Positions 1 through 64,000 of a DNA stretch of 64,000 nt are shown here, piece by piece. Position 1 is the stretch's first letter. The number at the start of each line of letters is the position of its first letter. This DNA comes from Hyphomonadaceae bacterium (GTDB lineage: Bacteria; Pseudomonadota; Alphaproteobacteria; Caulobacterales; Aquidulcibacteraceae), in contig JAEUMT010000027.1 in the NCBI GenBank assembly GCA_016791365.1, positions 248,001 to 312,000 of the forward strand. Reading direction: 5' to 3'. A program made the position numbers and the translations under genes. The notes under the pieces are model-generated. The model saw only the letters and a program-made list of their open reading frames with translations, ran no database searches and was not told the DNA's origin.

Positions 1-755
1 GTCAGCCAGGTATCCTCGGCCGCGGCGAGATAGCCATCGGCGCCGGCGTACCAGCGCGCCTGGCGCGCGCGCATCAGCTCCAGCGCTTCGCGTGCAAGCC
101 GCCGCGCTTCCGCGTCGTCGCGTGTGGCGGTGATTTGGAAAAGCAACTCGGTTTCGCGCTCCACCGACGCCGCGAATTCCGCGTTTCCGCCGAACCGGTT
201 CTGGATCATATCGTCGTTGATATCGTCGCCGGGAAGATGGCTCGCGGTTTCGATGGCGCTGATGCGGGCGCCGTAGGCGTCGAGCTGGGCGACGTGGGAG
301 CCTTCGTGCAGCAGCACGCCGATCATCATTGTCTCTAGCCCAAGCGCGTCATTGGTCACGCCGGCAGCGCGCCAGACGCTTGGAGTCGACATGACGAAGA
401 AGGCGCGGTCGGCGTCAGCGCCAGCGAAGGATGTCACGCCTGCCGGCATGGCTGCGCCGCCGGGAAGCGTGACCTCACCTGCGTGCGGCGTCGCAGTCCA
501 GGTGACGTCGGCCACGTTCGCGGCGCTGAAGGCGTTCGGGCTGGCGAGCACGCAATCGTCATCGAAGAAGATCGCCCCAAACGCGCGCATGCCGGTGACG
601 CCGGTGATTTCGTTTGCGGTGAAGCGCCAGGCGCTGAGCGCGCCGTTGATCCACTCGCGATCCTGGGCAGAGATATTGCAGGCCGGCGCGCTTGGCGCGG
701 CGGGCGTGGCGCAAGCGATCAAGACCAGGGCCGCAGCCAGTATCGCAGGACGCAT
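1..755 (-). CDS. Putative zinc-metalloprotease-like lipoprotein (3' end outside window)
   Basis: This leftward reading frame starts at the ATG at 755 and runs off the window edge, giving 251 visible residues with no stop. Residues 1-15 form a lipoprotein signal with lipobox LIAC (Cys15), so the product is probably anchored in the envelope. Residues 150-154 read HEGSH, which fits the HExxH zinc-binding pattern, and glutamates near residues 198-204 (ASVERETE) could supply a further ligand. An Ala/Arg-rich helical stretch follows. I do not recognise the family. Proteolytic activity is inferred only from HExxH, and a chance match is possible. The HU terminator lies about 20 bases upstream of the start. 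Confidence 0.72.
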   Translation of the reverse strand, partial: MRPAILAAALVLIACATPAAPSAPACNISAQDREWINGALSAWRFTANEITGVTGMRAFGAIFFDDDCVLASPNAFSAANVADVTWTATPHAGEVTLPGGAAMPAGVTSFAGADADRAFFVMSTPSVWRAAGVTNDALGLETMMIGVLLHEGSHVAQLDAYGARISAIETASHLPGDDINDDMIQNRFGGNAEFAASVERETELLFQITATRDDAEARRLAREALELMRARQARWYAGADGYLAAAEDTWL

Positions 756-774
756 CGACCTCTCCCCTGGCCGC

Positions 775-812
775 AAAACGAAAACGGCGGGCGCTTCGTA
801 GCACGCCCGCCG
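775..812 (-). terminator. Rho-independent terminator of the HU gene
   Basis: A perfect 9-bp inverted repeat (CGGCGGGCG at 785-793 and its complement at 804-812) encloses a 10-base loop. Read leftward, it is followed by TTTTCGTTTT (784-775). It lies 57 bases past the stop of the HU-like gene and just before the next leftward gene, so it probably isolates the abundant HU transcript. Confidence 0.85.
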
Positions 813-868
813 TCTCGACAACCCCGGGATGGGGTCATTGTTCTTTATGCGTCGGTGACGCGATCCGC

Positions 869-1276
869 TTAGCGGCCGCCCATCACCTGGGCCTTCATCA
901 CGGCCGACTGGCGGAACGCCAGCTTCTTCGACGCCTTGATCTTCACCGGCTCACCCGTTTGCGGGTTGCGGCCCATGCGGGCCTTGCGGGCGCGAACCAT
1001 GATCATGCCGATATCGCCGATCTTCACCTTGGCGCCCTTCAGGACGTAGGCCTTCACGACATCGGTGTAGCCTTCGACCATCGTCTTGGCTTCCGACTTC
1101 TTGATGCCCATGTGGTCGGCGATCGCTTGGAGCAGCGCGCTGGCGGTGACGGTCTTGCCGGCGACCGCGGTGACCTTCACGGCCTTCGCCGGGGTCGGAG
1201 CAGCCTTCTTCGCCGACTTGCGGACGGCGGACTTCTTCTTGGCCGGAGCCTTTTTCTTCGCAGCCTTTTTGGCCAT
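869..1276 (-). CDS. HU/IHF-family DNA-binding protein with Lys/Ala-rich N-terminal tail
   Basis: Nucleoid-associated histone-like protein of 135 residues. Residues from about 40 onward form the HU fold, with the DNA-binding arm signature GRNPQTGEPVKI and a KKLAFR C-terminus. Residues 1-38 are an added tail made almost only of K, A, P, R, S, T and V. A standard HU is about 90 residues, so the tail accounts for the extra length and resembles histone H1-like tails. The ATG at 1276 is preceded by a GAAGGGAA ribosome site. The gene has its own terminator (775-812) and a long upstream region. The HU family is clear; whether the tail changes DNA binding is inference. Confidence 0.92.
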   Translation of the reverse strand: MAKKAAKKKAPAKKKSAVRKSAKKAAPTPAKAVKVTAVAGKTVTASALLQAIADHMGIKKSEAKTMVEGYTDVVKAYVLKGAKVKIGDIGMIMVRARKARMGRNPQTGEPVKIKASKKLAFRQSAVMKAQVMGGR

Positions 1277-1591
1277 GTGGTGTTTCCCTTCTCAAAGGTT
1301 GTCGTGTGGTTACTCAACGAACCGGCGTCAAATCAGGCTTTTTAGCCGCCCTTCTTCCCGCCGGCCTTCGAGTAGATGCCACTCAATTCTTGATGGAGCG
1401 TGACCGCGCCTCTCACAACGCACATCAAAAAGCGCGGTTTCATGCGGTTTTCGACGTTTGCGTCGGATTCCCTGACATGAGCGCCTCTGAGTCGCAACGC
1501 AAAAAAGCTGATTTACAGCGGTTTCCACACGCGCGATGGCCGCGCGTGTCGCCAAAACCCACATAAATCAACAAAAATGCGACGCCCCGCC
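1277..1591. other. Non-coding gap upstream of HU
   Basis: This 315-base gap separates the HU start from the SDR stop. It is richer in A/T runs than its surroundings (for example around 1500 and 1560-1580). It holds one perfect 9-bp inverted repeat, ACACGCGCG at 1527-1535 and its complement at 1541-1549, with a 5-base loop and no T-run on either side. The HU promoter must lie here, but I cannot place -35/-10 boxes with confidence. Open frames in the gap look like noise. Confidence 0.5.
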
Positions 1592-2374
1592 TCAGCGCAG
1601 GCCCATGCGGATGGCGCCGTCCAAGCGCACATCCTCACCGTTGAAGTACGAATTGCGAATCATTTCGAGAGCGAGAGATGCGTATTCCTGCGGGTTTCCG
1701 AGACGCTTCGGAAACGGAACACTCGCGGCCAACGCCTCTTTCACCTTCTCCGGCGCGCCCATCATCAACGGCGTTTCAAAAATGCCCGGCAGGATCGTGT
1801 TGATACGGATGCCCTCGCCCGAGAGATCGCGCGCGATCGGCAATGTCATGCCTACAACACCTCCTTTTGACGCGGAATACGCCGCTTGGCCGATCTGGCC
1901 GTCTTCGGCGGCGACGGATGCGGTCATCACCATTGCGCCGCGTTCACCGCTCTCAAGCGGGTCGAGCGTGAGGATGCCGGCGGCCGACTTCGCGATGCAG
2001 CGGAAGGTCCCGATCAGATTGATCTGGATTGTCAGCTCGAAAATGTTGAGCGGAAAATGCTTGATCTCGCCGGTCTCTTTCGAGCGGCTGGCGGTCTTCA
2101 TGGCTGAGCCGATGCCGGCGCAGCAGACAAGGATGCGCTCCTGACCGTTGGCCGCGCGGGCCGCTTCGAAACCGGCACTGACGCTATCGTCGCTGGTGAC
2201 GTCGACTTTGCAGAAGGTGGCGCCAAGTTCAGCGGCCGTGGCTTTGCCGCGATCTTCATCGCGGTCGAAGATGGCGACTTTGACGCCTTCGGCGCACAAT
2301 TTCTCAACCGTGGCTTTGCCCAAGCCTGACGCGCCGCCCGTCACAACAGCCGCGATATCTGACGAAAGACGCAT
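1592..2374 (-). CDS. SDR oxidoreductase, 3-hydroxyacyl-CoA dehydrogenase (HSD10) type
   Basis: NAD-dependent short-chain dehydrogenase of 260 residues. The cofactor motif TGGASGLG is at residues 12-19, the catalytic YSASK follows mid-protein, and the run LPGIFETPLMMG matches the substrate-loop region of type-II 3-hydroxyacyl-CoA dehydrogenases (17-beta-HSD10 group). The C-terminal NGEDVRLDGAIRM is also typical of that group. The likely role is oxidation of 3-hydroxyacyl-CoA in fatty-acid or branched-chain degradation. The frame is open further upstream, but the ATG at 2374 has a GGGAGG site and begins exactly where the family begins. Other short-chain alcohol substrates cannot be excluded. 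Confidence 0.88.
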   Translation of the reverse strand: MRLSSDIAAVVTGGASGLGKATVEKLCAEGVKVAIFDRDEDRGKATAAELGATFCKVDVTSDDSVSAGFEAARAANGQERILVCCAGIGSAMKTASRSKETGEIKHFPLNIFELTIQINLIGTFRCIAKSAAGILTLDPLESGERGAMVMTASVAAEDGQIGQAAYSASKGGVVGMTLPIARDLSGEGIRINTILPGIFETPLMMGAPEKVKEALAASVPFPKRLGNPQEYASLALEMIRNSYFNGEDVRLDGAIRMGLR

Positions 2375-2444
2375 CTTATTCCTCCCTTGCCGCGCTGGCG
2401 CGCAACGGCGTTCTAGCCGCCGCGCGCGCGAACGCAATGTTGGG

Positions 2445-3653
2445 TCAGTCGGGATTCGTAATCGGCTCTTGCACCTCAACCGGCGGCTCCGCTGTCGGCT
2501 CCGGCGGTGGCGGCGGTGGTGGTGGGCTCACCGGCGGCGGCGCGGGCGGGGGGCTCACTGGCGGCGGTGGCGGACTCACCGGCGGACTCACCGGTGGCGG
2601 TGGAGATGGCGGCGGCGTGACAGGAGGCGACGGCGGCGACGGTGGGCTCACGGGCGGCGGCGTGTTGGGATCGCGCGGCCGCGGAGGACGCGGCGGGCCA
2701 GGTGGTTGCGGCGGCGGAGGCGGCGGGGGCGATACTACAGGCGGCGGCGACGGCGGCGGTTGGCTCGCGGCATCGCGCAGTTGCCGAATGCGCCGTTGCG
2801 CGCGGTCGCGGAATTCCCCGTCGCGCTGCGTCGCCAGATAATAATCGTACGCGTCGATGGAGTCGCGGCGCGCGGCGCGATCCCAGGCAAAGCGATCGTC
2901 CGCGCGCAATTGATAGATGCGGCGCTCGGCGTCTTCGCGGTGATAGCCGTCCGAAAACTCGCGAAGGTAGCGTTCGTACTCGCGAACCTCATCGCGCCGG
3001 CGCGCGCTATCCCAGGCGTAATCATCCTGGCGGCGATAATCGTCGAGTACGCGGCGCGCGTCCGCGGCATACGGCGAGCGCGGATAGGCGCGTAGAAAGT
3101 CGGCATATCCGCCGATGGAATCCAGACGCCGCGCGCGCACCCAGGCGCCCTCATCCGTGTTCCAAAGGTAGCTTAGCCGCGAGCGCGCTTCCTCCGCATT
3201 CGCGCCCGAAGGCCAAGCTTGAAGGAAGCCTTCATAGGCTTCGATACGATCAACCCGCGCCGCTTCGGCCCACGCCGCACGTTCCTCACGCGCTAGCCTT
3301 GGAGCAGCCAACACAGCGCGCCGCTGATTTGCCTCTTCCGCGTTTGCGCCCCAGCCAAAGGCGCGGAGATATTCGTCATACGCGTCTTCAGTGTTGACCT
3401 GGCGCGCCCTGCCCCAAGCTTCGCGTTCCAGCACCATCAATTCCGCGATGCGCTGACGCGCGGCCTCAGCGTGCGGGCCTCCGTCATAGGCGCCGAGATA
3501 GACCTCATAACTGCCCGGAAAATCCCGCGAGGCGGCGGCGGCCCAGGCCTGGGCCTCAAGCTCCTCGACCGTCGGCGCCGTCGCGCACGCCGCCAACAGC
3601 GCGGCGACGGACGCCGCAGCCAACATCTTCAAACGCCAGAGCCTAGTCGCCAT
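2445..3653 (-). CDS. Lipoprotein with six 43-residue W/Y repeats and a polyproline tail
   Basis: 402-residue envelope protein starting at the ATG at 3653. The signal ends in lipobox LLAAC (Cys23). Six repeats follow, marked by Trp at residues 37, 80, 128, 171, 214 and 257. Spacing is 43 residues except 48 between the second and third. Each repeat reads roughly W..A...D....Y..YL......A..A..R, a pattern seen in TPR-like helical repeats of many proteobacterial surface proteins. Residues 299 to about 390 are mainly Pro with Ser, Val and Thr, ending in an acidic stretch. The tail could span the periplasm or bind peptidoglycan or partner proteins, but this is inference. No enzymatic motif is seen. 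Confidence 0.85.
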   Translation of the reverse strand: MATRLWRLKMLAAASVAALLAACATAPTVEELEAQAWAAAASRDFPGSYEVYLGAYDGGPHAEAARQRIAELMVLEREAWGRARQVNTEDAYDEYLRAFGWGANAEEANQRRAVLAAPRLAREERAAWAEAARVDRIEAYEGFLQAWPSGANAEEARSRLSYLWNTDEGAWVRARRLDSIGGYADFLRAYPRSPYAADARRVLDDYRRQDDYAWDSARRRDEVREYERYLREFSDGYHREDAERRIYQLRADDRFAWDRAARRDSIDAYDYYLATQRDGEFRDRAQRRIRQLRDAASQPPPSPPPVVSPPPPPPPQPPGPPRPPRPRDPNTPPPVSPPSPPSPPVTPPPSPPPPVSPPVSPPPPPVSPPPAPPPVSPPPPPPPPEPTAEPPVEVQEPITNPD

Positions 3654-3728
3654 CACCCACTTCCCCGTATCGCGCCCGTGGGCGTACCACACTGACCTGA
3701 ACGGTGGCGGAATCGGAAGGGCCAAGCG

Positions 3729-4622
3729 ATGGGTGCGATAGAGATTGGTCCGGTTTTTTGGGCGCTCAGCGCGCTCGCTCTCACGGCCGCCGTCGCGTAC
3801 GGCGCCTATTTCCTGGGCCGGCCGCCCAGCCTCGCACGCGCGGCAGTGAAGACGCTCTTCATGGGCGCGACCGTCGCAGCGCTCGTAAGCGCTCAGGCGC
3901 CCTTTCCACTCATTGTCGCAATCGCCTGCTCCGCGCTCGGCGATTTCTTTCTGGCCTTCAAATCGAAATGGACCTTGCCGCTCGGCATCCTCGCATTCCT
4001 GCTGGCGCAACTGGTCTATGCGATGATGTTCGGCGCGATGTGGTTCTTTTCGGGCGACAACGCACCGCTCCTGCCGCGCTACGCCGCCATGGCGGCGATC
4101 GGCGTTTTGCTTGTGACGTTTCTGGTTTGGTTTTGGCGCACGGACGCGTTCAAACGCGCACCGATAAGCGGAACGCTCGCTGTCGCCGCACTCGTGGCGT
4201 TGGGCGCGTTGCTGCCGATCTTCATCATCAGCGGCCTGATGTACGTAAGCGGCGAACCAAATGAGCGCGCGCCGCTCAGCGCATTCGTACCGCTCGCGAG
4301 CGTCGCGATTGCGGCAATTCTATTAGCGGGTTGGCGGCGCAATCTTGGCGCACTCGCGCTCGTCGCAATGATCTACGCAGGCGCGATCTCGACAATGGCC
4401 GTCGCCGCCATGTGGCTCCCCTGGGCGGGTTGGCCGGCGATGATTGGCGCCGTCTGCTTTCTCGTGAGCGACCTTGTCTTGGCCGCCGAGCTTTTTCGTT
4501 TGCCCACTGAGACGCCGGTGAGGCGTTTGACGGCGCCTTTGGTGTGGTGGACATATGTCGCCGCTCAAGTTGGAATTGTGAGCGGCGTGCTGCTGGTGGC
4601 GACGCATGGAGGGGGCCCATGA
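3729..4622 (+). CDS. YhhN/TMEM86-family membrane protein (lysoplasmalogenase-like)
   Basis: Integral membrane protein of 297 residues with about eight or nine hydrophobic segments. The family marks are visible: ALGDFFLAF near residue 75 and the second acidic motif VSDLVLAAELF near residue 245. Bacterial YhhN proteins are related to mammalian TMEM86 lysoplasmalogenases, which cleave the vinyl-ether bond of lysoplasmalogens; the bacterial substrate is often unknown. The start at 3729 has a GGAAGGG site 10 bases upstream. The stop overlaps the next gene as ATGA, so the two are probably translated together. Confidence 0.85.
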   Translation: MGAIEIGPVFWALSALALTAAVAYGAYFLGRPPSLARAAVKTLFMGATVAALVSAQAPFPLIVAIACSALGDFFLAFKSKWTLPLGILAFLLAQLVYAMMFGAMWFFSGDNAPLLPRYAAMAAIGVLLVTFLVWFWRTDAFKRAPISGTLAVAALVALGALLPIFIISGLMYVSGEPNERAPLSAFVPLASVAIAAILLAGWRRNLGALALVAMIYAGAISTMAVAAMWLPWAGWPAMIGAVCFLVSDLVLAAELFRLPTETPVRRLTAPLVWWTYVAAQVGIVSGVLLVATHGGGP

Positions 4623-5077
4623 TGCGAGCTGTTTTGGTTGCGGCGATGGTGGCGTTAAGTGCGTGTGGGCAGAGTGCGCAGGCACCGGAGGACGTTGCGC
4701 CGCCCGTGACGGCGGCCACATCGGGTGCGTGGGATCAAAACCTGATCTCTTTGCTACCCTTCATCGACGCGTGCATTGCTAAGTCACCGGAGACGCGCAC
4801 GATCACCTATGCGGCCGCCACCGGCGAAGCGTTGGTGGCGGTGCGGCTGAGCGGTGCTGGTGGCGCCGTCGATTGCACGGTGCCAGACCACGACCCGTCG
4901 CCGACCTACGCGCAAATCTCTCCGCGCCGAGAGAATTGGGCGCCAGAAAGCGAGAACACGGCGATCTTCGTGCGCGGGCCGGGGGAGAATCCAGGCGGCG
5001 AGTGTTACGAGGCGCCGGAAGTGCGTGACGCGAATGGCGCGGTCGTTGGGTGGATGCTTGATCCGGAGGGTTGTTGA
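4619..5077 (+). CDS. Small lipoprotein of unknown function
   Basis: 152 residues with a short signal ending in lipobox LSAC (Cys near residue 16). The mature part has no motif I recognise. It contains cysteines in DACIAK, DCTVP, GECYEAP and the C-terminal EGC, which could form two disulphides in the periplasm. The start ATG at 4619 overlaps the stop of the YhhN gene (ATGA); a second ATG follows at 4622. A long palindromic repeat lies between this gene and the convergent hutH. Confidence 0.75.
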   Translation: MMRAVLVAAMVALSACGQSAQAPEDVAPPVTAATSGAWDQNLISLLPFIDACIAKSPETRTITYAAATGEALVAVRLSGAGGAVDCTVPDHDPSPTYAQISPRRENWAPESENTAIFVRGPGENPGGECYEAPEVRDANGAVVGWMLDPEGC

Positions 5078-5082
5078 GTTTC

Positions 5083-5231
5083 GGAGCGCCGGCTTCCAGC
5101 CGGCATCGGTGCGTCGCGCCGCGCTTCGACATGCTCAGCGGGACGCGATTTCAAGCACCGGTTTCTCAGTAGCGTCAGCCTGAGCTTGTCGAAGGCCGCG
5201 GACCAAGATGCCGGCTGGAAGCCGGCGCTCC
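5083..5231. repeat. Nested palindromic repeat between convergent genes
   Basis: The ends are a perfect 25-bp inverted repeat (5083-5107 and 5207-5231) whose core reads GCGCCGGCTTCCAGCCGGC and is itself a hairpin. Inside is a second, imperfect pair: CTTCGACATGCTCAG at 5124-5138 against TGAGCTTGTCGAAG at 5181-5194. The whole 149-bp unit can fold into one long stem. It sits 5 bases after the lipoprotein stop and 2 bases before the hutH stop. It resembles dispersed REP/MITE-like elements and may act as a bidirectional terminator. Confidence 0.85.
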
Positions 5232-5233
5232 GC

Positions 5234-6715
5234 TCATGTGAGCGCGCGTTCTTCAATCAGCGCGCGGACACGGGCGATATCTCCCGCCAGTGAGCGATCG
5301 GTGTCCATGAAGGCGGAGACGGCGCGGATTTTTTCGTGGGCGCGCTGAAGGACGGCTGATGTTTTCAGCGGCGCTTGGAAATCGACGCCCTGCGCGGCCG
5401 CGAGCAATTCGATCGCGATGACATTGGCGGCGTTCGTCGCAATATCTCCGGCTTTGCGTCCGGCGAAGGTCGCCATGGAGACATGATCTTCCTGGTTCGC
5501 GGAGGTGGGCAGCGAATCCACGCTGGCGGGATGTGCGAGCGTCTTGTTTTCGGAAACGAGCGCCGCGGCGCTGACGTGGAGGATCATGAAGCCTGAGTTG
5601 AGGCCGCCGTTTTGCGTGAGGAATGGCGGCAGGCCCGAGAGCGCGGGATCGATGAGGAGCGCGATGCGGCGTTCGCTGATCGAGGCGATTTCGGCCGTGG
5701 CCATCGAGATCATGTCGGCGGCGAAGGCGACGGGCTCGGCGTGGAAATTGCCGCCGGAGAGGACGACGTTGTCTTCGGCGAAGACGAGCGGGTTGTCGGT
5801 GACGGCGTTGGCTTCGATCTCGAGCGTCGCGGCGGCGGAGTTCAGGACATCCAGGCACGCGCCCATGACTTGGGGCTGACAACGCAGCGAGTACGGGTCC
5901 TGCACGCGCGGATCGTCAGTGGCGTTGCGATGGCTTTCACGGATGGCGCTGCCTTGCATAAGCGCGCGCAGGCGCGCGGCGACTTCGATCTGGCCTTTTT
6001 GGCCGCGCGCGAAGTGGATGCGTTCGTCGAACGGCGCGTCCGTGCCTTTCAGCGCGTCAGTCGACATGGCGCCAGCGACGAGTGCGGCGTCGAACACGTC
6101 TTGCGCGCGGAACAGTGCGTCGAGCGCGAGCGCCGTTGAGATTTGCGTGCCGTTGATGAGCGCGAGGCCTTCCTTTGGCCCGAGCACGACGGGCGCCATG
6201 CCGATGCGCTTTAGCGCTTCGCTTGCGGGGAGCGTTTCGCCGTTCAGCTTCACTTCCCCTTCGCCGAGCAGAGCACATGACATGTGCGCGAGCGGCGCGA
6301 GATCACCGGAGGCGCCGACGGAGCCTTGGCTTGGAATGATGGGAAGCGCGCCGCTGGTGAGGAGTTTCAGCAGGCCATCGGCCACGACGCGGCGCACGCC
6401 GGAGCGGCCCTGCGCGAGCGTGACGACTTTCATCGCGAGCGCGAGGCGCGTGACGCGCTCGCTCAGCGCCGGGCCGACGCCAACGGCGTGCGAGAGAATA
6501 AGATTGCGTTGGAGTTGCGCGAGATCGGCGTCGCCGATGCGCGTGGAGGCGAGTTTGCCGAAGCCGGTGTTGATGCCGTAGAGCGCGTTGCCGGTGGCGA
6601 GCGCTTTGGCGACGGCCTGCGCTGAAGCGTCGATGCGCGCGTAGTCGGCGGCGTCGAGCGTGACGTGGCGCTGGCCGGACCAGATCTCGCGGAGCTGTTG
6701 GAGCGTGAGTTTCAT
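5234..6715 (-). CDS. hutH: Histidine ammonia-lyase
   Basis: Deaminates L-histidine to urocanate and ammonia, the first step of histidine degradation in the cytoplasm. At 493 residues the length is slightly under the family norm (about 505-510). The Ala-Ser-Gly triad that cyclises to the MIO cofactor is at residues 135-137 in [25 protein letters not shown] near residue 48 and the [25 protein letters not shown] block near residue 400 are also present. It is the last gene of the leftward hutI-hutU-hutH row, separated from hutU by a short palindrome (6727-6768). Confidence 0.97.
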
Positions 6716-6726
6716 TTCTTATCCTC

Positions 6727-6768
6727 AGTCATTCCGGCCGGATCGCGCTTCGCGCGTCCGGAATGACT
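6727..6768. repeat. Short palindromic repeat between hutU and hutH
   Basis: A perfect 11-bp inverted repeat, AGTCATTCCGG at 6727-6737 and CCGGAATGACT at 6758-6768, with an inner GCGC/TT/CGCG hairpin. It fills most of the 71-base gap between the hutU stop and the hutH start. A stem here could slow ribonucleases or reduce read-through, so that hutU and hutH are expressed at different levels. Confidence 0.75.
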
Positions 6769-6786
6769 TGGTGGTTGGTCTAGTGA

Positions 6787-8451
6787 TCACGTGAGCGACG
6801 GCAGATCTAGCTTCTGCTCCTTCGCACACCGAATCGCTTCTTCGTAGCCGGCGTCGGCGTGGCGCATGACGCCGGTGCCGGGGTCGTTCCAGAGCACGCG
6901 GGCGATGCGTTTGCTCGCGGCTTCAGTGCCGTCGCAGACGATGACGACGCCGGAGTGTTGCGAATAGCCCATGCCGACGCCTCCGCCGTGGTGCAGCGAC
7001 ACCCACGTCGCGCCGCCGGCAGTGTTGAGCAGCGCGTTCAGCAGCGGCCAATCGCTGACGGCGTCGCTGCCGTCGCGCATTTTCTCGGTTTCGCGGTTTG
7101 GTGACGCGACGCTGCCGCTATCGAGGTGATCGCGGCCGATCACCAGCGGGCCGATCTCCCCTTTCGCCACCATTTCGTTGAAGGCGAGGCCGAGTCGATG
7201 GCGTTGGCCAAGGCCGACCCAGCAGATGCGCGCGGGCAGGCCTTGGAAGGCGATGCGTTCTTTCGCCATGTCGAGCCAGCGATGGAGGTGCGCGTCGTTG
7301 GGGATCAGCTCTTTGACTTTCGCGTCGGTCTTGGCGATGTCGTCGGGGTTGCCGGTGAGTGCGGCCCAGCGGAATGGGCCGACGCCGCGGCAGAAGAGCG
7401 GACGCACGTAGGCGGGCACGAAGCCGGGATAGGCGAACGCATCGGCGACGCCGTTGTCTTTCGCGACTTGGCGGATGTTGTTGCCGTAATCGACGGTGGG
7501 GATGCCCGCATTGTGGAAGTCGAGCATGGCTTTCACATGCACGGCGATGGAGGCGCATGCGGCTTCGCGCACGGCTTCGGGATTCTGCGTGCGCGTCTTG
7601 TTCCAGCGCTCGACGGTCCAGCCGGCGGGGAGATAGCCGTTTACGGTGTCGTGCGCGGAGGTTTGATCGGTGACGGCGTCGGGGCGGATGCCGCGCTTCA
7701 CCATTTCGGGCAAAATCTCAGCGGCGTTGCCGAGGAGGCCAACGGAGATTGCTTCGCCTTTCGCGCAGGCTTCGTTGATCATCGCCATCGCCTGATCGAG
7801 CGTTTCGGCGCGTTTATCGAGATAGCGCGTTTGCAGACGCTTATCGATGCGATCGCTTTGACACTCGATCGCCAGGCAGCAGGCGCCAGCCATCACAGCA
7901 GCGAGCGGCTGTGCGCCGCCCATGCCGCCGAGGCCGGCGGTCAAAATCCATTTGCCCTTCCAATCGCCGCCGAAGTGCTTGCGACCCATTTCGGCGAAGG
8001 TCTCGTACGTGCCCTGAACGATGCCTTGCGTGCCGATATAAATCCAAGAACCGGCCGTCATCTGGCCGTACATCATAAGGCCCTTGCGATCGAGTTCGTC
8101 GAAATGCTCCCACGTCGCCCAGCGCGGCACGAGATTTGAGTTGGCGAGCAGAACGCGCGGGGCGTCCGCGTGAGTCTTGAAGACGCCAACCGGTTTGCCC
8201 GACTGGATGAGCAGCGTTTCATCGTCTTCAAGGCGGCGCAGCGTTTCGACGATTCTGTCGTAGCTCTGCCAATCGCGCGCCGCGCGGCCGATGCCGCCAT
8301 AGACGACAAGCTCTTCCGGATGCTCGGCCACATCAGGATCGAGATTGTTCATCAGCATCCGCAGCGCGGCTTCGGTGAGCCAACTCTTGGCGGTGCGCTC
8401 CATGCCTCGCGGCGCACGAATGACGCGCGAGTCATCGCGACGGGGATCCAT
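6787..8451 (-). CDS. hutU: Urocanate hydratase
   Basis: NAD-dependent enzyme that converts urocanate to 4-imidazolone-5-propionate, the second step of histidine degradation. The 554 residues match the family length. Recognisable blocks include [10 protein letters not shown], the NAD-binding [39 protein letters not shown] and [15 protein letters not shown]. The frame continues upstream, but the ATG at 8451 (MDPRRDD) starts where the family starts. A palindrome-related segment occupies the gap to hutI. Confidence 0.97.
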
Positions 8452-8463
8452 GTTCAGGCTCCA

Positions 8464-8586
8464 AAACTCCCCCTCTTCCTTGCGGAGAGAGGCAAGGGGT
8501 GAGGGACAAACAATTAGGTGCGGTGCTTGTTTTCTATTCTGGGTTTGCTTGCAAGAGGTGCTGCGGCGGAACGCCCCTCCTCCCCC
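8464..8586. repeat. Degenerate copy of the rsmB-type palindromic element
   Basis: The hutI-hutU gap begins with ACTCCCCCTCTTCCTTGCGG, which differs by one base from the left arm of the element inside rsmB (34582 onward). It continues with AAGGGGTGAGGGAC and later has ACGCCCCTCC at 8570-8579, again echoing the inner arm of that element. The copy is diverged and no longer folds perfectly. It lies between two genes of one operon. Confidence 0.5.
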
Positions 8587-8590
8587 GCTG

Positions 8591-9808
8591 CTAGGCCAGG
8601 CGCCCCGCGACCACCCGCTCCTGCAACAGCTTGGCGCCCAGCCAATAGCTGAGCTCAGCGGGCGCGTTGATGTCCCAGATCGCGAAGTCCGCGGCCTTGC
8701 CGACTTCGAGCGTGCCAACTTCGTCCTGCAGCCCGAGCGCCCGCGCACCCTCGCGCGTAAAGCCCGCAAGAGCTTCCTCAGGCGTCATCCGAAACAGAGT
8801 GCAGGCCATGTTCATGATCGCGAGCGGCGATGTCAGCGGCGACGTGCCGGGATTGCAGTCCGTCGCCAACGCGATCGGCACGCCCGCATCACGGAGCTTC
8901 TGGATCGGCGGCAACATCGTTTCGCGTAAGAAGTAGAAGGCGCCCGGCAACAGCACAGCGACCATGCCAGAGCGCGCTATCGCGCGGATTCCGGCGTCGT
9001 CGATATATTCGAGATGGTCAGCCGAGAGCGCATTGTGCTGCGCCGCGAGCGCGGCCCCGTTCTGGTTCGACAATTGTTCGGCATGAAGCTTCACACGCAG
9101 GCCATTCGCGGTCGCGGCGGAAAAAACGTAGTCTGTCTCTTCCGTCGTGAAGCCAATATTCTCACAGAATGCGTCGACGGCATCCGCCGCGCCAGCGGCG
9201 GCGACCGCCGGGATCATCACGTCCGCGACCAATTGCACGTAGGCCGCGCGATCTTCCTTGAATTCCGGCGGCAGCGCGTGAAGGCCGAGGAACGTGCGCT
9301 GCACACGCACGCGCTCATACGCGCCAATCGACTGTGCGACTTCGAGCATTTTCAATTCGGTCTCAAGATCGAGCCCATAGCCCGACTTGATCTCAACCGT
9401 CGTCACACCTTCGGCCGTAAGCGCGGCGAGACGGATGCCGGCGCTTTCGGCCAGTTCTTCCGCTGTCGCCTCCCGCGTCGCCCTCACCGTTGAAATGATG
9501 CCACCGCCGGCGCGGGCGATTTCTTCGTAGCTTCTGCCCTGCAGCCGCATCTCGAATTCACGGGCGCGATCGCCGCCAAACACAAGGTGCGTGTGGCAAT
9601 CAATCAGGCCTGGCGTTAGCCACATGCCATTGCAATCGATCTGTTCGCGCGAGAGCTTTTCCGGCTTTCCGGGCAGGCGCGCGAGCGGGCCAAGCCAGGC
9701 AATCTTGCCGTCCTCGCACGCGATTGCACCGTTCTCGATGGCGCCATAGGGCGCGCCGGTTGCGACCATCGTGGCCAAATTCGCGTTGGTGTAGAGGATG
9801 TCCCACAT
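8591..9808 (-). CDS. hutI: Imidazolonepropionase
   Basis: Metal-dependent amidohydrolase that opens imidazolonepropionate to N-formimino-L-glutamate, the third step of histidine degradation. It has 405 residues. Visible landmarks are [17 protein letters not shown] (metal-binding HxH), [33 protein letters not shown] and [10 protein letters not shown] (metal Asp). The ATG at 9808 (MWDILYTN) fits the family N-terminus better than the longer frame. It is the first gene of the leftward hut row and faces hutG, with only 55 bases for two divergent promoters. Confidence 0.97.
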
Positions 9809-9863
9809 GCCGTTTCCATAGCACCCCCTCCCCAGGTGGGAAGGGGCGGCGTAGAAGCAGCGC

Positions 9864-10775
9864 ATGATTTCAGATTCAGATTGCCGCTCCTGGTTCTCCG
9901 CCGCCGATTTGTTGACCCAAGATGCAACCTCGCGTGTTGCGCTGATCGGCGCGCCGTTGGGTTTGGGCTCGATCACGCCAGGCCGTTGCGATCTTGCGCC
10001 GGAGACCGTCCGCGCCGCGATGAAACGGATGAGCGTCTATGATCTCGAGACCGAGACGGACCTCTCACCGCTGCGCGTGTTCGACGCAGGCGACATCATG
10101 CTCGAAGAGACGCAGCCGGTTGAAGCGCTCATTCCAATTGTTGAGGCCGTTCGTCCGCTCGCTCACGAACACGAACTGACCATCGTGCTCGGCGGCAACA
10201 ACGCAGTGACGCGGCCGTGCGTGCATGCGCTCGATCCGACACTGCAGCGTGTCGGCGTGCTGACGCTCGATGCGCATTTCGATTTGCGCGACACCGATTG
10301 CGGCCTGACCAACGGCAATCCGATTCAAGCGCTGCTCGAAGATGGGTTGCCTGGCGCGCACGTTGCGCAGATCGGCCTCCTACCGTTCGCCAACACGAAG
10401 AAGGCGCATGACAAGGCGAGAGCGGCGGGGATTCACGTTGTATCAGCAGGTCAGTGTCGCTCCAGCCGAGGAATGGCTATTGCTGGACGCGCGCTTCTTG
10501 CGATCGAAAGGTTGGCGGAAAGATGCGATATGATCCATGTGGATTTCGACATCGATGTCGTTGAGCGCCACGCCATGCCAGGCGCGCCGGGCGCGCGCCC
10601 GGGCGGTATCGCGGTGCAGGATTTCTTCGATGCGACGCGGCTTATCTGCGCCCACCCAAAGGTGCGCAGCGTCGATCTGACCGAATTCGACCCCTCCCTG
10701 GACGTCGCCGCCATCAGTGCTCTGACGGCGGCGCGTTGGGTGTGCGAAGTGCTGGCTGGTTTTCAGAAGCGTTAG
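9864..10775 (+). CDS. hutG: Ureohydrolase-family protein, probable formimidoylglutamase
   Basis: 303 residues of the arginase/agmatinase fold, transcribed away from hutIUH. It probably hydrolyses N-formiminoglutamate to glutamate and formamide, completing the pathway. Manganese-ligand motifs are seen at DAHFD (136-140) and DFDID (227-231). The usual first motif GGDHS is replaced by GGNNA (110-114), so the normal His ligand is missing; this may mark a subfamily or altered metal use. The assignment rests on fold motifs plus position beside hutI. The stop codon overlaps the convergent hydrolase stop in the bases TTAG. Confidence 0.83.
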
Positions 10776-11674
10776 TCCACGAGGAACGTATTCACTTCGC
10801 GCATGAAGCGATCGAATTGATCGATCATAATGAAGTGATAGCTGTCTTCGATTTTCACGATCCGCGCTGTCGGCACGCTCGCGTACGACGCGCGCATGAA
10901 GCCGTCATATTGCTCCGGCGTGATCGGCGCCTGCGGCGGTATGACATAGAGCACGGTGAGCGGGGCGCGGATGTTGGCGAGCTCCGGACGCAGGTCGGTG
11001 ACGATCAGTTCATGGAACGCATTGGCGGTGACGCCGACATTGCTCTGACGGGCATGCTCGATGATCTCCGGGCGAGCGGTTTCGGTGCGCACCATTGACG
11101 TGATCATGCCGCGCGTTTGATCCGACACCACGCCTTGCGGCGCCATGCGCATTGCTCCGCGGATCTGATCCGCGATGGGGGCGACGGTTTCCGGCGTCGC
11201 GTTCGGGCCGCCAAACATAGCCCCCATGAACGGAAACATGTCGACGACCATGAGCTTGCCGACCGCGTCCGGATGGCGCGCCGCCAGCATCATGCCGATC
11301 GAGCCGCCCATTGAGTGACCAATCACGGCAGGCCGATTCAGGTGATTTTCGCTGATATAACGAGCGATTTCTTCCGCGACCGGCGCCGAGACCGGACCAT
11401 CCGCGTTGGCGCCCACAGGCGCGCCAGCAAAGCCATTCAGCTGCACGAGGTGGACGCGGTAATTCTCATCCAAAGCATCAGCGGTTGTGTTCCAAACGTC
11501 GCGTGATGAACTAAGACCTGGGATCAAAATGACATCGCGACCGGCGCCGCGCGTCACGACGCTAATGCGATCCGATGTGAATCCGGCTTGTGGCGAGGAA
11601 ACGCCCGCCTCGGGGGCGCTCGCGCATGCAGCCAGCGCAAGAAGCGCACCAATCAAGAGTCCGCGCCGTTTCAT
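10772..11674 (-). CDS. Alpha/beta-hydrolase lipoprotein
   Basis: 300-residue hydrolase exported as a lipoprotein (signal with lipobox LAAC). The nucleophile elbow is GHSMGG. The oxyanion region VILIPGLSSSRDVW comes first, and the likely catalytic His lies in SYHFIMIDQ near the C-terminus. The substrate cannot be told. A GTG 12 bases upstream is possible, but the ATG at 11674 has GGAG spaced 8 bases before it. The stop overlaps hutG's stop on the other strand. Confidence 0.85.
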   Translation of the reverse strand: MKRRGLLIGALLALAACASAPEAGVSSPQAGFTSDRISVVTRGAGRDVILIPGLSSSRDVWNTTADALDENYRVHLVQLNGFAGAPVGANADGPVSAPVAEEIARYISENHLNRPAVIGHSMGGSIGMMLAARHPDAVGKLMVVDMFPFMGAMFGGPNATPETVAPIADQIRGAMRMAPQGVVSDQTRGMITSMVRTETARPEIIEHARQSNVGVTANAFHELIVTDLRPELANIRAPLTVLYVIPPQAPITPEQYDGFMRASYASVPTARIVKIEDSYHFIMIDQFDRFMREVNTFLVD

Positions 11675-11746
11675 GCTTTTCTCCACAGTCCAATCTCACT
11701 CGCAGGCCGGAGCGTACGCCCCGCCTACCTCCTAACCGCCGCAAAG

Positions 11747-12334
11747 CTAATCCTTGGATGCAGGCGGCGCTATTTTCGCAAAGGGGATCAACATCGGCAC
11801 ACGGCGCCGATACGCCGTGTAGAGGGCGTCATCAACATCGCGGCGCAAGAAGCGCTCCTCAAGCTTGGCCCGCAGCGAGATCGCCGCGATCAAGACCAGC
11901 GCGCCCGCAACCGCCTCAAGTCTGCCGCGCTCCACCGCCGTGGCCGCGGCCGCGAGCAGCAACCCCGCATAGACGGGATGACGAACGACGCCATAAGGGC
12001 CGGTCTCGACGATGCGATGATCTTCCGTCGGCGCCGCCGTGCTCGACCAGAGCGGCCCAAGATGCAGGCGCGCGGCCCAGGTGAACCCAAGCCCGAGCGC
12101 CACCAGGCCGGCCATCGCCCAACCAAGCTCACGCGGCGCCGTCCACAAGATCGCCTGCGGCAGCGGCCAATAGGACGACAAAATCATAACCACCGCGGCC
12201 AATGTCAGCACGCGGCTTGGACTTTCCGCGCCCAGATCATGATGCGCCGCCGTGCGCGCGCTCCAGCCCGCGGCAAGAACCCATACAATGAGCCAAACGA
12301 TCCAAGTCGCGGCGATGAACGCGCTTGGGATCAT
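11747..12334 (-). CDS. Isoprenylcysteine carboxyl methyltransferase-like membrane protein
   Basis: 195-residue membrane protein with about five hydrophobic segments. The motif GPYGVVRHPVYAGLLL (near residue 115) is the SAM-binding signature of the ICMT/PEMT methyltransferase superfamily, followed by E-x-x-F-L. The bacterial substrate is unknown; lipids or small thiols have been suggested for relatives. The start ATG (12334) overlaps the stop of the upstream quinone-reductase gene as ATGA, so the two form an operon. Confidence 0.8.
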   Translation of the reverse strand: MIPSAFIAATWIVWLIVWVLAAGWSARTAAHHDLGAESPSRVLTLAAVVMILSSYWPLPQAILWTAPRELGWAMAGLVALGLGFTWAARLHLGPLWSSTAAPTEDHRIVETGPYGVVRHPVYAGLLLAAAATAVERGRLEAVAGALVLIAAISLRAKLEERFLRRDVDDALYTAYRRRVPMLIPFAKIAPPASKD

Positions 12335-13326
12335 TCCATGGTCACCACAAGCTTGCCGGTTGCGGTGCGATTCATCAGCGCGCGGATGGCTTTGCCTCCC
12401 TCGGCGAGCGGATAGCGCGCGGAGATGCGCGGCTTCACCTTCCCTTCGGCATAAAGCTTGAAGAGATCGCGCACATTGGCTTGGTGCAATTGCGGTTCGC
12501 GCGCGACGCTCGCGCCCCAAAACACGCCGACGATCGATGAGCTTTTCAGCAGCGTCAGATTGAGCGGCGGCGTCGGGATGCCGGCCGGAAAGCCGATCAC
12601 CAGATAACGGCCATTCCAATTCATGGCGCGCAACGCCGGCTCGCAATAATCGCCGCCGACAGCGTCATAGATCACATCGGCGCCGCCGCCGGTGACTTGC
12701 TTGAAACTCTCCGAGAGCGCCTTGCTTTGATCTTTCGCGAACGCGCCAGGCGGATAGATCACGGTCGCATCCGCGCCCGCCGCTTTGGCGAACGCGGCTT
12801 TCTCTTCGCTCGACACAGCGCCGATGACACGCGCGCCCATCGCCTTGCCAAGCTCAATCGCCGCAACGCCAACGCCGCCCGCGGCGCCCAGCACCAACAT
12901 GGTTTCGCCAGCCTTCAGCGCGCCGCGATCCTTGAGCGCGTAGTACGAGGTGCCGTACGTCAGGATGAACGCGCTCGCTTCGTCGAACGGCATTGCGTCC
13001 GGGATCGGCAGGACGCGCTGCGCTTGTGTCTTCACCTTCTCAGCCATCCCGCCCCAGCCGAGCGAGCCGATCACGCGCTGGCCCACCTTCACGTTCGTGA
13101 CGCCCGCGCCAACGCTTTCGATCACGCCCGCGATCTCGCCGCCCGGCGCGAACGGGCGCTCCGGCTTGAACTGATATTTATCCTCGATGATCAGCGCGTC
13201 GGGGAAGTTCACGCCCGCCGCCTTCACCGCGATGACGACCTCGCCCTCGCCCGCGACCGGATCGGGGGCGTCGCCGTAAACAAGCTCTTCGGGCGGGCCG
13301 ATCTTGGTGCTGAGCAGCGCTTTCAT
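12331..13326 (-). CDS. NADPH:quinone oxidoreductase-type zinc-less MDR protein
   Basis: 331-residue medium-chain dehydrogenase/reductase of the quinone-oxidoreductase group. The N-terminal GroES-like domain has GVNFPDALIIEDKYQ and PFAPGGEIAGVIE. The Rossmann motif is LGAAGGVGVAAIELGKAMGA near residue 148. The structural-zinc cysteines of alcohol dehydrogenases are absent. It probably reduces quinones or enoyl/unsaturated carbonyls with NADPH. The ATG at 13326 is chosen over an in-frame TTG 12 bases upstream because GGGAG lies 6 bases before it. It is co-transcribed with the downstream methyltransferase-like gene. Confidence 0.9.
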   Translation of the reverse strand: MKALLSTKIGPPEELVYGDAPDPVAGEGEVVIAVKAAGVNFPDALIIEDKYQFKPERPFAPGGEIAGVIESVGAGVTNVKVGQRVIGSLGWGGMAEKVKTQAQRVLPIPDAMPFDEASAFILTYGTSYYALKDRGALKAGETMLVLGAAGGVGVAAIELGKAMGARVIGAVSSEEKAAFAKAAGADATVIYPPGAFAKDQSKALSESFKQVTGGGADVIYDAVGGDYCEPALRAMNWNGRYLVIGFPAGIPTPPLNLTLLKSSSIVGVFWGASVAREPQLHQANVRDLFKLYAEGKVKPRISARYPLAEGGKAIRALMNRTATGKLVVTME

Positions 13327-13403
13327 GTTGTCTCCCAAACGTGTTTTGTGGTGCGTTGCGCTTTCTTGTAGCGGCTCGCGCGCGGACGGTCCAAAACTAG
13401 CTC

Positions 13404-13709
13404 ATGACCCGCAACGGCTATTTTCTGCGCCTTGCGCTTTCCGTCATTATCGACGTGTTCGACTTGACGCTGGGGCGCATCCCGGTTTTCGGCACCGTCA
13501 CCGAAGGCGTCGGCACCGTCGTGCTCGTCGGTCTTTGGGGACCGGCCGGCCTTGTGAACCTGTGGGAGCTGGTGGATTTCACCGACCAGGCCGACAGTTT
13601 CATTCCGACCGCAACGCTGGTGGCGCTCTATGTGGGCTGGAAGAATGGCATGTTCGGCAAGAGTTCCACAGCCATAACGACGCGCGATAGCGCAGCGCCG
13701 AGCGAATAG
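13404..13709 (+). CDS. Small DUF4112-like membrane protein
   Basis: 101 residues with two or three hydrophobic segments. It begins RNGYFLRLALSVIIDVFDLT and contains a GRIPVFGTVTEG loop, a pattern resembling DUF4112-type proteins (assignment tentative). No function is known. It lies divergent from the quinone-reductase gene across 77 bases and 14 bases before the asparaginase gene, so it may share that transcript. Confidence 0.7.
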   Translation: MTRNGYFLRLALSVIIDVFDLTLGRIPVFGTVTEGVGTVVLVGLWGPAGLVNLWELVDFTDQADSFIPTATLVALYVGWKNGMFGKSSTAITTRDSAAPSE

Positions 13710-13723
13710 GTCTATAACGCGCC

Positions 13724-14578
13724 ATGAGTTCGACCTGGGCGCTTGCCCTACACGGCGGCGCCGGCGCTATCGCCGAGCGTACGTACAAACATGAAGAAGA
13801 GCACATGGCCGCGGTCCTCGATCGCGGCAGCGCGATGCTGGCCAAAGGCGTGAGCGCGCTCGATGTTGTGACCGCCATGGCCGGCGCGCTCGAAGCGAGC
13901 GGGCTGCACGTCGCCGGCAAGGGCGCCGCGCCAAACGCGGCCGGCATCGTCGAACTCGACGCTTCGGTAATGGACGGCGCCACCCGCGCCGCCGGCGCTG
14001 TCGCCGCTTTGCAAGGCTTCATCTCACCGGTTCGGGTCGCGCGCGGCGTCATGGAAAAGACCCCACACGTGCTGCTCGTCGGCGATGGCGCCTCGGCGTT
14101 CGCACGCGAGAACGAATTCGAGCGGGTCGAAGACCCAAAGACGTACTACATCGCAGCCGAAAGCGGCCTTCCAGGCGCCGGCACGATTGGCGCGGTGGCG
14201 CTGGATATCGCCGGCAGGCTCGCCGCCGCGACCTCCACCGGCGGGCTGCACGGGAAAATGCCGGGCCGCGTTGGCGATACGCCCATTATCGGCGCGGGCT
14301 GCTGGGCCGACGAGCGGGCCGCCGTTTCCTGCACCGGCCTCGGCGAGTACTTCATGCGCGTGAACGCGGCCGCCGATGTCTCGGCTCGCATCGCCTATGC
14401 GGGCCAGTCATTGGAACAGGCGGCGAGCGCGGTCATTGACGACGTGCGCAAGCTCGGCGGCTACGGCGGCTTGATCGCCGTGGACGCGAAAGGCAACGTT
14501 ACAGCGCCCTTTGCGAGCCAAGGCATGAAACGCGGCCTCGCCTCTTCGGCCGGCCAGCGTGATGTGAAAACGTTCTAA
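13724..14578 (+). CDS. Isoaspartyl peptidase / plant-type L-asparaginase
   Basis: 284-residue Ntn-hydrolase of the T2 family. It should cleave itself before Thr154 in [11 protein letters not shown], and that Thr becomes the nucleophile. ALHGGAGAI at the N-terminus and [17 protein letters not shown] near residue 175 are standard family blocks. It hydrolyses beta-aspartyl dipeptides and/or L-asparagine in the cytoplasm. It is a little shorter than EcAIII (about 320 residues). Confidence 0.93.
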
Positions 14579-14590
14579 CGAGGTGCTCTT

Positions 14591-14893
14591 ATGAGAAAAA
14601 TCGCAGCACTTGCCGCACTGGCCTTGCTCACCGCGTGCGCCAGTTCGGGCGGCGGCCCCGCCGGACCGCGCATGGATTGGCGCTGCGATGGCGGCGCGGC
14701 ATTCAGCGCGCGAATCGCGAGCGGCGGCACGGCCGAGGTGTTCGCCGGCGGTCAGACCTACTCGCTGCCGCATATCGAAGGCGCATCGGGCGCGCGCTAT
14801 GGCAACGGCAACGTCGAATATTGGGAGCGCGGCGGTCTGGCGACGCTCAACGGCGCGCGCGGCGGACCATACACGAACTGCCGTAGAAGCTGA
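14591..14893 (+). CDS. MliC-like lipoprotein (C-type lysozyme inhibitor family), copy 1
   Basis: 100-residue lipoprotein with lipobox LTAC (Cys16). The mature part has the MliC pattern: WRCDGGAAFSARI, then VFAGGQTYSLP, then YGNGNVEYWERGGLATL and a final YTNC. Members of the family sit in the outer membrane or periplasm and block C-type lysozyme. A near-duplicate follows at 14920. The two Cys (WRCDGG and TNCRR) would form the family disulphide. Confidence 0.82.
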   Translation: MRKIAALAALALLTACASSGGGPAGPRMDWRCDGGAAFSARIASGGTAEVFAGGQTYSLPHIEGASGARYGNGNVEYWERGGLATLNGARGGPYTNCRRS

Positions 14894-14919
14894 GACAAGT
14901 AAGGGCGGAGACAAATCGT

Positions 14920-15219
14920 ATGAAGAAACTCGCACTCGTCAGCGCGCTGCTCACGCTCAGCGCCTGCGCAAGCCCGACAACGCCATCAGGCCCCCGCGCC
15001 GATTGGCGGTGTGACGGCGGCGCAGCCTTCAGCATGCGCTTGAAGGAAGACGGCAACGCCGAAGTATTCGCCGGCGGTCAGCTCTACAATCTTCCCGGCG
15101 TGCCGGCCGGCTCCGGCACCCGCTACACCAATGGCGCCGTCGAGTATTGGGAGCGCGGCGGCGAAGCGATGCTCAACGGCGCCGCCGGCGGGCCTTACAC
15201 AAACTGCCGCAGGGCTTGA
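14920..15219 (+). CDS. MliC-like lipoprotein, copy 2
   Basis: 99-residue paralogue of the preceding gene. It shares DWRCDGGAAFS, EVFAGGQ, EYWERGG and GGPYTNCRR, and has its own lipobox LSAC. The pair looks like a recent tandem duplication that has diverged mainly in the central loop. The stop TGA overlaps the start of the downstream methyltransferase (TGATG), so the three genes are probably translated from one mRNA. Confidence 0.82.
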   Translation: MKKLALVSALLTLSACASPTTPSGPRADWRCDGGAAFSMRLKEDGNAEVFAGGQLYNLPGVPAGSGTRYTNGAVEYWERGGEAMLNGAAGGPYTNCRRA

Positions 15220-15731
15220 TGCGCGGCTATTTTGGAATCGGCGCCGAGGAAATTTCAAAGCCGATGAACCTCGGCGCCCTTATGCGCACCGCCAACGCGT
15301 TCGGCGCGAGCTTTTTCTTCACAATCAACGCCCACCCCAAAGTGCGCGAAGCTTACAACAGCGACACCTCGCGCAGTTTCGATCACGTGCCCTATTACCA
15401 ATGGGATTCGCCGGAAACCATGTTGCTGCCGAAAGGGTGCCAGCTCGTCGGCGTCGAACTCACCGATGACGCCGTGGAGCTCCCGCGCTTTCAGCATCCG
15501 CAAGCGGCCGCCTACATCCTTGGTCAAGAACGCGGCTCGCTCTCGCCTGCCATCATCGCGCGCTGCGCCCACGTCGTGCAAATCCCGACGAAGTTTTGCC
15601 TCAACGTCGGCCTCGCGGGCGCGCTGGTGATGTATGATCGCCTGCTCGCGCACGGCGGCTATCCGGCGCGGCCGATCATGCCAGGCGGACCGCCGCCAGA
15701 GATGAACACCAAACTCAAAGCAAAGAGCTGA
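15219..15731 (+). CDS. SpoU-family RNA 2'-O-methyltransferase
   Basis: 170-residue protein consisting of the trefoil-knot SPOUT domain alone. All three SpoU motifs are present: NLGALMRTANAFGA (1), ILGQERGSLSP (2) and IPTKFCLNVGLAGALVMYDRL (3, shown here to mark its place). The substrate (tRNA or rRNA ribose) cannot be read from sequence; it lacks the N-terminal RNA-binding part of TrmH/RlmB. The ATG at 15219 overlaps the stop of MliC copy 2. The longer open frame upstream has non-protein-like composition and is rejected. Confidence 0.87.
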   Translation: MRGYFGIGAEEISKPMNLGALMRTANAFGASFFFTINAHPKVREAYNSDTSRSFDHVPYYQWDSPETMLLPKGCQLVGVELTDDAVELPRFQHPQAAAYILGQERGSLSPAIIARCAHVVQIPTKFCLNVGLAGALVMYDRLLAHGGYPARPIMPGGPPPEMNTKLKAKS

Positions 15732-15733
15732 GT

Positions 15734-15876
15734 TATGGACCGCCGGCGCCCTCGCCGACACAAATCGCAAGTCTGTCCACGTTGGAGCGCGCGGCTCCGC
15801 CGCGCATGCGGCGCGGAGCGTCACGCTCCCTACTTGCAAGCATAAGTGCATGCCGGCGAGACGCCGGCGGTCCATA
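15734..15876. repeat. Palindromic repeat between convergent genes (second family)
   Basis: The ends are a perfect 15-bp inverted repeat, TATGGACCGCCGGCG at 15734-15748 and its complement at 15862-15876. It extends imperfectly inward through CTCGCCG and GCAAG. A central GC-rich hairpin with GGAGCG/CGCTCC arms lies at 15784-15829. The unit exactly fills the gap between the SpoU stop and the HxlR stop, as the 5083-5231 unit does at its site, but the sequence family differs. Confidence 0.82.
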
Positions 15877-16338
15877 TTAGGCGCGCTTCTTTGCCCCAGG
15901 CCCCGCGTGCGGTTTCACCTCGCGCGGATCGATGGCGTCGCCGCACTCGGAGCACGTCATCACCGATCTGAAATCGTGGCCGCATGTGAGGTGCCGATGC
16001 AGCAGCGGCGGGCCCTTCTTGCCCGCATAATGCTCATCGCCCCAATGCACGAGCGCGACGAGCGCGGGATAGAGCCCCAGCCCCTTCTCCGTCAGCCGGT
16101 ATTCATAGCGCACCGGCCGCTCCTGGTACGCGACCTTCCGCAGCACGCCTTCATCGACCAGCAGCATTAGCCGCTCCGTCAGCACGCGACGCGCAATGCC
16201 GAGGCTCGCTTGAAAATCCTCGAACCGGCGCACACGCAAGAACGCATCCCGCAGCACAAGCAGCGTCCAGCGATCGCCGATCACGGCGAGCGTGCGGGAA
16301 AGCGAGCAGGCTTCACGGTCGAGACTATCCCAACGCAT
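15877..16338 (-). CDS. HxlR-family transcriptional regulator
   Basis: 153-residue winged-helix regulator with C-x-L-SRTLAVIGDRWTLLVLRDAF, RRFEDFQASLGIARRVLTERL and a VRYEYRLTEKG wing, all typical of HxlR. The C-terminus adds an extra part with Cys pairs (TCGHDFR and TCSECGD), probably a small zinc knuckle, seen in a subset of the family. HxlR proteins often sense electrophiles through Cys. The ATG at 16338 is chosen because the domain begins there; a TTG-started frame reaches 16395 but runs through the apparent operator. It is divergent from the SDR gene. Confidence 0.87.
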   Translation of the reverse strand: MRWDSLDREACSLSRTLAVIGDRWTLLVLRDAFLRVRRFEDFQASLGIARRVLTERLMLLVDEGVLRKVAYQERPVRYEYRLTEKGLGLYPALVALVHWGDEHYAGKKGPPLLHRHLTCGHDFRSVMTCSECGDAIDPREVKPHAGPGAKKRA

Positions 16339-16358
16339 CAGCGCACTTTGCCATTGAC

Positions 16359-16379
16359 TAAGTTCACTTTCAAGACTTA
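16359..16379. promoter_or_regulatory. Possible HxlR operator in the divergent promoter
   Basis: The inverted repeat TAAGT (16359-16363) and ACTTA (16375-16379), with 11 bases between, sits in the 71-base gap between the HxlR and SDR starts. Extra ACTT half-sites occur at 16343-16346 and 16366-16369. HxlR regulators commonly bind such AAGT/ACTT dyads next to a divergent oxidoreductase. This is inferred from position and symmetry only. Confidence 0.5.
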
Positions 16380-16409
16380 CTAGGATTGGGATCAAGACGG
16401 AGGCGAAAC

Positions 16410-17153
16410 ATGCCCGCCCGCAACGCGACCTGCGCCATTATCGGCGCCGGCGACTTCATCGGCTCAGCCATCGCCCGCAAGTTCGCCGCCGAGGGCTACA
16501 CGGTGTTCGCCGGCCGCCGCACGGCGGAAAAGCTCGAGCCCTTGAAGCGCGAGATCGAAGCCGCTGGCGGGCGTTGCGAGACGCGCGCGCTCGATGCGCG
16601 CAAGGAAGACGAGATAACCGCGTTCCTGCAGGCAGCTGACGCGCATGCGCCGCTCGAAGTCGTGATCGCCAATCCCGGCGCGAATGTTCACTTCCCAATC
16701 CTCGAAACCACCGAGCGTGTGTTCTTCAAAGTCTGGGAGATGGCCTGCAAGGCAGGCTTCCTCACCGGCCGCGAGGCCGCGCGCATCATGTTGCAACATG
16801 GGAAAGGCTCGATCTTCTTCACAGGCGCCACCGCCAGTCTGCGCGGCGGCTCAGGCTACGCCGCCTTCGCCAGCGCCAAAGCCGGCCTTCGCGCCGTCGC
16901 GCAATCCATGGCGCGCGAACTCGGGCCGCAGAACATCCACGTCGCGCATCTCGTGATCGACGCCGGCGTCGACACTACATTCGTACGCGATCGCATCGCC
17001 CAAGCGCGTGGCGCCGAGGTCGCGGCAAACCTGCCTCCCGGCGTGTTGATGGAACCCGCATCCATCGCCAACGCCTATTGGGCGCTGCACCAGCAATCAC
17101 GCGATGCGTGGACGTTTGAAATGGATCTGCGGCCATTCGGGGAGAAATGGTGA
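16410..17153 (+). CDS. SDR-family oxidoreductase with Phe at the catalytic Tyr position
   Basis: 247-residue short-chain dehydrogenase. The glycine motif is GAGDFIG near residue 12, and the NAG-like motif is NPGAN. At the usual YxxxK the sequence is FASAK, so Tyr is replaced by Phe; Tyr also occurs three residues earlier in GYAAF. Relatives with Phe here are common, so this is probably a real subfamily. The GGAGG site before the ATG at 16410 supports the start. It is likely controlled by the divergent HxlR and overlaps the next gene (TGATG). Confidence 0.85.
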   Translation: MPARNATCAIIGAGDFIGSAIARKFAAEGYTVFAGRRTAEKLEPLKREIEAAGGRCETRALDARKEDEITAFLQAADAHAPLEVVIANPGANVHFPILETTERVFFKVWEMACKAGFLTGREAARIMLQHGKGSIFFTGATASLRGGSGYAAFASAKAGLRAVAQSMARELGPQNIHVAHLVIDAGVDTTFVRDRIAQARGAEVAANLPPGVLMEPASIANAYWALHQQSRDAWTFEMDLRPFGEKW

Positions 17154-17752
17154 TGAAGCACGCCGAATTTCTGTTCGATTTCGCGAGCCCCAACGCCTAT
17201 CTCGCCCATCGCGTGCTACCGGGGATCGAAGCGCGCACGGGCGTGAAGTTCACTTACACGCCCGTATTGCTCGGCGGCTTGTTCAAGCTCACCGGCAACC
17301 AGGCGCCGATGCTCGCGTTCGCGGGCATTCCCAATAAACTCGCATATGAAATGCTCGAGCTCCGCCGCTTCATTGCGCGCCACAAGCTCGACGCCTTCCA
17401 GATGAACCCATTCTTCCCGGTCAACACGCTTCTGATCATGCGCGGCGCGGTGGCCGCGGAAATGGAGGGCGTGTTGGCGCAATATGCCGAGGCGATGTTT
17501 CACCACATGTGGGAAGCGCCGAAAAAGATGGACGATCCCGCTGTCGCCGCCGAGGCAATCGCCGCCTCGGGCCTTGATGCGACGCTCTTGCTCGCACGCG
17601 CCCAAGAGCACGACGTGAAGGCGAAGCTGATGGCAAACACCGAAGCGGCGGCACAGCGCGGCGCGTTCGGCATTCCGAGCTTCTTCGTCGGCGATGACCT
17701 CTATTTCGGCAAGAACACGCTGCGCGATGTCGAAGATGCGCTCACCGCTTAG
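17153..17752 (+). CDS. DsbA-fold 2-hydroxychromene-2-carboxylate isomerase-like protein
   Basis: 199 residues of the thioredoxin-like DsbA/kappa-GST group without a CxxC motif. FDFASPNAYLAHRVLPGI carries the conserved Ser that binds glutathione in HCCA isomerases, and GIPSFFVGDDLYFGKNTL is the family's cis-Pro and C-terminal block. The true substrate is unknown; the pairing with an HxlR-controlled SDR suggests aromatic or electrophile metabolism. The start at 17153 has GGAG 8 bases upstream; an ATG at 17147 is the alternative. Confidence 0.86.
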   Translation: MKHAEFLFDFASPNAYLAHRVLPGIEARTGVKFTYTPVLLGGLFKLTGNQAPMLAFAGIPNKLAYEMLELRRFIARHKLDAFQMNPFFPVNTLLIMRGAVAAEMEGVLAQYAEAMFHHMWEAPKKMDDPAVAAEAIAASGLDATLLLARAQEHDVKAKLMANTEAAAQRGAFGIPSFFVGDDLYFGKNTLRDVEDALTA

Positions 17753-17854
17753 CGGCGCCCGTAGAGACCGCTTCGGATAAAACAGGCCTCCGCTGCTTTT
17801 TCCGCAAGGTCATGGGCGTTGTGAATCACGTGAGGGCGGCGCACTAAGTCAGTC

Positions 17855-18766
17855 ATGGTCGACTTCGGCGCTACGTACAGCAAGCTCTCCGCCAACGTGC
17901 GCGGCGCGCTGTGGATGCTCGCCTCCGCCATCACTTTCACGCTGATGACGTCGCTGATCAAATATCTGGGCGACGATTACTCACCCGCGCTGCAGACGTT
18001 CTATCGGCAGGCCGCGGGCCTCATCGTGCTCGTGCCGATCATCCTGCGCGATCCGGTCGGCGCGTTCCGCACGTCACGGCCGGGCATTCTCCTCTTCCGT
18101 TCCCTCGCCGGCACGCTTGGAATGGTGCTGGCGTTCTGGGCGTATCAGGAAATGCCGCTGGCGGAGGCCAACGCGCTTTCCTTCACGCGCACGCTTTGGA
18201 TCGTGCCATTGGCGGTGTTTGTACTCGGCGAAAAGATCGGCCCGTGGCGGCTGGGCGCGACGCTCACCGGTTTTCTCGGTGTCCTGGTGATGCTGCAGCC
18301 ATCCATCGCCAACGCTGTTGGCTGGCCCGCCGCCGCCGCGCTCGCATCCGCCGCGCTCTTCGCGATGACGGTGACCGGGATGAAGATGATGACGCGCGAT
18401 CACTCCGTGACCGTGCTTATGGTGTGGTCCGCTGTTCTCGGCTTCGTTCTGGCAATTCCGCTCGCGGTGCTGGAATGGCGCTGGCCCGCACCGGCGGACC
18501 TTGCCTTGCTCGCGACGATGGGCGTGCTCGGGCTTGTAACCCAGGTTTGCTACATCAAGGGTATGGCGCTCGGGGATGCTGCCGCCATGGCGCCGATCGA
18601 TTACACGCGGCTGGTCTTCGCGATCCTCTTCGGCCTCGTATTGTTTCACGAAATCCCGAACCTCATCACCATGCTTGGCGCACTGATCGTGATCGGCTCA
18701 ACGCTCGTGATCACGCTCCGGGAACTGCGTTTCAAGCAGAAGCAGCCGCCCGTCCGCACGGAATAG
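17855..18766 (+). CDS. EamA/DMT-superfamily transporter
   Basis: 303 residues with ten hydrophobic segments arranged as two EamA repeats. Repeat 1 ends with [23 protein letters not shown] and repeat 2 with [22 protein letters not shown], the matching motif in each half. It is probably an inner-membrane exporter of metabolites or amino acids; the substrate cannot be told. The Arg/Lys-rich C-terminus (RELRFKQKQ) would face the cytoplasm. Confidence 0.9.
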
Positions 18767-18834
18767 CCAGGCGCATTGCTCTTAGTCAGCGTTGGGGATT
18801 GCAGGCCCGCCGAAGCCTCCCCATAACCCGCCTT

Positions 18835-19971
18835 GTGACCACACCTTCCGGCTCCAAGCCTTCGCTAGCCGGCCTCTCGAAAGCCGGACTGGCCGAGAAG
18901 CTGATCGCCATCGGCGTCGAGCCGAAAAAGGCGAAGATGCGCGTCGAGCAGCTCTGGCGCTGGATTTACCATTATGGCGTGACCGACTTCGCGCTGATGA
19001 CGAATGTCGCGAAGGAATTGCGGGCGACGCTGGCGGAACACTACACGCTGGAGCGCCCGGAAATCGTCACCCAGCAGATCAGCACGGACGGCACGCGCAA
19101 ATGGCTGATCCGTCTCGGCCCGGGCATCGAAGCAGAGGCTGTATTCATTCCGGGCGTCGGCAAGGCGGGCGCGCTGTGCGTCAGTTCTCAGGTCGGCTGC
19201 ACGCTGAACTGCACCTTCTGCCACACCGGCACGCAGAAACTGGTGCGCAACCTCTCCTCGGCCGAGATCGTCGCGCAAGTGATGATCGCGCGCGACGCGC
19301 TCGGCGAATGGCCGACACAAGAACGCCCGCTCAATGACGGCGACCGCCAGCTCACGAACCTCGTGTTCATGGGCATGGGCGAGCCGCTCTACAATCTCGA
19401 CAATGTCGATACGGCCATTGACGTGATCTCCGATGGCGACGGCATCTCCATCGGCCGCCGCCGCATTACTGTGAGCACCGCCGGCGTTGCGCCGCGCATC
19501 AAGGAGCTGGGCGACCGCACTGGCGCGATGCTGGCGATCTCGCTGCATGCAACCAACGACGAGCTCCGCAATCAGCTGGTGCCGCTGAACAAGAAATATC
19601 AGCTCGAAGAATTGTTCGCGGCGATCCGCTCCTATCCGTCGCTCAACAACGCCAAGCGCGTGACGTTCGAGTATGTGATGCTGAAAGGCGTGAACGACTC
19701 GCTGCCGGAAGCGAAAGCGCTGGTGAAGCTGCTCGCCGGCATTCCGGCCAAAATCAATCTGATCCCGTTCAACCCATGGCCGGGCACGAACTACGAATGT
19801 TCGGACTGGGCCACCATCGAAGCCTTCGCCGAAGTGCTCAATCGGGCCGGCTACTCCTCCCCGATCCGCACGCCGCGCGGCCGCGATATCCTCGCCGCCT
19901 GCGGCCAGTTGCGCAGCGAAAGCGTAAAGCAACGCGCCAGCGAACGGCTGAAAGCCGAAGCGCAAGGCTAA
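18835..19971 (+). CDS. rlmN: 23S rRNA / tRNA adenine-C2 methyltransferase
   Basis: Radical-SAM enzyme that methylates A2503 of 23S rRNA and A37 of some tRNAs at C2. The iron-sulphur motif CxxxCxxC is CTLNCTFC, preceded by [33 protein letters not shown] and ISLHATND follow, and the second catalytic Cys is in LAACGQL near the C-terminus. The frame stays open far upstream over the transporter gene, but the GTG at 18835 gives 378 residues, the family length. There is no clear ribosome site, so the start is moderately sure. Confidence 0.95.
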
Positions 19972-20029
19972 GCGCCGCTCGTCAACGCGCGCCGCAGGCG
20001 CTAACCTTCCCCGCCACAGGGGATCGAGC

Positions 20030-21136
20030 ATGGCCGACAGCACCAGCGCCCGTATTTCACGCGACCGCGGCGTGTCAGGGTTCTTTGCGTTTCTTGCTTC
20101 GCTGCCGCCGCTGGCGGCGATCGCGGGACTGATCTATGTCGGCTACAGCCTCGTCACGGACCCGCGGGAAAATCTGAGCGAGGACAACGGCTATCTGCTG
20201 ATCGCCATGCTGGCGCTCTTCGCGTTTCTCTTTTTCATCGTCGCGCGCTGGACCTACGATGCAGTGCATGCCGCGCTAACGCCTCAGCGCGTGCAGGCAA
20301 TGTGGCTGCGGCGTTTCCAATCCGAGAACGGCGACGCCTTTCGCACCTCGCGCGTGATCGACCGGCTTTCGCGCCACGGCGTATCCGCATTGACATTGCA
20401 GGATCGCGACGTGCGCCTGTCGTTTGAGCAACGCCGTAACCGGCTTGCGCCAATGTTCTGGTTTCTGTTCATTCCGATCGCCGCGGCGATTGTCTATTTC
20501 ATCTATCAAGGCTGGCTCAGCGCACAGGCCGACATCCTGGACATGCCGCAGGCGGACACCCTGCAGGAAAGCATCGGCCAAATCTTCGGCGCCATGTTCT
20601 CGCTGATCGCCATCATCGTCATCATGATCGCGGCGGTGTTCTTCGGCGTGATGGGTACGCTCGTACTCGTCATGATCCTTGCCGCGATCTCCGGACCGAT
20701 CGGCGCCCTGCTTTCGCGCAACCGCGACGATTTCAGCGCCCTGCCCGCAACGCTCAAACGCCTGAGGGGCGGCAAAGGGCGCCGCGGCGCTTCAATTGTC
20801 CGGATTTCGGACGCGAACTGGCGGGAGGCGGTCACGTCCTCGCTTGGCGCCGTGGACGTCGCGATCATCGATCTCACCAATGTCAGCGAGCATGTGGCTT
20901 GGGAAATTGGCGAAGCGGTGAAGGCCGTTAGTCCTTCGGGCCTGGTGTTCATTTGCTGCGAGGGCAATAGGCTTTCGAGCGAAACGCGGGCGGCTGTGAA
21001 AGGCGCGCTTGGCCGCGAGCCGAGCAACGTCGTGTACTATCCCGCCAAACGCGGCGGCGACGCCAAACGCTTCGCCAGGGCGCTCCGCGAGCAAATCTAC
21101 GACGCGGCCGATCTGCGTGGGGCCATGAAAGCGTGA
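20030..21136 (+). CDS. Membrane protein with a possibly split TIR-like/Rossmann-like domain
   Basis: 368 residues of no family I can name. Two hydrophobic segments (about 17-42 and 55-75) precede a soluble part with WLRRFQSENG (92-101). A membrane region follows (about 141-163 and 185-225), then a soluble end (254-345) with VRISDANWREAV, AVDVAIIDLTNVSEHVAWEI and LVFICCEG. The last part alternates strands and helices like the second half of TIR-like domains, where a Trp/Glu pair closes the pocket. The LRRF block resembles the first half of such domains. Function is unknown. It lies 1 base before an acetyltransferase gene. Confidence 0.8.
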   Translation: MADSTSARISRDRGVSGFFAFLASLPPLAAIAGLIYVGYSLVTDPRENLSEDNGYLLIAMLALFAFLFFIVARWTYDAVHAALTPQRVQAMWLRRFQSENGDAFRTSRVIDRLSRHGVSALTLQDRDVRLSFEQRRNRLAPMFWFLFIPIAAAIVYFIYQGWLSAQADILDMPQADTLQESIGQIFGAMFSLIAIIVIMIAAVFFGVMGTLVLVMILAAISGPIGALLSRNRDDFSALPATLKRLRGGKGRRGASIVRISDANWREAVTSSLGAVDVAIIDLTNVSEHVAWEIGEAVKAVSPSGLVFICCEGNRLSSETRAAVKGALGREPSNVVYYPAKRGGDAKRFARALREQIYDAADLRGAMKA

Positions 21137-21137
21137 A

Positions 21138-21650
21138 ATGACACTGCCTACACTTTCCTCCTCCGGCGCGGTGTTGCGTCCGCTTGTCTTGAGTGACGCC
21201 GAAGCGCTGTTCGCGGCGCACGGCGATGAGAGAACGCATCATTACTGGTCCGGGCCGGCGCATCGCGATGTCGAGCAAACACGCGCCTACATCGCCGACA
21301 CCATCGCAATGGCCGGCGCGCATGTGTGGGCCATCACCGAAGATGGCGGCGCGGCACTAGGGCGGATCGCGTTGTTTGTGCAGCGTGAGGGCGTCGGCGA
21401 AATCGGCATCATCATGATTCCGGACGCGACGGGGCGCGGTCTGGCGTCAAAAGCGCTGAAGCTGGTCATCGATTACGGATTTGGCCCGCTTGATCTGCAT
21501 CGGATCGCCGCCGACATCGATCCTGACAACAACGCCTCCCTCTCCCTATTCCTGCGCGGCGGTTTTCAGCGCGAGGGCCTGCTGCGCGGAAATTGGAAGA
21601 CGCATCTGGGAATCCGCGACACCGTTATGATGTCCAAGCTGCGCGACTAA
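21138..21650 (+). CDS. GNAT-family N-acetyltransferase (RimJ/RimL type)
   Basis: 170-residue acetyl-CoA-dependent transferase. It begins like RimJ/RimL enzymes (LRPLVLSDAEALFA), and the acetyl-CoA loop is in IPDATGRGLASKALKLVIDYGF. The DIDPDNNASLSLFLRGGFQREG block closes the fold. These enzymes acetylate protein N-termini, antibiotics or metabolites; the substrate here is unknown. The gene starts 1 base after the upstream membrane-protein stop, so the two are one transcript. Confidence 0.9.
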   Translation: MTLPTLSSSGAVLRPLVLSDAEALFAAHGDERTHHYWSGPAHRDVEQTRAYIADTIAMAGAHVWAITEDGGAALGRIALFVQREGVGEIGIIMIPDATGRGLASKALKLVIDYGFGPLDLHRIAADIDPDNNASLSLFLRGGFQREGLLRGNWKTHLGIRDTVMMSKLRD

Positions 21651-21655
21651 GGCGC

Positions 21656-21689
21656 AACAAAAAGGGCGGCGCCGTGAAGCGCCGCCCTT
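21656..21689 (-). terminator. Rho-independent terminator of katG
   Basis: A perfect 11-bp stem, AAGGGCGGCGC at 21662-21672 and its complement at 21679-21689, with a 6-base loop. Read leftward, it is followed by a T-rich run (21663-21656). It lies 22 bases past the katG stop. On the + strand there is no T-run after the stem, so it mainly serves katG. Confidence 0.85.
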
Positions 21690-21711
21690 GCCGCACCGGG
21701 ATGCGTTTGCG

Positions 21712-23964
<2,253 letters not shown>

Positions 23965-23980
23965 CTATGGCTAAGTATAG
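23965..23980. promoter_or_regulatory. Possible peroxide-response operator upstream of katG
   Basis: CTAT (23965-23968) and ATAG (23977-23980) form a dyad with 8 bases between, about 60 bases upstream of the katG start, in an AT-rich patch of otherwise GC-rich DNA. OxyR sites contain ATAG/CTAT dyads, but the spacing and outer bases here do not match the consensus closely. No oxyR gene is in the window. Confidence 0.25.
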
Positions 23981-24059
23981 AGCGCGCCTTTGGCTCATGC
24001 TTAAGGTCGCGGTCATCATCGCGTTTTACGCCGGTCGAACAAACGTCCATCATGACGGC

Positions 24060-24347
24060 ATGATCCAGACCGCATCCGCCGCAAGCCGTTCAAACCTACG
24101 CCAAGCCGTTCGCCGCAACGGCTGCAGAGAGGCCACACTCATTTTCGACGGGTTTCGGCACTTGGACACCCTGGTGAAGAACTGGAGCGCGCGCGGCGCG
24201 CGCGTCGATTTCGAGTTCGCCGGCGCCGTTCCGGGTTTCGCCACCCTGGTCGCGCCGTCACTCGGCATCCGCAGCGATGTTCAGGTCATTTGGCAATCAG
24301 GCGACCGTGCAGGCGTCTGCTTTCTGGGGCGCCCGGTGAAACGATAG
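24060..24347 (+). CDS. Small PilZ-like protein
   Basis: 95 residues in which RQAVRRNGCREATLIF, a GARVDFEF turn and a closing VIWQSGDRAGVCFLG resemble a degenerate PilZ beta-barrel (RxxxR, then GAxx, then V-W-x-x-x-x-x-GV-F). PilZ proteins bind c-di-GMP, but the full RxxxR plus D/NxSxxG set is incomplete, so binding is doubtful. The ATG at 24060 is preferred; a longer frame from 23967 would add a hydrophobic N-terminus that overlaps the katG promoter region. Confidence 0.6.
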   Translation: MIQTASAASRSNLRQAVRRNGCREATLIFDGFRHLDTLVKNWSARGARVDFEFAGAVPGFATLVAPSLGIRSDVQVIWQSGDRAGVCFLGRPVKR

Positions 24348-24365
24348 CGGCCGCGCGGGTCCGCG

Positions 24366-25490
24366 CTACAGCTGCTCCGCGAACTTCAGATTTCTCAACC
24401 CCTCGCCTGACCGCTCCTTGGCGTTGGTCTTGCCGCTGCGAATGCCGTTGACGATATCGAGCGCAGTGCGCTTGTTCGCGGGAAGGTCGGCATCGCTTAC
24501 GCCCAGCGGCGTGACCCGTTCGCCCCAACGCACGAGGTGCGCGCAGACGGTGAGGCCGGCGCCAAAGGCCGGCATCAGAATGAGCGCGCCAGGCTTCACG
24601 CGCCCCTCTTCCAACGCTTCCGCCAACGCGACCGGCACAGTGGCCGCGCTCATATTGCCGTAGCGCTCCACCGTAAGCATGACCTTGTCCATCGGCACGC
24701 CGCTACGCGTCACGACAGCTTCGATGATGCGCATGTTGGCCTGGTGCGGGACGACGAGGTCGATATCGTCCGGCGTGACGCCGCATTTCGCGAGCACCGC
24801 GTGGCTGGCTTGCACCATGCCGTTGACGGCACGCTTGAAGATCTCCGGACCGTCGAAATCCCAATCCGTATCGCCCATGGTGATGCCGCGGTTGACGTAG
24901 GCTGTGCCCATCCCGCGCACGCGCAGGGTTTGCCTGGCCTCGGCGATGCAACCGAGCTGTTCGCCCAGCACGCCCTCTTCCTTGTCGCTCGCTTGCACGA
25001 CAACGGCCGCGCAACCGTCGCCGAAGAGCACGGCGACGTTGCGGTTTTCCCAATCCATAAACGGCGATATCCACTCCACGCCGATGACGATGGCGTTCCT
25101 GACCACGCCGGTGCGGATCATCGCCGTGGCGGTGGAGAGCGAATAGAGGAAGCTTGTGCACGCCGTGTTGAGATCGATCGACGCGGCCTTGCTGGCGCCC
25201 AGCGCGGCTTGCACCCCGGAGGCGGAGTTCGGCACCTGCTCATCGTTGCTGCAACTGCCATAGACGATGAGGTCAACGTCCTTCGCGTCGAGCCCCGCGC
25301 AAGCAAGCGCCCGCTTGGCGGCGACGATCGCCATCTCACTTGCCGTCACGTGCGAGACGCGGCGCTCTTTCATGCCAGTGCGCGACACGATCCATTCGTC
25401 ATTGGTATCTAGGAAAGTGGAGAGGTCGGCGTTGGTGAGCGTGGCCGGCGGCATGCATTTGCCCCAGCCTGTGATCGCTGCATGTGTCAT
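24366..25490 (-). CDS. Beta-ketoacyl-ACP synthase III-like protein
   Basis: 374-residue thiolase-fold enzyme of the FabH family. The triad is Cys111 (in NTACTSFLYS), His249 (in VPHQAN) and Asn279 (in ERYGNMSAAT). FabH itself is about 320 residues; this protein has a C-terminal extension after FGAGLTVCAHLVRW. It may start fatty-acid synthesis or make a special acyl product. It lies last in a leftward row with two DUF5985-like proteins and a TupA-like ATP-grasp, 87 bases downstream, so it may act with them. The ATG at 25490 has a GAGGGA site. Confidence 0.9.
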   Translation of the reverse strand: MTHAAITGWGKCMPPATLTNADLSTFLDTNDEWIVSRTGMKERRVSHVTASEMAIVAAKRALACAGLDAKDVDLIVYGSCSNDEQVPNSASGVQAALGASKAASIDLNTACTSFLYSLSTATAMIRTGVVRNAIVIGVEWISPFMDWENRNVAVLFGDGCAAVVVQASDKEEGVLGEQLGCIAEARQTLRVRGMGTAYVNRGITMGDTDWDFDGPEIFKRAVNGMVQASHAVLAKCGVTPDDIDLVVPHQANMRIIEAVVTRSGVPMDKVMLTVERYGNMSAATVPVALAEALEEGRVKPGALILMPAFGAGLTVCAHLVRWGERVTPLGVSDADLPANKRTALDIVNGIRSGKTNAKERSGEGLRNLKFAEQL

Positions 25491-25577
25491 GGAGCACGTC
25501 CCTCGATTTTGTGCGCTACCGCTAGCAGGGTGGGACGCGTGCGTCATCCCGGAAGCGATGCTGCGATGCAGCTAGAT

Positions 25578-25868
25578 TCAGGCGCCGGGCGGCTCCCGGC
25601 CGCCGCCGGCGCGCAGGTTCTTGCTCAGTATCGCGGCGATCAGCAGCAAAAACGCGCCGAGACGAATGAGGTAAAGCCAGGAACGCTCTTCAAACGGCAG
25701 GGACAATAGTGAGGTGAGCGCCGAACTGATCGCCAGCAGCAAGAACGCCACCGAGAATGCGATGAAGAGCCCGTCCGACGTGCGCACCCAAAACCGCAGG
25801 AAGAACGCAGAGGCCACGAGGTAGCCCATCGTGATCATGCCGGCGAAGAAGTCAGAGTGCGGAAACAA
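25578..25868 (-). CDS. Small DUF5985-like membrane protein, copy a
   Basis: 96 residues with three hydrophobic segments. The run FLRFWVRTSDGLFIAFSVAF matches the DUF5985 pattern (FxRFWxRTxDxLFxxFAxAF). Function is unknown. The frame begins with a TTG directly after the stop of the neighbouring gene (GGGAG lies upstream); the first ATG would be residue 11. Its place after a second DUF5985-like gene suggests the two products form a hetero-complex in the membrane. Confidence 0.75.
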   Translation of the reverse strand: MFPHSDFFAGMITMGYLVASAFFLRFWVRTSDGLFIAFSVAFLLLAISSALTSLLSLPFEERSWLYLIRLGAFLLLIAAILSKNLRAGGGREPPGA

Positions 25869-26132
25869 TCACCTAATCTCCCACATGAAGCCGTGAATGA
25901 GCACGGCCACCGCCACAAGGGAGGCAATTTGACGATACGCAAGCAGATTGGTTTCGGGCGTCGGGATCACGTCGATGACGACGAGGATGCTATTGATCGT
26001 CAGAAAGAAGAAGCACAGCGCGCACCAAAACAAGAGACGTGTGCCGGTTCGGCGCCAGGCGCGCGTCATGAGGAAGGTGCAAGTCGCGCACGTCACCACG
26101 CAAAGCAGATAGACGAGCAACGGACCGATCAT
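25869..26132 (-). CDS. Small DUF5985-like membrane protein, copy b
   Basis: 87 residues with three hydrophobic segments and the core TRAWRRTGTRLLFWCALCFF, the same DUF5985 pattern as its neighbour but diverged. Its ATG at 26132 overlaps the stop of the TupA-like gene (ATGA), and the next gene starts at the base after its own stop. Translation of the three genes is therefore probably coupled. Confidence 0.78.
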   Translation of the reverse strand: MIGPLLVYLLCVVTCATCTFLMTRAWRRTGTRLLFWCALCFFFLTINSILVVIDVIPTPETNLLAYRQIASLVAVAVLIHGFMWEIR

Positions 26133-27055
26133 TCGCGGTCCCGCAACTTGAAAGCGTCGGCGAACGAACGCAGTTGCGCGACCTCGTTCGTCGCCTCCGG
26201 ATAAGACCAGCTGGCGCCAAGCTCGAGATCGAAGCCCGCGGGTTCGAAGCGGCACAGCCCCGCCTCCGGTGAGAATGTCATCTCCCCGAACAGCGGCTTT
26301 TGCGGCGTATCGTAGAGATCGACACGCACGAAGCGAAAGCCGTCAGCGAGCTTCGATGCGGCTTCCAGCATGAACCCAAGATGCTTTGGCGCGGGAACGT
26401 TGGCGGGCGCATCCGGATAGTTCATCTTCAAATCGAGCCGGTTCCAAGATGGCGAGTAGAACTGGCGCGTGTGTCTGTTGAAACGGCCGTGGTCGACTTG
26501 AATAAAGCGCACAACGCCGTCGAACACCCAGAACTTGTAATCATCCGGCGCCCGTTCTTCGCCAATGAACGGCTCGATCAGGAGTTGGCGCTTCACGTTG
26601 CCGTACGCCCACTCGCGGTGAACGACGTGGTGATCGTAGTTCAGCCAGCCATTCGCCTCCTGTGCGACTGAACTCAGGTTTGAGTTGGCGGTGACGAACT
26701 TCACCTGGGCGCTTGAGTGATTGGCTTTCACCACTGCCGGCTTCGGCAGGTCGCTCAAAATTTCCTGCGTCAGGTGCTCGCCATGCCAAAGCGTCGGTAT
26801 CAGCCATTCCTCTCCGAGAGCGTCGGCGACGTAATCCTTCACCCGCACTTTATCGACAAGGTCCGGCGTGCGCGGATCGCGATCCTGCAACTTCAAATAC
26901 TGCATCTTCTCGGAGAAGAGCTGCGGGTTCGCGAGATCGGGAAAGCGCCCGAAGACGCGGAAGTAGTCGAGCCTGACCGCCGCCGCGTCGGGCAAGCGAC
27001 GCAGCACCTCAAGGTAAGCCAACTTCGTCGCCCATTTCAGGCGTTTGGCGGGCAT
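26129..27055 (-). CDS. TupA-like ATP-grasp protein
   Basis: 308 residues resembling the teichuronopeptide-synthesis TupA-like ATP-grasp family: NPQLFSEKMQYLKLQDRDP, then DKVRVKDYVADALGEEWLIPTLW, then KANHSSAQVKFVT (nucleotide site), YKFWVFDGVVRFIQVD and FGEMTFSPEAGLCRF (metal-binding Glu). Members add amino acids or modify surface polysaccharide. A GTG at 27154 would add 33 residues; the ATG at 27055 has GGAAAG upstream and matches the family N-terminus, so it is preferred. First gene of the DUF5985/FabH row. Confidence 0.85.
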   Translation of the reverse strand: MPAKRLKWATKLAYLEVLRRLPDAAAVRLDYFRVFGRFPDLANPQLFSEKMQYLKLQDRDPRTPDLVDKVRVKDYVADALGEEWLIPTLWHGEHLTQEILSDLPKPAVVKANHSSAQVKFVTANSNLSSVAQEANGWLNYDHHVVHREWAYGNVKRQLLIEPFIGEERAPDDYKFWVFDGVVRFIQVDHGRFNRHTRQFYSPSWNRLDLKMNYPDAPANVPAPKHLGFMLEAASKLADGFRFVRVDLYDTPQKPLFGEMTFSPEAGLCRFEPAGFDLELGASWSYPEATNEVAQLRSFADAFKLRDRE

Positions 27056-27219
27056 GGGCAGCTTTCCAGTCAGACAGGTGAAATGATCGCAATCCGCGGT
27101 TAACGCGCGCTCAAAGAACTCAAATTGCGCAGGCGCAAGAGATTGGCCCGACACCGAAACGATCGATGTGTTCCGGCAACATTACACGCCTACGAGGCGA
27201 CTCATGCTAGGCGTCGGGC

Positions 27220-27627
27220 ATGGAACCGATCGCACAAGCAACCGCAATTGTTCTCGCCGGCGCTTCGCTGGGCTGGATCGCGCTCTTCTCATTCGTGCTC
27301 GCCCCCGTGGCGTTTAAACAGTTCGACGCGGGCCGGGCCGAACGGCTGGTGAAGCACGTCATGAACTCAGGGCATGGCATTCTGGGGCTCATCGCCATCG
27401 CATCCGCAATCGCTTCGCTGATGGCCGGCGCCATTGCGGGCGCCGCGACGGCAGCTGTCGGCGGCATGTTCGCCTTCATGTGCAAGTTCGCGCTGGCGCC
27501 GCGCGAAGATAAGCCGTTGAAGGGTCATCGCGTGCTGAAAACCGCGCGCATCGTAGCGTCCGGCCTCACGGCGTTCATCGCGCCGGTGCTGATCGCCGCG
27601 ATCGTGCTGACACTGCTGAAAATCTAA
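27220..27627 (+). CDS. DUF4149/TMEM205-like membrane protein
   Basis: 135 residues with four hydrophobic segments. The N-terminal GWIALFSFVLAPVAFKQFD and the GHGILG turn fit the DUF4149 group, related to eukaryotic TMEM205. Function in bacteria is unknown. Its stop TAA (27625-27627) shares three bases with the stop of the convergent phospholipase-like gene. Confidence 0.8.
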   Translation: MEPIAQATAIVLAGASLGWIALFSFVLAPVAFKQFDAGRAERLVKHVMNSGHGILGLIAIASAIASLMAGAIAGAATAAVGGMFAFMCKFALAPREDKPLKGHRVLKTARIVASGLTAFIAPVLIAAIVLTLLKI

Positions 27628-29225
27628 GCCGCGACGTTCGCCTTGCCTTCCTGGATCGCACGCTTGGCGCGTTCGATCCAAGTGGCGACATCGTCCGCCG
27701 TGGGCGCGGGCGCGGCGCCCCACGCGCGCTGCCCCTCTTCCGACAAGCCCCATTGCGCAACGCCTTCGCACAGATGCGAGGCGTCACTCGCGGCAAGTTC
27801 GCGAGCATCCTGAATGCCGCACGCGACGAGCGCTTGCGCTTCACGCGACTTCATGCCGGGGACCGTGCAAGCGAGCAATGCTTGCGCCTGCCAATCGCGG
27901 ATCACCTTCGCCGAGATATGACGCGCATCGATCTGCTGCTCGCCCTCTTCCGCGTTGAGCGCGAGAAGGTCAGCGATTGTTCTAACGCCAACCGCCTCCA
28001 AGCGCTTGGCCGTCTTCGGGCCAATCGACGGCGCCTGCACGACAGGCGCGCCCTCACTGAGCGTGAATTTCGGCAGCGTCTTTTCGCGCTTCGCCAGAGG
28101 CGCGCCTTCGGGCAATTCGCGCGGCATTTGTTGCTTCGGCTGCGGCGGCGGCGCGACCGGTTGTGGCGCCACCGTCGGGCCGACATCGATCGTGCGCACC
28201 TGCCTGGCGCGCGGGATCGCCGGCGCCTTGCCGTTCGCCGCCCGCGGCGCGGCGCCTTCGCCGGCTTTCGCGCCGATCTCGCGCGGCCACTTGGCGTCAA
28301 GATTTGAGATCGGCGTCTTCAACACTTCCAGCGCATGCATCTCGCGCACGGCCTTGTCGTCCTCGCCAAGCGTGGTGCGCACTTTGCCGGTCTTGCGATA
28401 CTCTTCGTACTGGGCCTCGACCTCTTTGCGCGAGGCGGCGTTGTCGAGCGTCTTCAATACGGCCTGGATCGGAATTTCGAGCGCGAGGAAGAATCCCTGC
28501 AGATCGTCGCCGACACGCGGCGGACGCACCGCGGCTTCTTCGAACGCCTTATCCAGGATGCGCGCCAAGCCAACAGCGGCATAGCCGACAAGCTTGGCGA
28601 TTGTATCCTTCAACTCCTGATCGAGGCCGGCCGGGGGATCCTTCACGCCCTTGGCGAAGTCGTAGTGATCGATCACCGTCTCATAATATTGGTTCGACAG
28701 CTTCGCGCCGGCGCGCACCATCTCCGCCAGCCACTTCTCGCCGCCGGGCGCGTCCATTTTCGGATAGCCGCCCTGGTCGGTTTCGAGGATGCGTTGGAAC
28801 GTCGTGTAGGACTTGGAGAAGCTCCACTCGACGGCGCGGTGGATGACGTTTTCTTCCTCGGTTTGATGCGTATGGAACGGCTGGATCGGATCGACGTAAT
28901 AGTGGCTCATCACGCCGGCCGAGTAAGCAGCCTGCTTCCAATCCTTCGCCGCCATGGCGCGCACCGTGCGGCGATACCATTCCTCGCAAGACTCAATCGC
29001 GCCGCCCCACTCCTTCTCGCGAACGTGCAAGACGTGGTTCTTGAAGTCCTTGAACACCTCGTCCGGCGCCTTGGCGCCGGCGAGATAGTCTTCGTGGAAG
29101 TGCAGCAGCAGATTGCGCCAGCGCTCGGCATCGGGACTTTGCAGATGTCGCAGCGCATCGACCGCGAGGCGATGGTGGTTTGAGCGGCAGCGGCTACCAA
29201 AGACAACCGCATACAAAAGCGACAT
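27624..29225 (-). CDS. Zinc-dependent phospholipase C-like domain fused to DUF4332 helix-hairpin-helix
   Basis: 533 residues. Residues 1 to about 230 look like the zinc-dependent phospholipase C/S1-P1 nuclease fold: HHRLAVDALR, LLHFHEDYLAG, AGVMSHYYVDPIQPFHTHQ and VIHRAVEW supply many His/Asp metal ligands. A Pro-rich linker (about 330-390) follows. The end, from about 395, holds helix-hairpin-helix units (APSIGPKTAKRLEAVGVRTIADLL and LLACTVPGMKSREAQALVACGI) of the DUF4332 kind. The first part suggests phosphodiester hydrolysis and the second binding of nucleic acid or protein. The cellular role is not known. No signal peptide is seen. Confidence 0.85.
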   Translation of the reverse strand: MSLLYAVVFGSRCRSNHHRLAVDALRHLQSPDAERWRNLLLHFHEDYLAGAKAPDEVFKDFKNHVLHVREKEWGGAIESCEEWYRRTVRAMAAKDWKQAAYSAGVMSHYYVDPIQPFHTHQTEEENVIHRAVEWSFSKSYTTFQRILETDQGGYPKMDAPGGEKWLAEMVRAGAKLSNQYYETVIDHYDFAKGVKDPPAGLDQELKDTIAKLVGYAAVGLARILDKAFEEAAVRPPRVGDDLQGFFLALEIPIQAVLKTLDNAASRKEVEAQYEEYRKTGKVRTTLGEDDKAVREMHALEVLKTPISNLDAKWPREIGAKAGEGAAPRAANGKAPAIPRARQVRTIDVGPTVAPQPVAPPPQPKQQMPRELPEGAPLAKREKTLPKFTLSEGAPVVQAPSIGPKTAKRLEAVGVRTIADLLALNAEEGEQQIDARHISAKVIRDWQAQALLACTVPGMKSREAQALVACGIQDARELAASDASHLCEGVAQWGLSEEGQRAWGAAPAPTADDVATWIERAKRAIQEGKANVAA

Positions 29226-29294
29226 GACTTCCTGACCCTCGCCTCAGGGATAAACGCGAGGTTAAGAAATCAGGCCGGTTTGGTTAGCGAGCGG

Positions 29295-30959
29295 TTAACC
29301 GCCGCGCACCAGCCCCCAGTCTTCGCTGAGAATCCGCACCAAACGCTCGTGCCGCTCCTCGATGGCCTGGAGGGTCCAATCCGCGATTGGCGCGATATCC
29401 TTGCTCAGGGCGTAGATCGGGCTGTTGGTATCGAAATAAATCGCCCGCTTCTTGCCGTAGGGCTTTGTGTCCGCTTCCTTGTTCTGGTCGTAGGTCAGCA
29501 GCGTCATGTTGCCCAGCAGGTTGGCCAGTTCGTTTCGAAGCGCCGGGTCCGGGAAGATATCGTTCCAGCCAGGCCCGCCGCCCTTCGGCAGAACGTGCTC
29601 GACCGTCGCATCGTCGGTCATCCGGACGAGGCGACCGCCAGGCATCGCCGCTTCAAGGCGCATCAGCAGCAAACGGCGCTGACGGTCGCGTTTGCGGGAG
29701 CGATTGAGGGTGGCGAAGAAGCGGCCCTGTTCGGCTTCGGTAAGCGCCAGCGCGCGCTGCTTGCCCTCGCCCGCGTGCAGTATCTTATCGTCGCCGATAT
29801 ATTTGATGATGTTGGCGTAGCGCGCCTCGCGATCGCGGTTTTCGACGACCGACAATTCGCATGCGAAGGTGAAGCGATCGAGGGCCTGGAAAAAGCGGCG
29901 CGCGCGCTCGTGTTCGGTTGAATGTTCGGCGAGAAACGCAATCGCGCACGGCGCCCAGTCCCACTCCTGCACTTCCTTCATCAGCGCGACGCGGCGGTTG
30001 ACCTCCGCGCTCGCGGGGCCGACGTCGATTGATCCGGCGAAGATCGAGCGCAGCGCGTGCGCGTAACGTGGCAATTGCTCGAACAGGAACGTGCGCACGC
30101 CGCCCGCCCGCTCGACCGCGGTGCGGAAAGACGCCAGATCGCCGGGCGAGAGCATTGGCTCGCCTGTGAGTAGGAACGGCATCATATAAAGCAATCGCGC
30201 GAAATTCTCGCGTTCAAACAGGTCTTCCGTCTGCTCCCATTTGCGGGCCGCGGCGTCAGCCTCGGTGTTCGAGAGACCGGCGTTCTCCAATAGGTCGCTC
30301 TTGATTATGTCGGCGCCGGAAAGCGGCGAGCCCCGCTTGTTGAGGGTGTTGAACACCGTTTGCGCGCAACCCCGCTCGTCGGCATCCACCACGTTCAGCG
30401 TGCACGCGCGCGCGACGTAGGACATGAACGCGTCAAGCTCACGGTCTTCGGTGATCTTGCTCAGCTCAGCTTCGATCGTACGCGCGGCGTTGGCGATCAA
30501 ATCCTTCGAATCCACGCCTATTTCAACGTGCCGCGCGAGCTCGGCCATGTGGCCGCTCTCCTGGACAAACCCCAAGTAGAAATTCTGATCCTCGTCGCGC
30601 AACAGCACGCGCGGCGTGTGACCGTCCATGATCAAGGTTTGATACTGCTTTGAGCGGCCCGGAATGCGGTCGCGCACATATGCAAGCAGCATAGTCAGTG
30701 TCGCAAGGCGTTGTTGACCATCAGATACTTCAAGCTTGCCGTTGTTCTTCACCAGCACAATTTGCCCGATAAAGTAAAACGTCGCGCCGCGCTTATAAGC
30801 GCGCCAAAGATCTTGGATAAGCTCGCGCACTTCGCGCTCGGTCCAAGTATATGGACGCTGATAGCGCGGCACTTTCAGCTGCTTGCGCGTCAGCACCGCG
30901 GCGACGTTGAGGATTTGAGATGTCAGCCCAAGCGGCGTATCGCCGAATGCACTCGCCAT
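29295..30959 (-). CDS. DUF262/DUF1524 protein, GmrSD-like type IV restriction enzyme
   Basis: 554-residue single chain with both parts of GmrSD. The N-terminal DUF262 has PRYQRPYTW (31-39) and SDGQQRLATL (79-88), the ParB-like nucleotide-hydrolysing signature. The C-terminal DUF1524 has VEHVLPKG (453-460), then NLLGNMTLLTYDQN, the His-Me nuclease pattern. GmrSD cuts phage DNA with glucosylated hydroxymethylcytosine; which modification this protein reads is unknown. GGGGAG lies before the ATG at 30959. It stands alone with no methylase beside it, as expected for type IV systems. Confidence 0.9.
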   Translation of the reverse strand: MASAFGDTPLGLTSQILNVAAVLTRKQLKVPRYQRPYTWTEREVRELIQDLWRAYKRGATFYFIGQIVLVKNNGKLEVSDGQQRLATLTMLLAYVRDRIPGRSKQYQTLIMDGHTPRVLLRDEDQNFYLGFVQESGHMAELARHVEIGVDSKDLIANAARTIEAELSKITEDRELDAFMSYVARACTLNVVDADERGCAQTVFNTLNKRGSPLSGADIIKSDLLENAGLSNTEADAAARKWEQTEDLFERENFARLLYMMPFLLTGEPMLSPGDLASFRTAVERAGGVRTFLFEQLPRYAHALRSIFAGSIDVGPASAEVNRRVALMKEVQEWDWAPCAIAFLAEHSTEHERARRFFQALDRFTFACELSVVENRDREARYANIIKYIGDDKILHAGEGKQRALALTEAEQGRFFATLNRSRKRDRQRRLLLMRLEAAMPGGRLVRMTDDATVEHVLPKGGGPGWNDIFPDPALRNELANLLGNMTLLTYDQNKEADTKPYGKKRAIYFDTNSPIYALSKDIAPIADWTLQAIEERHERLVRILSEDWGLVRGG

Positions 30960-31082
30960 GGTTTTCTCCCCACGGAAATTATGTTCTTGAATTTATCGTT
31001 GCGCGCGGATGAAGCGTGCGCAATGCGGCGCTCGGGAGAACGCAGCGCACGTCCGTCCGGCGTTTCCCAAAAAGCACGCCGC

Positions 31083-31925
31083 CTACGCGGTATGCGTGGG
31101 CGCCAATGGTGCAACCTCAAAGTGAGGCGCATCACTTATGTGAAAAAAATCACTAAAACCGCGACGCTCAAATGCACGCACGGACGCGCGAGCGCCATCG
31201 CCATTCGTGAAGCCGACACGCCGGACCCGTGATTGCCCCTCATTTGCGGTGAGCACGTTCGTGAGACGGCGGGCAATCGCCTCACCGGAATCCATCCACA
31301 CGCAAGATCTCGGCGCCGCCGCCGCCAGTTCCGCGGCGAGCAACGGAAAATGGGTGCAGGCGAGCGCGACAACATCGACCTCTGCCCCGCCAGGCGCGCC
31401 GAACAGGCCGTCTATCGCTTCTGTGATCGCAGCCGTCCCGGGATCATCTCCGGCAAGCTTGCGCTCTGCCGCCTCGACGAGCGCCGCCGATCCAAATCGA
31501 ACGATCCGCTTATCCCCAGCGAACCGCGCGATCAGATCATTTGTATAGGCGCGCTGCACCGTAGCGGGCGTCGCCAGCAGACCGATCACGCCTGTGCGCG
31601 TGAGAGCCGCCGCCGGCTTGATCGGCGGCACCACGCCGACAACGGGCACTGACAATGCAGCACGCACAGGATCGAGCGCGATCGTGGACGCGGTGTTGCA
31701 TGCGACGACGACAGCTTCCGGCGCCCACTCTTCCACCAAACGCGTGAGCAACGCCGGCACGCGCTGCTGCAATTGCGCATCGCTCTTCAAACCATACGGC
31801 AGCCATGCATTGTCGGCGACGTAGTCGAGTTCAAGGGCGCGGCCCGACGCGGCGATCGCATCCAGCACCGACAATCCGCCGACACCGGAATCGAAGACCA
31901 GAACGCGCTGTGCGCCGTTAACCAT
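31083..31925 (-). CDS. murI: Glutamate racemase
   Basis: Converts L- to D-glutamate for peptidoglycan. 280 residues with FDSGVGGLSVL (11-21), the first catalytic Cys in VVACNTASTIA and the second in ALACTHFPLL, plus the ADNAWLPYG block (usually D-x-x-x-x-PYG). The ATG at 31925 is preferred to a TTG 12 bases upstream. The C-terminus runs about 25 residues beyond the usual end. It is divergent from the metallo-beta-lactamase-fold gene. Confidence 0.94.
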   Translation of the reverse strand: MVNGAQRVLVFDSGVGGLSVLDAIAASGRALELDYVADNAWLPYGLKSDAQLQQRVPALLTRLVEEWAPEAVVVACNTASTIALDPVRAALSVPVVGVVPPIKPAAALTRTGVIGLLATPATVQRAYTNDLIARFAGDKRIVRFGSAALVEAAERKLAGDDPGTAAITEAIDGLFGAPGGAEVDVVALACTHFPLLAAELAAAAPRSCVWMDSGEAIARRLTNVLTANEGQSRVRRVGFTNGDGARASVRAFERRGFSDFFHISDAPHFEVAPLAPTHTA

Positions 31926-32124
31926 TTTGACGATCAAACCGCATCAGGAACATTAACGAACGCTCTGATTTAGACGCGCTTTTCTGTTTCGGCCACAACA
32001 CAGCACGCATCTGTGGAAACCCTGTGTTAACCGACTTTGCGGGAATCATAACCACGGGTAGCAACGCTGATTGGGGTTTTACGTCAACGCGCCGGAGCGC
32101 GCGTTAGTGATCGGGGTCGGTTTT

Positions 32125-33084
32125 ATGAACGCCATCGGCAAATCATCCGTCGTCTTCGTGACGCTCTCGGGTCTGTTCTGGGGCGGATGGGTGTTGGGCT
32201 CGCAGACGCCCGAGGGCCAAGAGGCCATTGCGCGCGCGTACGCAACATACACCGAGCAACAAACGGTCACCAACGAAGACCTCTTCGACTCCACCGCGCT
32301 TCGCGCCGTCGTTTGCGGCGGCAGCGAGAATGGCGCGCAGCAACCGTGCCTCGCCGTGGTCGCCGGCGGCAAGCTCTTCGTCGTCGATGCGGGCTCAGGC
32401 GCGGCCACCTCGCTGGCGCAGCGCGGCGTGCCGATGGCGCGCCTGCAAGCAGTCTTGCTGACAAGCTCCGGCATGCAGCAAATGGCCGACCTCGGCGAGA
32501 TGTTTGGCGAAGCCGCACGCGGGCGCGACGACGCCTTGCTGCCGGTGTACGGCCCCGCTGACACACAACGTATGGTCGATGGCCTGAACCAGGCCGCCGG
32601 CATGGATGGGGCGACACGCGGCCTCCAGGCCTGGGGCCCCTCGCCGGAGCCGGGCCGCTCCGTCATCGTGTTCGAAGCTGACGGCCTCACGGTCTCGGCG
32701 TTCACGACGCAAGAAGACGCCTTTAGCGGCCGTGTTGGCTATCGCTTCGACTATCGCGGCCGCTCGATCGTCGTCGGCGGCGACGGCCGCGTCGTTGGTG
32801 CGGACGCCGCCGCCAACGCGGACGTGGTTCTGCAAAGCGCGCACAGCCAGGCGCTCGCGCATCTGCATCAGCAGGCCAGCATGACGGCCGCGGAAGTTGC
32901 CGCGCACGCCAGCACGTCAAACGCCGGCCTCGTCGTACTGACGGGCGCCGGCAATCAGGTTGAAGCGCAAGTGCAGATCGCCGAAGCCCGCGCCGCCGGA
33001 TTCAGCGACGTGGTGTCCGGGCGCGTGGGAACGCTGGTGGAGCTGCCGCTGGACAACATGGACATCAACGTCCGCCCGCTTTGA
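32125..33084 (+). CDS. Membrane-anchored metallo-beta-lactamase-fold protein lacking the metal site
   Basis: 319 residues with one N-terminal hydrophobic anchor (about 8-25). The MBL/RNase Z fold is marked by KLFVVDAGSGA (84-94) and GYRFDYRGRSIVVGGDGR. The obligatory THxHxDH motif is replaced by LTSSGMQQMADLGE (112-125), with no His at all. Later ligand positions also read as non-ligand residues. It is therefore a likely pseudo-enzyme on the periplasmic side. A GGGG site supports the ATG at 32125. A strong terminator follows. Confidence 0.82.
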   Translation: MNAIGKSSVVFVTLSGLFWGGWVLGSQTPEGQEAIARAYATYTEQQTVTNEDLFDSTALRAVVCGGSENGAQQPCLAVVAGGKLFVVDAGSGAATSLAQRGVPMARLQAVLLTSSGMQQMADLGEMFGEAARGRDDALLPVYGPADTQRMVDGLNQAAGMDGATRGLQAWGPSPEPGRSVIVFEADGLTVSAFTTQEDAFSGRVGYRFDYRGRSIVVGGDGRVVGADAAANADVVLQSAHSQALAHLHQQASMTAAEVAAHASTSNAGLVVLTGAGNQVEAQVQIAEARAAGFSDVVSGRVGTLVELPLDNMDINVRPL

Positions 33085-33110
33085 GGCGCGGGGCCGATCC
33101 ACGAAACGCA

Positions 33111-33135
33111 AAGGGGAGCTTCGGCTCCCCTTTTT
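33111..33135 (+). terminator. Rho-independent terminator
   Basis: A 9-bp stem, AAGGGGAGC at 33111-33119 and its complement at 33124-33132, with the stable tetraloop TTCG and a run of five T (33131-33135). It lies 26 bases after the MBL-fold gene and 60 bases before the next gene. Confidence 0.93.
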
Positions 33136-33195
33136 ACTGCGCGGAACACAGCTCCCGAACTTGCGGCGCCGCCGCCCACGCCTACAGTCCGCCTC

Positions 33196-33996
33196 ATGCG
33201 CGCGCTCCTCGCCTTCCTTGCCTTGGCCCTCCTTGCAACGCCTGCATCAGCGGACCGGTTTGCGCTGACTTATGACGGCTTTGGACTGGGCTTCGTGCCG
33301 GTGGGAGGCGTCGCCGTTGACGCCGACGTCACCGACGAAAGCTATGACATCTCCGCGACGGTAGCCTCACGCGGCATCCTCAATCTGTTCGAGCGCACAA
33401 ATATTCGGGCCAATTCTTCTGGTGCGATCAGCAATGGCGCCGTGCGCTGGCAGCGCTACGACCTCGACCACCACTACAGCCGCAAACGGCGAACGATCAG
33501 CATGCAAGCCGATGCGCATGGCGCGATCACATCACAGATCGAACCAATCTACCGCACATGGGGCGATCCTGCCGCCACCGAAGAACAACGCCGCGCCTCC
33601 CGCGACCCGCTCTCGAACGTTGTGGCGATGGCGATCGATGTCGGGCGCACGCGGCGCTGCGAGGGCGTGTATCCGACCTTCGATGGCCGCTTTCACTATC
33701 TGCTGCAGCTCGGCGGCGGCGATACCGATCCCTACGAAGGCGGCGGCTATGAAGGCGAGGTTCTGAAATGCACCCTCACCTACGTGGCGGTCAGCGGCTT
33801 CAACCAACGCGACCAGGGCCGCCGACGCATTCCCGAGGGCCAAGTCTGGTTCGCACTCATGCGGGATGCCGCCTTTGCGCCGCCCGTCCGCATCTCGACG
33901 CCGCTTTCGGCCGGCGGCGCGACAATCCGGCTCGCGAGTTTCCGGCGCGCCCGCGTTGACGTGCAGTACGCACCCGATACACCCGCCACACCTTGA
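33196..33996 (+). CDS. DUF3108-like exported protein
   Basis: 266 residues with a cleavable signal peptide ending ATPASA. The mature protein begins with FALTYDGFGLGFVPVGGV, the beta-rich opening common to DUF3108 proteins in alphaproteobacteria, and has RCEGVYPTFDGRFHYLL in the middle. Function is unknown; it is often found next to rsmB. The stop overlaps the rsmB start as TTGA. Confidence 0.82.
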   Translation: MRALLAFLALALLATPASADRFALTYDGFGLGFVPVGGVAVDADVTDESYDISATVASRGILNLFERTNIRANSSGAISNGAVRWQRYDLDHHYSRKRRTISMQADAHGAITSQIEPIYRTWGDPAATEEQRRASRDPLSNVVAMAIDVGRTRRCEGVYPTFDGRFHYLLQLGGGDTDPYEGGGYEGEVLKCTLTYVAVSGFNQRDQGRRRIPEGQVWFALMRDAAFAPPVRISTPLSAGGATIRLASFRRARVDVQYAPDTPATP

Positions 33997-35357
33997 CCGC
34001 CCGCCGCGCCGCCACTGATCTCCTCGTCGCCGTAATGGATCGCGGCCGCGCGCTTGAAGACGCGCTCAACGAAACGCCAAGCTTCAACGCGCTCGAAGGC
34101 CGCGACCGCGCTTTTGCGCGCGCGCTGGTGACCGCCGGCCTCCGGCGCTTGGGCGGCATCAACACTGTGCTTTCGGAATTCCTCGCGCGCCCGCTGCCGG
34201 ATGACGCCAACCACGCGCGCGCGCTTCTGCATCTCGGCGCGGCTCAATTGCTGGTGCTCGGCACGCCCGCGCACGCGGCTGTCGGCGAAACCGTTGAAAC
34301 CGCCAACCACATGCGCGAGGCGCGCGGCTTCGCGAAGCTGATGAACGCCGTGCTCCGCAAAGTCGCAAGCAACGGCCAGGACATACTCGACGACCTGCCG
34401 CCTGGCGCGGACCTGCCGCACTGGCTCTACACACGTTGGCGCGCGGCTTACGGCGATGCCGCGCCACAAATCGCCGAAGCGCTGCTCAATGAACCGCCGC
34501 TCGATGTTTCAGTGAAAGATGATGCAGCGGGCTGGGCCGAAAAACTCGGCGGTGAAGTGACGCCGACGGGAAGCGTTCGACTCCCCCTCTCCCTTGCGGA
34601 GAGGGGGTTGGGGGGCGAGGGGCGTGCAAGCGCGCAGGCGCCTGAGCGTCGTAACGCCCCTCACCCGCCGGCTTCGCCGGCGCCCTCTCCGCAAGGGAGA
34701 GGGCAGATAGAGCAACTCCCCGGCTTCGACGACGGCGCCTGGTGGGTGCAGGACGCCGCCGCCGCGCTGCCGGCAAAGCTGCTCGGCGACGTGCGCGGAA
34801 AACGCGTGCTCGATCTTTGCGCCGCCCCCGGCGGCAAGACCTTGCAGCTCGCGGCGGCAGGCGCGCACGTCACCGCCGTCGATAAATCCGAAGCGCGCCT
34901 AAAGCGCCTGCGCGAAAATCTCGCGCGCACCAAACTCAAAGCCGAAGTGATCTGCGCCGACGCGCTCACGTTCAGCGCCGAACCCTTCGACGCCATCCTG
35001 CTCGACGCGCCCTGCACCTCGACCGGCACGCTCCGCCGTCACCCAGATGTCGCCTGGCTGCGTCGCCCGACTGACGTGAAGGCGCTCTCCGATCTGCAAG
35101 CTCAGCTCATCGAAGCCACGGCCAAGCTGCTCAAACCTGGCGCGCCGCTGATCTACGCCGTTTGTTCGCTCGAGCCCGAAGAAGGCCCCGGCGTCGTTGC
35201 GGCAGCCTTACGCAATGGCTGGAAGCGCGCACCGCTCGGCAACGAAATCCCATCCCAATTCATCACCGCCGACGGCGACATGCGCACGCATCCCGGCCAT
35301 TGGCCCGAGATCGGCGGCCTCGACGGCTTCTACGCCGCCCGTTTGCTGCGCAGCTAA
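33993..35357 (+). CDS. rsmB: 16S rRNA cytosine-967 C5-methyltransferase
   Basis: SAM-dependent enzyme of 454 residues with an N-terminal NusB-like domain (about 1-140) and a methyltransferase domain. DLCAAPGGKTLQLAAAGA is the SAM site, DAPCTSTGTLRRHPD holds the catalytic Cys and YAVCSLEPEEG the second Cys. It starts with TTG at 33993 inside the stop of the preceding gene. Residues about 197-240 are a low-complexity stretch (LAERGLGGEGRAS..., PSPQGRG) encoded by a palindromic repeat inserted without breaking the frame; normal homologues should lack it. Confidence 0.94.
   Translation: MTARRAATDLLVAVMDRGRALEDALNETPSFNALEGRDRAFARALVTAGLRRLGGINTVLSEFLARPLPDDANHARALLHLGAAQLLVLGTPAHAAVGETVETANHMREARGFAKLMNAVLRKVASNGQDILDDLPPGADLPHWLYTRWRAAYGDAAPQIAEALLNEPPLDVSVKDDAAGWAEKLGGEVTPTGSVRLPLSLAERGLGGEGRASAQAPERRNAPHPPASPAPSPQGRGQIEQLPGFDDGAWWVQDAAAALPAKLLGDVRGKRVLDLCAAPGGKTLQLAAAGAHVTAVDKSEARLKRLRENLARTKLKAEVICADALTFSAEPFDAILLDAPCTSTGTLRRHPDVAWLRRPTDVKALSDLQAQLIEATAKLLKPGAPLIYAVCSLEPEEGPGVVAAALRNGWKRAPLGNEIPSQFITADGDMRTHPGHWPEIGGLDGFYAARLLRS
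34585..34703. repeat. Palindromic element inserted in frame within rsmB
   Basis: The ends are a perfect 21-bp inverted repeat (34585-34605 and 34683-34703) starting CCCTCTCCCTTGCGGAGAGG. An inner pair, GAGGGGCGT at 34617-34625 and its complement at 34654-34662, and a small GCCGGCTTCGCCGGC hairpin (34667-34681) complete the fold. A diverged relative lies between hutI and hutU. The element keeps all three codon phases open enough to stay in the rsmB frame. Confidence 0.88.
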
Positions 35358-35414
35358 GCGCCAACGGAACCCACTCGCCTTGCGCCCGCTCCCCCGCGCG
35401 GGGTACGACAAATC

Positions 35415-36077
35415 ATGGCGCGGACGCTCATTTCACCTTCGATATTGGCAGCGGATTTCTCCAAGCTGGGTGAGGAAGTGCGCGCGGCCGAGGAAGCCGG
35501 CGCGGACATGATCCATGTCGACGTGATGGACGGCCACTTCGTGCCGAACATCTCGATCGGCCCCAGCGTCGTGAAATCGATCCGCCCGTATTCGAAACTG
35601 CCGTTCGACGTGCATTTGATGATCGCGCCCGTCGATCCCTACATCCAAGCCTTCCGCGACGCCGGCGCCGACATCATCACCGTGCATCCCGAAGCCGGCC
35701 CACACCTGCACCGCACGCTGCAAGCGATCCGCGCAACCGGCGCCAAAGCTGGCGTCTCACTCAATCCCGGCACACCGGCCGAAGCCGTCGATCCGGTGAT
35801 CGATCTCATCGACCTAGTTCTCGTCATGAGCGTGAACCCCGGTTTCGGCGGCCAGAGCTTCATCGAGACGGCGCTGCCGAAGATAGAAAAGCTGCGCAAA
35901 AAAATCGATGCGTCGGGCCGCGACATCATTCTCGAAGTCGATGGCGGCGTGAACGCGAAGAACGCGGCGCGCGTCGTAGGCGCCGGCGCTACCGCGCTCG
36001 TCGCCGGCACCGCTGTCTATGGCGGCGATCCGACGGCGTACGCAGACAACATCAAAAGATTGAGAGTGGCCGCGTAG
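35415..36077 (+). CDS. rpe: Ribulose-phosphate 3-epimerase
   Basis: TIM-barrel enzyme of 220 residues that interconverts ribulose-5-phosphate and xylulose-5-phosphate in the pentose phosphate pathway. [17 protein letters not shown] starts the barrel, and [14 protein letters not shown] and DVHLMI carry metal and catalytic residues. [16 protein letters not shown] and [12 protein letters not shown] complete the set. It lies 57 bases after rsmB and 4 bases before the heparinase gene, an order known from other alphaproteobacteria. Confidence 0.97.
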
Positions 36078-36081
36078 CTCG

Positions 36082-37752
36082 ATGAACGCGCCGGTCTCCC
36101 CCACCAACCGGCACGCGAAGCCGGTCGCGGCGAACGATCACTGGCGCGCGAATCCGTTTCATCGCATGCGCTTGGGCGACGCCGCGCCAGATCGCATCGG
36201 CCGCTGGGGCAATGACCCGCGCGTCGGCGACACCGAACGCGGCCGCGAGATCGGCCGCGGAATCTGGCGCATCGGCGCCGAGCGTCTGCAAGGCGATCAC
36301 CTCTTCCCGTGGCTGCCCGCGCATCCCTCGCGCCATTTCACCGCGCGGCTTCATTCTTTCTCGTGGCTCGTCGATCTCGCCGCCGTCGGCCCATCCGCCC
36401 ATGGCTTCATCGCGCAACTGATCGACGCGTGGGTGAAAGAGCATGGCGAGTGGGACGATCTCGCCTGGGATCCGGAAATCACCGCCGAGCGCCTGTTCGC
36501 CTGGCTCTGCTGGGGCCGCCCCGCCTTCGAACAAGGCGCACCAGAACAACGCGCCTCACTCCTGCGCTCCGCCGCACGCCAAGCGCGTTTGCTGTTGATG
36601 GCGCAAAGCGAATTGAGCGAGCGGCATCTCGGCTCGATCAAAGCCGGCGCCGCGCTCGTGCTCGCCGGCGCCGCGGATTTCCCGGAAGGAGAGCGCTTCG
36701 CCGAACAAGGCGAGGAAATGCTCATCGAAGCCTGCGCCAAGCAATTTTATGGCGACGGCGGCCACCTCTCGCGCTCGCCTGAGGCGTTGGCGGAAGCGCT
36801 CTGCGATCTCGTCGCCGCGCGTGACGCCCTCGACGATCCGCCGCAAATCATCACCGACACGCTGCCGAAACTCGCCAACATGCTGCGCATGCTGCGCTTG
36901 GGCGATGGCGGCCTTGGTTGCTTCCAAGGCGGCGCCGAAAGTTCACCCGCGACCATCGACTCCGTCCTCGCGCGTGTCGGCGGCGATGTCCGCCCGTTCC
37001 AGTTCGCCAATCACACCGGGTTTCAGCGCCTCGATGTCGGCGGATTGCGCGCGCTCTTCGATGTCGGCGGCGCCCCCCCGCTCAACTATGCTGAACGCGC
37101 GCACGCCAGCGCGCTTTCGTTCGAGCTTTCCAGCGAAACCGAGCGACTTATCGTCAATATCGGCGCCACGCGCGAACTCTCGCCCGCGGCCCGCATGGCC
37201 GCCCGCGCCACCAACGCGCACTCGACACTCGTGCTCGCCGACGCGCTCTCCGCCAATCTCGACGAACGCCGCGGCGGCTCGCGCCTCACCGGACCCACAT
37301 TGGATGAAGTGCGCCGCTCCTCCGACGAAAGCGGCATCACCGTCCAAGGCCGCCATGACGGCTACAAGGAAAAGTACGGTCTCTGGCATCGGCGCTACAT
37401 CTTCGTCGACCACGACGGCAAGAACCTCCGCGGCATCGACGAACTCATTCGTCCAATGAAACTGAAATCACCAAACCCGAAGCACGACATCCCCTATGTC
37501 GTCCGCTTCCACCTGCACCCGAACGTGCGCGTGCGCATTTCAGAACATCAAACGGCTTTGCTCGAAACGCCCGGCGGCCAACGCTGGCGCCTGCGCACCG
37601 ACGCGCCCGAAATCGCCATCGAGAAATCGATCTATTGGGGCGGCGAAATCCCGCGCGAAAGCCACCAGATCACACTCTCCGGCGCGGCCGACCCGATGGG
37701 ACACGGCCTCGCACCACCCAACCGCATTCGCTGGGCGCTGGCGCGAAATTAG
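36082..37752 (+). CDS. Heparinase II/III-family protein
   Basis: 556 residues. The N-terminal half is an alpha-helical barrel-like part (RLHSFSWLVDLAAVG, WDPEITAERLFAWLCWGRP). The C-terminal half carries beta-rich heparinase II/III features (NAHSTLVLAD, GLWHRRYIFVDHDGKNLRGIDEL and RFHLHPNVRVRISEHQ). Proteins of this kind sit between rpe and purH in many alphaproteobacteria; they may cleave an acidic polysaccharide. No signal peptide is visible, so its compartment is unclear. Confidence 0.9.
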   Translation: MNAPVSPTNRHAKPVAANDHWRANPFHRMRLGDAAPDRIGRWGNDPRVGDTERGREIGRGIWRIGAERLQGDHLFPWLPAHPSRHFTARLHSFSWLVDLAAVGPSAHGFIAQLIDAWVKEHGEWDDLAWDPEITAERLFAWLCWGRPAFEQGAPEQRASLLRSAARQARLLLMAQSELSERHLGSIKAGAALVLAGAADFPEGERFAEQGEEMLIEACAKQFYGDGGHLSRSPEALAEALCDLVAARDALDDPPQIITDTLPKLANMLRMLRLGDGGLGCFQGGAESSPATIDSVLARVGGDVRPFQFANHTGFQRLDVGGLRALFDVGGAPPLNYAERAHASALSFELSSETERLIVNIGATRELSPAARMAARATNAHSTLVLADALSANLDERRGGSRLTGPTLDEVRRSSDESGITVQGRHDGYKEKYGLWHRRYIFVDHDGKNLRGIDELIRPMKLKSPNPKHDIPYVVRFHLHPNVRVRISEHQTALLETPGGQRWRLRTDAPEIAIEKSIYWGGEIPRESHQITLSGAADPMGHGLAPPNRIRWALARN

Positions 37753-37759
37753 TGATCCC

Positions 37760-37963
37760 TCAATTGGCGCCCGCATGCGCACGCTTATGCGCGAGCGCCG
37801 CATTTTGCGCGGTCTGCCAGCGGCGCCACGTTTCAATCGAAGGCACCGGATCATCAGCCCAGTTGGGAACTTCGACGCCGGCCGCGATGTAGTCTGCCGG
37901 CGTCAGCGCATCGCGCTCCGCGTCTTCCGCTGTAAGCGAGTTCGTGCGTCCGATTTTGGTCAT
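37760..37963 (-). CDS. Small hypothetical protein
   Basis: 67 residues, acidic and Ala-rich, with IPxxE-like WADDPVPSIETWRRWQTAQNAAL. No family is recognised. The ATG at 37963 has AAGGAAA 5 bases upstream, which supports a real gene. It is the last of three tiny leftward genes and ends 7 bases from the convergent heparinase gene. Confidence 0.6.
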   Translation of the reverse strand: MTKIGRTNSLTAEDAERDALTPADYIAAGVEVPNWADDPVPSIETWRRWQTAQNAALAHKRAHAGAN

Positions 37964-37998
37964 CTGGTTTCCTTGCAAGATCGCGAGCGCGCAGCCGG

Positions 37999-38181
37999 CT
38001 AGATGCCGTCGTGCTCGATCAGTATGAGTTTGGCAGGCGCGGTTAAGTGGCGTTGCGCCGCGGCGACGCCATCACGCGCATCAGCCTCCGACCGGTAATC
38101 GGCGAAAAAGGCGCCGTTCAAAGTGACACGCCAGATTCCGTGGCGAAGTCTCAGCGTGAATGTTGAGTCCGGCGCAATCAT
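37999..38181 (-). CDS. Small hypothetical protein with DUF2188-like pattern
   Basis: 60 residues: a beta-hairpin-like GIWRVTLNGAFFADYRSE, then an Ala-rich helix (ADARDGVAAAQRHL) and a short strand (AKLILIEHD). This resembles DUF2188-type small domains, but the match is weak. Its ATG overlaps the stop of the gene before it (ATGA), evidence that both are translated. Confidence 0.58.
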   Translation of the reverse strand: MIAPDSTFTLRLRHGIWRVTLNGAFFADYRSEADARDGVAAAQRHLTAPAKLILIEHDGI

Positions 38182-38384
38182 GTAAAGCCCGGCGTCGTCG
38201 GGCCGCGGCTATCGACGCCAAAGAGGCGGACGAGCAAATGCTCGCCTTTCCAGACCTCAATGATGGCATTGCGGCCCGATCCCGCGCGTCCATGATCCAT
38301 CGCCTCAAGATCGTTTGCGAACGCCAGCACTTCCGAGCGCGCGGTGACGCCCGCGGCGCTTTTGTACCGAATGGAGTAATTCAA
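38178..38384 (-). CDS. Small hypothetical protein
   Basis: About 68 residues if it starts at the TTG at 38384, which has GGAG 8 bases upstream; an earlier TTG at 38414 is possible. It contains YSIRYKSAAGVTARSEVLAF and EVWKGEHLLVRLFGVD, a beta-alpha-beta-like layout also seen in its neighbour, so the two may be distant relatives. Function is unknown. First of three small overlapping or adjacent genes. Confidence 0.5.
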   Translation of the reverse strand: MNYSIRYKSAAGVTARSEVLAFANDLEAMDHGRAGSGRNAIIEVWKGEHLLVRLFGVDSRGPTTPGFT

Positions 38385-38601
38385 TAGAGCCGCTCCGGGC
38401 TCGCAACGGGCCAAGACCTTCGCATCAGGCCGGCCTACTGGAACGAGCTACGCAGAGCGCAGATCGTCAGGATGTAGTTGGACCTTTGCCGCGCACTATT
38501 CAATGTGGGCCCAGCCGATCACGCGGTTATCCCGAGCGTACGCGGCCATTGACAGGTTGGGGCACAGCACGACGGACGCTGCGAACCCGCGCCCGCTCCA
38601 A

Positions 38602-38646
38602 ATTCCTGCCTATTCCCGAATATTCCAGTTGTATTCAAGACATTCC
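38602..38646. promoter_or_regulatory. Five ATTC iterons in helical phase upstream of the XRE gene
   Basis: ATTC begins at 38602, 38612, 38622, 38633 and 38642, spacings of 10, 10, 11 and 9 bases, and four of the five continue as ATTCC. The run ends 6 bases before the regulator's start codon. Repeats one helical turn apart put each copy on the same face of the DNA, as expected for cooperative binding. I infer that the XRE protein binds here and controls its own operon. Confidence 0.6.
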
Positions 38647-38651
38647 TACCA

Positions 38652-39329
38652 ATGACTGGACCCATGAAATTCGGCGAGTACCTCAAGAACCGGCGCACCG
38701 AGCTTGGATGGACGCAGCCCGATGCGGCCGCCAAAGCCAGCATCGAGCAATCCTATTTGTCCAAGCTCGAGACCGGAAAATCGTTTCCGTCCGAGGACGT
38801 CTATCAGCGTCTGGTCGAAGCCTTCGCCCTCGACACCGAAGCCATGGTGGGCGCCCTCTACCCCGCCGAGCTTGATCGCCTGCGCGAGATCGAAGCCGTC
38901 CGCAAACACCTGCTCCAGCGCGAGCACGATACCCGCTCGATCACCCGCCGCTGGCTCTACGCCGGCCTCGGCGCGCTCATCCTTGGCGGCGGCCTCGTCG
39001 GCCTCGCGCAGATCGATCGCGGCGGCGCCGCCACCCACTACACCTACCAGTCCGAAGGCGTGATCCGCCCGGGCGAAAGCGCCGATGTCTTCGATGACCT
39101 CGACGAGAATCCGCAACTCCGCGCCCGCGCTGACGAGCAACAGATCTTCATCCCCGAAATGCGCGGCCCGGCGTTCACCGAAACCGTGCCCGAAGGCCGC
39201 CGCGAATGGCATCTCGTCGGCGCCAACGCAGTTCTCGTCCCGGCCAAATTCGGCTGGGCTCTCATCCCGGGCTTCGCGCTGATCATCGGCGGGCTTGGAT
39301 GCTTCTTCATCAGCTGGCGCAGACCCTGA
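38652..39329 (+). CDS. Membrane-anchored XRE-family transcriptional regulator
   Basis: 225 residues. Residues about 5-65 are a helix-turn-helix of the XRE/Cro type (FGEYLKNRRTELGWTQPDAA, SIEQSYLSKLETGKSFPSED). After a basic linker, a hydrophobic segment lies at about 99-119. A periplasmic-size region follows (about 120-200, with RPGESADVF and QQIFIPEMRGPAFTETV). A second hydrophobic segment (about 204-221) ends the protein. This is a one-component design: an outside signal could change DNA binding directly. It lies 7 bases before a serine-hydrolase gene. The start could also be the ATG at 38664. Confidence 0.87.
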   Translation: MTGPMKFGEYLKNRRTELGWTQPDAAAKASIEQSYLSKLETGKSFPSEDVYQRLVEAFALDTEAMVGALYPAELDRLREIEAVRKHLLQREHDTRSITRRWLYAGLGALILGGGLVGLAQIDRGGAATHYTYQSEGVIRPGESADVFDDLDENPQLRARADEQQIFIPEMRGPAFTETVPEGRREWHLVGANAVLVPAKFGWALIPGFALIIGGLGCFFISWRRP

Positions 39330-39336
39330 GGACCTA

Positions 39337-40488
39337 ATGAAACTCTCCGCACTGATTTTCGCCGCAGCCCTCGCCGGCTGCGCTACCAGCTCGCTGCCTG
39401 CAACGCAGCGTGTCGACAGCGCCAATTTGGATGCGCGTATCGAAGCACTGATGGCGCGCGAGCAGGTTGTCGGCATGGCCGTCGCGATCGTCGATCACGG
39501 CGAGATCACGCACGTCAACGCCTATGGCTTGCGCAATCGCGAGAACGCGCTGCCGCTGCAGACCGATACGATCATGTACGGCGCGTCCGTCACCAAAGCC
39601 GCGTTCGCATACATGGTGATGCAGCTCGTGGACGAAGGAAAAATCGATCTCGATCGCTCGATCGCGGATTATCTGCCGCGTCCGCTGCCAGAGCTTGAAG
39701 ACTACACCGACCTCGCCGGCGACGAACGCTGGCGCCAGCTCACGCCGCGCATTCTGCTCACGCACCGCAGCGGTCTCGCCAACATGCGCTTCCTGGAGCC
39801 TGACCAAAAACTGCGCTTCCATTTCACGCCAGGCGAGCACTACGCCTACTCAAACGAAGGCATCTGGATTTTGCAGATCGTGCTGCAAGAAGGCCTCGGC
39901 CTCGATGTCGGCGCGGAGATGCAACGCCGCGTATTCGATCGCTTCGCCATGACGCGCACATCAATGCAATGGCGCGACGATTTCGCCGGCAATCTCGCCG
40001 ACGGCTATACCATGGATGGTACATTCGAACCGCATGATCGTCGCGACAATGTCGCCGCCGCCGGCTCGATGGATACAAGCATCGCCGACCAGGCCCGCAT
40101 GTGGCGCGGCATGTTTGCCGGCGAAGGCCTCTCCCGGGCCGCCCGCGCCGAATGGGTGCGCGCGCAATTCCCGATCCGCACGACACAGAAGTTTCCGACC
40201 ATCCAGTTCTTCAACACCGTCGACACGCGCGGCGAAGCCTCCGGTCTCTCCGCTTCACTTGTCGGCGAAACCTGGAACGGCCCGAACGATCGCTATTTCT
40301 CAAAGGGCGGTCACAACGATTGGACCGGCAATCTGGTGATCTGCGCCGAGCGCCAGCAGCGCTGCCTGATCATGTTCGGCAACAGCGTCCGCGCCGAGGT
40401 GATTTATCCGGAGATCGTTGCGCTCGTGTTCGGCGAAACCGACTTTCCGTTCTGGTGGATCTATCCGGAGCTGCAGCCGCATGAGTGA
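39337..40488 (+). CDS. Beta-lactamase-fold serine hydrolase lipoprotein
   Basis: 383 residues with lipobox LAGC (Cys15). The three motifs of class-C beta-lactamase/esterase relatives are present: SVTK (84-87, nucleophile Ser and Lys), YSN (171-173) and KGGHND near the C-terminus. It could be a D-alanyl-D-alanine carboxypeptidase, esterase or beta-lactamase; motif content cannot decide. The ATG at 39337 has GAGG 5 bases upstream and gives a proper signal. It follows the membrane-bound XRE regulator on the same strand, so it is the best candidate for that regulator's target. Confidence 0.9.
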   Translation: MKLSALIFAAALAGCATSSLPATQRVDSANLDARIEALMAREQVVGMAVAIVDHGEITHVNAYGLRNRENALPLQTDTIMYGASVTKAAFAYMVMQLVDEGKIDLDRSIADYLPRPLPELEDYTDLAGDERWRQLTPRILLTHRSGLANMRFLEPDQKLRFHFTPGEHYAYSNEGIWILQIVLQEGLGLDVGAEMQRRVFDRFAMTRTSMQWRDDFAGNLADGYTMDGTFEPHDRRDNVAAAGSMDTSIADQARMWRGMFAGEGLSRAARAEWVRAQFPIRTTQKFPTIQFFNTVDTRGEASGLSASLVGETWNGPNDRYFSKGGHNDWTGNLVICAERQQRCLIMFGNSVRAEVIYPEIVALVFGETDFPFWWIYPELQPHE

Positions 40489-40513
40489 AATGCCGGTCTC
40501 AAAAGGTTCTCTT

Positions 40514-40602
40514 CGTCATCCTGGGGCTCGCGGAGCGAGACCCGGGATCCAGATGTGGCCCCTGGATCCCGGGATCGCACGTTGTGCGCCCCCAGGATGA
40601 CG
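40514..40602. repeat. Palindromic repeat upstream of purH (third family)
   Basis: The outer arms CGTCATCCTGGGG (40514-40526) and CCCCAGGATGACG (40590-40602) are perfect. The inner arms CCCGGGATCCAG (40541-40552) and CTGGATCCCGGG (40562-40573) are also perfect, with 9 bases between. The unit lies between the hydrolase stop and the purH start and would be transcribed as leader or read-through RNA. Confidence 0.87.
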
Positions 40603-40644
40603 GAGTCGCATTGACCCGGTTTCGAGTCGGAGCCATCAGGCGTC

Positions 40645-42231
40645 ATGACAGACATTCTCCCCATCAAGCGCGCGCTCATTTCGGTTTCGGACAAGAACGG
40701 CTTGATCGATCACGCGAAAGCGCTCTCGGCGCTGGGCGCGAAGCTCATCTCCACCGGCGGCACGCACAAGGCGATCGCGGATGCGGGCATGGCAGTTGAG
40801 GACGTTTCGTCCGTCACCAACTTCCCGGAAATGATGGATGGCCGGGTGAAGACGTTGCACCCAAAAGTGCACGGCGGCCTGCTCGCACTGCGCGACAACA
40901 AAGAACACGTCGCCGCGATGAAGGAGCACGGCATCGAAGCCTTCGATGTTCTCTACGTAAACCTCTACCCGTTCGAAGCGACGGTCGCGCGCGGCGCTGA
41001 TTTCGAAACCTGCATCGAGAACATCGACATCGGCGGCCCAGCCATGATCCGCGCCGCCGCCAAAAATTACGGCTTCATCGCCGTCGCGACCGACGCCGAC
41101 GACATGGCTGCAATCTTGGAAGATGCAAAAACGCACGGCGGCACGACATTGGCGCTGCGCAAGAAGCTCTCCGCCAAAGCCTTCGCGCGCACCGGCGCTT
41201 ACGATGCGGCGATCTCAGCCTGGTACGCTGAGCAACTCGAAGACAAGGCCCCCGCCTATCGCGCGCTCGGCGGCAAGCTGAAGCAATCTTTGCGCTATGG
41301 CGAAAACCCGCACCAGAACGCGGCGTTCTACATCACCGGCGAAAAGCGCTTCGGCGTCGCCACCGCCACGCAGCTCCAGGGCAAAGAGCTCAGTTACAAC
41401 AATCTCAACGACACAGACGCCGCCTTCGAACTCGTCGCCGAATTTGATCCGAAGAACGGCCCGGCCGTCGCCATTATCAAGCACGCCAATCCATGCGGCG
41501 TCGCGCTGGGCGGCTCGCTCGTTGACGCCTACAAGCGCGCGCTGGAGTGCGATCCGGTCTCCGCCTTCGGCGGCATCGTCGCGCTCAACCAGCGTTTGGA
41601 CAAAGCAGCCGCCGAGGCGATCGCCGAAATCTTCACCGAAGTCGTCATCGCACCGGAAGCGGACGATGATGCGGTCGCTGTGTTCGCAAAGAAGAAGAAC
41701 CTGCGCCTGCTCGTTACCGGCGGCTTGCCTGATCCGTCTGCGCCCGGCCTTTCCTACAAGACCATCGCCGGCGGCTTCCTCGTTCAGAACCGTGACATCG
41801 GCCACATCACGCGCGCCGATTTGAAGATCGTCACCAAGAAGCAGCCGACGGACGCGCAGATCAACGACATGCTGTTTGCCTTCACCGTCTGCAAACACGT
41901 GAAATCGAACGCCATCATCTTCGCCAAGAACGGCCAGACCGCCGGCATCGGCGCCGGCCAGATGAACCGGCGCGACTCCGCCCGCATTGCCGCCATCCGC
42001 GCCGGTGAAGCCGCAGAGACGGCAAAGCTCCCCGCCTCGCTCGCGCAAGGCTCAGCCTGCGCGTCCGATGCGTTCTTCCCGTTCCCGGACGGTTTGCTGC
42101 AAGCGGTCGAAGCCGGCGCGACCAGCGTCATTCAGCCCGGCGGCTCAATCCGCGACGACGATGTCATCAAGGCCGCCGACGAAGCGGGGATAACGATGGC
42201 CTTTACGGGGATGCGTCACTTCCGCCATTAA
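40645..42231 (+). CDS. purH: Bifunctional AICAR transformylase / IMP cyclohydrolase
   Basis: Catalyses the last two steps of IMP synthesis. It has 528 residues. The N-terminal IMP cyclohydrolase domain (about 1-200) has [12 protein letters not shown] and [13 protein letters not shown]. The larger transformylase domain has [13 protein letters not shown], the catalytic KHANPCGVA and [11 protein letters not shown]. It closes the rsmB-rpe-heparinase-purH neighbourhood, although the XRE/hydrolase unit and three small genes have come between. Confidence 0.97.
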
Positions 42232-42237
42232 GGCGGG

Positions 42238-43899
42238 ATGAGCGAAGCCAACATTGAGAAGCATCACAAGGCCACGGGCAACGAAAAGCTCGTCATCGGC
42301 GCATCGTCGCTCGGCACCGTGTTCGAGTGGTACGATTTTTATCTCTACGGCTCGCTTGCGACCTATATCTCGGCGCACTTCTTCTCGAACGTAAACGAGA
42401 CGACGGCGTTCATCTTCGCCCTTGCCGCCTTCGCCGCCGGATTCGCGGTCCGGCCGTTCGGCGCACTCGTGTTCGGCCGCATCGGCGACATTGTCGGGCG
42501 CAAGAACACATTTCTCGTGACCATGGCGATCATGGGGCTTTCGACTTTCATCGTCGGCTTCCTGCCCGGCTACGAACAAATCGGTGTCGCCGCACCCATC
42601 CTGCTGGTGCTGATGCGCCTCCTTCAAGGGTTGGCGCTTGGCGGCGAATACGGCGGCGCCGCAACCTATGTCGCCGAGCACGCGCCCAATAATAAGCGTG
42701 GACTCTACACAAGCTGGATTCAAACGACCGCGACGCTTGGGCTTTTTCTGTCGCTGATCGTCATCATGGCGACGCGCACCATGATGCCGGCGGAAGATTT
42801 CGCGCAATGGGGTTGGCGCGTGCCCTTCCTCGCGTCGATCATTCTGTTGGGCGTATCGCTCTGGATTCGCATGCAGCTAAGCGAAAGTCCGGTCTTTCAG
42901 AAGATGAAAGACGAAGGCGCGACGTCAAAGGCGCCGCTGGCGGAATCATTCGGCCGGTGGGGCAATCTGAAGATCGTCTTGATCGCCTTGTTTGGCGCCG
43001 TCGCGGGCCAGGCCGTGGTTTGGTACACAGGCCAATTCTATGCGCTGTTCTTCCTGGAACGGATGTTGAAAGTCGATGGCCTGACGGCGAACGCGCTCAT
43101 TGCCGTGGCGCTGCTCATCGGCGCGCCATTCTTCATTTTCTTTGGCTGGCTATCGGACAAGATCGGCCGCAAGCCCATCATCCTTTCTGGGTGTGCGATT
43201 GCCGCGCTCACGTACTTTCCGCTTTTCGGCGCGCTCACCGAAGCCGCCAATCCGGCTCTCGCGCAAGCGCAACGCAACGCGCCGATCGTTGTATATGCGG
43301 ACCAGAGCACCTGCTCATTCCAATTCGATCCGGTCGGCCGCAACAAGTTTGACACCCAAGCTTGCGACGTCGCGCGTGCGTTCTTGTCCCGGGCCGGCGT
43401 GAGCTATGACAACGAAGCCGCGGCGGCGGGCGTGGCGGCCGAAATCCGTGTCGGCGCAACCAGTCTTGCCGTGCCGGATGTCGCTTCTTTATCCGGCGAA
43501 GCGCGTGCAGCTGCGATCACCAGCTTCCAAACCGAAGCGCGCGCGGCATTGGATGCTGTCGGATATCCGGCGGCGGCGGATGGCGCGTCGATAAATGCGC
43601 CGCTCGTGATCGCAATTCTGGCGCTTCTGGTGATCTACGTGACGGCCGTGTACGGACCGATCGCGGCAATGCTGGTTGAACTCTTTCCAACCCGCATTCG
43701 CTACACGTCGATGTCATTGCCCTATCACATCGGCAATGGCTGGTTCGGGGGCTTCCTGCCGACCACGTCGTTCGCGATCGTCGCGGCGACGGGAAATATC
43801 TACAACGGACTCTGGTATCCGATTGCGATCGCGGTGCTTACGCTGATCGTCGGAATTTTCCTCCTGCCTGAGACATACAAGCGCGATATCGACGCTTAG
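42238..43899 (+). CDS. MFS transporter (metabolite:H+ symporter type) with a long extramembrane insert
   Basis: 553 residues. VFEWYDFYLYGSLA and GRIGDIVGRKNTFL are hallmarks of the MHS group (proline/betaine, citrate, alpha-ketoglutarate carriers). RLLQGLALGGEYGGAATYVAE is the central motif and ELFPTRIRYTSMSLPYHIGNG the final one. Unlike a normal 430-residue carrier, about 120 residues (about 340-455) come between late membrane segments; they hold two Cys (STCSF, TQACD), perhaps a disulphide. Substrate is unknown. It starts 6 bases after purH. Confidence 0.9.
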   Translation: MSEANIEKHHKATGNEKLVIGASSLGTVFEWYDFYLYGSLATYISAHFFSNVNETTAFIFALAAFAAGFAVRPFGALVFGRIGDIVGRKNTFLVTMAIMGLSTFIVGFLPGYEQIGVAAPILLVLMRLLQGLALGGEYGGAATYVAEHAPNNKRGLYTSWIQTTATLGLFLSLIVIMATRTMMPAEDFAQWGWRVPFLASIILLGVSLWIRMQLSESPVFQKMKDEGATSKAPLAESFGRWGNLKIVLIALFGAVAGQAVVWYTGQFYALFFLERMLKVDGLTANALIAVALLIGAPFFIFFGWLSDKIGRKPIILSGCAIAALTYFPLFGALTEAANPALAQAQRNAPIVVYADQSTCSFQFDPVGRNKFDTQACDVARAFLSRAGVSYDNEAAAAGVAAEIRVGATSLAVPDVASLSGEARAAAITSFQTEARAALDAVGYPAAADGASINAPLVIAILALLVIYVTAVYGPIAAMLVELFPTRIRYTSMSLPYHIGNGWFGGFLPTTSFAIVAATGNIYNGLWYPIAIAVLTLIVGIFLLPETYKRDIDA

Positions 43900-43902
43900 C
43901 GC

Positions 43903-44595
43903 CTATAGAGACGTTGGCGTTGCCGCCGCCGGAACAGCAAGCGCTGTTGTGATCGCGTTGCGCACTTCGTCGGAGGTCGGTTCGGTGCGCGTCGGGAAAG
44001 CGGCGATCAAACGACCATCGCGGCCGATCAATATCTTGTGGAAATTCCATTGCGGCACGGCGGCCCCGCCGAGGCCCTGCTCGGCCCACGCATAGAAGGG
44101 ATGGCGCGTTGCACCGACGACGTCGGTCTTCGCCGCCATTGGAAACGTCACGCCATAATTCAGCGTGCAGAACTCCTGAATCTCTTCGGCTGAACCCGGC
44201 TCTTGCCCCATGAAGTTGTTGGCGGGCACGCCGACAATCTCGAAGCCCTGGCCGTGATACTCATCATAGATTTGCTGCAAGCCCTCATATTGCGGCGTAA
44301 ATCCGCAACGCGACGCCGTGTTCACAACCATCACCACTTCGCCTTCGAATGCCGTCATCGGCACGTGGTCAGCCCAGAGTCCATTGAAGGCAAACTGATA
44401 GGCGGTGGCGCGATCCGCCTGCGCGGGATCAGGCGCCGCCGCAAAACGAGTGCGCTGCGCTTCAACAGCGGCCGTGACCGCCGCCGTGCGCTCAGCCGAA
44501 AGCTCTGGCGTTGCCGCCGGCGTTTCGGCGGCGCGGCTGCAAGCGGCTAGTGCGATCACACTGCCGGCGAGTAAGATGCGGCGGTTCATGGACAT
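43903..44595 (-). CDS. Glutathione peroxidase-family lipoprotein
   Basis: 230 residues with lipobox LAAC. The thioredoxin-fold peroxidase part has the active Cys in NTASRCGFTPQYEGL, the Gln in NFMGQEPGS and the Trp in WNFHKILIGRDG. It is a Cys (not selenocysteine) enzyme. An extra helical segment (about 30-75) comes between signal and domain. It reduces peroxides in the periplasm. The ATG at 44595 has GGAG 9 bases upstream; ATGs at 44589 and 44610 are alternatives. Confidence 0.9.
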   Translation of the reverse strand: MSMNRRILLAGSVIALAACSRAAETPAATPELSAERTAAVTAAVEAQRTRFAAAPDPAQADRATAYQFAFNGLWADHVPMTAFEGEVVMVVNTASRCGFTPQYEGLQQIYDEYHGQGFEIVGVPANNFMGQEPGSAEEIQEFCTLNYGVTFPMAAKTDVVGATRHPFYAWAEQGLGGAAVPQWNFHKILIGRDGRLIAAFPTRTEPTSDEVRNAITTALAVPAAATPTSL

Positions 44596-44653
44596 GTGGC
44601 TCAACTCCATTTTCAATCTGGCGCAACGTGGCGGTCAGCGCCAGCCTTGTGTG

Positions 44654-45475
44654 ATGATCCGCGTCGTCCCCATCTGGGCAGTTGCGCTCGTCGTGTTGGG
44701 ATTGATCATGCCGGTACAGGCTTTCGCGGAAACGGTGGATCAGCGCATCGCGAGGCTGGAGCCGCATTATGTCGTCCGGCATCCGGATAACGCGAACATG
44801 CGCGGACCGGTCGTCATCATGATGCACGGCTGCGGCGGGCCCCGCCCTTTCATCGAAGGCATGGCGCACGAGGCGGCCGACGCCGGGGCCACGGCAATCA
44901 TTGTCGATTCATTCGCGCCACGTCGTATCGGCCGCGTCGCCGCATATGCGACGGTGTGCACCGGCGCTCGGCTGCAGGGGCGCGAGCGCGCCGGCGATCT
45001 TTACGCGACGTTGGCGTGGGCGCGTCGGCAAAGCTGGGCTGATCCAAACCGCATCACCGCGATCGGCTGGAGTCATGGTGGGTGGACAATCATGGACGCC
45101 CTTGCTCTGCGCCGCGGCGAGGAGATGCGCCGCGCGACGGGACTTCAAGATTTGAACGAAGAACCGCTCGAAGGCCTAGCAGCCACGATGATCGTCTATC
45201 CGTATGCCGGCGTGGGCACCTACACCGGCCATCGCGACTGGCGCATCGCGCCGCGCAGCACCGCCATCATCGCACAGCGTGATTACATTGTCGGATCAAC
45301 GCGGGCAGCGCTGGAGCGTCAGCGCGCGCGAGGCGCGCCGATGGACATCGTATTGTTTGAAAACGCCACGCATGCGTTCGAGGACCAGCACGCCGAAGAC
45401 CCGCGCGTCCGTTACAATCCGGCTGCGACCGCACGTGAATACGGCCTCCTGCGCGAAATGATCGCCGGACTCTAA
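44654..45475 (+). CDS. Exported dienelactone hydrolase-family protein
   Basis: 273-residue alpha/beta hydrolase with a signal peptide (ends QAFA). The nucleophile is in GWSHGG, the oxyanion loop in MMHGCGGPRPFIEG, and the catalytic His in NATHAFED, as in dienelactone hydrolases. The substrate is unknown. It is divergent from the peroxidase gene by 58 bases. The stop TAA shares three bases with the stop of the glutamate dehydrogenase gene on the other strand. Confidence 0.85.
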   Translation: MIRVVPIWAVALVVLGLIMPVQAFAETVDQRIARLEPHYVVRHPDNANMRGPVVIMMHGCGGPRPFIEGMAHEAADAGATAIIVDSFAPRRIGRVAAYATVCTGARLQGRERAGDLYATLAWARRQSWADPNRITAIGWSHGGWTIMDALALRRGEEMRRATGLQDLNEEPLEGLAATMIVYPYAGVGTYTGHRDWRIAPRSTAIIAQRDYIVGSTRAALERQRARGAPMDIVLFENATHAFEDQHAEDPRVRYNPAATAREYGLLREMIAGL

Positions 45476-48400
45476 CGAACCGCCGCAACCAGAGCGTTGA
45501 ACTCGGCGGCGATCAGCATCAGTTTCGCGAACGTCCATGGGCCCTGGCCGTTGAGTTCGGCGAAGGCCGAGCGCGCGCGCGATGCCGGCTGACCAAGCGA
45601 TGCGAGCCATTTTTGCGCGGCGTCCGTCGCCCACGCGGCGTCGGCGTTGTTCGGCGGCTTGCCGATCGAACGCGCGGCGGCTTCCGCGAGCTTCAACTGA
45701 GCTTCGCCAAAATCTCCGGCCGCGCGGCGCACGACAAGACGATCCCAGTGCTGCTCAAGCTTCATGTTTGTCGCGGCGTCACGCAACGCATCAAGCCCAA
45801 GCTCGGCGCCAATGACGCAATGGAGCGTCGAGGCCGGCGGGATGCCCCACCCAGTGTCGCGAGCCATATCAGCGACATCGAGCGACAGGGTCAGCGGTGA
45901 CAGCAGCGCCGCTTCGTGCGCGATGTCATCCGGCGCGCCAAGAGCGACAAGATCGGCGCGGCGGGTGGCGACACGCTCGCGCTCAATGCGGCTCAAATCC
46001 GCGATGATCGTCTCACGCTGCTCACGCACCGGATCCTGGTAACGCGCGACGATGTCGAGGACTGTCGGTGGTTTCTCGTTCTCGAAGCCGGCATTGCGCG
46101 CAAGGTAGGTAACGGCGCGGCGAAGCGCACCGCCTACCCGCTGGTGCAGCGCGATCTGCGCGGCGGCGGGAACCTTGTTGTCGAGCGCGTTGATGCGATC
46201 GACGAGAGCTTCAAGTTCGAAAATCCGGCGCGCTGCTTCGAACGCCAACGCGACCGTAACGGTGCGCGCCCGCGAAATGTCCTTGATGCGATCTACAAAG
46301 GACGGCCCGCAGCGATTGACGAGATCGTCAGCCAACTGCGTTGCGATGATCTCGCGGCGCAGGCGGTGACGCGCCATCTGAGCTTCAAACTTCCAAAGCT
46401 CGCGCGGGAAATACTCTTTCAACGGCGCCGCGAACGCAGGATCGTCCGGCGCGCTGGATGCGACAATGGCGTCAAAGAGATTGATCTTCGAATAGGCCAC
46501 GAGTTTTGCGAGCTCGGGTCGCGTCAGGCCCAGCTTGCCGGTGCGGAGCACGGCGAACTCACTGGTTAGAGGCAGGCCTTCAACGCGGCGGGAGAGCTTT
46601 CCTTCAAGCTCCAGGCGCTGAATGAAGCGCTCGTGGCTGTCGAGATCATTGACGGCGCTCGCTTGCGCGATCGAGATCGCGCCCGTTTGGTCGTAGTTGT
46701 CAGCGAGTACGAGATCGCCCACCTCGTCGGTCATCGATTCCAGCAATTTGTCGCGCTTGTCTTCCTTGAGCGCGCCACTGCGAATGACATCGCCCAGCAG
46801 AATCTTGATGTTGACCTCATGATCGGAGGTATCGACGCCCGCCGAGTTGTCGATGGCGTCGGTATTGATGCGCCCGCCATTGCGCGCGAACGCGATACGG
46901 CCCTTCTGGGTGACGCCAAGGTTCGCGCCTTCGCCCACGACCTGGGCGCGCACGTCCTCCGCGTCGACACGCATGGCGTCGTTGGCCTTGTCGCCCACCT
47001 CAGCGTGGCTCTCCGCGCGCGCCTTGATGTAATTGCCGATGCCGCCAAACCACATGAGTTCGCACTTGGCCTTGAGCAGCGCCGACATGAGTTCAACCGG
47101 CGTCACCGAAGACTTTTCGAGGCCCGTCAGGGCCGCGATCTCGGGCGTGACATCGATTGACTTTGAACTGCGCGAGAAAACCCCGCCGCCCTTTGAAATC
47201 AGCTTCTTGTCGTAATCCTGCCAACTGGTGCGCGGCGTATCGAACAGCCGCTTGCGCTCGATCCAGGTCTTTTCGCAATCGCCAGGCGTGGGATCGATGA
47301 AGATGTCCCGGTGATCGAACGCCGCGAGCAACCTGATCTTTCGCGAGAGCAACATGCCGTTGCCGAATACGTCACCCGACATATCGCCGACGCCGATGAC
47401 CGTGAATTCTTCTTCCTGGATATTCTTGCCGACCTCGCGGAAGTGTCGCTTCACGGCTTCCCACGCACCCTTGGCGGTGATGCCCATGGCTTTGTGGTCA
47501 TAGCCAACCGAACCGCCCGACGCGAACGCATCGCCAAGCCAGTGGCCGTAATCGGCGCTGATGCCGTTGGCGATATCGGAGAACGTCGCCGTGCCCTTGT
47601 CGGCGGCGACAACGAGGTATGCGTCGTCATCGTCCCAGCGGATCACTTGCTTCGGCGGAACGATGAGATCGCCTTTGATGTTGTCGGTAATGTCCAGCAG
47701 GCCGCGCAGGAACGTCTTGTAAGCCTCAACGCCGGCTTCCTGATATCCGGGCGCGCCGCGCGCAGGCAGCCGCTTCGGGAAGAAGCCGCCCTTGGCGCCA
47801 ACAGGAACGATAATGGCGTTCTTCACTTGCTGCGCCTTGACGAGATCGAGCACTTCGGTGCGGAAATCGTCGCGCCTGTCCGACCAGCGCAAGCCGCCGC
47901 GCGCGACGGGACCGAAGCGCAGGTGCACGCCTTCCACTTGCGGGCTCGCCACCCAAATTTCGCGATACGGCTTCGGCGCCGGCAATTCAGCCACGGCGTG
48001 CGAGTCGATCTTGAACGACATGTAGGACTTGGGCTGACCGTCGGCGCCCGGCTGATAGTAATTCGTGCGGCGGATGGCTTTGACCAAATGTGCGATGCGG
48101 CGCAGCGCGCGGTCCTCATCGAGACTGACAACCTCGTTCAGCCTCGCCTCAATCATAAACTCAAGCTTCGAGGATCGCGCTTGGCGCGTATCCATCTGCT
48201 CAGGCAGGTTCGGATCGAAACGCGCTTTGAAGAAAGCCAGGATAAGCGCCGCGATCTTCGTGTTGTTTGCGAGCGCCGCTTCCTGCGCGGACTGCGTCGG
48301 GTCGAGTCCGCTCTGCTGGCGATAGCGCGCGAGCGCGCGGATAAGCGCCGCTTCACGCCACGAACACGGCAACGCCAAGATAAGTTTGTTGAAGCCGTCG

Positions 48401-50349
48401 CTTTCAGCAAGGCCAGTCCAGACGGCTGCGAACGCCTGCTCGAAAAGCGCCCCGGCCCGATCGAGATCAATCGGCTGACCATCGGCGGAACGGCACTCAA
48501 TGTCGTGAACATGGATCCGCTGCGCGGTATGAAACGCACCGGCGCGCAGTTGCAGCTCGAAGTTCACTTCTGAATCGACGAACAGGCCCATGTTTTCGAG
48601 GATCGGCACGGTGGCGGAAAGCGCCAGCACATCACCGCGCGCATAGAATTTGCAGCGCATGATGTTGTCGGCGTCGCCAGGGCGGCGATAGGCGCGCGCG
48701 CGAATAGTCTCGTCATCGCGCGCGCTCATGATCTCGGCGCTATCGATCAGCGCTTCATCAACAGAATAACGCTCGCGATACGCGGCCGTGAACGCCTCAT
48801 TGAAACGCGCGGACGCTTCTTCGCGCGCGCCGGTGTCAAACCGCTCCGAGCGCAGCAGCGCCTGGGCGAAGTCGTCCTCCCACGTCCGGGTCAGCGCGGC
48901 GAGTTCAACATCAAGCTTATGCAGATTGGGTTCAGGACGGGTCTTGTCGATATCGCCGATAACGAACAGCACGCGCGCCAATTGGCCTTCGCCAAGTTGC
49001 GGCTGAAAACTCTCGACTTCACCACCATAGGCGTGGGCGATGAGATTGCCCGCGGCGACACGAACGTCGGTGTCGTAGCGATCCTTTGGAATATAGACGA
49101 GAGCGCTCACAAAGCGGTTGAAGCGATCGCGGCGTGCGAACACACGCGCGCGCGGCCGGTCGAGCAAGTGCAGAACTCCGCGCGCGGCCCCCAGGAGCTC
49201 CTCGCGGGACACCTGCCAAAGCTCTTCACGCGGATAATATTCAATGATCTTGCGCAGCGTCTTGGCGTTGTGCCCCCCCGGCGCAAAACCGGCCTGGTTC
49301 ATCACCCACTCGGCCTTCTTGCGCAAGACTGGAATATTGCGCGTCGGCTCCGTGAAGCTCTCGCTAGTAAACAAACCGACGAACCGCACCTCGCCTATGG
49401 CTTCGCCCTGATCGTTGTAGCGTTTGACGCCGATATAGTCGGCCGTTGCGCGACGGTGGACACGCGCGCGCAGCGTCGATTTCGCTACGATCAGCGGCAT
49501 CGGTTCCGCGACGAGGCGCTTCAATTCCGGCGTCAACACCATCGGCTCGGCCGAGGTGCGCAGCACGTAGCGCTCGATGTCGCGCAGCACGCCGAGGCAT
49601 GTGTCCTCAATGATGTCCGGCTCGTGCGGCGTGAACGCGCCCTTGGTATCGCGGACATATTGATAGTCACGGGCGCCAAGGAATGTGAACTTGTCAGCCG
49701 CGAGCCAGCGCAACAGCGCAACAGCTTCAGCGACATCGCTCGGCGCGGCGTTCGACTTGGCCTTCTCAAGCTCATCCGCGGCATCCAGCATCCGCTGACG
49801 CATCGCCTGGAAATCACCAACTGACTCGCGCACATCCGAGAGCGAGGCGCGGACGCCGTCCAGAAGCGCCTTGGTCTTTTGCGCCGAGAGACGCGGCATG
49901 TGGATTTGAATGAGCGAATCGCGCCCCTTCCCCTTCGCGGACGGCGCCAGCGGGTGGAACATTGCCAGCGATGTGATGCCCTGGTCGGCTAGTTCGCCCA
50001 TGACCGAGTCCACCAGGAACGGCATGTCCGGGCCGGCGATCTCGAGAATGTCGCGATCAAGCTGCTTGCCGCCGACGCCGATGCCGCGGCGAACCCGAAC
50101 GCATTGCTCTTCGCACTCGCGCTCCGCGCGCCAGACCCAAAAATCGTGGGCGAGCGCCGCGAAATCCTCGACCGAGAGATCGCCGAGTTCATCGTCCGAG
50201 GCATCCTCATAGAGGCCCCGCAAGAACATCTCGGCGGCGGCGTCGATGGCGCCGTTTGCGCGGAACGCCGGCCAAGGGCCCTTCACGGCCTGGTCGACGA
50301 ATTGGTCAGCGGTTTTCGGGAGTTCTTGGCGCGCGGTCGCAGCGTCCAT
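45472..50349 (-). CDS. gdhB: NAD-specific glutamate dehydrogenase, large (L-180) type
   Basis: Converts glutamate to 2-oxoglutarate and ammonia with NAD. 1,625 residues, the size of the large bacterial class found in alphaproteobacteria and Pseudomonas. The catalytic core lies in the middle: GPVARGGLRWSDRRDDFRTE (near 815), VPVGAKGGFFPKR (near 850) and the NAD-binding GVGDMSGDVFGNGML (near 985). Long N- and C-terminal parts surround it and probably regulate it. The ATG at 50349 has AAGGAAA. It fits with the hut genes, which yield glutamate. The gene symbol is family usage, not a proven orthologue. Confidence 0.96.
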   Translation of the reverse strand: MDAATARQELPKTADQFVDQAVKGPWPAFRANGAIDAAAEMFLRGLYEDASDDELGDLSVEDFAALAHDFWVWRAERECEEQCVRVRRGIGVGGKQLDRDILEIAGPDMPFLVDSVMGELADQGITSLAMFHPLAPSAKGKGRDSLIQIHMPRLSAQKTKALLDGVRASLSDVRESVGDFQAMRQRMLDAADELEKAKSNAAPSDVAEAVALLRWLAADKFTFLGARDYQYVRDTKGAFTPHEPDIIEDTCLGVLRDIERYVLRTSAEPMVLTPELKRLVAEPMPLIVAKSTLRARVHRRATADYIGVKRYNDQGEAIGEVRFVGLFTSESFTEPTRNIPVLRKKAEWVMNQAGFAPGGHNAKTLRKIIEYYPREELWQVSREELLGAARGVLHLLDRPRARVFARRDRFNRFVSALVYIPKDRYDTDVRVAAGNLIAHAYGGEVESFQPQLGEGQLARVLFVIGDIDKTRPEPNLHKLDVELAALTRTWEDDFAQALLRSERFDTGAREEASARFNEAFTAAYRERYSVDEALIDSAEIMSARDDETIRARAYRRPGDADNIMRCKFYARGDVLALSATVPILENMGLFVDSEVNFELQLRAGAFHTAQRIHVHDIECRSADGQPIDLDRAGALFEQAFAAVWTGLAESDGFNKLILALPCSWREAALIRALARYRQQSGLDPTQSAQEAALANNTKIAALILAFFKARFDPNLPEQMDTRQARSSKLEFMIEARLNEVVSLDEDRALRRIAHLVKAIRRTNYYQPGADGQPKSYMSFKIDSHAVAELPAPKPYREIWVASPQVEGVHLRFGPVARGGLRWSDRRDDFRTEVLDLVKAQQVKNAIIVPVGAKGGFFPKRLPARGAPGYQEAGVEAYKTFLRGLLDITDNIKGDLIVPPKQVIRWDDDDAYLVVAADKGTATFSDIANGISADYGHWLGDAFASGGSVGYDHKAMGITAKGAWEAVKRHFREVGKNIQEEEFTVIGVGDMSGDVFGNGMLLSRKIRLLAAFDHRDIFIDPTPGDCEKTWIERKRLFDTPRTSWQDYDKKLISKGGGVFSRSSKSIDVTPEIAALTGLEKSSVTPVELMSALLKAKCELMWFGGIGNYIKARAESHAEVGDKANDAMRVDAEDVRAQVVGEGANLGVTQKGRIAFARNGGRINTDAIDNSAGVDTSDHEVNIKILLGDVIRSGALKEDKRDKLLESMTDEVGDLVLADNYDQTGAISIAQASAVNDLDSHERFIQRLELEGKLSRRVEGLPLTSEFAVLRTGKLGLTRPELAKLVAYSKINLFDAIVASSAPDDPAFAAPLKEYFPRELWKFEAQMARHRLRREIIATQLADDLVNRCGPSFVDRIKDISRARTVTVALAFEAARRIFELEALVDRINALDNKVPAAAQIALHQRVGGALRRAVTYLARNAGFENEKPPTVLDIVARYQDPVREQRETIIADLSRIERERVATRRADLVALGAPDDIAHEAALLSPLTLSLDVADMARDTGWGIPPASTLHCVIGAELGLDALRDAATNMKLEQHWDRLVVRRAAGDFGEAQLKLAEAAARSIGKPPNNADAAWATDAAQKWLASLGQPASRARSAFAELNGQGPWTFAKLMLIAAEFNALVAAVR

Positions 50350-50483
50350 GGAGCGTTTCCTTATTTTGGCGCGAACCTACTCGCCCCCGCGTCAACTGCA
50401 ACCGCCGGAACGCCGCGATTTTGTCTCAAGAGCGGGTCCGAGCCGTGCATCGGCGGATAGCGGGAACGGCAATCCGACGCCTC

Positions 50484-51245
50484 TTAGGGCTCGACCGAGA
50501 GGCGGTGAAAAATGAATGACTGGGCTGAATAGAAGTAGAACGCGCCAAATACGAAAAATACTTCGGTGATGCCCATCTCGGCGATCTCCCATACTTGCCC
50601 ATCCGGCAGCATGTTCAAGGTGAACAGTGCCTCGAACAAGATTTGAGGCGCCACGACGAGGACGACCGTGGGGATGAGGGAGAGAAGCGTGGTCCCGAGA
50701 ATCGGCCAAAATCTTCCGCGGGTGAGCGGCCATGACTGATAGAGGTGGATGCGTTCGTCCAGGAGCGTTCGCGGCCCTGCAAACCAGAGCCGCACCGACA
50801 CATAGATGAGTGGCAAGGCGACGAGGCCCGCAGCCGCGACCGCAACATGCATGCGATACGGTTCAGGCGCGAAATACGATGCGCCACCGGCAGCCAACGC
50901 AGCGACAAGAACGAACGGGAGCAACACTGCAATCCCATACCAGACACCCAGCGCCAGCAGCGCCACCCCATCCCGCAACGAAGGGTTTTGAGTACGCTGT
51001 CCTAGGTGCTGAAGCGCCAGGGCCATCGCGAAACCGCTGACGAACATGCTGATGAGGTTCGTAACAAGCGTGTAGAGGCGACCATTGCTCGATGCAGGGT
51101 CGTCATACAGCGCATTGTAGCCAAGCTCCGCGAACGCAAGGTCGAGGGCAAAGAAAATTGCGATGCTCACGACGATGAGCGCAATCGCCGCCGTGGGCCG
51201 CTGCGCAATCAGCACAAATGGATAGGCAATCAGCGCGCCGATCAT
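50484..51245 (-). CDS. Polytopic membrane protein of unknown function
   Basis: 253 residues with about six hydrophobic segments (the first at 15-35). Its composition and length recall YIPF-like or DUF-type membrane proteins, but I recognise no motif. FYFYSAQSFIFHRLSVEP ends the chain. It is alone, 134 bases downstream of the GDH start and upstream of a 351-base gap. Confidence 0.75.
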   Translation of the reverse strand: MIGALIAYPFVLIAQRPTAAIALIVVSIAIFFALDLAFAELGYNALYDDPASSNGRLYTLVTNLISMFVSGFAMALALQHLGQRTQNPSLRDGVALLALGVWYGIAVLLPFVLVAALAAGGASYFAPEPYRMHVAVAAAGLVALPLIYVSVRLWFAGPRTLLDERIHLYQSWPLTRGRFWPILGTTLLSLIPTVVLVVAPQILFEALFTLNMLPDGQVWEIAEMGITEVFFVFGAFYFYSAQSFIFHRLSVEP

Positions 51246-51596
51246 GCTCCGTCCCCCGCCTCAACGGAAGCAGGAGAAGGGCGGCGACGCAACTGAGATC
51301 GTTTGAATTGATTAGAAATTGGCGGCGCCGTCGAACGGGGACAAGCTGTCCGACGGCGCCTGCAGGCCTCGCAGCAGGCTGGGTGGGGGACGCACGCGGA
51401 GGCCTGGTCTAATATCGAAGACGCGCCGCCCGCATGATGAAGCCCCCCATGAGCCCACGTGTGCGATTCGACACGTCAGAAGCTGACGTGAGCGCGCCGA
51501 GACAGGTGCGAAACTAGAGTTGCGTTTTGCAAAACGCCCCTAGCCCCGGCGACGTTCTTCACATCAGCGATACATGTTCGCCGTCGATTCGCAACC
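51246..51596. other. Non-coding gap with two short palindromes
   Basis: 351 bases between the membrane protein and the AI-2E-type gene, both leftward. There is no convincing gene. Two perfect short inverted repeats are visible: CACGTCA (51472-51478) with TGACGTG (51484-51490), and the 16-base GCGTTTTGCAAAACGC (51522-51537). Either could be an operator or hairpin. The rest is unremarkable GC-rich sequence. Confidence 0.6.
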
Positions 51597-52679
51597 TCAA
51601 TTTGATCCGGCTTCGGACTTACTCACGCGCTTCGTTTCGGGTGTGGGTTTGCCGTCGGCGGAGAGCAAAATTGCGATCCATCGCGTCGACGGAAATTGCG
51701 CCAATACAATCATGATCATGACTGTCATCGGCGCCGCAAGAAACGCGCCGACAATGCCCCAAACCAAGCCCCAGATCGCAAGCGCAAGCAGAACGACCAC
51801 GGCGGAAAGATTCAATGACTCTCCTGTCATGCGCGGCTGCAGGAAATTTCCGATCACAAATTGCCAGAAGCCGACGCCGGCAAAAACCGCGACGACCGGC
51901 GCGAGTGTGGGAAATTGCACAAGCGCAACGGCGGTCGTGAGCACGGTGGCGGCAATCGATCCGATGGTTGGAATGTAGTTGAGAAAGAAAATCAGAAACG
52001 ACCAGAAGAGCGCGTTTTCCAGCCCGATAATGCGCAGCGTCAGATAGGTCAGCGCCGTGATCACGAGGCTCATCACGGTCTGCACCCCCAGATAGCGCTC
52101 CATGGACTCACGGATGCGCGCCAGCACTTCACGCGCCGCTTCACGCTGGCCCTTGCCTCTGAAAATAAGATCAATCTTGTCCTTCATGACGGCGGCCGCC
52201 GGGAACAAGAAAGCCAAATAGATCAAGGTGAACGTCGCGGCTGACGCGAAATTCTGAATGCTCTGCCCGATCTCGACCGTGAGCCGATTGTCCGGATTGG
52301 CTTGCGCGACAAGATCGCCGACCGTGGGCGGAACGCCCGGGGCGCCAAGCGCCTGGTGAGCCTGACTGATGACCTGGTTGAGCCGGAACTCATAGGCGGT
52401 CATGTCGCTCAGGATCCTGGCGATGTTGTCGATAACGACAAAGCCAATCAGCGCAACGAGGCTCATGACCAGAACCAGGGCTACGGGCAGCGCCAACCAC
52501 CGCGGCAGGAACGGAATCTTCTTATCCAGGCTGTCGCTGAGACCGTCGATCGCCAGCCAAAGGATCATCGCCATAGCGAATTGAGTGAGCGGCTCACGCA
52601 GAAAGAAGAGCCCCGCCGCAATGACCCCGGTGGCGATGATCCAAAGCGCGCCGCGCTGCGAAATTTCCAGACTGGCCAT
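51597..52679 (-). CDS. AI-2E family transporter
   Basis: 360 residues with about seven or eight hydrophobic segments. The conserved core is present: FLNYIPTIGSIAATVLTTAVAL, then GNFLQPRMTGESLNLSAVVV, then a glycine-rich LAIWGLVWGIVGAFLAAP. Members export autoinducer-2 or act in Na+/H+ exchange; which applies is not known. The ATG at 52679 (MASLEIS) has GAGGG upstream; a longer frame would overlap the divergent ATPase gene. Confidence 0.9.
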   Translation of the reverse strand: MASLEISQRGALWIIATGVIAAGLFFLREPLTQFAMAMILWLAIDGLSDSLDKKIPFLPRWLALPVALVLVMSLVALIGFVVIDNIARILSDMTAYEFRLNQVISQAHQALGAPGVPPTVGDLVAQANPDNRLTVEIGQSIQNFASAATFTLIYLAFLFPAAAVMKDKIDLIFRGKGQREAAREVLARIRESMERYLGVQTVMSLVITALTYLTLRIIGLENALFWSFLIFFLNYIPTIGSIAATVLTTAVALVQFPTLAPVVAVFAGVGFWQFVIGNFLQPRMTGESLNLSAVVVLLALAIWGLVWGIVGAFLAAPMTVMIMIVLAQFPSTRWIAILLSADGKPTPETKRVSKSEAGSN

Positions 52680-52776
52680 GGCGCCCTCTTGCTTTGAGCC
52701 TGCCTGCGGCGCAAGGCCCGCCTTGGCCGGAAAGGCCCGTTGCGCCAAGCTGTTGGCGAAGCAGGAGTCAGAAGAC

Positions 52777-54315
52777 ATGGCGGAGAACATCGACATTGGC
52801 GCAAGCGTCGACGGCATTCAGAGTTTCGCTCTGAAACGCGCCAACCGCCACGGCCTGATCGCGGGCGCAACGGGAACCGGCAAGACGGTGACGCTGCAGG
52901 TGCTGGCGGAGGCGTTCGCGCGCGAAGGCGTCAATGTGTTCGCCGCCGACATTAAGGGCGATCTCTCCGGCTGCGCCGCCCCCGGCGATCCGCCGCCCGC
53001 CTGGGCCACGGCGCGCGCCGCGGAAATCAACATCCCGCTGACGCCAGAAGCCGCGCCGGCCGTGTTCTGGGATGTCTATGGCGAGTTGGGCCACCCCGTG
53101 CGCACCACGGTCACGGAGATGGGTCCGGTGCTGATGGGGCGTGTGCTCGAAGCGACCGACGCGCAGGAAGGGGCGCTCACGATCGCCTTCCGTTTGGCGG
53201 ACGATTGGCTGAACGAGGGCAAGAATGAAGGCCTGCTGCTCGATCTCAACGATCTCCGCGCCCTGCTCACGTATCTGTCCGAGAACGCCGACGACATCGG
53301 CAAGAAGTACGGCCTGGTGACGCCGCAATCGATCGCGGCGCTGCAGCGCAAAGTGCTGCAGCTGGAGATGGACGGCGCGGACCGCTTCTTCGGCGAACCC
53401 GCCTTCAAGCTGGAAGAACTCACGCGCATGCGCGCGGACGGCAAAGGCACGATCAACGTGCTCGCCTCCGAGCGTCTGGTGCAGAGCCCGAGGCTCTATT
53501 CAGCCTTCCTGCTCTGGCTGCTGAGTGAGCTTTGGGAGGAGCTGCCGGAGGTCGGCGACCAGGACAAGCCGAAACTCGTCTTCTTTTTCGACGAAGCCCA
53601 CCTCCTCTTCCGTGATGCGCCGAAGGAGCTGATCAACAAGGTCGAGCAGGTCGTGCGGCTGATTCGCTCGAAAGGCGTCGGCATCTACTTCGTCACCCAA
53701 TCGCCAACCGACATCCCGGAGATTGTGCTGTCGCAGCTCGGCAATCGCTTTCAGCATGCGCTCCGCGCCTACACGCCGACCGACCAGAAGGCGGTGCGCG
53801 CGGCGGCGCAATCTTTCCGCGCCAACGAAAAGGTCGATGTCGCCAAGGAGATCCAGGAATTGGGTGTCGGCGAAGCGCTTGTTTCCACGCTCGACGCAAA
53901 AGGCGCGCCGACGCCCGTCGCGCGGACAAAAATCCGCCCGCCGAACGGTCAGGTTGGCCCGATCCTGCCGCCGCAGCGCGCGGCATTGATGAAGGAGAAT
54001 GTGGCCGGACGCGCCTACGAAAAGACCGTGGACCGCGTCAGCGCCCACGAAATTCTCGGCAAGCGCGCCGCGGCGCTCGCCGACGCGGAGGCGCGCGAGG
54101 AGGAACGCGAAGCACGTGAGAAGGAGGAGGCCCGCGCGTCGAAGACCCGTTCAAGCGGCGGCGCGGCCGGACGCGCACGTTCCACACGCAGCTCATCGTC
54201 AAGAACAACGCCGCTCGAGCGCCAGGGCGGACGCGTCGCCAGCGGGGTGTTCAACACGATCGTGCGCGAGTTGATGCGCGGTATCCTGGGCACGCCGTCC
54301 CGGCGGCGGCGCTAA
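52777..54315 (+). CDS. HerA/DUF853-family ATPase
   Basis: 512 residues of the YjgR-like HerA helicase family. Walker A is GATGTGKT (30-37), Walker B is KLVFFFDEAHLLF, and FVTQSPTDIPEIVLSQLGNRFQHALRA marks the sensor and arginine-finger area. The C-terminal 100 residues are charged and low in complexity. The role is not settled; relatives are DNA-translocating motors. The ATG at 52777 has AGGAG upstream and begins where the family begins. The stop shares CTAA with the convergent zapE stop. Confidence 0.9.
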   Translation: MAENIDIGASVDGIQSFALKRANRHGLIAGATGTGKTVTLQVLAEAFAREGVNVFAADIKGDLSGCAAPGDPPPAWATARAAEINIPLTPEAAPAVFWDVYGELGHPVRTTVTEMGPVLMGRVLEATDAQEGALTIAFRLADDWLNEGKNEGLLLDLNDLRALLTYLSENADDIGKKYGLVTPQSIAALQRKVLQLEMDGADRFFGEPAFKLEELTRMRADGKGTINVLASERLVQSPRLYSAFLLWLLSELWEELPEVGDQDKPKLVFFFDEAHLLFRDAPKELINKVEQVVRLIRSKGVGIYFVTQSPTDIPEIVLSQLGNRFQHALRAYTPTDQKAVRAAAQSFRANEKVDVAKEIQELGVGEALVSTLDAKGAPTPVARTKIRPPNGQVGPILPPQRAALMKENVAGRAYEKTVDRVSAHEILGKRAAALADAEAREEEREAREKEEARASKTRSSGGAAGRARSTRSSSSRTTPLERQGGRVASGVFNTIVRELMRGILGTPSRRRR

Positions 54316-55418
54316 CCGACAACGCCGCTCTTCCACTCGGCATCGCGCCGGGGCAGCGCAAGGTAGGCTTCGCCGCGCATTTCCATGAGCCGCGAGGCCG
54401 TGCGCTCGAACTCGAAGCTCTGGTCGCCGGCGGGATAAAGATCGATCGGCTGCGTTTCAGCCGAGGCGACCAGCTTCACCTTCGCTTCGTAAAGAGCATC
54501 GATCAGCGTGCGAAAACGCGCCGCTTCTTCGCGCATGGATGGGGTAAGACGCGGGATGTTCTCCAACAGCACCGTGTGAAAACGCTCAGCGATTTCGAGG
54601 TAGTCAGCGGCGCCGAGCGCACGGGCGCACAGGTCGGTGAAGCCAAAACGGGCGACGCCCGCGGCTTGACGCTCAACGCGCAGCTCACGGCCGCCGACAT
54701 CGAGCACAACCGGATGTGGCGCGGCGCCCGCCGTTAAACGCCTCCACATTGCGTCCATCGCTTCGTCGGAAGCCGGACCAAGCGGCGCATAATAGATTGG
54801 CGCAGCCATCAGCTGGCGAAGGCGAAAATCCTGTGGTCCCGCGATCTGCACGACATCCAAATGCTGTTTCAACAAGGCGATGAAGGGCAAGAAGAGCTGG
54901 CGGTTGATGCCGTTCTTATAAAGTTCGTCCGGCGCGCGATTTGACGTTGCGACGATAACGACATCGTCCTCAAACAAGCGCTCGAACAAGCGGCCGAGGA
55001 TCATCGCGTCCGCGATATCGGTGACTTGGATTTCATCGAAACAGAGCAAGTTTGCTTCGCTCGCGATCTGCTTTGCGGCGTCAGCGATCAGGCGATCCTG
55101 ACCCGCGCCTCGCTCCCGCGCTTTGCGCAGGAAGGCGTGCTGCGCGAGCATGAATTCGTGAAAATGGACGCGGCGCTTTTTCTTTACGTTCGCGGCCTCG
55201 AAGAAAAGGTCGAGCAGCATCGACTTACCGCGCCCGACAGGTCCCCACAGATACAGGCCACGCGGCGGCTTCGCCTTGAACGGCCAGCCGCCCGGCTGCC
55301 AGCGCTCCAGCGCCGTTTCCAGCCCCTCCAGTCGCTCCGCCGCCCGCGCCTGATCGGCGTCGGGCGCAAGCTCGCCTTCGGCCAGGCGCCGGCGGTACGC
55401 GGCCAGAAGCGAAGTCAT
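54312..55418 (-). CDS. zapE: Cell division protein ZapE (AFG1-like ATPase)
   Basis: 368 residues of the AFG1/ZapE AAA+ group, which affects Z-ring stability under stress. Walker A is GPVGRGKS (59-66), VHFHEFMLAQH follows, and Walker B is LLCFDEIQVTDIADAMIL. The C-terminal RFDxLxxxKxxxxxSA-like VKLVASAETQPIDLY region is typical. The ATG at 55418 has GGAG upstream. It is divergent from the acyltransferase gene. Confidence 0.94.
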   Translation of the reverse strand: MTSLLAAYRRRLAEGELAPDADQARAAERLEGLETALERWQPGGWPFKAKPPRGLYLWGPVGRGKSMLLDLFFEAANVKKKRRVHFHEFMLAQHAFLRKARERGAGQDRLIADAAKQIASEANLLCFDEIQVTDIADAMILGRLFERLFEDDVVIVATSNRAPDELYKNGINRQLFLPFIALLKQHLDVVQIAGPQDFRLRQLMAAPIYYAPLGPASDEAMDAMWRRLTAGAAPHPVVLDVGGRELRVERQAAGVARFGFTDLCARALGAADYLEIAERFHTVLLENIPRLTPSMREEAARFRTLIDALYEAKVKLVASAETQPIDLYPAGDQSFEFERTASRLMEMRGEAYLALPRRDAEWKSGVVG

Positions 55419-55535
55419 TACATCTCCGGATAAATCGCGCCGCAAAAAAGCCCGCTGGAGCGGGTGAAGGCAAGCCCCTTTGCCGGAGTTCCGGCCCGTG
55501 CTTGTCTAGCACGAGGCTTCGACTCGCCAGATTTG

Positions 55536-56465
55536 ATGGACGCTATGACGGACGCCGTCGCCACTCACCAGAACGCCCAGCAGCTGACGGGCCCCAAGCA
55601 CATCGTCGATGTTCTTATTGAAGAACGCGCGCCGAAACTGTCGACCAGCGCAATGTGGCCGGTGCTTCGGCCGTTGCTCTACACGGTGCTGAACTACGAC
55701 AAAGCGGTGCGCATGGCGGACATGATCGCGCCAATGGGCGGCGGCGACGCGCTCGAAGCAATCTCAAATCTACTCTCGGTGAAGCTCGACATTACCGGCC
55801 TCGACCGCATGCCCGCGGACGGCGCCTGCATCATCCTCGGCAACCATCCCACCGGCATCACCGACGGCATTGCGCTCTACGACGCGGTGAAGCAACAACG
55901 GCCGGACGTCTTGTTCTATGCGAACTCCGACGCCGAGCGGGTTTGCGCGCGCTTTACCGAGACGCTTATTCCAGTGGAATGGGTTCAATCGAAGCGCACA
56001 CGCGAGCGCACGCGCGTAACACTGAAGATGACCGACGAGGCGTTTGAGGCCAAGCGTCCGTTGGCGATTTTTCCCGCCGGTCGTTTGGCGCGTATGCGCG
56101 AGGGCGTGTTGCGCGACCCCGAATGGATGCCGACCGCCGCATCGCTGGCCCGCAAATACGAAGTGCCGGTTCTCCCCGTCCACATGGGTGGCCCCTACTC
56201 GTTCTGGTTTCACAGCTTCGCGAAAGTTTCAGCGGAGCTGCGTGACATCACGCTCTTCCACGAATTGCTGAACAAGCAGGGCAAGACCTACAAATTAACG
56301 TTCGGCCCGCTGATCCCTTCAACCCAGTTTGGCAAGGACAGCGCCAGCGACATCCGTAAGCTGAAATACTACATCGAACGGGTGTTGCCGCATGCGCCGG
56401 ACACGCCGTTCGACCCGAACGGTCCCGAGTGCGACTTACGCGATCCGCCAAAACCGCAAGCCTAA
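55536..56465 (+). CDS. PlsC-like acyltransferase
   Basis: 309 residues. The acyltransferase motif (usually HxxxxD) is present as NHPTGITDG near residue 105, and IFPAGRLARMREG (usually FPEGxxS) near residue 185 follows, then PVLPVHMGG. It probably transfers an acyl chain to a glycerophosphate or lipid headgroup at the inner membrane face. The ATG at 55536 is chosen; one at 55545 is possible, and a longer frame is not protein-like. Confidence 0.87.
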   Translation: MDAMTDAVATHQNAQQLTGPKHIVDVLIEERAPKLSTSAMWPVLRPLLYTVLNYDKAVRMADMIAPMGGGDALEAISNLLSVKLDITGLDRMPADGACIILGNHPTGITDGIALYDAVKQQRPDVLFYANSDAERVCARFTETLIPVEWVQSKRTRERTRVTLKMTDEAFEAKRPLAIFPAGRLARMREGVLRDPEWMPTAASLARKYEVPVLPVHMGGPYSFWFHSFAKVSAELRDITLFHELLNKQGKTYKLTFGPLIPSTQFGKDSASDIRKLKYYIERVLPHAPDTPFDPNGPECDLRDPPKPQA

Positions 56466-56559
56466 AATCTCGCGTTCGTGAAAATTTCTCCATAGACGGC
56501 GGTCCCGGCGCAGCGCAGATTGTGCGTACGAGGGGCCGGTTTGGGAGAAGAGGACTTCC

Positions 56560-57786
56560 ATGCGCGCCCGTGTGCTTGCGATTGCGATTTGGACAGTTGC
56601 CGCGACAACCGTCTCCGCAATTCCTTACTTCCCGCCCCCACAAATTATCTACGAAGCGCCGATCGATCGCGCGTTGGAAAACGTGCAGGCGATGGAAGGC
56701 ATGGATCCGACGCAGCGCGAGCTTGCGCTCGGCCGTTTGAACCTGCTGGCATACGCACGCGACGACGGGCCGTTCACCTACATCGCGGAAAATCACCAGC
56801 TCGACGAAGCCGGCAACGTTCCGTGCTCGCAAGTGCCGCCGAACCGGTACGGCGCGCCGGAGACGACGCAGACGTTCGGCCCAAACGACCGGTGTGCCGC
56901 GTTCGATTTCCAACTCGGGCCACGCGACGAGACACCAGACAGCGGCCCCGCGACGCCGAGCGCCCGCGCTTTGGCCCGCCTCAATGCGGCGAGCGATCAC
57001 TATTTACGTGCGTTGCGCACGGATCCGAACAATCTGCGTGCGCGGCTGGGCTACGCCTATGTGCTCGATCGGCTCGGCCGCACGAGCCAGGCGCGCAGCC
57101 AATTGCGCACCATCATCAAGAAGGGCCTGCCACGCCTTGCTGGTGAGCAATCCGAGTGGGAGGACCATGCCGTCCTCACCGAAACAGCGGCGCACCTGAG
57201 CCATCTGGCGACATCCCGCACCGATCGCGCGCGCGTCGATCGCCTGCGCGCGCGGCTCGAAGCGAGCCGGCCAATTGTCTATGTAACCCCGATCGTCGTG
57301 CCGATGCGTGACGTGCCATTCTCGCGCCTTGTCGACGAAGCCTCCCCTGTCGCATTCGATTTTGCAGGCACCGGCGACCGGCGCGCGCAAGGTTGGCTTA
57401 CCCGCGATGCGGCCTGGCTTGTCTGGGATCCAGAATGGCGCGGCCAGATCAATTCGGGCTTCGACCTGATCGGCCAACGCACCTGGAGCGTATTCTGGAA
57501 CGATGGCTTCGAAGCACTGCGGGCGCTCGATGACAACCGCGACGGTCAACTCACCGGCGGCGAACTCGGCGGTCTGGCGTTATGGCGCGATGAAAACCGC
57601 AACGGCGTCAGTGACCCGGGCGAAGTTATCCCAACCAATGTGCACGGCATCGCCGCGCTTTCGGTGCGCGGCGATCCAACCCGGCCAGGGCTCCTTACCG
57701 CGCCGAACGGTGTGCGTTTCGATGACGGCAGCACGCGTCCGCTCTATGATTGGACGCCGGGTTTGGACCGCACGCCGGTGAGCTAG
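56560..57786 (+). CDS. Exported protein with TPR-like region and EF-hand-like calcium loops
   Basis: 408 residues with a signal peptide (ends TVSA). A helical TPR-like part occupies about 145-235 (ALRTDPNNLRARLGYAYVLD). Near the C-terminus are two calcium-loop patterns, DDNRDGQLTGGEL and DENRNGVSDPGEV, spaced like an EF-hand pair. Such loops also occur in dockerin-type and repeat-toxin surface proteins. The function is unknown. The start has GGGAG about 20 bases upstream. Confidence 0.85.
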   Translation: MRARVLAIAIWTVAATTVSAIPYFPPPQIIYEAPIDRALENVQAMEGMDPTQRELALGRLNLLAYARDDGPFTYIAENHQLDEAGNVPCSQVPPNRYGAPETTQTFGPNDRCAAFDFQLGPRDETPDSGPATPSARALARLNAASDHYLRALRTDPNNLRARLGYAYVLDRLGRTSQARSQLRTIIKKGLPRLAGEQSEWEDHAVLTETAAHLSHLATSRTDRARVDRLRARLEASRPIVYVTPIVVPMRDVPFSRLVDEASPVAFDFAGTGDRRAQGWLTRDAAWLVWDPEWRGQINSGFDLIGQRTWSVFWNDGFEALRALDDNRDGQLTGGELGGLALWRDENRNGVSDPGEVIPTNVHGIAALSVRGDPTRPGLLTAPNGVRFDDGSTRPLYDWTPGLDRTPVS

Positions 57787-57892
57787 CGGCGGTAACACCG
57801 CTGTGACTTGCGGCGGCGCGCTGGGGACCACAGCTGAGAGACCACATCGCGGCGCGAGGATATGAGCCTGGCCGCCAATCAGGGGACTTCGC

Positions 57893-58492
57893 ATGTTTTC
57901 AAACCGCCGTTCGTTCGCTGCCGCCATCATTGGCGCCACGCTTGCGCTCAGCGCCGCGCCGGCCTTCGCGCAGACCAATCTGAGCGAAGCGACAGCCGGG
58001 ACGTACGCGCTAGACATCAACCACACGGCCGTCGTCGCGCGCGTGCCGCACGGCGGGTTCTCGTATGAAATATTCCGCTTTACCCCGACGCAAGGCTCAC
58101 TCACCTGGGATCCGGCTTCGCCGACGTCGAGCCAGGTCAACGTCACGGTGAGCACGGCTTCGATCCAAACACCGGTGCAGGGCTTCTCGGAAGAGCTTCA
58201 AGCCGCGAACTTTCTGAACGCAGCGCAATTTCCGGAAGCGACGTTCGTTTCAACCGCTTTCCGCCAAACCGACGCGACGCACGGCCAGGTTGACGGCAAC
58301 TTCACGTTCAAGGGCGTGACCAAGCAGATCACGTTCGACGTTGAACTCATCGGCGCGGGCCGCGGCATGCGCGGCGGCAGTGTCATCGGCTTCCACGCCA
58401 CGGCGCTGATCAACAACGCCGACTACAGCTTCCCCGGCTTCATTCGAGGTCAGACGCAAATCGTCATCGACGCCGAATTCCAGAAGCGCTGA
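57893..58492 (+). CDS. YceI-family periplasmic protein
   Basis: 199 residues with a signal peptide ending PAFA. The mature protein is a lipocalin-like barrel: YALDINHTAVVARVPHGGFS, then FKGVTKQITFDVEL, then the final NADYSFPGFIRGQTQIVID. YceI binds polyisoprenoids such as ubiquinone precursors. Its terminator lies in the opposing glycosidase gene (58520-58553). The stop is 3 bases from that gene's stop. Confidence 0.93.
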   Translation: MFSNRRSFAAAIIGATLALSAAPAFAQTNLSEATAGTYALDINHTAVVARVPHGGFSYEIFRFTPTQGSLTWDPASPTSSQVNVTVSTASIQTPVQGFSEELQAANFLNAAQFPEATFVSTAFRQTDATHGQVDGNFTFKGVTKQITFDVELIGAGRGMRGGSVIGFHATALINNADYSFPGFIRGQTQIVIDAEFQKR

Positions 58493-58495
58493 TCT

Positions 58496-59782
58496 TCAGC
58501 GATCGCTGACACCAACAGCAGCGCCGGCCGAGAGAACTTGGTCGGCGCTTTTTGTTGCGGCCTCCAGGCTGTTCGCGCGGGCGATTTCGCCAATCATGAC
58601 GGCTGACGGTTTAATCGCGCGCGCCATCGTGCGGCGATCGACGCCGACGAGACCGAATGTCGGCGCGTAGCCGCTCATCCACTCGAAATTGTCGAGCAGC
58701 GTCCAATAGACGTAGCCGCCAATATCGACGCCATCGGCCATCGCGGCGCTGACACTTTCCAGCGCGCCGCGGATGAAGGCGCGGCGGCGGCCATCATCCT
58801 GCGTGGCGATGCCGCTTTCGGTGACAATGATGGGTGTTTGCGTTGCCGCCCATGCGTCGCGGCACGCGGCGCCGAGCGCTTGCGGGCGATATTCATAGCC
58901 CATTTGCGTCAGCTCCGCATCCGGCGGCGGACGGCGCGTGGCTTTGCCATCGGCGCCAAAGCGCATGCGCGTGTAGGTTTGGACACCGAGGAAATCGTCG
59001 CGTTTGGCGGATTCGTAATACGGCGCATACACGCGCTGTTCGTATGCGGCGACAGTCGCCTCGCCGCCTGGCTCCGCTTCGCATTCCTGGATCGACATGG
59101 TCATGCCGACCGGCACGTGCGGCGCGGCGGATTTGATCGCGTCACGCGCCAGTTCATGCGCACGAATGGCGCGTGAGGTGTAACCTTCAACACCGGCAAA
59201 CAGGAAAAACGACTCGATCGGCGCACCCATAGCGACTTCGCCGGCGGCGACGCGTTCAGGATACTTCGCCTTGACCCGCGCCATCAGCTGATCGAGCGAA
59301 TCCGGCAGGTTGACCTCGTTGATCGTGCACGCGTGGGCGAGCTGATCGCCGAATGCGTTCGCCACAGCCTCGCAATAGCGCGCGAAGCGCTCTGGGAAGC
59401 GATCATCTTGCCAGCCGCCATCGCGCGCGACCCAGCGTGGATTGGTGAAGTGATGGAAGGTCGCCATCGGCTGGATGTTGCGAGACCAGCAGGCGTCGAT
59501 CACGCGCTTGTAGTGATCCAAAGCCTGTTGTGAGAACGCGCCCTCTTCCGGTTCGATGCGCGCCCATTCGATCGAGAATCGATACGTGTTGAGGCCAAGA
59601 CCCGCGAGGATCGCGAGATCATCGCCATAGCGCGCGAACTGATCGCAGGCGACCCCGGAATGTTCGACAAAGAAAGACGGCTTGGCGCTCTCAAGCGCCC
59701 AACAATCGCTATTCCAATTGCCGCCCTCGACCTGATGCGCCGCCGTCGCCGCGCCCCAGACGAAATCGGCGGGGAATGTCAC
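58496..59782 (-). CDS. Family GH1 beta-glycosidase
   Basis: 428-residue TIM-barrel enzyme starting with [15 protein letters not shown]. The acid/base Glu is in TINEVN, the nucleophile Glu in VTESGIA (usually TENG, here with Ser for Asn), and the aglycone end has [14 protein letters not shown]. It hydrolyses beta-glucosides or related sugars; no signal peptide is seen, so it is cytoplasmic. The start is GTG at 59782, overlapping the sdhB stop (GTGA). It ends 3 bases from the YceI stop. Confidence 0.92.
58520..58553 (+). terminator. Terminator of the YceI gene, embedded in the opposing coding sequence
   Basis: A 10-bp stem with one G-U pair, AGCGCCGGCC at 58520-58529 pairing with GGTCGGCGCT at 58540-58549, with a 10-base loop, followed by TTTTT (58549-58553). 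It lies 27 bases past the YceI stop and inside the last 25 codons of the glycosidase gene on the other strand. Confidence 0.85.
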
Positions 59783-60561
59783 AGCTTGCGCTCAACCATC
59801 GCCTTTTTGATTTCGGCGATTGCTTTCGCGGGGTTCAGGCCCTTCGGGCAAACCTGGGCGCAGTTCATGATCGTGTGGCAGCGATAGAGCTTGAACGGAT
59901 CTTCCAGCGCATCGAGCCGCTCGCCTTGCATCTCGTCGCGGCTGTCATTGATCCAGCGATAGGCCTGCAGCAGCGCAGCCGGCCCCATGAAGCGATCGGC
60001 GTTCCACCAATAGGATGGGCACGCGGTCGAGCAGCACGCACAGAGGATGCATTCGTACAAGCCATCGAGCTTGGCGCGCTCTTCCGGGCTCTGACGCCAT
60101 TCGCCATCGGGCTCCGGCGTCACCGTTTGCAGATACGGTTGGATCGCGGCGTATTGCGCGGTGAAGTTGGTGAGGTCCGGCACCAGATCTTTCAGCACCG
60201 GCTGATGCGGCAACGGCGAGATGGTGATCGTGCCGGCCGGCAGTTCGTCGATGCCCTTGGTGCAGGCGAGCGTGTTGCGGCCGCCAATGTTCATCGCGCA
60301 CGAACCGCAGACGCCCTCGCGGCATGAGCGGCGGAACGTCAGCGTCGAATCCATGTCGTTCTTGATCGCGATCAGCGCGTCGAGAACCATCGGACCGCAG
60401 GTCGAGAGATCGACTTCGTAAATGTCCCAGCGCGGATTTTCGCCCGTCTCGGGTTCGTAGCGATAGACCTTGAACTCGCGCACCTTCTTGGCGCCGGCGC
60501 GCGCCTTGTGGCGCTTGCCGCCCTTCACCTTGGAGTTTTTCGGGAGCGTGAGTTCGACCAT
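59779..60561 (-). CDS. sdhB: Succinate dehydrogenase iron-sulphur subunit
   Basis: 260 residues carrying the three Fe-S clusters of complex II. Cys80, 85, 88 and 100 hold the 2Fe-2S, C171-x-x-C174-x-x-C177-x-x-x-C181 the 4Fe-4S, and [15 protein letters not shown] the rest. It passes electrons from FAD to quinone at the inner membrane. The ATG at 60561 is preferred; one at 60570 is possible. The other sdh genes are not next to it: creD is upstream. It overlaps the glycosidase gene start. Confidence 0.97.
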
Positions 60562-60612
60562 GATCCGCATACCTGACGAGCGCCGCAGCGCCCGTCAAGC
60601 ATGCGAATTGTC

Positions 60613-62037
60613 TTAGGTTTGTCCGGTCGTTGCGGAAACGCCGCGGCCGTACCAATCGATCCGGCGGGTCGCGATCATGGTGGCGGCAATGACCACAAAG
60701 GCGACCACAGAACCGGCCAGCATGGCGAAGTCTTCCAGCGTCATCAGCACGTACATGGCGCCATAGAGCACCGCGAGGCCGATGAAGGCCCGAGCCCCGA
60801 TGGCGCCCGACCGGAAGGAGGCGCCCGCATAATAGGCCAAGAGCCCAACCGTCGCCGCCGCGGCAATCGCGAACGCCAGCCCGAAACCGATGATTTCGGT
60901 CAACGCCAGCAGGAGCAGATAAAACACACACTGCGCCAGGCCCACGAGGATGTATTGCGCCGGATGCGCTTTACGGCCGCTAACCGCTTCGAAGATGAGC
61001 GTCGATAAAAACACGATACCGATGAACATGATGCCATAGCGCACGGCGCGGGCGACGCCCTGATAGACGTCATCGGAGGCCACGAAGCTCACCGCCATGT
61101 CGCGAGCGGCGGCATTTCCAAGATTGAAGCTGGCAAGATCAGCCGCCTTCTCGATCGAGCGCGCGACCAATGCGGTCCGCCATGAAACCGAGAAGCGGTC
61201 GCCGGTGACTTGCAGTGGGCCGCTGGATTGGAAGAAGCCTTCCGCCCGCGCGTCCCGCCGGTCGCCCGTGAGCGTCACCGACGTATCCTGCGCATAGGCC
61301 GCAACGGAGAAACGCTGCGCGCCCGTGAGCTCAAGCCGTGTCTCGACCGAAAAATCCGCTGGCGCAGCGCCCAAGTTCAACGGCGCGGCGAAGGCAACCA
61401 ATGTCGTCGGCAGCGCGACACTCGGCGCCGAGAAGATGCCGGGACGGGAATATTCCGTCGCCGGGGCAGCAAGCGACAGATCGGAGATCGGCTCCATTGG
61501 CGCGGTGCGACCGTCCGCGAAGCGCAGCGTCGGCGCGTTGCGAATTGCGCGGCTATCGCTGACAAACATGGCGACGCGCGCTTGCGCCCAATCGAAGCGA
61601 TATGAGCTATCAACGCCATTCAGCGTCGTTGCGGGGCGGAAGGCCGCATCGAACTCGGTGTTGGCGCGATACGTCGCGGCGCGATAAATCCCGCTTCGGC
61701 GCTCTTCCACCGTAAGGTCCGCGGTGGCCTCGCCCGTTTCCGCGAACACGACATAGGTGCCGCGATCAGTTCGCCGTTGCGTGCGGCCCTGGTCGTCGGT
61801 GGTCTCGACCGTGCGCTGGTACGGGACCAGCAGCATCGGCCCGCCTACGGTCTGCGCGCCGCCGGCATCGCTGCCGATTTGAGTTGTCACTTGCGCCGCG
61901 CGGCTCTGCCGCTCGCCAACCAATCCGCCAACGATGAGCAATGGAATGCCCATCACAAGCACCAGCAAACAAACAAGCAAGAGCTTCAGGCCCAATGATC
62001 CGCTTGGGATCAGGCCCGCGATTGGATTGGTCGCCAC
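60613..62037 (-). CDS. creD: CreD-like inner-membrane protein
   Basis: 474 residues with one N-terminal membrane segment, a large periplasmic part (about 50-290) and a C-terminal set of about five or six segments. GGPMLLVPYQ, TTLNGVDSSYRFDWAQARVA, SLRG-like LQVTGDRFSVSW and FLSTLIFEAVSGRKAHPAQYILVGLAQ match CreD. Its role in envelope or beta-lactam stress is known only loosely. The GTG at 62037 has GAGGGA upstream and begins at the family N-terminus. No creABC genes are in the window. Confidence 0.9.
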   Translation of the reverse strand: MATNPIAGLIPSGSLGLKLLLVCLLVLVMGIPLLIVGGLVGERQSRAAQVTTQIGSDAGGAQTVGGPMLLVPYQRTVETTDDQGRTQRRTDRGTYVVFAETGEATADLTVEERRSGIYRAATYRANTEFDAAFRPATTLNGVDSSYRFDWAQARVAMFVSDSRAIRNAPTLRFADGRTAPMEPISDLSLAAPATEYSRPGIFSAPSVALPTTLVAFAAPLNLGAAPADFSVETRLELTGAQRFSVAAYAQDTSVTLTGDRRDARAEGFFQSSGPLQVTGDRFSVSWRTALVARSIEKAADLASFNLGNAAARDMAVSFVASDDVYQGVARAVRYGIMFIGIVFLSTLIFEAVSGRKAHPAQYILVGLAQCVFYLLLLALTEIIGFGLAFAIAAAATVGLLAYYAGASFRSGAIGARAFIGLAVLYGAMYVLMTLEDFAMLAGSVVAFVVIAATMIATRRIDWYGRGVSATTGQT

Positions 62038-62095
62038 TTTAATCCCTCCCTCGCGCGTTCGGCTCAACGCGCGCGCACGCAATCCTCCCCGCGGA

Positions 62096-62524
62096 TCAAG
62101 GCGAGATGTCGACTGAGACAGCACTTTCCGGCGGCGCCCACTCCTCTATTTGCGGGGCTGGCGGCTCTGAGGTGAAGGCGATAACGAAAGCCGCCGCGCC
62201 GGCGAGCGCACACGCCAAGGAGAACAAGCGCGCGGTCCAATCGTAGGTACTCGCTGTCGCGTCAGCATCCGCGCCGGCGGTCAAAACGGACTGACGACGA
62301 AAATCGATCAGCAAGTATCCGAGCACGAACACCGGCGGAATCGCGAACCCCCAGGCCGAGACGTCGATCATCCACGGCCGCAGGTACAAGCCGATCGAGC
62401 CCAGCATCAGTCCGGCGAGAACCGCAAAGCTCGCGAAGGCTTGCCCGCGATCGCCGAGCGCCTTGCGCAAACGACGGCGCCGGTCGCCAAGCTCATCGAA
62501 CAAATTTGTGAAGAATCCGGCCAT
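62096..62524 (-). CDS. Small membrane protein of unknown function
   Basis: 142 residues with three or four hydrophobic segments (LGSIGLYLRPW, AIPPVFVLGYLLI, LFSLACALAGAAAFVIAF). The N-terminus is basic (ELGDRRRRLRKALGD). No family is recognised. The ATG at 62524 is chosen; a TTG at 62560 would add 12 residues. It sits between creD and the AsmA gene, 58 bases upstream of creD and on the same strand. Confidence 0.65.
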   Translation of the reverse strand: MAGFFTNLFDELGDRRRRLRKALGDRGQAFASFAVLAGLMLGSIGLYLRPWMIDVSAWGFAIPPVFVLGYLLIDFRRQSVLTAGADADATASTYDWTARLFSLACALAGAAAFVIAFTSEPPAPQIEEWAPPESAVSVDISP

Positions 62525-62622
62525 TGGCAATGGGATAGCCCAGCGCGCGCCGTTCCGCAAAGCCGCGTGACGGCTCGATTTTGCCGCGCTCAGGTCCTAG
62601 ATTTAGGACAAAGGGGTACGCG

Positions 62623-64000
62623 ATGAAGCTCAACTGGAAATGGATCGGGATTGGCGTCGGCGGATTTGTCGGCGTGCTGGTTCTGGCCGTGGTGCTGTTC
62701 ATCGCGTTCTTCCCCAAAGACCTCGCAGCGCGGGAAGCCGAACGCCGGATCGAGGAAGCGACCGGCCGCGATCTCGTACTGGGCAACAACATCGAAATAT
62801 CGTTCTGGCCGGCTTTGGGATTTTCGGTCGATAACGCCTCGCTCTCCAATCCCACGGATTTCTCGACCCCGTCGCGTCGCGGCGGCGTCGATGCAGCCGA
62901 GGCGCCCTTCATCACCGCGGAACGGATCGTCTTCGCGGTGAAGGTTCTGCCACTACTGCGTGGCGCCATCGAAGTGAAAGAACTCATCTTCGAAGGCGCG
63001 CAGGTCAATATGATCGCCAAGGAAGACGGCGAGAACAATTGGACGTTCCCAACCGAAGAGACGCCGGAAGATCAGACGACGCTGGAGGACCTGCGCCTCG
63101 ACGATGTGCGCCTTACCGACGGCACGATCACGTTCCAGGGCGCGGACGGCGAAGAGCCCATGGTGCTGGGCGATGTCGATGCGAGCCTGGCGCTCGAATC
63201 CTTGGATGCTCCAGCACAGCTGCAGGCCGCGTTCGATTATCGCGGCGAGCGCATGAACGTGGTGAGCGAAATCGCCTCGCCACGCGCCGTGCTGGAAAAA
63301 GGCCAAACCGCGATCACCGCCACGGTCAACACCGCGCCGCTCGAAGCCTCGTTCGACGGCACGTTCAACAGCGCCAATGGAGCGCTGCAAGGCGCACTTG
63401 AGGCCAGCGGCGCCAGCGTTCGCAATCTGCTCGCGTGGATGGGTTCACCCATGGGCGAAGGCGGCGGTTTCGGAAACTACAGCTTGAACGCGCAGATGGC
63501 GCGCGAGGGCGAAACCACGGCGTTGACGAACGCCACGATCCGCCTCGACAACATCAACGCGAACGGCAATCTGACGCTCCTCAATCAGGAAAGCGGACGG
63601 CTACGGATCACCGGCGCGTTGAGCGCACCCGCGGTCGATCTCAACACTTACCTGCCCGCGCCCGCCCAACAAGGAGCCGAAGGCGTCGAGGTCGACACCG
63701 CGTGGAGCAATGATCCGCTCGATCTTTCCGGCCTGCGCGCGCTCGACGCCAATCTCGATCTCACACTCGGAACGCTGCAGTTCCAGCGCATGCGATTCTC
63801 GAACGTCGCGCTTGGTTTGCGCGTCGCCAACGGCGCGGCGGATGCGCGTCTGACGCGCATCTCACTCTATGACGGCGCCGGTACGGCGCGGTTGATCGCT
63901 GATGGATCGGGCCCTGTGCCGCGCATCGCTGTTGAATTGAACGCCCAGAACATCCAGGCAGAAACACTGCTGCGCGACGCGATCGGTTTCGACAGAATCG
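62623..64000 (+). CDS. AsmA-family protein (3' end outside window)
   Basis: 459 visible residues with no stop. One N-terminal membrane segment (about 7-29) is followed by DLAAREAERRIEEATGRDLVLGNNIEISFWPALGFSVDNA, which is the AsmA opening (shown in part: LxxxxxxxTGRxL, then I-S-xWPxLG). Long beta-rich repeats follow (VDASLAL, GALEASGASVRNLL). AsmA-like proteins span the periplasm and are thought to move phospholipids to the outer membrane. AAGGGG precedes the ATG. Confidence 0.9.
   Translation, partial: MKLNWKWIGIGVGGFVGVLVLAVVLFIAFFPKDLAAREAERRIEEATGRDLVLGNNIEISFWPALGFSVDNASLSNPTDFSTPSRRGGVDAAEAPFITAERIVFAVKVLPLLRGAIEVKELIFEGAQVNMIAKEDGENNWTFPTEETPEDQTTLEDLRLDDVRLTDGTITFQGADGEEPMVLGDVDASLALESLDAPAQLQAAFDYRGERMNVVSEIASPRAVLEKGQTAITATVNTAPLEASFDGTFNSANGALQGALEASGASVRNLLAWMGSPMGEGGGFGNYSLNAQMAREGETTALTNATIRLDNINANGNLTLLNQESGRLRITGALSAPAVDLNTYLPAPAQQGAEGVEVDTAWSNDPLDLSGLRALDANLDLTLGTLQFQRMRFSNVALGLRVANGAADARLTRISLYDGAGTARLIADGSGPVPRIAVELNAQNIQAETLLRDAIGFDRI

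Follow-up and report, generated by a model that had tools for sequence, protein, structure and literature searches.

A putative membrane-anchored XRE regulator with phased ATTC boxes before its own gene and a serine-hydrolase lipoprotein as lineage-specific neighbour

ToxR, CadC and TcpP have winged-helix domains and one transmembrane segment, and ToxR and CadC are known activators; BcrR has an N-terminal XRE-like HTH followed by four transmembrane helices, lacks a sizeable domain outside the cytoplasm, and controls a transporter operon by way of inverted repeats. All four, BcrR as the bacitracin regulator of Enterococcus faecalis, are listed as transmembrane transcription regulators (TTRs), which are defined by a predicted DNA-binding domain together with at least one predicted transmembrane region and regulate transcription from the membrane (PMC10269533). 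HigX of Caulobacter is, like the regulator described below, an alphaproteobacterial membrane-bound, envelope-tied regulator beside a putative hydrolase gene; as a LytTR protein with four transmembrane helices and no periplasmic domain it was rejected as a member of the same family, and it differs further in its many ChIP sites and its inverted-repeat motif (PMC13384398). TTRs are common, yet for only a few of them are operator, signal and target set all known. Here we describe an XRE gene and its neighbours in a stretch of 64,000 nucleotides (the window), with the following features:

38602..38645, + strand: five phased ATTC boxes, a putative operator array (sequence, conservation in orthologues, uniqueness in the genome)
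38621..38636, + strand: invariant core TATTCCAGTTGTATTC, present exactly once in each of 11 congeneric genomes
38646..38663, + strand: spacer containing CCAATGACTGG, putative −10/start region, mostly conserved in congeners apart from 1-bp indels
38664..39329, + strand: predicted membrane-anchored XRE regulator of 221 aa (HTH_31 and HTH_3 matches, alignments, start analysis)
38664..38855, + strand: N-terminal HTH domain, residues 1-64 (IEQSYLSK invariant in 32 members; structure matches)
38952..39008, + strand: predicted transmembrane segment 1, residues 97-115 (hydropathy in 32 members; model)
39015..39257, + strand: predicted periplasmic beta-alpha-alpha-beta-beta-beta domain, residues 118-198 (alignment; model)
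39258..39314, + strand: predicted transmembrane segment 2, residues 199-217, then a short C-terminus (hydropathy)
39337..40488, + strand: serine-hydrolase lipoprotein of PF00144 (145 bits against a cut-off of 27), 7 bp after the XRE stop
Within the hydrolase gene: lipobox ALAGC; SVTK at 39586-39597, YSN at 39847-39855 and KGGH at 40303-40314

As far as sequence can tell, the XRE protein fits the TTR definition. HTH_31 (48 bits) and HTH_3 (35 bits) both score above cut-off; the solved structures nearest to the HTH fold are DdrO (Z 10.3, rmsd 1.7, 69 residues), P22 c2 and SinR; and matches to 1b0n by profile (E 3.6e-10, ending near residue 74) and to the SinR-DNA structure 3zkc (Z 9.2, rmsd 1.4, 62 residues) mark the HTH as SinR-like. 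The alignment places the invariant IEQSYLSK in the recognition segment. Beyond residue ~74 the model predicts a long helix containing the first membrane segment, with a further C-terminal helix, and hydropathy finds two hydrophobic segments in 32/32 aligned members, separated by loops of 77-116 residues (~83 aa in the window protein, in agreement with its predicted structure); the two membrane segments and periplasmic loop of the original prediction are thereby backed.

The protein is like ToxR, CadC and TcpP in joining a DNA-binding domain and membrane segment(s) in one chain with no kinase; unlike them it has an XRE domain and a putative sensor domain flanked by two transmembrane segments, and its presumed own promoter carries an array of direct repeats. 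With BcrR it shares an N-terminal XRE-like HTH followed by membrane helices, and it is set apart by its two segments against the four of BcrR. RstR was rejected on score: a match to NF041951 is common to all 32 members and reaches 35 bits in the window protein against a cut-off of 80, and RstR is a soluble phage repressor. Searches of plasmids and phages for the XRE family found none, and viral contigs gave matches of HTH length only. RodZ was rejected likewise (HTH_25 at 21 bits against a cut-off of 24.6, no other domain such as the periplasmic DUF4115 of RodZ, two transmembrane segments where RodZ has one). That the XRE domain nevertheless sits in a structural, RodZ-like membrane protein, the array before it being coincidental, could draw on this sub-threshold similarity to RodZ-type HTH_25, but the invariant recognition helix, a conserved gene-specific array and a topology unlike that of RodZ make it hardly credible.

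The domain between the membrane segments was modelled with a pLDDT of 88 and a pTM of 0.72, and its alignment contains invariant Y, S, G, E, R and R residues. In the PDB the best match, with Z 3.3 across 52 residues, was not significant, and Pfam gave no match in the window protein and only scattered single-member matches in its relatives; such absence does not prove a new fold. As the domain has no known relative, its sensing role is assumed from topology. No description of the two-segment XRE family was found in the open literature. The best reading is a family of XRE regulators not described before, anchored in the membrane, carrying an orphan periplasmic domain and matching no named family tested. 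It offers a compact, unnamed periplasmic domain and an operator predicted from sequence alone, of which each genome in the genus of the window apparently has one copy; its members include named species in culture, for example Thalassotalea marina, Marinicella, Aliidiomarina soli and Pacificimonas aurantium.

The boxes start at 38602, 38612, 38622, 38633 and 38642 (spacing 10, 10, 11 and 9 bp), precisely where the original prediction had placed them. Its statement that the array ends 6 bases before the XRE gene has to be revised: four congeners have the ATG at 38652 out of frame by 1 bp and a further one has CTG in its place. The start is therefore very probably ATG 38664 (MKFGEYL), which widens the gap to 18 bp. 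Its term "iterons" was also loose, since the array resembles an operator and not a replication origin. Judged within the window alone, the array is only mildly unusual: ATTC-N6-ATTC-N6-ATTC with at most one mismatch has one match in 64 kb, against 0.32 expected in shuffles. The case for it therefore had to rest on comparison across genomes, which makes the observation decisive at the level of sequence. Throughout the 3.46-Mb genome to which the window belongs, this array is the sole occurrence of three boxes at 9-12 bp spacing (ATTCN{5,8}ATTCN{5,8}ATTC).

The XRE gene is present in 11 of the 30 genomes of the window's genus, its own genome included, the other copies being 73-94% identical. Five boxes are kept in all 11 orthologues, at about −62, −52, −42, −31 and −22 from the corrected start, and the block from first box to ATG is largely conserved except for 1-bp indels; the DNA immediately 5' of the array is unrelated between congeners (~36% best-offset identity). 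Beyond the exact TATTCCAGTTGTATTC cores the 11 genomes contain one further site in total, with two mismatches, and a regulon search turned up neither another array in the window's genome nor another exact core in the congeners. The boxes accompany the XRE gene to differing genomic locations. The original prediction hung on the repeats being present upstream of close homologues, and we found them in 11/11 congeners as well as in alpha- and gammaproteobacterial relatives at ~28-60% identity.

To find relatives, 84,980 species genomes were scanned with a profile, the scan patterns favouring members that carry the peptides IEQSY and KLETGKSF; many of the genomes compared are MAGs, and the whole analysis is computational. 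The scan gave 32 XRE loci, down to 28% identity, in the congeners, in Pacificimonas, Oceanicaulis, Kordiimonas and Ponticaulis, and in gammaproteobacteria (e.g. Glaciecola, Idiomarina, Thalassotalea, Marinicella and Colwellia). Another of the loci bears the label Flavobacteriaceae; its XRE protein groups with Colwellia in the tree, which makes mis-binning of a MAG contig the probable explanation. In one gammaproteobacterial order that was searched, 24 of 296 genomes yielded 25 XRE loci. Two tandem XRE paralogues occur in a Kordiimonadaceae MAG (L119, 6679-7450), and the second of them is preceded by ATTC/GAAT boxes of its own.

ATTC boxes are present in nearly all 32 loci; a few members (L132, L185) show a weak array or lack one. 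For 29 genes, that of the window and 28 non-congeneric ones, we counted 99 boxes in the 110 bp upstream against 28.8 expected, with spacings that cluster at 9-12 and 20 bp, i.e. one or two helical turns. At least two boxes 9-12 bp apart were found in 42/46 XRE upstreams vs 3/284 control upstreams, the controls being taken from the same loci before ORFs chosen mechanically and not curated as genes; many of the XRE upstreams are kin, so that p-values overstate independence, and the conclusion of deep conservation does not rest on them. Most members of g474, a gammaproteobacterial genus with small genomes that we take to resemble Kangiella in gene content, have six boxes spaced 10, 10, 10, 10 and 12 bp. 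The consensus of 43 upstreams aligned on the core pair reads ..ATATTCct..aTATtcc...ATATTCAtCT...TATTCct....t.at..c.AA.aAt, and TATTCCAGTTGTATTC aligns with the ATATTCATCTnnnTATTC core of gammaproteobacterial members. In AT-rich gammaproteobacterial genomes the one-mismatch core pattern matched often, little above the reversed control. Phased ATTCCGC boxes in two congeners (G026, contig C22, L151 1500-1540, and similarly G003:C399) were considered as further sites and look unrelated; the former precede an apparent tyrosine-integrase gene and are possibly integrase arm sites.

It is very unlikely that some other factor, such as a global regulator or an alternative sigma factor, owns the array and happens to drive the XRE genes. 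The link between XRE protein and boxes is itself predicted, which leaves room for such a factor; a global factor, however, would have many sites, whereas the exact core occurs once per congener and only before XRE, and the boxes follow the gene to new locations and even stand before the second of the tandem paralogues in L119. We infer that the XRE protein itself binds the boxes. The original prediction of action on the repeats with no separate kinase gains to this extent: the array is conserved and gene-specific in the genome, and DNA binding is the predicted part.

Scans found no sigma-70 consensus promoter before the XRE gene and no terminator, and no Shine-Dalgarno sequence was seen in the spacer 38646..38663. 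Since the sigma-70 scan gave none, the view that the array overlaps a promoter, with the spacer as the presumed promoter region, rests on comparison with gammaproteobacterial members, several of which show the last box, then N4, then TATGAT (a good −10), then an inverted GAAT.

Our preferred reading, held with moderate confidence, is a membrane-anchored XRE one-component regulator that acts cooperatively on its own promoter, with the hydrolase co-transcribed in this lineage. The HTH would lie in the cytoplasm, joined to two membrane helices with a small periplasmic sensing domain between them; through the phased boxes the protein would bind cooperatively to one face of its promoter, and the periplasmic domain would tune this binding. 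In this lineage the promoter would also drive the adjacent hydrolase lipoprotein, so that the output would be more regulator and more envelope hydrolase. Most likely, the state of the cell envelope is what the protein senses, and its control extends to little beyond its own operon: with almost no second site in the congeneric genomes, it appears devoted to that operon, which would suit a membrane-tethered factor produced beside its gene. Direct repeats are unusual for a dimeric XRE protein, which counts against the proposed mechanism. The same objection arises from SinR, which binds inverted repeats tenfold better than tandem ones and whose box, GTTCTYT, occurs in multiple copies and orientations (PMC3163267). 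SinR and SlrR resemble the XRE protein in HTH fold and in their short multi-copy boxes, the resemblance of GTTCTYT to ATTC being suggestive only; they differ in being soluble proteins without membrane helices, and their HTH is followed by a C-terminal two-helix SinI-type oligomerisation domain.

The same anatomy could serve an activator of its own operon, BcrR- or CadC-like, whose array recruits polymerase upon a signal. Most boxes stand where those of an activator would, 5' of the presumed promoter core, and several named transmembrane regulators, ToxR and CadC among them, are activators; in gammaproteobacterial members, however, the gene-nearest box stands just upstream of the likely −10 (ATTC-N4-TATGAT) and the inverted GAAT box downstream of it, both more typical of repression. 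We consider activation possible but unlikely, and prefer repression because the boxes reach the −10 region in these members. The array makes testable the membrane-tethered reading of a helically phased operator, and the idea of a membrane factor working mainly on its own gene. A wider proposal, which we put forward only tentatively, is a family of membrane-anchored factors with their own promoter as the only strong target, an orphan periplasmic domain that senses an envelope cue, and a use as plug-in controller to which different lineages couple different periplasmic hydrolases. If true, a self-only target would avoid the site-finding problem, as the protein would be made and inserted beside its gene (transertion).

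The last base of the XRE stop codon is 39329 and the hydrolase begins with an ATG at 39337, a gap of 7 bp as first described, and the SVTK, YSN and KGGH motifs reported for the lipoprotein are all present in the PF00144 protein. Its assignment as a class C beta-lactamase was rejected (NF033085 56.7 bits, far below the cut-off of 415). The hydrolase lies directly 3' of the XRE gene in 11/11 congeners, and the same type follows XRE in Pacificimonas and in Oceanicaulis PL25a. The idea of a compact sensor/effector unit, with the hydrolase retained as neighbour, holds for this lineage only: outside the congeners the partner is present in the two other alphaproteobacteria, and most XRE homologues are without it, being solitary or facing convergent genes. 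In Pacificimonas (L116, 6938-7820) the hydrolase is apparently frameshifted beside an intact XRE gene, a pseudogene or an assembly error.

The XRE-linked hydrolases are compatible with a single origin, with weak to moderate tree support (79/0); in the XRE tree the partners from Pacificimonas and Oceanicaulis are placed differently, so that transfer or re-pairing is likely. Free-standing homologues of the hydrolase in other genomes (42-67% identity) have unrelated upstream genes and, in the upstreams inspected, no ATTC array, which indicates that the array goes with XRE. A different PF00144 subfamily lies 3' of XRE in Oceanicaulis HTCC2633 (L117 6767-8041) and in the gammaproteobacterium G1025 (L200 2301-3698); these two are 35% identical to each other and about 24-26% to the PL25a copy, which is of the window type. 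PF00144 genes number 11-22 per genome in five genomes checked, roughly 0.3-0.7% of genes by estimate, and two extra pairings among some twenty lineages, although noticed post hoc, are suggestive. Other genes downstream of XRE relatives encode a serine carboxypeptidase, an M14 peptidase and a pectate lyase.

The suggestion that the pair interrupts an rpe-heparinase-purH neighbourhood proved right for part of the genus. The pair lies between heparinase and purH in five genomes (G000, G001, G004, G009 and G019), and the heparinase-purH gap is ~190-370 bp without it in G005 and G024; in other carriers it is placed differently, beside purH with heparinase elsewhere (G027, G029) or away from heparinase (G023, G026, G003 and G016, the contigs of the last two being short). 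From these differing locations it follows that the pair has moved or been lost repeatedly in the genus. G000 contig C45 carries at 4862-5030 (L041, minus strand) a second, truncated XRE start; its ~25 residues run on into unrelated sequence, its ATTC array is conserved in part, and a possible transposase start lies ~0.8 kb away.

Patchy occurrence (11/30 congeners), changing locations and, within the same genome, a truncated XRE copy a short way from a transposase-like start would all suit a mobile cassette of the addiction or immunity-like kind, whose XRE protein keeps a harmful hydrolase in check. We judge this very improbable: most XRE relatives stand alone, without any hydrolase, the searches of plasmids and phages found none, and the hydrolase family is also free-standing. 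The own-operon regulator remains our preferred reading of the pair. On either side of it we noted a 67-aa ORF (MTKIGRTNSLTAEDAERDALTPADYIAAGVEVPNWADDPVPS...) at 37761-37963 on the minus strand, in the non-conserved gap between heparinase and array, with a doubtful second short ORF on that strand near 38003-38182, and, between hydrolase and purH at 40500-40610, a REP-like palindromic element with GGATCCCGGG arms, whose tested motif occurs once in the window.
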